From assembly GCF_000313135.1 (NCBI RefSeq), contig NW_004457246.1, forward strand, positions 7,836 through 45,049: a stretch of DNA of 37,214 nt. Reading direction: 5' to 3'. The translations under genes and the position numbers were made by a program. Below are positions 1 to 37,214 of this stretch, in pieces (position 1 is the first letter of the stretch; every line of letters starts with the position of its first letter). Source of the stretch: Acanthamoeba castellanii str. Neff. Taxonomy: Eukaryota; Discosea; Longamoebia; Acanthamoebidae. The notes under the pieces were generated by a model. It did no database searches. It saw nothing but the letters and a program-made list of their open reading frames with translations, and had not been told where the DNA came from.

Positions 1-3000
1 CATGTAGGTCTCCTTGGCACCGGGCAGCGTGTCATTGGCCAGATTCTGCAACACCTTCGACACCAGGATGAACTGCCGCTGCGCCACCTGTTGTCACATC
101 GCCCACCAATTGGTATGCAACCATTAAGTCCCGTCTACTAGTATGCGTGGAATGTGGGCTGCGTGTGTGGAATGGAGCGTACGGGGTGGGGCGGGGCGTC
201 GAGCAGGCCGTAGACCTGGAGCGCCATCAGGGCCGGGCAGACCATGCGCAGGAAGAGGAAGCCGCCCAGCGCGCGGAACTGGGCCTGGGCGCTGAAGCGA
301 GCGCCCACCTCGGAGTCGATGTGGTGCATGAGCTGCTTGATCTGTGTAGGCATGATGCGCTCGCTGTCGACGATGCACTTGAACAGCTTCTGTGCGACCA
401 GCCACAGCTCGAGGCTGTTGATCGTCGTGTCGGAGGCCTCGTCCACCTTGTGCGGGTCGATCTCCATCGTCGTGGCCCCCGAGGCGAACACGTCCATGCT
501 CATGCTCCCGCTGCCCTCATCGTCGATCTGGTACCGCATCCTCCTGCTCGCTTTCGACGCACCCTCTGCCACCGCGTCACACCACAATCAGAAACGTGTG
601 TGTCGTGTGTGTCGTGTGTGTCGTGTCGTGTGTGTCGTGTGTGTCGTGTCGTGTGTCGTGTGTGTCGTGTGTGTCGTGATACCTTGTTCGTCGCCAAAGG
701 CTTCGAGGGCGTTGTCGTTGAGGGAGTTGACGGAGGTGACGAGGGTGAACCAGCAGTAGGGGAGCGAGGTCATCCGCACGTAGGTGCCGAACAGCTTGGC
801 CGCGATACTGTTGGCCCGGAACAGGGTGCCCTCCTCGTCCGCCGCCTCGACCTCGTCGCTGATGCGCCGCTCCAGCAGCTGGTAGCCCCGGTGGTTGGCC
901 TCGAACACCCGCATCACCGCCTTGGCCACCTTTCAAAACACCCAAAAAAGTGTGAGTCCAAACCGAGTGCCACGTCACGCTGACACGGCGCGGGTCGGCG
1001 AACCTTCTCCGAGTCCGTTGAGGCGATGCCGACGAACATGGCGTGCGCGATCCGGCCGTTCTCGGCCAGCAACAGCTTCTCCAGCTTTTCGTATTGCTGT
1101 TTGTTAGTTTGTTGATTGGTCGAACCACCAAAGGTAAAGGTGAGTTAGCGATGACGTCAGCAAGGGGGCGGGGGAGGGGCGGACTTGCCTCGGCTTTGCG
1201 CTTGGGCAGGGAGACGTTGTCGACGTCACCGTAGGCGAGCTCGGCGTAGTCGGGCTGGGTGAGCTTGCGCATCTGCCGCCGGCCGTTCCTCCGCCGGGCC
1301 AGCACCAGGACCACGAGGGCCAACAGGAGCAGGAGCAGGCACACCAGGCCCACGCCACCTCCCACGGCTCCACCCACGATCGCGCCGATGTTGGTGTCGT
1401 CGCCACTGCACCGGACTGGATCAGTCTCGGAGCTAAAAAACACAGTGTTTTTAAGTCCGAACTGGAGGTGCGTACCTTGAATCGCCACCACCCGAGCCGG
1501 GATTGGCTGACGGCGACGCGGCCGCCGCGCCGATTCGCACCACGTAGGTGCCGCTGTAGGTCTCGCCGCCGGTGTTGGTCACCAGGCAGCGGATCGACTG
1601 GTTGTTGTTCTCCGCAGTGCCGTTGATCCGGTACACACTATCCACAGCTCCCTCGAAGTTATTCCACACCTGGGCACCAATTCCATCATCAGCGTCTACG
1701 GCGTGTGCGGTGCGTGCGGTGCGTGCAGACATACCTCGATGACTGCGCGAGCGCCGTGCCAGCGGAGAGGGAACTCGGGTCCGAAGTCGTCAAAGTCGAA
1801 GCTGCGCCGCGCCACAGTGGTGGTGTTGCCGGTCGTGGAGTTGTCCGGCACGGTGGTGTTGTCCGGCGCGGTGTAGTTCTCGTACGTGAGGTACTGCCAC
1901 TGGTAGGTCGGGGCCGGCACGCCGCCGGCCGTCACCGTCACCGGAAAGTTGACGTAGCCCAGCGGAATGTCGAGAAAGGGGCCGGCGGTCTGCGACTCGA
2001 TGCTGGGCGTGCTCGCCGTGACCTGCACCTGCGCCGTCGCGTACGCCGACAATTCGCCGTCCGTCGCACACAGGCCCAACTGTGTGTGCGGTCGAGCGTG
2101 TGCGGTGTGTGCGGTGTGCGGTGGGGTAAGTGTGCGTGTTCGCCAGTTGGGGGGGGGGACGAGGTGGTATGTGTGGCGTACGACGAAGGAGCCGACGTTG
2201 CTGAGCGCCAGCGCGGGCTGGCTGGAGGTGCTGTTGGAGATGTCGGCGATGCCGCACAGGCTGCTCAGAACGCTCCACGAATAGAACAGTTCGGTGCCGG
2301 CCTGGCCGGAATAGGCCAACTTGCCGTCCGAGCTGTTGACCGACACGTTCAGTGTCGTCAGCGCGGCGGCACTAAGGCTCGAGCCTGCCATTCCGTCCGC
2401 GACTATGGACATGAACCAGATCAGCTCTATATCTACGCACGACACACGGCATGACACACACTCACGGGGCACGCACGACGCACCCACGGTAGCGAAGGGC
2501 ACGTCGTTGGCGGCCACCGCGTTGTAGAGCCGCCGGAGCTGCTGTTCGGTGAGTGCGTGGTCGTAGAATTTGAGTTCGTCGACGTAGCCGCGGAGCGAAT
2601 TCGAAGTGGCTCCGACGTAGAGCGAGTCGGCCGACGGCGAGATTTGCTGCGCCGAGGCCGGGGTGCAGGCTACGGTCGTACCGTTGTGGGCCACGCACAC
2701 GTGAGTGGTGTTGTAGACGCAGGCCACGTGAGCCCAGGAGGCGCCGTTGGCCTGCGTGAACAGATTGTTGGCCGTGTTGACACTCGAGGAGACCGACGCG
2801 CTGAAGTACAGTTGACAGGACAGCTGTCGCGCACACCACATGATCGTGTGAGACAGCCGCACACAAACGACACACGACACACGACACACACACGGCACAC
2901 CAAGAGGACGTACTGCATAGTTTCGGCCTGAGCCGCCGAGGGTGGACAGCTGGAAGAGCATAAACGAGTTCTTGCGGACAATGACGCGCGAGGTGTAGCT

Positions 3001-3798
3001 GCTGCTTAGGGACGTGAGCTTGATCCACGCCGACGCGGAGAAGGCGGAGGAAGCGGCCCCGGGGAACAGATTGATGCCATCCACGCCTGCGGTTCAGTTT
3101 GTGTTGTGTTGTGTGTGTTGTGTGTGTTGTGTGTGTTGTGTGTTGTGTGTGTGCTGTGTGTGTTGTGTGTGTTGTGTGTGTTGTGTGTGTGCTTGTTGTG
3201 TTTTGTGTTGTGTTGTGTTGTTGCAACATCAACATCAACATGTTTGGCGTGTAGTGAGTGTGGTGGAGGCAGTGTACGGATGTAATCTGGTCCGCCGGCA
3301 AGGACCAGACCGGCGGACCCAAACCGGGCGTTGGAAGAAGAGATGTCAGCGGAACCGGCGGCGACGCCAGCTGGAGCACACCACACAACAGCAAGAGACC
3401 ATGAACCGTCAGTCTCAAGAGGCCAACAAACCTATTTCGACATTTTATCCTTTTATCGACTAAATTGTATTAAGAAAAACAGAATATGGTTTAAATTAAA
3501 TTCGAAATGAGAAATTTCAATGTCGGGTCGGACAACAAGTTCAACTAAAGATAGCGAAACGTACAGGGCACGCTGTTCTGACAATAGCCCGAGATGCCGG
3601 AGTAGTCATCTACACACAAGTTGTGTTAGATGGGCGGGGGGGGGGTGGTTGGTAAGTTTCTCCCTTCTTTCTTTTTGATGTCGTCTTCGTTCTTTTGCCG
3701 GCGGGCGTACCATCGAAGTCGTAGTAGGCCACAAGCGAAGAATGCGCCGGCAGGACCGCCACAAGCAACAAGACCCAAACCACCAAGCACAGCCTCAT
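1..3798 (-). CDS. Receptor-like transmembrane RasGAP (LamG + Ig/PKD-like ectodomain), 3' partial
   Basis: Thirteen exons fit in phase: 3798-3711, 3609-3565, 3370-3278, 3086-2914, 2823-2484, about 2402-2182, 2079-1735, 1669-1476, 1405-1189, 1096-1004, 929-683, 565-183 and 87-1, giving 842 residues before the window edge. The start ATG opens a clear signal peptide (MRLCLVVWVLLLVAVLPAHS). A LamG/concanavalin-like fold follows (YYDF near the N-terminus, later YVDELKFYDHALTEQQLRRL), then Asn-rich Ig/PKD-like sequence with many N-X-T/S sites. One hydrophobic segment (about residues 507-532) ends in RRR, which sets the topology. The cytoplasmic part is a RasGAP domain: arginine finger in GTLFRANSIAAKL (Arg641), the FLFLR motif (788-792) and SKVLQNLAN at the edge. 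RasGAPs accelerate GTP hydrolysis by Ras, so this is predicted to be a plasma-membrane receptor that switches Ras off. The acceptor of exon 6 is uncertain, because other in-phase AGs exist. The exon 9 donor is GC. Domain calls come from motif reading. Confidence 0.8.
594..676. repeat. Intronic (TGTGTCG)n simple repeat
   Basis: Imperfect tandem TGTGTCGTG units fill the intron between exons 11 and 12 of the RasGAP receptor. The same repeat family recurs in introns of most genes here. The long open frames that cross it are artefacts of the repeat. Confidence 0.85.
3103..3235. repeat. Intronic (TGTGTGTTG)n simple repeat
   Basis: A 130-base TGTGT/TTGTG array occupies most of the third intron of the receptor gene, followed by a short CAACAT repeat near 3223-3241. 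It is low complexity with no coding potential. Confidence 0.85.
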
Positions 3799-3969
3799 CC
3801 TACGTGGTGGGCTTCGTGGAGGCCTGGTTGGTGTACAAAAGGTTTTTTTGAAACTGATACGACAACGAAGCTCGCGAGAGCGGCAAGGAACGCGTTCTGA
3901 GTCCGACACACCAATGGGCGAACGGCATTTAATATTACGCCGCAGATTCGACCAATCCGCAAGGTCGGA

Positions 3970-5802
3970 CTATTGCGAGATCGTTTCGGCCGCGACGCCC
4001 GCTAGCCGCAGTTGTTCGGCCGGCGTGGTGGGTGGCAGTGCTGCGGCCACCACCGCCTCGAACCTGTTCAGCCGCGCCGAGACCCGACCGGCCAGCTCCT
4101 CGCTCTGCTCCTGCAGTGCCGCCACCTCTCGGTCGTGGCCCCCAAGCCCCGCTCCCTTGTGACGCGCAGCAGCCGAAGAGTCCAGGGTGCTGCACACGGT
4201 CTGGAGGAGGAGCGACAGCTTGTTGACCTCGAACACAGCGGCGTAGACCTGCTGTCGCACGAAGTCGGCCACGCCCACCTCGCACAGTCGTCCGGTGTCG
4301 CCAGACGAGAGGAGAACCGCGGACCGATCGGCAACGAGGCTGGCCGCCAGGGCGCTCAGCGTGCCACAGCGCCTGAAGATGCGCCGCAGCTGCGCCCAGT
4401 GAGACGGCCCCGCCCGCGCTTCGTCGGGCGTCTGTCTCGCAGTCAGACAGTGAAGAGCGTCGCGTGACGTGGCCAACCGATGGGCGGCCAGGGAGGTGAG
4501 CAGCCGCGAGTTGTCGACCACGGCCGACATGATGGCGGACTCGACTGTGCCGGCGGACTGTGCGGCGGCGGCCGCGCCCAGGACCCAGTCCCACTTGCTC
4601 GACGGGTCCTCGCGTGGCAGCTTGGGCGTGGCCGGACCCTTGCCCGGCAGCAGGCCGGCGCCGGTGACGTGGCTCGCACGGGCCGCGAGCCTGCGAGACT
4701 CGTCCGCGGCGGCGGCCAGCTCGACGCCCAGGTGGTTGAGCTCGTCCAAGTCTTCCTGGCGCTCGGCGGCAGCGCCCAGGCACCGCAGCCGGCCTGCAAC
4801 GTCAGCAGCCCGTTGGCACAGCTCGTCGTAGGCCTGGTCGGGCTTCCCGGGCTCGAGCTTGGTGACGCGGTGCTCGAGCTCGAGCATGGCCGCCAGGAAC
4901 TGGATGCCGCCAGCGTGCTGGTGGAGCCGCCGGGCCTCAACCTGGCCGCTGTCGCCGCGCAGAAGGACTGAGAGGAGGTGCAGCTGGGCGTCAACGGCGC
5001 CAGCGATGTGGAGCCCGAGGCCCTGCGGGTGCCTGGCGGGGTCCAGGACTCGGCCGGCGGAGACGACCGAGTCGACGACTGAGACCAGCTGGCTGACCAC
5101 CTGAGCGCCCAGAGGAGCCCACGACCCCAACGCTGACAAGCCTTCGATTTGGGACTCGCTACTCGCGCAGATGGCCTGGGCGTACAGGTATTCCAAGACT
5201 CCGCAGGCGCTTCGCATCGATGCGAGCAGTCGACGTTCGTCTTCCTCCTCTTTGATCTGTGCCTCTCCTCTTCTCTTGTGGTGGTGGCCGCCCACGTCGT
5301 CGGCCCTTGCCTTGGGTAGTCCAGCACCGACATTCTCGGAATTCCTGTGTCGCCTGTGGGCATCGTCGACGAGGCGAACGCCTTCGCTCGCGAGTTGCTC
5401 CAGGGCATGTAGCTCGGCGTGCAGCTTCATCCGGGCGGCGCGCACAGCCATTTCATCGTCGCCGGCGAGAAGTTGATTGATCGCATCCACCGTGCGGTGT
5501 CGCAGTTGCTCCGCCATTTTGACCATCGCCACGCGTAGCTCCGAACTGGCGGTCTGGCGCACTGTTCGCGCATCGTGGTCGCCTTTGCTACGCAGCTCGA
5601 ACCTATCTTTCGATCCAACGTCGTCGTTGTAGTCGGTACGCGCGAAAGCGAAACAGAGGGCCATGAGGTCTGGGGCGGCCGCGAACAGGGCGTCGTGTCG
5701 TCGGTCGTTGGGCGTGGCCAGGCCCAGCTTCGCCTCCTCGACCGAGCGCAGGCTCATCCCTTCCCTCTTCGACGCCTTGCCCGAACCCTTCTTCTTACCC
5801 AT
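3970..5802 (-). CDS. Orphan 610-aa helical protein, intronless
   Basis: A single uninterrupted frame runs from an ATG at 5802 to a stop at 3970. I do not recognise the family. The N-terminus is strongly basic (MGKKKGSGKASKREG), which could be a nuclear or nucleolar signal or an RNA-contacting tail. The rest is rich in Ala, Leu, Glu and Arg with heptad-like spacing throughout (for example around MKLHAELHALEQLASEG), so a mostly alpha-helical or coiled-coil fold is expected. A charged HHHKRRGEAQIKEEEDERR stretch lies near one third of the length. No membrane segment or catalytic motif is visible. The frame also stays open upstream of 5802 to 5982, but that part has simple TTC/CAC composition, so the ATG followed by the basic tail was chosen. 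Lacking introns is unusual beside intron-dense neighbours and may indicate retroposition or a young gene. Confidence 0.72.
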   Translation of the reverse strand: MGKKKGSGKASKREGMSLRSVEEAKLGLATPNDRRHDALFAAAPDLMALCFAFARTDYNDDVGSKDRFELRSKGDHDARTVRQTASSELRVAMVKMAEQLRHRTVDAINQLLAGDDEMAVRAARMKLHAELHALEQLASEGVRLVDDAHRRHRNSENVGAGLPKARADDVGGHHHKRRGEAQIKEEEDERRLLASMRSACGVLEYLYAQAICASSESQIEGLSALGSWAPLGAQVVSQLVSVVDSVVSAGRVLDPARHPQGLGLHIAGAVDAQLHLLSVLLRGDSGQVEARRLHQHAGGIQFLAAMLELEHRVTKLEPGKPDQAYDELCQRAADVAGRLRCLGAAAERQEDLDELNHLGVELAAAADESRRLAARASHVTGAGLLPGKGPATPKLPREDPSSKWDWVLGAAAAAQSAGTVESAIMSAVVDNSRLLTSLAAHRLATSRDALHCLTARQTPDEARAGPSHWAQLRRIFRRCGTLSALAASLVADRSAVLLSSGDTGRLCEVGVADFVRQQVYAAVFEVNKLSLLLQTVCSTLDSSAAARHKGAGLGGHDREVAALQEQSEELAGRVSARLNRFEAVVAAALPPTTPAEQLRLAGVAAETISQ

Positions 5803-6140
5803 CCGAATCTTGGTCTGGTGGTGCGGCCGAGGGAGTGCGTGTTGTGTGTTCGTGGTGCGCGTGAGTGAGTGTCGCCGTGTGGTGTGTCTCGTGTCTTGAG
5901 GAATTCTGAAAAGGAGAAAGAAGCGCAAGAATGAGTGGAAGGCGGCGACGCCGTTACAGAGGAGCGAACGTGCGAACACCACGCCACGCTGGAATTGGGT
6001 AATGGCCGTTCCTGCACCAGATGGACGGTGGCTGGTTTGCTAATTCTCAACGTCCCGTCATGAACCGGTCAACTCCACTTTTCCCCTTGTTTGTTTGCCG
6101 CAGAAGAAAAGAAGCAGCCAACGCTGTTGCGTCTCTGGGG
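5803..6140. other. Intergenic: promoter of the orphan, 3' flank of the KDM8-like gene
   Basis: These 338 bases lie between two minus-strand genes. They hold a GTGT/CGTG-rich stretch (5835-5900) just upstream of the orphan start, then unremarkable sequence. I see no further gene, tRNA or strong hairpin. Confidence 0.5.
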
Positions 6141-8211
6141 CTAGTCGAACCAGAAGCTGATGGAAAAGCTGACGGAGAGGGAGCGCACAAAGTGCCAGTA
6201 GTGCGGCGGGAGGTAGAGCATCTCCCCGGCCTCCAGCACCAGCTCCTCGCCCTGGGCCTGCGCGAACAGCGGGAACCGCTCCAGGTCGGGCCTTTCGACA
6301 TCGATCTGGCCCCCCCCCAAAGGCAATGTAACCGATGTCAGCCTATCAGATAGTCGCACGGCAATGGCCGAATGCAGGCTCGCCGAGCAAAAACGCGGCC
6401 GAAGAAGAAGCCAAACAGGGTACCTGCGAGGTGTTCTTCAGCGTCTTCCCGGTGTGGGGGTAGAGGAAGGGCGTGTTGTGGGGCGAGTAGAGGCGTATTC
6501 GCTTGCGGCCCACGACTTGCGCCAGGAGGTTGTGGTACGGGTCCTGCGCGTTGTGTTTGTTTTGCCAGGCGAATGAGTGCGACTCAGGTTGGTGCCAAGG
6601 CACTGAGGAAGAGCGGCCCAACATAGCGGGAGAGAAGGGGAGGGCACCTCATGCAGAGGAGACACGGTGCCCTTCGGCCCGAACCAGGCCTGAATCTTGA
6701 TGTCCTCCCCTTGTCCAAGGCCGCAGTAGTCTGGAAGTCCAAAGTCCCTTTGCAGCTCTGGCACCAGCTCGAAAAGCTCAATCTGTAGGTACCCAACACG
6801 ACACACGCACCACCGCACACGCACACGCACACGCACACGCACACGCAAACGACAGTGCTCGTCAGACAGACGCTGACGAGGACCTCCGCGGTCTTTGCCA
6901 GGACGTGCCTGCGCCAGGTAGCCTCGGTTCGTTGCAGGCACTTGTGAGTTGGTGACATGATTGTCGATGAATTGAGCGAACGTCATCAGCTTCTGGCTCC
7001 ACTCGGGATGGAGGTAGTGCGTTCCCACTTCCACCGGCACTGTGCGCGGACCCGCGATCGACTGCAAACATAATAAAGATAAGGAAACAAGTAAGCAAGT
7101 AAGTATCAGTGGGAGTCACAAGTAAAGTGGTGTCGCACTCACCTTGAGGTAGTCCAAATTGGCCCATGCTCGCTCGTTCATGGCCGGCCAACCGTCCATG
7201 CCGCCTGGGCGATTGGAATGTGAACACTCTCAGCGCTGATGCCGTCACGACGGTGGGCATCGTGTAGAGCGGAATGGTGTGTGGTACCGGTGATGATGAC
7301 GGGGACCCCCTTTTGCATGTAGTCGCGTAGGAACCGCTCCATTGAGGGCCGCCGTATTCGCTCCACTGGTTGGAGGTCAAGTTTGAAACGCTTGCCTCCT
7401 TCCTCTTCACCCTCCTCTTCATCTTCGTCTTCGTTTTCCTCCCCAACTTGAGTCGGCTGCGTATCAGTGGCCTTCCGCTCGCTCGTTGTGGGACCTTGCG
7501 GTGGTGACGATCGGCCGTCGGCGCCGTGCGACGGCGCCATCGTCATCTGCTCGCGCCACTTGGTTTGGCAGTGGCCGATGAGCTCGTGGAGCTGGTCCCA
7601 CAGCTCCCGCGGCATCGCGTGCGGTCCGCCGCCCATTAACAGCGCCAAGTCTAACGCACCCAGCGCCTGCAAGTGTTGACCGGCCGATGAGAATGCGCAC
7701 CAGCTGCAATGCCAAGAGAGGCGAGCAGCGAGCAGCGAGCAGCGTACGCACTTTGTCGAACTGCTCCTCCCGCACGAGTCCGAGAGCTTTCACGAGCGAC
7801 GCATGGGCGTAGAGCTGCCGCCAGACCAGGGGTACGTCCTTCCAGTGCCCCTCGTGGAGCTTGTGCGACCGAAACGCCACGCGAGGGTCAGCAAGCGCGA
7901 AGTAGTCCGTAGCAGGTGGTTTGGGGGGAGGGAACACCGCACCTTCTCCCAAGCGAGTTGAGACAGGTCGAGCGCGAGAGACTGCGCTTCGCCCGCGCGA
8001 CCATGACGCAGTGCATCGCAAGCTGAACACAGGCGCACGTAGCTCACTCCATCTCCACACGCCGCCAAATCTGCCGAATGTAAATTGAATGTAAGATGTG
8101 GTGCCAGGAGACTGGCGCACCAGGGGAGCTGTGGGTACCTGCCTTAAACTGTGCAGAAGGAGTTGCAGCAGCGAAAATAGCGGTTGGCTGTGGTAGTGCC
8201 ACTCCTTCCAT
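6141..8211 (-). CDS. KDM8: JmjC-domain 2-oxoglutarate/Fe(II) oxygenase, KDM8/JMJD5 type
   Basis: Nine exons (8211-8139, 8070-7943, 7859-7752, 7666-7288, 7204-7143, 7061-6909, 6782-6648, 6543-6424, 6305-6141) add to 1323 bases, 440 aa, close to the human protein of about 416 aa. The N-terminal helical region matches the family ([23 protein letters not shown]). A linker rich in Glu and Asp with GKRFKL follows, then the cupin. Iron ligands are His345 and Asp347 in SPLHEDPYHN and His424 in [10 protein letters not shown]. Other family motifs are [41 protein letters not shown] and LKNTSQ. The C-terminus ends SFSISFWFD as in JMJD5. Known members are nuclear Fe(II)/2OG enzymes reported as arginyl hydroxylases or histone-tail peptidases. 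The substrate here cannot be told. The intron with donor at 6908 starts with GC. The start codon is only 94 bases from the tRNA-bearing inverted repeat. Confidence 0.9.
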
Positions 8212-8313
8212 TGAATGTAAATGGTGGGAAGGCAAGCCCGAGACAGAGAAAAATCGACGTGGCCATCTGAAAGGGGCGACACTCAGCGAGAGGAGAACAA
8301 GTGAACCACACAA

Positions 8314-8409
8314 CCGGCTGTGGCGCAATTGGTAGCGCGGTAGACTGTAGTCTTGATGCTCACCTCGGTAGTCATCTATCGGTTCCTGGTTCGAGTCCGG
8401 GCAGCCGGA
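8314..8409 (+). tRNA. tRNA-Tyr (GTA) with 23-nt intron
   Basis: The acceptor stem CCGGCTG pairs with CAGCCGG, with discriminator A at 8409. The D arm is GCGC-AATTGGTA-GCGC. The anticodon loop reads CTGTAG-A with anticodon GTA. The T arm is CCTGG-TTCGAGT-CCGGG. An intron (8351-8373) sits one base 3' of the anticodon, the canonical position and usual in eukaryotic tRNA-Tyr. A T6 run (8414-8419) follows as terminator. It is identical to the copy at 11214-11309. Confidence 0.95.
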
Positions 8410-8413
8410 ATTC

Positions 8414-8419
8414 TTTTTT
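8414..8419 (+). terminator. Pol III terminator of left tRNA-Tyr
   Basis: A run of six T begins five bases after the tRNA 3' end. Confidence 0.8.
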
Positions 8420-8726
8420 ACTCTTCTTGTTGCTTGTTGCTGCCCACAGCCTAATGTCCACACATGCCCCTTTTGCTGGACAGCATTGGTGTGGCATTGC
8501 AGGAAAGTCAACAAGTACAAACTTTTATGGCAGTAATACCTTTGTTGCAGGCACAAAATGTCAGCCAGTACCATTCCCAGAATGGCCCACATATTCCTTC
8601 CCAGCTTGCAGGCAAGAACAATGAATAGGGAGAAAAAGGAAATAACATATGGTTGTCTCTGCCAGCAAGAAAAAAAATGTGCCATTGTTCCAACCAATCA
8701 TTCTCATGGTGCCTTTACCAACAGCC

Positions 8727-8730
8727 AAAA
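8727..8730 (-). terminator. Pol III terminator of tRNA-Ser
   Basis: A TTTT run on the minus strand begins about eight bases after the tRNA-Ser 3' end, the minimal pol III stop. Confidence 0.6.
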
Positions 8731-8738
8731 GGATAGGT

Positions 8739-8820
8739 CGACGACGGCAGGATTTGAACCTGCGCGGGGAGACCCCAGTAGATTTCTAGTCTACCGCCTT
8801 AACCACTCGGCCACGTCGTC
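8739..8820 (-). tRNA. tRNA-Ser (AGA)
   Basis: Read on the minus strand, GACGACG pairs with CGTCGTC and the discriminator is G. The A box TGGCCGAGTGG is typical of tRNA-Ser. The anticodon is AGA within GACTAGAAATC. A long variable arm (TGGGGTCTCCCCGCG) confirms a type II tRNA. The B box is GGTTCAAATCC. There is no intron, and length is 82 nt. This gene keeps its CpGs while flanking DNA has lost them, apart from a few in its 5' flank (8829-8882). Confidence 0.95.
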
Positions 8821-9352
8821 TTCTTATACCGAGGCGATTCCGATGGACACTCAGACGCAAAATGCCAGCTGGAGAGCTGCCTCGTGCTCTTTTCCCCTGT
8901 ATGTAATGTTGCTTTTTGGACAAACAGCAGGCAAACATCTGAGTTAGGAACAAGGAGTAGGCTTTGTGGTCCTGTCCCACATTCTGACTGCCCAGGCTGC
9001 TGGCAAGCCTGGGGTGCCAGGCTTTATTCTACCAAGTTGCCCTCCCCCCAAAACCCTCAATGGAGGGCTGGGAGCAACACCCAGGATTTTGGCAAGGCCA
9101 TCCTCCCCACCATGTACCTTTCAGCCTCCTGCCCTGCAGGACCCCTTGTGCCCTTTGGCAAGAATAAATAAAATAAAGATAAAAAGAAAATTGTGTCATG
9201 TCTGCTCACATGATGCTCACATGATGCTCACACAGCTCTCTACACCATCTTCTGGCCAACAAGCTTGTACATCACCACAACAAGAAAATAAAGAAAAACA
9301 TGCTAATGTCCCCAAGCCTCCTTCTCCCCCCCATCCCTTCCTATTACACATG

Positions 9353-9432
9353 TTGCATCAATATTCTATTGCTTATGCCTACAATGAGCACTTTGGATTA
9401 TTGCTTGAAAGCCTGTATTGCATCAATATTCT
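9353..9432. repeat. Short direct repeat TTGCATCAATATTCT
   Basis: The 15-base word occurs at 9353-9367 and 9418-9432, 65 bases apart, in CpG-free AT-rich sequence. A smaller triplicate of CTCACATGATG lies near 9205-9232. These look like remnants of local duplication. Confidence 0.6.
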
Positions 9433-9667
9433 GTCACCCTACATGATGAGATAATGACACTTTGACAGGCCACATTGTGCATGGGATTTCACACAGCAGA
9501 AAATGAAATTGGAGTCAGACAACCACATTTTATCTCATCACATGTGCATAATCACATGAATATTCCTACAAATAAGCTCATTATTCCATCATGTATGCAC
9601 ACTCTATGGAATATTCACATTAAAGCACTTTATTTCACTGTTTCCATGCAGAAAGAGTGGCATTTTG

Positions 9668-9765
9668 GTGCTGGGTGGGCAGGCTGCAGTGGGTGGGTGG
9701 ACAGGCAGGCAGGGTGGTGGGTGGGCAGGCATGTGGGTAGATAGGGTGCAGGCTGGCAGGTGGGC
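9668..9765 (+). repeat. G-rich GGGTGGGCAGGC imperfect array
   Basis: About 100 bases are built from GGGTGGG, GGCAGGC and GGTGGGT words with many runs of two or three G, strongly G-skewed on the plus strand. It contains no CpG. Such sequence could form G-quadruplexes; this is inferred from composition only. Confidence 0.75.
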
Positions 9766-10388
9766 ATTTTGGATACCAAAACCATTGTGTAGATGAGAGC
9801 ACATATGTGTATGGCATCTCTTTTAGGTTTTTTCTGTTCAGCCAAAAGTGGTTTTCCACTACCAAAACTCATTTGCCCAAGATAAAATCACAAACAAAAT
9901 CACTTACACCCTCACACCCAACTTGGGGAATTTGATTCTGGTGTGGGTCAAGCACTGGGTCCAATTTTATCCTCTTGGTACATCTCTGTGGAGTTCCCTT
10001 GTGAGTTGCATGTCTTCAAGAGACCACTTCCACATGCTTCAGTTGTTGGTGGCCTGAGGGAGATTCTGGGATCCACCACAACTGTGAATTGAGACTGGGG
10101 GATTGGCTTACTGGAAAGACCTGTGTCAGCGCTGCACCCTGGGAGGTATAATTATGCTGCGTCATGAAGGAGGCCATGGATGCACCCCAAGACCACAACA
10201 AGGACTAGTGAAGGGTGTTCTCAATGCATGCACTGAACTTCATTCTTCACATTTGTGGTGAATTGGAGGACTATTCCTGAAGTTAAAATTCCACTCCATT
10301 CCACACTGATAAAATCACTTTAAACTACACATTCCAAGTTATTATGAAATCTTTTTCATCTCAAGTCCCTCAATATCACTTATCAGCA

Positions 10389-10640
10389 GCGGTATAGCAT
10401 GTCAATATCACACATGCAGATCCAAATCTTCAAAACTGCAAATCGAAAATGTCAAATCTCACACACAACAAAATTTCCACAGTCATTTTTGACCTCTAAT
10501 TTCAAATGAGTGCAAGTTAACAGTGGTCTAGCATGTCAATATTGAAGACCCATAAATCAAAAATGTCAAATCTCTGATGATTTTAGCAAAACACAATTTC
10601 CACCTCTCATTTCACATGCATGCAAGTTCATTGCTATTGT
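10389..10640. repeat. Diverged direct repeat, about 114-134 bp unit, two copies
   Basis: TAGCATGTCAATAT occurs at 10395-10408 and 10529-10542. AAATGTCAAATCTC occurs at 10447-10460 and 10561-10574. An ACAA..TTTCCAC word and an ATTTCA..TGCAAGTT word follow in the same order in both units. Spacing varies from 114 to 134, so the units have diverged by indels as well as substitutions. Confidence 0.75.
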
Positions 10641-11203
10641 TAATTGCAAGTCCTTAATGTCCTCCATACCTCCATTGTGCTTCTCAACTTCCCTAAATTG
10701 ATCAATAATCCTCAGAGGACTGCACCCCACCAACTGCAACTGTCAGCCTGTATACTCCATGAAGTGGAGTTGGGGGTCCAGCTGAGCCAAGGCAAGGGGT
10801 AGGGCACTGTGGAACTGGAGGCAAGCTGGCACATCATGCAGGCAAGATGCTGATGTAGGCAACAGATCTCTGTGTATCATGTCAGGTGCCCTGCAGCTTG
10901 GTCTTTGTGCATGTCCTAACACCCACCATGAGATCTGACAACAATCCCAGAAGGAGGAGGGGAAACTGTTGTGCCCACTTTTTCCTCTCTGGCACCTTGG
11001 CCAGCCTGTAGTTTGAGGCTGAAGGCATGAATTATCCACCATCAATGAGACCTGGCAGCTTCATGGCACAGTTCCTCCATGCAGTGGAGGCAGCCAAGTG
11101 GAGCTACAACAAAGATACTCTTGCAATGCCACACCAATGCTGTCCAGCAAAAGGGGCATGTGTGGACATTAGGCTGTGGGCAGCAACAAGCAACAAGAAG
11201 AGT

Positions 11204-11209
11204 AAAAAA
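11204..11209 (-). terminator. Pol III terminator of right tRNA-Tyr
   Basis: On the minus strand a T6 run follows the tRNA 3' end by five bases, a copy of the left one. Confidence 0.8.
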
Positions 11210-11213
11210 GAAT

Positions 11214-11309
11214 TCCGGCTGCCCGGACTCGAACCAGGAACCGATAGATGACTACCGAGGTGAGCATCAAGACTACAGTCTACCGCGCTACCAATTGCGC
11301 CACAGCCGG
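11214..11309 (-). tRNA. tRNA-Tyr (GTA) with 23-nt intron, second copy
   Basis: Identical to 8314-8409 in opposite orientation, including the intron (11250-11272) and both exons. The two genes converge toward the enclosed block, so each transcribes inward. Confidence 0.95.
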
Positions 11310-11440
11310 TTGTGTGGTCGGCTTGTCCTTACGTGGTCATGTGGTGCTCTCCAAAGTTGTGTTTTTATTACTTTGTTTATTTATTTGTTTGCTGTGATTA
11401 TAATTGTTTGAGGTGAGTGCAGCAGGCCATCTTCATCTCC

Positions 11441-13911
11441 ATGCGAAACAATTGGAAGCGTGGGTATACAGGATACCTAGCACTTGCCTAGAACAGCTAC
11501 TTACATTCTTTAACCACAAATTTCCCATACTAATCTCTTCAATCGCCCTCGATCTTGATTTTTGGCAGGCCCATCCTGTACGCTGGCAGCCAACGCCCAG
11601 GACCCAGCGGACAGTCTTCGGGCTCACTTCTCTTCGCCTTGCCTTCTACCGCCTCTTCTTCTTCTTCTCCGCTGTCCTGTCTCTTGCCTCGCCGCCTTCA
11701 CTCTCCCTCCCATCTCGCCCAGAATCAACCACATGTGCGCTCCAATAGGCCATCACCATCACCAAAGCCAGCGCCCAAGCCGTCTTCATCCTCATCTTCA
11801 TCATCTGCAGCCGCGGCCCCCTACGTCCACGATGAGCGGCCATCAACGAACACAAGGCGAGGCGAGCGCAACCCCAACCACCACCGCCGCCGCACCACCG
11901 CCTCAGCCCAGCACGCGGCCTCGGCCTCGGTCTCTGCGCGCTCGACAGACAGCGCTTCGGTCGAGCAGCTGAAGGAGACCTTCAACCGACTGCGGCAGCG
12001 CTTGTCGGCCGATGCCGGCGGCAGCGGCAAGCAGCAGCCGTGGCTGCTGTGGGACGTGGTGGCGGCCATCAAGCAGCTGGGCGGGGCCATGCAGCGGCTC
12101 AAGGTGCGGAGCGGCAAGCTGGGCGGGATCGAGCTCGACGTCGATGTCTTCCCGCTCGTGTGGCGCCTCGAGATCGACCAACTGCACCGCTTGAACGGCC
12201 TCATGAGCGCCCTGTCCACCCTGCCCGGCGCCGGCCGCGTCATGCAGGACATCATCGAGAACCTCTACGCCCAGGCACGCCACCACCGCACACGCCGCAC
12301 ACGCCGCACATATCGACTGACGCGAACGTGTGTGGACATGATGTCGTGTCGTGTGTGTCGTGTGTGTCGTGTGTGTCGTGCAGAACTCGCCGGTGAAGCC
12401 CGACGTGCGGGTGTACGGCAAGCTGATCGCCAGGTACGCGCGCAGCCGGCAGACGGAGCAGGCCTTTGCGGCGCTGGACCTGATGCGGGCGCACGGCCTG
12501 CACCCCAACCTGCGGGTCATCACCGCGCTCCTGCCGGTCTGCACCATGGCCACGGTCGAGCCCGTGTTCGACCAAATCCGCCGCCACGACCTCCGGCCCG
12601 ACCGCGTGTTCCTCGTGGGCACGCTCGAGCTCTACGCGCGCAGCCACGCGACCGACAAGCTGCTCGAGCTGCTGCGGGTCATGGAGCCCGAGTTTAAGGT
12701 GGCGCCCGACGTGCACATCTTTAATGTGGCGCTGCAGGGCTGCGTCAACGCGGAGGACCTCGCCGCCGGCTGGCGCGTGCGCGAAATGATGCGCGAGTTT
12801 AAGGTGGCGCCCGATCGCGCGTCGGTCGTGCAGCTGATCGCGCTCTGTAGCCAGAAGCAGCTGCGGTGGGACCAGCAGCGCCAGGCGTGGGGCCGCGCCG
12901 AGCGCCAGCGGCCGCACCCCTACGCGCGGCCCGACCCGCAGCAGGAGCTGATGGACCGCTGGCTGGGCGACGTCTTTGCCGACATGCGGCGGCACCGCAT
13001 CGTCCCCGACCAGACCATCTTCACCGCCCTCATGGCTTCAACTCCCCCGACATCGAGCGCGCCTGGGGCCTCTTCCAGATCATGCTCGACGCCGTACCTC
13101 ACCTCCCCCCCTCGTGTTCGGTGTGTGCGGTCGTGTGCGTGCGGCTGTGTGCGTGCGTGCGTGTGCGCGTGCGGCGTGTGCGGTACTGAGAACACAGCGT
13201 CATCAACAGGGCGTGGAGGCGAACGAGGTGGCGTACAATGTGTTGCTCAAGCGGTGCCGCGACCTGGCCGAGTGCGATCGCGGGCTGGCGCTGTGGGAGA
13301 CCATGCGGGCCAGCGGCGTGCCGCCCAGCGCCACCACCTTCGCGCTGCTGCTCCAGCTGTGCGGCCGCATGCCCGACGCGGTCGAGGGCGCGGCACGCGC
13401 GCAGCGGGTGTGGGACTCGATGGTGCACGAGCACGGGCGGCAGCCGGACCACGGCCACCTCGGCGCGCTGCTCTACGCGTGCGGCCGCACCGGCGACGTC
13501 GACGCCGCCCTGGCCCTGCTCGACGACGTCAAGCTCCGGTACGGCGTAGCGCCCATCGAAGACACCTTCACCTCGCTCCTCGACGGGCTCACCGCCCACA
13601 ACAACAACAACTCCAACGACAACGACGACGATAACGAAGTCGACGGTGATGGTGAAAGCGAGGAGCGCGATCGACAGTACGAGGCGTGCCTGCGGGTGAT
13701 GCGGCGGGCCGAGGCCGAGGGGGTCACGCCGCGCATGCAGAAGGTCAAGTACACGTTCAAGATGAGCATGCGCCGGGACCGGTTCGACGAGGCCGAGTGG
13801 CTGCTCGGGTGCATGCGCCGCAAGGGCCTCCCCGACGCGGCCCACCAGTCCTTCGCCGCCAGCCTCGCCTCGGCCAAGGCCGCCGCCTCCGTCGGTCTCG
13901 TTACCATGTAG
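11441..13911 (+). CDS. Pentatricopeptide-repeat protein, probably mitochondrial, with a 1-nt frameshift
   Basis: Secure exons are 11569-12274, 12384-13093 and 13210-13911. No ATG lies in frame in the first of these. A small first exon at 11441-11463 (MRNNWKRG) joins it in correct phase through a GTATAC donor and gives an Arg/Ser-rich, acid-poor N-terminus like a mitochondrial presequence. That start is tentative. The body carries several 35-residue PPR-like helix pairs (for example DVRVYGKLIARYARSRQTEQ; VEANEVAYNVLLKRC), which in known families bind organellar RNA one base per repeat. The frame breaks near 13033: FTALM must continue as GFNSPDIERAWGLF one frame over, so one base is missing. 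The second exon is 710 rather than 711 bases, consistent with this. Its first intron starts with GC (12275). An acidic Asn/Asp insert lies at 13597-13665. Confidence 0.8.
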
Positions 13912-13939
13912 CGCCCAACCAACCCAACAAACAAACAAA

Positions 13940-13985
13940 CAATATAACTGTGATGATAATGATGATGACGATGATGATGGTGGTG
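13940..13985 (+). repeat. GATGAT simple repeat 3' of the PPR gene
   Basis: A trinucleotide array of ATG/GAT units with interruptions, between the PPR stop codon and the convergent DJ-1 gene. Short AAC/AACA repeats (13925-13945) precede it. Confidence 0.75.
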
Positions 13986-14043
13986 GATGCCACGTGTATT
14001 GGTGGCTCGATCATGGTCTAGAGTGCTACAACTAGTACTGCTA

Positions 14044-14866
14044 CTACTCGAGGAGGTTGAGGATGGCCTTCATGAAGGCCGGGAGGTCCTTGGGGAGCTG
14101 GGCGCTGACCAGCTTGCCGTCGACCACGCACGGCTCGTCGACCCACTCGGCGCCAGCGTTGACGAGGTCGTCTGCGACGATGCACAACAATAAGAAAGAA
14201 GAAGAAGAAGAGGCGACAGCGCAAGGGGGGAGGGTTGAAGCGCGTACCCTGGACGGCCGGGTGCGAGGTCACCTTCTTGCCCTTGACGACCTTGGCGCTG
14301 ATGGGCACCCACGCGCCGTGGCAGATGAAGCCGACCACAGCGCCAGCCTACGCGCCACCGATGCAGAAAGGACGACGTAGTCAGCAGAGATGGAAACGTA
14401 GAGAAGAAGAGATTGTGGAGGCGAGCGTTGTTGGTTTGTTTACCTCGGCGGCGTCGTGGACGAGCTTGTTGCACTCGGGTAGCGCCTCAGCCTGTCCGTG
14501 CAGAAGCCGCCAGGCACCACCAGGGCCTTCACCTCGGCCGGGTTGATGTCCTACGTGAATGGATGTGGCCAGGTTAGCGCTACGCAGCAGCGCCACGCGG
14601 TTCAACTCAAGATCATGAAGATGTCGGTGATTGGCAGAATGGACTCCGAGAGAGAAAGATTGAGTTGATTGTGGGGGGGGGGTAAGTACGGAGAAGACGG
14701 CGTCAGAGGTGCCCCAGTAGCCCTCCTTGCTCTGGTAGACCTTCTTGGCCTGGGGACCTACGGCCTTGACCGTGTAGCCGGCCTCCTCGAGGCGAAGGCG
14801 CGGGTAGTGGAACTCCACCGTCTCGTACGAGTCCTCGACCAGCACCACACACAGACCCTTCGACAT
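14044..14866 (-). CDS. DJ-1/PfpI family glutamine-amidotransferase-like protein, with a 1-nt frameshift
   Basis: Four exons: 14866-14690, 14550-14444, 14347-14248 and 14171-14044. The intact product would be 170 aa, the usual PfpI/DJ-1 size. The first strand and helix read LCVVLVEDSYETVEFHYPRL. The mid-motif is VKALVVPGGF. The nucleophile elbow is GFICHGAW with Cys104. The C-terminal half carries VVDGKLVSAQLPKDLPAF. Family members include proteases, glyoxalases/deglycases and chaperones of the cytosol. The exact activity is not predictable. Exon 2 is 107 bases, whereas the flanking phases need 108: after TDRLRRYP the family-like frame resumes as ECNKLVHDAAE, so one base is missing near 14478. 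Sequencing or assembly error is likeliest because the rest is intact. Confidence 0.82.
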
Positions 14867-15173
14867 CTCTTCTCTGTATCCTTCTTGTTGTGTTGCGTGC
14901 AGTGAAAAAAAAGACACAACCGTATCTTTCTATTCTATTTCTTTTCTGATTTCTTTGTTTCTTTCTCACCAACTGATTTGGTTTGTGCTGGACAAGAAGA
15001 GAAGCAACGCGCCGTGTTGTGGCCACCACTCCAGACGTATACAACCAAAGCACTTCTTCTTTATGTGTTCTAGATGATAGGCATGGTAAGAGAGACAATG
15101 AGAGTGTGTTTGGAGTGGTGGTACACAGTCAAAGGGTTTGGGTCGTTCGTGGTTAAGACGCCAAAGGGCCGCT
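14867..15173. other. Intergenic: DJ-1 gene promoter and 3' flank of small orphan
   Basis: About 300 bases between two minus-strand genes. The segment 14905-14970 is pyrimidine/T-rich on the plus strand. No gene or RNA fold was seen. Confidence 0.5.
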
Positions 15174-15704
15174 TTACCAGCCAGCGACCTTTGTGTGGGA
15201 GCTGTGCGCAGCGTCATCGCCCTGAACCTCGCTCTTGATGCGGTCGTAGGTGATCATCTGCGGGTTGACCTCCTGCCAGTAGTCATTGATGAGCGTAATC
15301 TGCGTTCCGGCCTTGATGAACGGATCGGCGTAGAACACCATGTTCTGTTTGTCACCCATACCCCAAAGCAACAAGCACGTCCATACGTTAGACTGATGTA
15401 ATCGCATCATCCAAAAACGAAAGAGAGAAAGTCAAAAAAGAACGAAAGCGAAGAGGGGGGGGCGGTGCCTTGGCCTTCATGTTCTTGAGAACAGTGCCGA
15501 GGCCGCCCATGGCAGCGACGTGCTTCTGAAGCTCAGTGTACTCTGCGAAGAAAAGATGAGTCGCTCGATCCAGAAGATTACGGTAAACTGTAAATCTTGC
15601 GCACCAAGGTCGAGGTCCTTAGGGAACTGAGCGTTGGGCTGGCCGAACTTCTTGAAAACGGCGGCCACCTGGTAGTACCTCTCATCTTCTTCACCCTGAG
15701 ACAT
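15174..15704 (-). CDS. Small orphan protein, 114 aa
   Basis: Three exons: 15704-15605, 15542-15469 and 15344-15174. They join in phase (100+74+171 = 345 bases). I do not recognise the family. The protein starts MSQGEEDERYYQVAAVFKKF, has a central helix (EYTELQKHVAAMGGLGTVLK) and ends with YDRIKSEVQGDD followed by a Ser/His-rich tail. No signal peptide or membrane segment is present, so it is probably cytosolic. The second intron begins GCACCG, a GC donor. The exon boundaries are supported by phase only, so the middle exon is the least certain part. The gene is divergent from the first Ras gene, about 300 bases away. Confidence 0.6.
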
Positions 15705-15910
15705 CTTGCTTCTGTGGTTTGATCAAATCTTCTTTTGTTGTCGTGTCTGTTTTCTGTTGGGGTGTACTTCATTTCGTGTTGTTGCTCTGTTATTTTGTGC
15801 AGACTTGATTCCTTTTCTGAACCACTCCCCGTCCCTTCGCGCAGCTAACCTTTGGTCCAAAGGTGTTTGTTTCAGGCCTCCTTGTCTGGGTTAACGCTCC
15901 TCGAATGACC

Positions 15911-15940
15911 TTTCGAGTTAAAAATTAGCCAACCAATAGG
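15911..15940 (+). promoter_or_regulatory. Upstream element shared by both Ras genes (copy 1)
   Basis: TTCGAGTTAAAA, a short gap, then CCAATAGG, ending 63 bases before the first Ras ATG. A matching block lies at 16847-16873 before the second Ras gene. The CCAAT core suggests an NF-Y-type box; that is an inference. Confidence 0.5.
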
Positions 15941-16002
15941 CCACCACTCGGTGTTAAACACAAAAGGGCGTGGGGGGAGGTAGGCGCGACAAAACAAAAT
16001 CA

Positions 16003-16671
16003 ATGGAGCAGACGGCCACATACAGGTTGATCGTTGTGGGAGCAGGCGGGGTGGGCAAGTCCACCATCGTCCTGCAACTTGTCCAGAATCAGTTTTTCGA
16101 GGAGTTTGACCCCACAGTGGAGGGGCTCTAACCAAGCAGCTCCGAATTGACCACGAGCTGTGCCGTCTCGACATACTAGACATCGCCGGCCAAGCCGAAT
16201 TCAGGTGCGACCATCACAATCTGTTAATTGCAACATACTTCTTTTCTATACTCATACATGCGTGTTGTGTTTAGTGCTCTCCGGGATCAGTACCAGCGAA
16301 GCTGCGACGGCGTGTTGTGCGTCTACGACATGACCTCCCGCAACTCGTTCGACGAGGTGGCGTGGTTCAGGGAAGGAGTCCTACGCGCGCAGGAGGACGC
16401 CGCCACAGTGCCCACGGTGCTGGTGGCCAACAAGTGCGATCTGGCTGACAACAAGCGCGAGGTGGCGGCCCAGGAGGGCGCCCGGCTGGCTGAATCCTGG
16501 ACCGGCTGCCGGTTTCTGGAGTCGTCGGCCAAGTCGCGCATCAACATCGACGAGGCCTTCGTCGAACTGGTGCGCGCCATCAGAGCCGCACCGGGCGACG
16601 CCAATAGGCGAGTGCCTGGCCACAGGCGCCGCGCCAAGAGCGGTCGGTCTCGAGGGTGCACCTGCTCTTGA
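16003..16671 (+). CDS. Ras-family small GTPase 1, with a 1-nt frameshift (possible pseudogene)
   Basis: Exons are 16003-16204 and 16275-16671. The G1 loop is [11 protein letters not shown], switch II is [11 protein letters not shown] (catalytic Gln kept), the guanine motif is ANKCDL and G5 is SSAK. The C-terminus is basic and ends CTCS, a CaaX box predicted to be farnesylated, so the protein would sit on membranes. The intron lies within the switch II codon AG|T, the same place as in the neighbour. Exon 1 is 202 bases against 203 in the paralogue: at about 16127-16132 the frame hits TAA where the paralogue reads SYTKQ, so one base is missing. Everything after the lesion is intact, with conservative differences from the paralogue, so either an assembly error or a very young pseudogene fits. 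Confidence 0.85.
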
Positions 16672-16846
16672 TATATAGGTTTTGTGCTTCAATAAGAAAT
16701 TTGTTCTTTTGTATGAATCAGCAGAGCGTCGAGTGCGTCAGTGTGGTACAAACACTTGACTGTTGAAGTTGTGAAGAGAGGGGCGGGATAGAGAAAGTGT
16801 GCCATCTTGTTGGTATAGTTAATGGTAATGCTCTGCCCAATGGCCA

Positions 16847-16873
16847 TTCGAGTTAAAATTGTCCACCAATAGG
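16847..16873 (+). promoter_or_regulatory. Upstream element shared by both Ras genes (copy 2)
   Basis: ATTCGAGTTAAAATT followed by CCACCAATAGG, ending 57 bases before the second Ras ATG. Its conservation with copy 1 amid diverged flanks suggests function or a recent tandem duplication that included the promoter. Confidence 0.5.
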
Positions 16874-16929
16874 ACTGAGCTCTTGGGACAAGAAAACAAG
16901 GCACAAAGGCAGTGTATGCATAAAAACCA

Positions 16930-17583
16930 ATGGAGCAAAGGGCCACTTACATGTTGGTCGTTGTGGGAGCGGGCGGGGTGGGCAAGTCCGCAATTGTCTT
17001 GCAACTCGTTGACAACCACTTTGTGGACGAATATGATCCCTCACTAGAGCACTCCTACACTAAGCAGCTCCATATCGACTATGAGCTATGCACACTCGAC
17101 ATACTTGACATTGCTGGCCAAGACGAGTACAGGTAAATCACATATTGTATTTAATATTGTTATTTTTTTTAAAACTACTTCTTCTGTGTTTTCAGTGGAC
17201 CCAGATTCCAGTACAGAAGCTGTGACGGCGCGTTGTGTGTCTACGACATGACCTCCCGCGACTCGTTTGACGAGGTGGCGCGGTTCAGGGACGAGGTCTT
17301 GCACGCGCAGAACACCGCCACTGTGCCCACGGTGCTGGTGGCGAACAAGTGCGATCTGGCCGACACCAAGCGCGTGGTGGCGGCCCGGGAAGGCGCCCGG
17401 CTGGCCGAGTCCTGGGGCGGCTGCAGATTCCTGGAGTCGTCGGCCAAGTCGCGCATCAACATCGACGAGGCCTTCATCGAGCTGGTGCGCGCCATCCGAG
17501 CCGCACCGGGCCACGCCAACGGAGGCCGCAGGCGCGGCGGCCGCGCCAAGAGTGGTCGGTCTCGAGGGTGCATCTGCTCTTGA
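16930..17583 (+). CDS. Ras-family small GTPase 2
   Basis: Exons are 16930-17132 and 17196-17583, encoding 196 aa. The G1 loop GAGGVGKSA (residues 13-21) keeps both glycines equivalent to H-Ras 12 and 13. Switch II is DIAGQDEYR with the Gln61 equivalent. NKCDL and SSAK complete the nucleotide pocket. The effector loop reads YDPSLEHSY where classical Ras has YDPTIEDSY, so the switch threonine (H-Ras Thr35) is Ser and Asp38 is His. The basic tail ends CICS, a CaaX box. Ras proteins relay receptor signals at the plasma membrane. The altered effector loop predicts different partners. The gene is tandem with its paralogue and converges on the NHL gene with only 46 bases between stop codons. Confidence 0.92.
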
Positions 17584-17629
17584 TGGTGGTCGTGAAGGCG
17601 GTGGTGATGAAGATCAGATATAGGGTTGG

Positions 17630-20600
17630 TCAGACTACAATTGCAAAGCTGTGGTTGAGGGCTATGACGTTGGTCATTGCTGTCGTCATCTTCGGCTCCT
17701 TGTCGGTGATGCGCAGCTTGATCTCGAACACGATGGCGTCGCTTTGACACACTCCACCATCATCTTCCCCTTCTCCTTCGCCCTCCACCTCGTCCGCGCA
17801 AAAGTAGGCCTTGGCCTCGACGTATACCACCTCGTCGCGCTTCGTTCTTTTCTTCGGCTTCGTCTTCGCCAGCGCCTCGATCGTGAAGCCGATGACGACG
17901 GCTCCGTCATCTTCCGCCCGACCGGGCAAGCGGCCCTTCGCCTGGGCCAACTTGATCCACGACTCCGGGACCAGATGGACCTTCCATTCCCCTGTTCTGG
18001 CGTGAGCGTGCGAGAACGTGCGGTGTGTGCGGTGTGGCGGTCGTACCGGCGGAAATGTGGTGTTTTGGGGGTGCGGTAAGCTTCAGCGCAAACTGACCGT
18101 TGGGCGTGTCGGCCACGTGCAGCGTCGCCTCGATGGGCTGGCGCTGGAGGCCGAGGTAGGCCGGAACGGGCCGCGTGGAATCGGTCGTCGTTGAAGGCTC
18201 GGGCACGGCCGCAGTCAGCCTGGGGACGCCCGTGATATCGAGCGTCTTCACCCCGCGCGTTGCGAGGTTGAGCAACCTCAGCGCATGGTTGTTGGTATCG
18301 CACACCACCACGACCGGCTCTCCTGATCCTGGTGTGGTATCGTGTGCGGGTGTGCGGTTCAGTTAGACCACTGTTGGTTGACGTGCGCTCGCACAAATAA
18401 AGGTAACGTTACCGTTCAAAGAGTGCAGGGCCAGGCCGGTCGGCTCTGCAAACGCGGCCTCGACCCCGGTTCCGTCGATCAGTGCCGCGCGGCCTGTCAC
18501 CTCGTCATATCAACGTCGTGGCCTCAATGCGCATCACACGATAGAAACGACGTATACTGCTCACGCACGACGCCCAGGACTGCGTGGTGTGTACCGGTGC
18601 CGGCGAGAGTGACGACGGCCTTCTTGCGTGGATCGACGAGCTTGAGGCGGTGGTTGTAGGTGTCCGAAACCACCACGGAGCCTCCGAGCCCCTTCCTCGC
18701 CGCTCCGGCGGCCGCCGGAATGTAGAGCACGCCCAGCGGGTGCTGCAACCGCGCGGCCGTGCCCTTGCCGTCGGCGTCGCCGAAGGCGAACAGGTCCGAT
18801 GGGTCCAGCCCTGTTGTTAGGGAGAGTCAGGCCAGCTCTGCGTGTGGGGCACGAATGGGCGGTAATTTGGGGGTCGCGAGCGCTCACCTCCGCCGACGAT
18901 AGTCTCGGTATAGCTCCGATCCTGTCCGAAGTGTGTGGCGCGCACGGTGCTCGATTCGGCGTCGGCCACGAAGAGGGACACGTCGCCCTTTTTGCTGTCG
19001 TGGGCCACACTCAATCCTGATGGAACACGCCGTGTCGTGTAAAGCCGATGAAAAAACGGTGCGAGGGCCATCTACGCACTAACGCACCTGATGGCTGCGC
19101 CCAGCCCGACTGCAAGATGTCGTCATCATGGTTGAAGTTTAGCTCCGACCCGCTTCCGCTCACCAGCGAGATCTCTTCGCCTTCGTAGGCACACCATTTA
19201 TAAATTATTATTATTCTAATCATGTTTAATTCGAATAGACAAGAAATAAAATAAATAAATTAATCAATAAATACTGGGGCGTACTCTGTTCGTTGTACTT
19301 CCATATCTGGTGGGTGCCGGCCATGGCAATATAGAGGTCGTGCCCGTGGCTGGCCACGTCCCACGGGTTGCTTAGGCTCCACTCGAGCGCCCTTCCGCCG
19401 CCCTTCCGCTCGTAGCCTCGCTGCCCTACGCGCGGAGAGATAAGTCGGCTTTGGCGTTCGTCGAGGGAACAGGGGGAAGTGATGAGTGCAAACCTGTGCC
19501 GGCCACGGTCACCACCCGCTCCTCGGCCAGCCGGACGCAGCGAATGCAGTGATTCTCGCTGTCGGCCACGTACAGCTTGTCTGCGATAAGGAGACGTGAG
19601 TGATTGACAGCAGGCTGGTTGGTTGGTTCGAGGGGAATCAACGCACCTTCACCGGCGTAGGACAGGCCGAGCGGAGAATGAAAGCGTGCGGTGGCGTAGT
19701 CTCCGTCCACGAGACCAGTAGTGGCATCGTCGCCTGAGCAGCAATAAATACAGTAATTAATTCTGTCAAAATAATTATAAAACCAACAAATGAAAAAAGG
19801 GAATATGAGTTGAGTTGGGGGAGTACTGCCGATTGCTGTCCTGAACGCGCCGTCGAGGGAGAGCACGAGAATGCGGTGGTGGCCCGAGTCGGCGACGAAC
19901 ATTCGGTCACCCTCGCGATCGACCGCTACGCCGTGTGGAAACCTGCCGCACAAGTGAGATACTCAGCGCGAATCACACCACTCCAGCAGAAGCTTAAGAT
20001 CGTACCGTAGGGGCGCCTGGCCCAGGGCCAGCTTGTCCTTCTCGAGCGCGAGCTGGACCGGCTTGCGATTGAGCGGAGGCAATGCCTGACCATCATCTTC
20101 TTCTTCGTCATCGTCGTCGACGTCATTTTGCTTCCCCTTGTCCACCACGGTCGTCTGTGGCTCAGCCTGCTGGCTACCATCGCCATCGTCGTCGCTCGAG
20201 GCCTTCCTGCGCTGCGTGAACTCGACCACTTGCCTGCGGATCTGGCGCAGATCGGACTCGGCCGCATAGAGGAGGAGCAGGGAGTCGACGAGCGCTTGGA
20301 GTTCGTTCATCTTCTGCTGCCCGCCGCCCACGGTGATGTACACGAGGCTCCCCGATGGCGAGATCACCGCCAGCGAAGGCCACCCGCCCGCGCCAATGTG
20401 TCTTATGGCGGGCCAGATCATACGTGTGCGGTGGTGTGTGCGTGTGCGGTGGTGCGTGTGCGGTGAATATCTTGAGAATTCGAGGGAGACGTAGCGGGTC
20501 AGGGGTACCTCCATAGGTGACGATCGGGGTCGTTGACGCAGGGGTGGTCGATTTCGTGTTTGATGATGGCGTCCCTCACGCTGGCGTCCTCCTTCTCGTT

Positions 20601-21438
20601 CTCGAATTTAGGGCTGTGCACGCCCACGAACACCACCTCTGGATTGCCTGCATACCGCTGCTCGACCTCGTGCAGTTTGGGGACCAGTTGTATGCAATTG
20701 ATGCAACAATACTGCATGTGCACAAGAAAGAAAGAAGAGCGAAGAGCGAAGAAGAACGAAGAAGAACGAAGAAGATGGTTGTGCAGGGAAAGTGTGACAT
20801 GCATGCGTGTAATAGCGTTTGAGCGGTGTGGTGGTGGCGACACGTACGGTCCAAAAGTCGAGGACCACGACCTTGCCCTTGAGGTGAGTGGCGAGAGTGA
20901 GGTCCTCCCTGGTGTTGAACCACTTGACCTGTAATTGTCCCCGTAGCCGAGTCAGCGTTCACACGTTCAAACGGTCCAGTGCACCTGGTGGTCCCTGAGC
21001 TGGTGGCGTACATGCGCTGAATCGGGGTACCACTGGACCTGCAGCGGCAGCTGCGGTAGTCTGCCGCTAGCATCGCCCTTGGCGGCCCGTCCCAGATCAA
21101 CTTCCCACAGGTATGCAATGGTCTTGTTACCACTGCGAGTCAGCTTGGGGAACAAGAAGTACAAAATACAAAAAAAGAAGAGGCGGTACGGCGTCAAGCT
21201 TTTGCTGGTGGTCGTCGCCGGCCTGCTTGAGGGTCTGCCGCCAGAGGGACATCCGGAAGACCATGTGGCCCGTCTCCAAAAGTGGCAGCGCCGTTATCTT
21301 GTTGTCTTCGTTCTTTGCATCGGCGTCCTCATATTTTGCTGTGGTCGACTTGCCGCCGCCAGCTTTTCCTCCTCTTGGGGTCTTCGCCGCCCTCTCTTTA
21401 CCACGGCCCCGCGACGAGCTCGAGCTCGAGTTGCCCAT
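17630..21438 (-). CDS. NHLRC2: Thioredoxin-like/NHL-repeat protein, NHLRC2 homologue
   Basis: Fifteen exons in phase (21438-21190, 21122-20985, 20928-20848, 20711-20509, 20401-20006, 19942-19827, 19733-19647, 19580-19494, 19425-19285, 19180-19088, 19016-18888, 18810-18595, 18493-18413, 18322-18098, 17991-17630) encode 867 aa, longer than human NHLRC2 (726). A thioredoxin-like domain spans about residues 130-225 (LKGKVVVLDFWTYCCINC with a CCxxC at 158-162; VVFVGVHSPKFENEKEDASV). An acidic linker follows. From about residue 357 a six-bladed NHL propeller runs (FPHGVAVDREGDRMFVADSG; LYVADSENHCIRCV; MAGTHQIWKY; VVSDTYNHRLKLVD). A beta-rich C-terminal domain ends EIKLRITDKEP. The product starts MGNSSSSS, a typical N-myristoylation context, suggesting membrane attachment. 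NHLRC2 function in other species is poorly defined, with roles reported in cytoskeleton and phagocytosis. The acceptor of exon 2 is ambiguous by a few bases. Confidence 0.9.
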
Positions 21439-21618
21439 CGCTCTGCTGCACGTCTTTCTGCGGGTCACTGAAAAAGAAAGAAAGAAATTCTAAAATAAAA
21501 AGAATAGATTGGAATGTAAGGAATTGACGGGCGATGGCATGTCGGGGGCGAGTCGGGCTTCCTGCCGAAAGCGTTGGTTTTGGGGGTCTGCGGTCGTTGT
21601 TAGAAATAAAAGTTGAAG
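21439..21618. promoter_or_regulatory. Bidirectional promoter region
   Basis: Only 180 bases separate the start codons of the NHLRC2-like gene (minus) and the ICA/fascin-fold gene (plus), so both promoters must lie here. The segment is AT-richer than either coding region (21478-21520). No precise motif can be assigned. Confidence 0.55.
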
Positions 21619-24600
21619 ATGGAAGCACCGCACCACGGAGGAGGCGCTTGGCCTGCGCTGAGCATACCCGCGCCCTTGGTTGGCATCATCGGTGGCGACG
21701 CGTCGGCCTCCACCCCCGGCCTCTCCTGGCGTTCTGCGTCCACAGACGGTACCCACAACAAACTAAATAATTTTATTCCTATTAATATTAATTCGTTTTT
21801 AACGTATTGTTCATATCGATACTTATATTATTACATTTTTATAACGATTATATATTCTTTCATGTGAAAAAGGCATGGAGGTGGGCGGGCTGGTGTCGGC
21901 GTCGGCCGGCCAGGACGAGCTGGCGCAGCTCTTCCTCAACCTCGAGTCCCTGCCCAGCACCGACGAAGCGCTTGGGCACCTCATGGCCCAGCAGCAACAG
22001 ACCTACCCCCTACACCAACACTACCATCAACAGCAGCAGCAACAGCAACAACAGCACCCGCAGTCCTACAACCAGTCCCAGCACAACCAATACCCGACCC
22101 ACCAGCCGTCGGCGGGGCCAGTGGTGTTCGACCTGCCCCAGATCGAGCCGTTCGGGGTCAAGCAGGAAGCGCCGTCGCCGCCTGCCTCGTCGTCGTCGTC
22201 TTCGAGCACCGTCGGCCTGAGCGCCGCCCTCTTCCACAAGCCGCGCGGCTCGCAGGGCCAGTGGGTCGGCCTGTTGGCCCACGACCGCATCAGGTTACCT
22301 CCAATTCCTTTGTTTTCTATATATACGATGACTCGGCGAGTCGACTGACAGCTGTTGTTGTTGTTGGTTGTTGTTGTTCTGCTTCTTCTTCGTTGATGCT
22401 GTTGTTGGTGAGAGCGCAGGGTGACCAAGGGCAAGGGCAAGAAGCTCAGGCTGGAGGTCAAGTGCTCCAAGCCGTTCGACCTGTCCGAGCTGTCGGTGTG
22501 GCTCATCGACGAAGACGGGAGCAGCCTCCAGGGCTTCACCCTGGACACCACCAAGAGCAAGATCGAGGTTCGTGGCTGCCCTCTCTCTTTTATTTTATCA
22601 TTTATTGTTTGCTAAACCAAGAGAAAAATAGAGAAAAATAGAGAAACAACAAAAACTATTTATTTAGGCTCAACCCTTCGCGTGGGGTGCTGCAGATGGA
22701 AACTACGGGGACGTGTGTGGCCACGGTCGAGGTCAATCTGATCAAGATCAGCAAGCGGCTGCAGTTTGGCGCGCGGGTGGCCTCGGCTACGCAGGGATGG
22801 AGCTGCCAGGCGGCCACTCTCCCCTTCACTGCACACAACAACGGAAAGGACAGGTACGATTGCAATTCAATTATTACATTTCTCCACATCTTCTTCGTTC
22901 TCTTGCTCTGGCACTGGATAATTTATTTATATTTATATTTATATTTATATTCTATGATTAGAAAATATAGAAATGATTAACGACGGTGCGCGCAGAGTGC
23001 AGCACGGCGGTCCTACCGTCCACAGCAGCCCTGGCGCCAGTCCCGGCTTTGTACACTCGCAGCCCGCCTCTTCGCCCGATCCACACCCCATTGTACGCCT
23101 TCCCTTGCAAACACGACACACGCACCACGACACGCACCACGACCACGACACGCACCACGACACGCACCACGACACGACGATGACTGATGAGGAAAAAACA
23201 TTACAGCCGACGGGCAAGAAGCGAAAGGTCTCGACGCAGGGCGAGCCCCTCCGCTCTCCGCTCGACGCCGCCGAAAAGGTGACGCAGCTCGAGGGCACGC
23301 TGCGCGTTGAGGGCGACGTGCGCGCACGGGCCTTCATCCAGTACTCCGACCTGCGTCTCAAGACCGACGTGGCCTCGCTCGTCGACGCGCTCAACGTCAT
23401 CGAGAAGCTCGAGCCCAAGTCCTACAAGTGGCTCCCGAACGCGCCCGGCCTCCCTGCCCGAGTGGAGGACACGGCCGGTACTACCCCACTTCTTGCTCTC
23501 GTGTAGTGTCGACACCTCGCAGTCGTTTGGTTGGCTCTTAATTTCTTGGCCTATGGCGTGCGACAGACGACGAAGGTGCGGGCGGCCGTCGTGTGATCGG
23601 TTTGATCGCGCAGGAGGTGCAGAAGGTGCTGCCCGATGTGGTCTACCAGGACCCCGTCACCGGCTACCTCTCTGTTGCCTACACGGTACTTTGTTTAAAA
23701 AAATTGATTCTGGTTTATTTAATTTTTTGCAATATCTTGTTTTATTTTTTATCAGTTTGTAATGAATTAATTTTATATTCATTCAACCAAGGAACAGCAT
23801 TTTTGACGATTAAGAGTTTTTATTTTTATTCATTGTAGGAACTGGTGCCGGTCATAATTGAAGCGTTGAAGGAGCACCTGAAGGAGTACGCCACGGACAA
23901 GGCCCACTTCCAGCACGAGCTGGACAGCCTCCGCGCCGCCCTCTCTCAGCTCCAGAGCGCCTCCGCGCCCGGCCCGTACGACGGCGGTGACCCCGACAAC
24001 GGCGCCGACGGAGACAACGCAGGCGACAGTGGAGATGACGACGACGAGGATGGCGACGACGACGATGGAGACCTGGGCGTGGCGGCGCAGTCGTCGCAGA
24101 ACCCGAGGGACATCGTGCAGACGGTGCGGGAGCGCAAGCGAGAACTGCGGGAGCTCACCCGCCAGCTCAACCAGATCAAGCGGGACGCCAAGCGCCAGCA
24201 CAGGCAGGAGAAGCAGGACAGAAAGGCGAGTACGTAACCAACCCTACTTTGTCACACGCACACGCACACACGCACCACGCACACACGCACCACCGCACAC
24301 GCACCACCGCACACGCACACACGGCCAACGACATGCGTACGACGCAGGCAAGCGCGAAGACCCGAGGCGCGAGGAGAGGCAGAATAGCAGAAACGCCAAG
24401 CGCGAGGAGAGGCAAGCTGCGCTGGAGAAGAAGAAGTTCCAGGAGCACCTGATGATGGACCCGATCAAGCTCAACAAGGACGTCCTGCGCTACCAGACCA
24501 CCGCCTTCAAGCTGGCCAGCAAGCGCGGCGCCCAGCTGGCCGTGGCCCTGATCTGGGACCGGGGCAGCATCCCCGATCTTACGCTCCACGTCCACAAGCC

Positions 24601-26251
24601 CGGCATGGCCCTTCGCGAGCACACGCGCGAAAAGAAGAAGAAATCGTGCACGATCGTCACCGTCCAGAGCCTGCCCCGTCTCACCACCTCGGTGCGCGCC
24701 CTCTCTCTCTCTGCGGTGACGACCAGTTGAAGGCCCTGACTGACCGATTGATCGACCAATCGATCGGTTGATCGACACAACAGGACAGCGAAAGCAGCGA
24801 CAGCGAGGAGGAGGCCGAGGAGGCCGCGATCCTGGGCCAGTACAACATCTCCGTGACCCTGCACGGCGGCTTCGCCTACCACCTCAAGCAGTCGCGCGCG
24901 GTGGTCGCCGGTACCGTCGAGCCGCTTTCTTGTTCTTTCTTTTTCTTTCTCATTTTTCCTCTATTTTTTTTTTGAGTGGGCTGACCATTGGCCCTGGGGT
25001 GCAGTGTACGATTTCAGGGACGCGTCGACGCAGCCGCTCACGGTTTCGGCGACCAGCGTGGTCGGCGACATGGGCCAAACGTGGCTCGTCGGTTCCTTCC
25101 TGGTCGCCCGCAACGTCTTCCGGTGGACACAAACGTACACCCTCTTCCCTACACTACGCCAACACTCGAGACTCGCTCGCTCACGTGTGTCGTGTCATTG
25201 GTCGCGTGTGCGGTGGTGCGTGTGTCGCTGTTTGTGTGCGCAGGCCAAATGTGATTGCGTCCTCTCTGCCCGAGGAATGGCGGTACGCCGACGACAAGGG
25301 CCAGGCCGCGTCGCGCGGCTACGGCCTGCTCCCTAGGCGCGTCTACCTGCGCGCGGCCAAGGGTCACTACCTCTCCGCCTCCCGTGACGGCACCATGGCC
25401 TCCACATTGCCTTCTCAAGGTACGCACACACCGCACACCGCACACGCTCGACCGCACACGCGCGACCGCACACGACCAACGACACGACACACACAGGGCC
25501 GGGCTTCGACGAGGCGTGGGACGTCGAGTTTGACGTTGAGGGCTTCGCCTCGCTCCGGTCGTCGCACGGGACCTATCTGTCGGTCGACCCCAAGACGGGC
25601 CGCTTCGGCACCGTCGAGGCGGGCAAGGGCGCCGCCGGCCCGGCCGAGAAGTTACGGTACCTTCTCGACGACGCCTCGTCGACGCTGGCCCTCGTCGCGC
25701 TCCTGCCCGCCGGCCCGGCCTACCTGCAGGTCTCGCCCGGCACCGGCGAGCTCACGGCCGCCGACGCCCTCCGCCCCTACGTGGCCGACGGCGACGAGGC
25801 GGCGCTGCCCGGGCAGAAGGACGGCGGCGCTGCCGGTGATGCGCCGTCGATGCCCAGCGGCACCCCGCCCTCGCCCAAGCTCGTGCGATACAAGGCCGCC
25901 GGGCGTGCCCAGGGCGACGATCACTGCGCAGACCTGTCGGACAGCATGGAGGAAGAGAGTGATGATGATGATGAAGACGACGACGACGATGACGACGATG
26001 AGGCGTTCATGCGGCCCGGCGCGGGCGGTCAGCAGCGCCAACGACAGAAGCAGATGGCGCCGCCGGCTGCGCAGCAGATGCGGCTGCCGGCCGAGGCCGA
26101 GCGGTGGGTCATGGAGGCCGCGCCCACCCGGGACCAGCAGCAGGCCCGACAGGCCCAGGAGGTGTGGACGCAGCTCCAGGCCAACTTCTCCATCCTCTCC
26201 CTCTCCTCTTCCCTCCGCACCGGCGGCACCACCGCTCCGCCCCACATGTAA
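21619..26251 (+). CDS. MYRF-like self-cleaving protein: polyQ + NLS + S74/ICA domain + coiled coil + fascin-like trefoil
   Basis: Thirteen exons (21619-21748, 21873-22293, 22420-22567, 22696-22853, 22996-23092, 23207-23477, 23567-23685, 23839-24229, 24348-24691, 24784-24910, 25005-25122, 25244-25419, 25497-26251) give 1084 aa. Order: Gln/Ser/Pro-rich region like a transactivation domain (about 50-180); a beta-rich segment (about 185-285) that may be the DNA-binding domain but which I cannot name; an NLS PTGKKRKV (319-326); an intramolecular-chaperone/peptidase S74 domain with catalytic Ser365-Lys370 in YSDLRLKTDV and VIGLIAQEVQKVLPDVV; a coiled coil beginning ELVPVIIEALKEHLKEY; Asp/Glu runs; basic coiled coils; then fascin-type trefoil repeats (RRVYLRAAKGHYLSASRDG; FASLRSSHGTYLSVDPKTG); and an acidic tail. 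MYRF trimerises and cuts itself at the same S-x4-K dyad to free its N-terminal transcription factor. Unlike MYRF, no membrane segment follows the ICA here. Confidence 0.82.
23103..23181 (+). repeat. Intronic CACGACACGCAC repeat
   Basis: Tandem CACGACACGCAC units fill the intron before the NLS-containing exon of the ICA gene. Similar arrays occur at 24253-24320 (CGCACACACGCAC) and 25422-25493. Confidence 0.8.
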
Positions 26252-26314
26252 TCGCTGTGCCCTTTTTTTTCCATTTAACGGCACAGGCCAACATAAAATA
26301 TACGAAAATAATAT

Positions 26315-29300
26315 TTATCGCTTCTGGTGTACTACGCACTTGAGGAGGAAGGCGCTCGAGATGAACAGGGCCAGGACCCAGCCCACCATGACGAGCGAAT
26401 CGCGCAGCATGTTATCGGCCGACATTCCCAGGCTATCCAGGAACTGCTCGCCGGTCGTGATGGGGCAGTAGTACGCCGTCGCCGTTCCTCCGGCGGCCAA
26501 CGTAATCGGGACCTGTGTCGTTTTTATATTAGAATTTTTATAACATATTATCGATAAAATAATATGATATATACAAAAAAAAAAGACTAAACATATCAAC
26601 AGGGGCAGTACCTGAACGAGCTCGCTGTCGGAGCAGTGGAAGTCCATGCCCTTGATCTCGTTGATCAGCAGGGCCTCGATGGGGTACATGTTGACGTCCA
26701 GGTAGTGGAGCCAGATCCAGTAGTCGGGGATCTTGTTGCGCGCGATGAGGAAGCCGGCGAACATGGAGAGGACGGTGAACACGAGGCCCGCCATGACGTT
26801 GGCCACGGCGATGTTGGGCGCCGAGAAGCAGAGCGTGTAGACCACCACCAGCGAGATCAGGTTGGCCAGCAGGTAGAGCGCGAAGAAGATCCAAAACTTG
26901 CCCGCCTCGTACTGCAGCCCCGATATGAAGTACACCGGAACACTGGACACCCACGACACACGACACACGTTAGTACGGCGCGGTGTGTGCGGCGGTGTGT
27001 GCGGTGTGTGCGGGCGTACACAAAGGTGACGGTGTTGATCAGAATGTAGGGCAGCTCGATGGCGATGAGGCTGAGCAGGTAGATGAACGACGAGTAGGTG
27101 CGCGAGGCCCGCTCGCGGTACATGGGCGGTCGCGACAGGATCAGGTTGGCCTTGAGCTCTGCGCACACCACACACGCAGGTGAGCAATGACGTGGCACAC
27201 CAAGCTGGGGTGGTGGATGGAGGTGCGACGTACGAAGGGCGCCCATGTTGGAGAAGAGGAGGGCGTAGTAGAGCATGCCCACGCGTTGGGTGTTGGAGGC
27301 CTGGTCGCGGCCCAGGTCGAGGAAGTAGGTACCCAGCACGACGCCCATGACGATCGGCAGCGAGAGCTTCATGACGAACTCCTCCGGCTGACGCCAGTAG
27401 CTCTTCGTCCCGCGCACGAACATCTCCCACAGCTGCGTGGTCGGCAGGCTCGCGTAGCGGTCGCTCAGCCGCCGCTTGATCTTGTGGTGCCATCGCTTCT
27501 CCCGCGCGCCGTCGTCCGTGCCGCTCTTGTCCATCACTGCGGCGGCGTAGATACCGCGCGTGAGCTCCTGGTCCGCCGACGCGTAGAAGGCCGACTGCCT
27601 GTAGGCCTGGACGAAGTAGTTCTCGTCGGTCTTGGCCAGCTTGCCCTCTTCCTCTTCCTCTGAGTCATCGTCATCGCTGTCTTTGGCGGCCTTCTTGGTG
27701 ATACCCGCACCAGTCACCTGTTGTGTTGAGCGTGAGTGAATGAAACGCACAGGAACTCGCGTCATCGCACACACATGCACAACCGCACACGCACACACCC
27801 GACCGCACACACCGCACACACGCAGACACACGCACGCGCACCTCGAGGATGAACTCGGCAGGGTTGGCTTCGGGGTCCATGACATGGCCGTGCGACGCCA
27901 GGTAGTTCAGCAGCGTGGAGCAGTCGCCCTCCCGGGTGCCCACCGGGCCGAAATAGGTGACGTACCCGCCTGAACCCGCCCAAGACACGCACCACCGCGG
28001 TGAGCCCAAGGCCAAAAAGAGGTGAATAAAGTGAAACAAAGGTGTGTACCCTTCTTCAGGAGGAGCAGGTGCGAGAACATGCTGAAGATGGCCTTGCTGG
28101 GCTGATGGATGGTGCAGATCACCGATGTCCCCCGCGCAGCGATGTTCTTGATCGCCCGCATTACCCGCTCCGCGCCCAGCGAGTCCAATCCGGAGGTCGG
28201 CTGCATTGTAACAACAAAAGAAACGAAATAAATTAGGTAAGGAAAAGATAAAATTCATACAACTCGGCAGCCAATCGGGGAGGTACCTCGTCGAGGAAGA
28301 GAATGGCGGGGTCGGCGGCCATCTCGACGCCCATCGTTACGCGCTTGCGCTCGTCGTTGGAAATGCCGTCGCCGGCGTGGTTGCCGATCACCCGGTTGGC
28401 CTTCTTCTCCAGCCCCAGGATCTTGAGAAGGCTCCGGGCGTACGCTCGCTTGGTCTCGCGCGGGATGTAGTGCGGCAGTCGACACTGATCGGTGGTTCGC
28501 CAGTCAGCCAGCCAATCCCCACACCGCAGCGATAAAAGAAGAGTCGACATATAATCACCACCAAGAGAGACGTACGAAGGCACTGAACTCGATGGCTTCG
28601 AGGATGGTCTGCGTGGGCACGTGGAGGTCCTGCTGCTCCACGTAGCCGATGATGCGCGACAGGTTGCCGTCGGTCGGGCGGCCGTTGACCAGAATCTCGC
28701 CGGTGATCTTGCCCCCGGTCTTACGCCGGGCAAGCACGTCCATCAGCGTCGACTTACCGGCACCCGACGAGCCCTGTAGTTCAACCCAACTGTTAACGCC
28801 GCAATTCGAAAAACAAAACGACACTCACGAACAATAGCAGTACACCACACACGGCACACGCATGATTACCATGAGTGCGAGCATGTTGCCAGGCTTGACA
28901 AAGCCGGACACGTCGTGGAGCAGCTGGAGGGGCTGCTTCTTGAGGCCCGAGCGATTGAAGACCGTGTAGTTGAGGTGTTGCCACGACAGGTAGGCGCCGC
29001 CCTTGAGCAGCCCGCCGCCGCTGCTAGCCGATTCGTCAGCCTCGTCAGAGAACTCGTCTTCCGAGTCGTCGCTGCTGACACTCTTCTTCTTCTTCTCGCT
29101 GGCGTTCACGATCTCGTCGACTGTTGTTGTGCCGCACACGCCCAGAGTTAATCCCACCGATCAACAATCGCGTCGTAATTTGGGGCAGTGATTCGTTACC
29201 CTTGTGGTCCTTGATGTTAAACTCCTCCATTTCGCGCTCCTCTTCGGGGCTGTAGAGCACCTCCTTCATGTGCGGCTTGCCGGGAGGCGCGTGGTGGTAG

Positions 29301-32300
29301 AATCGCATGCCCAAGTAGGTGATCGTGTTGAAGATGATGTACCTGGAGTACGACCAATGGCTCGATTGTTAGAGCTGCGGATGAGCGGTGGCGACGTATG
29401 CGTGTGCGTGTGTGCGTGCGTGTGTGTGTGTGTGCGTGTGCGGCGATGCATGTGCGTAGCATACCAGCCGATGAGAGCGGGCACCATGGCCCACTTGATG
29501 TTCTCGCCATCGAACACGCCCCACTTGTCGATGCCGTAGTCGGTGCCCCAGGTCATGGGGCACACCTGGGTGCCCTGGAAGCCCTGCGGGTAGGGCAGAT
29601 TGAAGTTGTCGACGCTCGAGGGCGGCATGAGCTCCTCGAGCGTGCAGTGGTAGGGCTGGTCCCAGAACTCGTTCGACGCCATGCCCTGGAATGCATACCT
29701 GCAAAAAATCGGTGTAAAGGAAGTTGACGAAATGAGTATACAGAGAAGTGGCTGATCGACTGAGCCTGGCAAGCGTACGTGGTTGGGTTGGCCCAGTACA
29801 TCCAAATCCACCACGGGTGTATGTCCGTCTGCAAATGGCAAGTGAGAAGTGTTATCATGTTAGGTTTTTGCAGCACACTTCACACTTCTCAGGCAGTGAT
29901 TCATCTTGGGTGGTGGGAAGTACCCTGGGGATGATGAAGCCGGCAAAAAGGAGGAGGAACGCCAGGCAAGGAGGCGTGATGGTCTGGGCCACAGCAAGCG
30001 AGGGGCAGAACGTGCACACCATGCGCACAAACGAACGCATAGTCTGATTGGGAGGGTTGTGAGTACATTCACTCGGCAAGAAAACATGTGTGAAAGAAAT
30101 GATGATGGATGGGTACCAAGTAGTACAGGATGAGCAAGAAGTAAAAGTAACCAAAGCGGCCACCGGCGTCCAAGTCGCTCAAACCGGTTATCCAGTAGAC
30201 GAACGCCGAGAAGAATGTAATTTCGATCAACACCATCGGCACCTGGTGTGATTGTGAATCATCACGATCAGTAAACAATACACTGTTGATGGTGGACGGT
30301 CGGTAGGTAAGGCGAGTACCTCGGCGATGAGGTGGGACAAGACGTAGGGCGAGGTGTGGTAGTACTTCTGGCCTCTCTGCATGTAGAAGACCGGTCGCTC
30401 GAAGATCGCCGTGGGAAGCGCGGCGAGCGATTCGAAAGTGAAGAAGGCCAACACGCAGAACAGCAGGCCGAGCCTGGTCGTCGCATCCGACTGTGGGTTG
30501 ATGGCAGAGCAAGCGTGAGTGGAATGTTGAGTTATGTGGCGTGTCTATGTGAATATAATGGAATGAATGGCATGTGTGGCATGTCGAACATACCTGGACG
30601 TGGCCCAGAAGCAGGAAGAGCGTTCCAACGATGAACGCCTCCAGCGCGGTTCCAACAAGACGCGCGCGATTGGTCACCATATCGCGCCACTCACGGATCA
30701 GCGCTCGCTTTACCAGAAGTCCGTATTGTCTGTGAGCGGAGCGAGCGAGAGAGGTGGTCAGACTCACAGCCACAGATACGACACACACGACACACGACAG
30801 TCACGTCGCTGAAGGAACAGGAGGCAGTACTTGTAGAGCGGCGTGGGGTACTTGGCGGGCTTGGCTTTGTCTGCCAACGGGAGCTGGCCGTCATCGTCTC
30901 CGTAGGTGGTGTCGACGCTGTCGCGCTTGGGGTCGTCCAGGTGGGACCGGATCTCGTCGAGCACCTGCTGGTGGTAGGGCGACTGCCTGTAGTGGTCCAC
31001 GAAGTCGCTGGGCTCGAGCCACTTGAAGTCGGCGTCGTCGACGCGATCCTCCTGGCCGCTGTCGCCCGGGTGCCTGTACTTGGTCCGGCCAATCGCCGAC
31101 GCCGATTCGACGACCTCCTCTGTTGGTGTGTTTTGATTGGACGCCGGATACATGTTAGTGATCAGAGTGGTCGACACTGACGAGGCGCGGCTCCGTACGA
31201 AGGAATTCGGCGGGGTTGAGGGTCGGTGGGCAGGTGTAGCCCAGGCGCTCGAAGTAGGGCAGCGCCTCAGTACGCGGACCACAGAAGGCGATCTCGCCCT
31301 TGGTCATGATGAGCACCCGGTCGAACAGGCGGAACACCTCCATACTCGGCTGCAGCAGCGACACCAGCACCGCACCGCCTGTGTCGGCCACCGTGCGCAC
31401 CGCGCGCAGCACCTATCATGGTAGAGTTAGTCGTGTCGTGTTGTGTGTCGTGCGTGTCGTGTCGTGTCGTGTCGTGTCGTACATCAAATGAGGCCTTGGA
31501 GTCAAGCCCGGTGGTGGGTTCGTCGAACAGCCACACGCCGGGGGACTTGGTCCACTCGATGCCGATCGTCACCCGCTTCTTCTCGCCGCCTGACACGCCG
31601 CGCAGCATGCTGTCGCCGACGATCGTGTCCGCGCGGTGCTGCAGGCCCAGCAGCTGAAGGGTCGCCTCCACCCGTTCCTGCCGCGTCTTCTTGCTCACGC
31701 CCGGCGGCATCTGGCAGTCGGCGCTGAATTGCAGCGTCTCTCTCACCGTCAACGTCGCTGCAAGGCGTCAGCCCATCAACATTAGTAAGCTGACGTCACA
31801 CAGATCGACACGACACACCTCACATGGAAGGGGGAACACTTTGACGGTACCAAAGTGAACGTCGGCCTGCTGTACGAAGGCGACGGAGCTGTGGTGGGTG
31901 TCGCGGTCGGGCACCAGGCCGTTGAATGTCACGCTGCCCTTGACTCGGCCCGCGTGCAGCTGATTAGCCAACAGCTTCAACAGCACACTCTTGCCGCATC
32001 CTGTAAGAGGCAAAGATGATTAGAACATATACTTTTAAATACACGACTAGTCGTATGTTTAAAATATATGTGGCATATATCTAGCGTACCAGGGGCGCCG
32101 AGGAGAAGAGTCATTTCTCCGGGCTTGAGATAGAAGTCGAGGTCGTGCAGAATGTCGACCGGAGTCGAGGCCCGCTTGCGGCTGAGTGAGTGCGCCAGGT
32201 CGACGACGGTCGAAGCCACGCTTCGCTGGCGGTGGGTGGGCGGCGGCGCGCTGACGGTGACGGTGAGCCCGCGCACGGCTGCAAACAGCGGTTTGAAGTC

Positions 32301-32714
32301 CGGGTTGATGATGCGACGCTCCTCCTCGATGAACTGCGAGTAGGGCAACGGGTCGGGTCGGCCCGGCAGATGCAGCACTCGGTCATCCGTCCGTCCGCGC
32401 TCCACATCACACTCCTGCACAGCCCAACGACACACAAAACACAAAACACGCACAACGCAACACACAACACACAACGGAGTTAGGACACACGGTCGGGGGG
32501 TCGGTCGTGCCGGTACAGCGGGTGTTGAGCGTTCGGGGTTAGAAAAGAAAAACTAAAAGCGAAAAGAATGCTCCGCCGGAGGAACTGGCTCCGGCCGGGA
32601 GCGTGTGGCGAGAGCATCGAGGCAGCAAAGAAGAGATGGGAGGTGTACCATGGTGTCTGCGCTCTCTCCACTGGCAGAAGCCGCAAGCTCCATCTCGTAC
32701 TCGTCTCCTTCCAT
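26315..32714 (-). CDS. Full-length PDR/ABCG-type ABC transporter
   Basis: Twenty-two exons give 1465 aa, the usual size of pleiotropic-drug-resistance pumps: 32714-32649, 32414-32090, 32000-31851, 31757-31483, 31412-31199, 31119-30810, 30729-30594, 30490-30320, 30242-30117, 30043-29924, 29828-29779, 29698-29465, 29342-29200, 29120-28870, 28773-28576, 28484-28287, 28200-28050, 27969-27842, 27717-27234, 27158-27020, 26942-26612 and 26512-26315. Layout is NBD-TMD-NBD-TMD. NBD1 has GAPGCGKS, signature VSGGEKKRV and [16 protein letters not shown]2 has GSSGAGKST, an altered signature ISNDERKRV and ILFLDEPTSGLDS. Each half ends in a hydrophobic ABC2 region (NSYT-like [19 protein letters not shown] in the second) with a large extracytoplasmic loop before the final helix. 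It is predicted to export lipids or xenobiotics across the plasma membrane using ATP. The exon 6 donor appears to be GC (30809-30808), chosen by phase and the least certain junction. Confidence 0.9.
29396..29457. repeat. Alternating purine-pyrimidine (TG/CG)n tract in an ABC-transporter intron
   Basis: Mostly alternating TG and CG dinucleotides for about 60 bases inside the intron 29343-29464, a composition prone to Z-DNA. Confidence 0.75.
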
Positions 32715-33262
32715 CTGTCTCAAAAGATGTGCTTTTTTTCAAGTGTCTCTCGTGAGCTCACTTGTGGCCGATCAAGCGTGCTTCCAGTGTGCTGATTCCT
32801 TCACCACGTGCACCCGCTGCCCAGGTTTGAGTTTGGAGTTGGCCTGAGTGGGTGGTAGGGCTTGGGGCTCTTGAGAAGAATGGAAAAGACTGTCTTGGGT
32901 GGTGGGCAGCTTTTGAGGCTGTGGAAGGTTCCGCACGCCGAAAGCTCAACCCGTGCGGGAGCACACACCAATGGGGTCGCGAGCTCGGCGGTCTGCGGAG
33001 GTGATTGGCGCTTTTAGGCATTTTCCGCGGCGAACACGCAAGGAGCCAATCGGGTTCCGCTTCGAGATAGGTGCAACGCAACGACGGGACGTTCGTCTCG
33101 TTCGTCCCCTTGGGCCATCTCTCTTTTGCTCCGTTTGGGAACTGCCTTCGCCGGGCCTGCCGGAGAAAACACATCAACTCGGGCTACGACAACTCTTCGT
33201 AACTTTCTTTTTAATATAAGTGTAACTCGATTTGTTTTTTGATGTGTGTGGGGTAGACTGCT
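32715..33262. other. Intergenic: ABC-transporter promoter and P450 3' flank
   Basis: These 548 bases separate the P450 stop from the pump start, both minus strand. The short open frames here have neither codon bias nor family features. T-rich sequence near 33200-33245 lies just past the P450 stop and may hold its polyadenylation region. No RNA gene was seen. Confidence 0.55.
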
Positions 33263-35910
<2,648 letters not shown>

Positions 35911-36197
35911 CTTGGGGCACGCAGCGGCGTTTGTGAGTGTATTGTAAAAAGATGGAAAAGATGAACACGCATGTTTTCGTGCTTGGCTCCTCTTGGCCAA
36001 CGAAGAACCGCCGGAAATAACGAAAATGCGGAACTCCTGACTTTCCACCACTCACCATTCGCCCTACAGTGCGTGTGCTCTGGCTGGCCGCTCTTCAGTC
36101 AAACCAGACCCAATCACCACCTCCCTTGGTGATGGGAGAAATGTTTGGTTTGAGTCCCTTGATGGTGATGGTTCGGGTGCAAGAGAAGAGGCTGCAT
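35911..36197. other. Intergenic: P450 promoter
   Basis: 287 bases between the P450 start and the stop codon of the next minus-strand gene. Short GATGG/GGTGAT words repeat near 36120-36175. No gene seen. Confidence 0.45.
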
Positions 36198-37214
36198 TCA
36201 TTCGTCGAGTTGGGAGGCGAGAAGCAAGTCCAGCGTTTGCATCACGTGCCGGCGTCGTGCAAGAACTAGCTCTCGGCCGGTGAGACCCTCACGCACGGTC
36301 GTCTCTACCTTCCCGCCGGCCGAAGGAGAAAGGGTCGACATCGCCGCCTCTCGCCCACCCACGTCCCCCCCTCGGCTTCGGTTGCTCGTGGCACTCTCGT
36401 TCTGCCTCTTCTTCTCCTCCTCCTCGCCCTCCTCTTCCGCCTTGTTCACCTCCATGCCAGTTGCAAGTCCTTCGTCCTCCGTGTCCTCATCGTAAGTGAT
36501 GTTCTTATTGTCTGGGTCGTCGTTGACGGCGGTGTCTTCACTGTCTTCGTTGTCGTTGTCGTTGTTGCCGTCGTCTGATTGGCTCTGCACCTCCTCTTCT
36601 TCCTCCATTTTGTTCATCTTCTCCTCCTTTCGCTTTTCCTCTTTCCTCTTCCGCTTCTTGGCTTTCCTCTTCCGCTTCTTGGACAACCGTCTGTCGATCG
36701 GTGGGAAGATCGGCGGCACGGGCTTGGAGTAGGTCCGCCGCACCCAGTTGTAGATGGTGGACACGATCGTGGACTTTGTGTAGTGGATCCCGCGGCGCTG
36801 GTCCTTGACCTGATCCCACAGGTGCGCGATGCGGGCCACCACCCAGCCCTGGTCCAGGTCGGCCAGCGGAATGTCCTCGCGCATGAGCGTCTCCATGGCC
36901 TCGAGCTGCAGGCGCCTCCGCAGCCTCATGTGCTCGGTGGGGAGCTCCACCGCGGAGTCAAACTTCAGCTGCCGGTACCGCGCCCATCGGTACCGCTGGT
37001 GCACCACCTCGGCCGACGGCTTGCACTTCTCTTCGTAGCCGAGTCGCGCGCATTCGCGGTCGATGAGAGCCGCGATGCGTACGGTGGACTCCGACTGGTC
37101 GAGCTCCTTCATCATCCGCTGCACCACGGCCGCCGACACCTCGAGTCGCCTGTCGAGCACTTCCTGGCGCACCAGACCGCCCGGTCGCTCTGAGGCCTCA
37201 TGAGCGAGTCGGTG
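36198..37214 (-). CDS. Charged, probably nuclear orphan protein, 5' partial
   Basis: An open frame enters from the right edge (first codon at 37214) and stops at 36198: 338 residues with no ATG that I would accept as the start, so the N-terminus lies outside. The first half is helical with many Arg and Leu (RRRLQLEAMETLMREDIPLA; IHYTKSTIVSTIYNWVRRTY), which might form a helix-turn-helix-like DNA- or protein-binding fold, although I do not recognise it. The middle has a strong NLS-like run of KKRKRKAKKRKRK. The remainder alternates long Glu/Asp/Asn-rich disordered stretches and ends with a short helix (LVLARRRHVMQTLDLLLASQ). Basic then acidic blocks are typical of chromatin or nucleolar proteins; that is inference. 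Confidence 0.65.
   Translation of the reverse strand, partial: HRLAHEASERPGGLVRQEVLDRRLEVSAAVVQRMMKELDQSESTVRIAALIDRECARLGYEEKCKPSAEVVHQRYRWARYRQLKFDSAVELPTEHMRLRRRLQLEAMETLMREDIPLADLDQGWVVARIAHLWDQVKDQRRGIHYTKSTIVSTIYNWVRRTYSKPVPPIFPPIDRRLSKKRKRKAKKRKRKEEKRKEEKMNKMEEEEEVQSQSDDGNNDNDNEDSEDTAVNDDPDNKNITYDEDTEDEGLATGMEVNKAEEEGEEEEKKRQNESATSNRSRGGDVGGREAAMSTLSPSAGGKVETTVREGLTGRELVLARRRHVMQTLDLLLASQLDE

Follow-up and report, generated by a model that had tools for sequence, protein, structure and literature searches.

In the genome of Acanthamoeba castellanii str. Neff, a block of DNA almost without CpG and enclosed by two inverted tRNA genes is very probably burnt-out 5mCG heterochromatin that is edged by tRNA genes and consists at least partly of decayed transposon DNA. 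The window, that is, the whole stretch of 37,214 nucleotides analysed, has a CpG observed/expected ratio of 0.70-1.28 in 500-bp bins outside positions 8001-11500, while positions 8885-11215 hold 4 CpG against 118.4 expected from base composition. The absence of CpG that the original prediction had judged by eye was borne out on recounting, with zero CpG across 8884-10129, zero across 10446-11213 and four in 10130-10445 (at 10130, 10160, 10390 and 10444). The Poisson chance of finding none is 5e-29 for 8885-10129 and 3e-18 for 10446-11215. Within 8885-11215, TG (212 vs 131 expected) and CA (257 vs 158) are both in about 1.6-fold excess, as had been proposed, while GT (114 vs 131) and AC (138 vs 158) fall short of expectation and TA shows a depletion (90 vs 175). 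The GC content of the block is 45%, compared with 58% for the window, a value in keeping with the 56.7-58.5% printed for Acanthamoeba. A profilin frame of the genome is identical over 125 residues to profilin II of A. castellanii (PDB 1f2k), and an algal origin was rejected, a search for chlorophyll-binding protein families having given no hit. Dense CpG is confined to the two tRNA-Tyr genes, the tRNA-Ser gene and the 63 bp upstream of the latter, so that the earlier view of tRNA genes as the sole CpG-rich islands is correct for the three genes themselves and has to be widened by the five CpG of this upstream stretch. Repeat loci on other contigs share with the block an almost complete erasure of CpG, and the window otherwise looks normal.

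Table 1. Coordinates of the features of the CpG-poor block (positions in the window).
Feature	Position	Strand	Evidence or remark
Inverted repeat, left arm (tRNA-Tyr and 95 bp of CpG-free 3' flank)	8294..8504	+	98% complementary to 11119-11329 over 211 nt
tRNA-Tyr gene with intron, CpG retained	8314..8409	+	Rfam RF00005, 54.6 bits
CpG-free stretch, 331 bp	8408..8738	.	Count
tRNA-Ser (AGA) gene within block, CpG retained	8739..8820	-	ARAGORN; Rfam 64 bits
tRNA-Ser 5' flank, five CpG kept (8830, 8835, 8841, 8856, 8883)	8821..8884	-	
CpG-free stretch, 1245 bp	8885..10129	.	0 vs 65.1 expected
Two pieces (9266-9381, 9422-9791) common to CpG-poor C72 locus L020	9266..9791	.	91% and 78% identity
Decayed TIR-transposon fragment; TIR-like end 10491-10518, 4 mismatches	10227..10518	-	46 of 57 block matches
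CpG-free stretch, 770 bp	10446..11215	.	0 vs 40.3 expected
Inverted repeat, right arm	11119..11329	-	Pairs with 8294..8504
Second tRNA-Tyr gene, inverted, CpG retained	11214..11309	-	Rfam RF00005

The block extends from the 3' end of one tRNA-Tyr gene to the 3' end of an identical, inverted one (Table 1), the Tyr (GTA) isotype being assigned by eye, where the intron mode of ARAGORN gives tRNA-Ile. Within the left arm, positions 8305-8501 (197 bp) show no mismatch to the partner arm and take in 92 bp of the CpG-free flank; the flank was therefore without CpG by the time of the last copying or conversion of the arms. A search of the genome (38.4 Mb, 250 contigs) gave 10 matches to the arm, and the whole flank was covered only in the window's own two. 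The tRNA-Ser gene together with its 3' flank (8649-8823) matches C218 at 92%. In the genome search and among the loci compared, no relative was found for 8505-8648, 8824-9265, 9792-10226 and 10634-11118, and a repeat origin is therefore established for parts of the block. Of ten open reading frames from the window scanned against Pfam, four carry domains of the PPR, ABC transporter or laminin-G-like kind.

The repeat nature of the block is clearest at 10227-10518, on which 46 of the 57 genome matches to the block fall (best candidates scored, counted as pieces and not whole copies). A longer copy of the same family has 75 genome matches, counted in the same way, and other copies carry a 28-bp terminal inverted repeat (TIR), with a 4-bp target duplication in both copies checked. 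A LINE origin of the shared repeat was considered and rejected upon the finding of these terminal inverted repeats. Domain searches with five open reading frames from CpG-poor loci gave DUF7869 in two and nothing in three; the two matches (E ~5e-15) lie in frames of L021 and L024, within CpG-poor repeat loci, and these frames are possibly part of a transposon gene. Long CpG-free runs recur in repeat loci on many contigs, and the first supposition that the loss is peculiar to the block is not supported.

Comparison between copies shows that CpG has decayed independently to TG and CA. The 300-bp fragment was aligned in 22 further copies, of which 20 are distinct because overlap caused two places to be counted twice. 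CpG survives there in only five alignment columns, each with TG or CA in the majority of the remaining copies. In 42 pairwise alignments of repeat loci, at least 600 bp long and partly overlapping, TG-CA differences number 364 vs 47 GT-AC differences; CG was kept 76 times and changed to TG or CA 109 times, while GC was kept 1226 times and changed to GT or AC 166 times. From 11 copies of the TIR element, 72 ancestral CpG sites were inferred, a column qualifying if it held TG and CA together or one CG or more; this rule omits any CpG turned into the same product in every copy. The cells at these sites comprise 481 TG or CA, 39 CG and 11 others, and 66 of the 72 sites hold the two products, TG and CA, compared with 5 of 101 GpC-type sites under the same rule.

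The rate of this decay is high. Of 55 pairs, 43 could be compared over 400 bases or more; among these, non-CpG sites differ at 907 of 36963 bases (2.45%), and a star tree puts the decay of a CpG pair at about 211 times the rate at which a base changes (about 106 times per base). In these 43 pairs, same-product cells (760) exceed different-product cells (586); some decay is therefore shared, and the 211-fold figure is somewhat high. A reckoning by hand from two close pairs (L018-L021 and L018-L107), leaving out same-product sites, gave about 70-90-fold per CpG pair. These figures put the decay in this family, per CpG, at roughly 70-200 times the rate of change of other bases. In mammals, the corresponding ratio is near ten. 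A second group of copies (L014, L016, L008, L010 and L011) has few TG-CA differences and keeps a CGCG-rich stretch; not every copy, therefore, decayed in place from a CpG-rich start. This stretch (L014:732-783 and its equivalents in L016, L008, L010 and L011) is almost intact in an otherwise CpG-poor transposon, as if protected or recently replaced.

Reverse-transcriptase relics also show the pattern that decay of CGA to TGA predicts, namely a predominance of TGA among their stops. In-frame stops are present in 11 of the 31 reverse-transcriptase matches listed, with 23 TGA, 2 TAA and 0 TAG; six of the TGA sit in three matches below the family cut-off, and 17 TGA and 2 TAA are left without those. 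Ten of the 31 pieces were examined for CpG: four intact ones have an observed/expected ratio of 0.47-1.04, and six with at least two TGA have 0.00-0.38, both at 0.00 being matches below the cut-off.

The two products are not distributed evenly over the strands. The TG:CA ratio is 12:42 in L107 and 14:29 in L109, compared with 33:12 in L019 and 41:24 in L023, and strand use is heterogeneous among the copies (chi-square 47.8, 10 df, p 7e-7). The same product also tends to recur in runs slightly longer than chance would give (mean z -0.89, 11 copies). This heterogeneity counts against simple spontaneous deamination, which does not predict such differences between copies; they could be explained by replication direction or by a strand-specific mutator.

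Three other explanations of the CpG loss were weighed against past methylation. An active mutation process resembling RIP, in which an enzyme deaminates the CpG of repeats quickly and in one-strand tracts instead of through the slow deamination of 5mC, would account for the very fast decay relative to other sites, the strand use that differs between copies and the slightly lengthened one-product runs. It is nevertheless quite improbable, in that classical RIP prefers CpA and makes TA, while the block has TA depleted and CA in excess. Moreover, the neighbouring copies L107 and L109 (C207, at about 310 and 305 kb, ~4 kb apart) are biased in the same direction, suggesting a regional cause such as replication direction, and the reverse-transcriptase relics with partial CpG loss (observed/expected 0.23-0.38) look as they would under gradual decay.

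Alternatively, a master copy already poor in CpG, under selection to escape methylation, might have been the source of the repeat, and the deserts would then be inherited and not made in place. The copies L014, L016, L011 and L008, which share most TG/CA states and differ mainly at non-CpG sites, are what such a source would leave. As a general account it is very unlikely, since it is contradicted for the L018 group by the sites holding both products, and the different-product cells, being of the same order as the same-product ones, need independent decay after copying. DNA of foreign origin or odd composition, lacking CpG from the start, would agree with the low GC content of the block and with its long parts for which no relative was found. 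This origin is hardly credible: it is contradicted for the shared repeat fragment inside the block, whose homologous columns hold CG, TG and CA, and the excess is specific to TG and CA, with none in GT and AC.

The loss of CpG through deamination of methylated cytosine, as originally proposed, is strongly supported by the comparison of copies, by DNMT1-like exons in the genome and by the published 5mCG in repeats. A profile search of the genome for PF00145 gave six matches on four contigs, and the DNMT genes that were looked for are represented by DNMT1-like exons identified by sequence match, including an exon on C155 whose best PDB match is DNMT1. The best PDB match of another cytosine methylase, L001 (C215:64255-65683), is the bacterial HaeIII methylase and not DNMT1; a pithovirus-like DNMT in the Neff strain is mentioned in the accessible part of one report (PMC12344493). 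In addition, three of five SRA-domain matches lie above the cut-off. According to the same accessible text, methylation in A. castellanii occurs in CpG context, amounts to 1.3% overall and lies on repeats and silent genes together with H3K9me1/3 (PMC12344493). CpG methylation of its repeats is thus already known and the mark is not new, although the original prediction had treated it as little described in this organism. Viral insertions have likewise been described as hypermethylated in A. castellanii, in the accessible part of a second report (PMC12210455). The former report, as far as its accessible text goes, finds younger LINE and LTR copies methylated and DNA transposons overall without such enrichment (PMC12344493); set beside a shared repeat with terminal inverted repeats, this counts against the reading of past methylation. 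Present methylation of the block, which had also been suggested, is not supported, as 4 CpG in 2.3 kb leave almost nothing to methylate, and for the same reason nanopore or bisulfite calling at the block cannot decide whether it is methylated.

The association of tRNA genes with CpG deserts extends beyond the window. Deserts were here CpG-free stretches of 250 bp or more, with runs of N treated as breaks, and the sample consisted of 63 scored hits from 805 first-look candidates and hence of a part of the tRNA genes. Such a desert lies within 150 bp of 16 of the 63 hits, on 7 of 35 contigs; tRNA hits cluster, and these 16 are therefore not independent. The other 47 adjoin no desert. As a control, 3-kb loci were placed arbitrarily on large contigs; two that consisted entirely of N were dropped, and in the remaining 18, 1.6% of 53979 bases lie within 150 bp of a desert and one locus has a desert. 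Ten tRNA genes with seven anticodons occupy 10.6 kb at C200:181400-192049 (L104, L043, L078 and L044), where many CpG-free stretches lie between tRNA genes and about 1 kb reads N.

Inside the tRNA genes, CpG is kept. The four copies of tRNA-Ser (AGA) compared are identical with nine CpG each, and where an isoacceptor has three or more copies, those of equal length show no decay of CpG to TG or CA inside desert tRNAs; selection alone could explain this absence. The sole CpG difference among equal-length copies is in one not classed as desert-adjacent, and where predicted ends differ, the comparison was of the number of CpG only, which agreed. Within 60 bp of 40 desert-adjacent tRNA genes, there are 62 CpG in 2163 bases on the 5' side vs 40 in 2291 bases on the 3' side. 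For flanks that are CpG-poor at 61-300 bp, the counts are 20 CpG in 1200 bases 5' (20 sides) and 9 in 1500 bases 3' (25 sides; Fisher p 0.008). Selecting flanks in this way is in itself biased towards CpG close to the gene, and sides that belong to a single locus depend on each other. Beside tRNA-free deserts, the observed/expected ratio is 0.083. Protection of the 5' side of tRNA genes from CpG loss is suggestive only.

Inverted pairs of tRNA genes recur as well. Among the loci compared, 11 pairs of neighbouring same-isoacceptor genes at most 3 kb apart were found at 9 places, 8 convergent, 3 divergent and none direct, with a desert in the gap of 9. Three of these pairs (the window, C75 and C9-Gln) come from loci chosen through the block or its repeat; without them, 8 pairs are left, 6 convergent and 2 divergent, and 6 have a desert. 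Many tRNA loci were covered for about 0.6 kb per side, so that more distant partners could be missed. The sole direct close pair seen consists of two tRNA-Tyr matches at C93:537716-539402, which lie 1.4 kb apart and share the minus strand; further tRNA-Tyr copies lie within 50 kb of it. Deletion of direct pairs, conversion between the arms or a barrier function may explain why inverted pairs persist.

Past methylation of this very block is the best reading of these observations. The block would once have been CpG-methylated, with DNMT1-type maintenance and repressive chromatin, and long methylation would have led to deamination of nearly every methylated C to T on either strand, leaving TG or CA. 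Selection would have kept CpG in the tRNA genes, and bound RNA polymerase III machinery perhaps keeps the tRNA gene and its upstream 50 bp unmethylated, which might also protect the CpG of tRNA genes. The position of the tRNA genes at the edges would fit a possible barrier role. A bolder version, in which small heterochromatin islands between inverted copies of one tRNA gene combine tRNA barriers with a CpG-directed hypermutation that is far faster than ordinary deamination and erases transposons, is unlikely. If it were true, silencing would in the end have to be maintained with no CpG left to methylate. The islands bracketed by tRNA genes also offer a compact natural system for testing tRNA barriers in an amoeba. 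A literature search conducted largely outside subscription journals met CpG deserts bracketed by tRNA genes in none of the best-matching titles or abstracts.

In the accessible parts of the two methylation studies, Sarre 2025 (PMC12344493) and Blais 2025 (PMC12210455), the picture agrees with the present reading in the CpG context, the presence of DNMT1 and the association with repeats and heterochromatin. As described there, both measure the CpG that remains, and a block with almost none would be nearly invisible to such studies; methylomes score surviving CpG only, and the longest-silenced repeats may therefore drop out of view. Fungal transposons, for example those of Microbotryum, likewise show CpG-to-TpG change in repeats, attributed to methylation in the accessible part of that report (PMC4352252); unlike that case, as described there, the host here is an amoebozoan, the loss is near-complete and decay was compared between copies. 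The tRNA-targeting retrotransposons of Dictyostelium likewise place mobile DNA beside tRNA genes in an amoebozoan, whereas the repeat shared by the block has a 28-bp TIR and a 4-bp target duplication, features that set it apart from those elements as portrayed in the accessible text (PMC5006619). Moreover, the tRNA barriers of a fission yeast centromere (PMC2040200) similarly edge repressive repeats with tRNA genes; barrier activity was demonstrated there by experiment, while in Acanthamoeba it is the arrangement alone that is seen.
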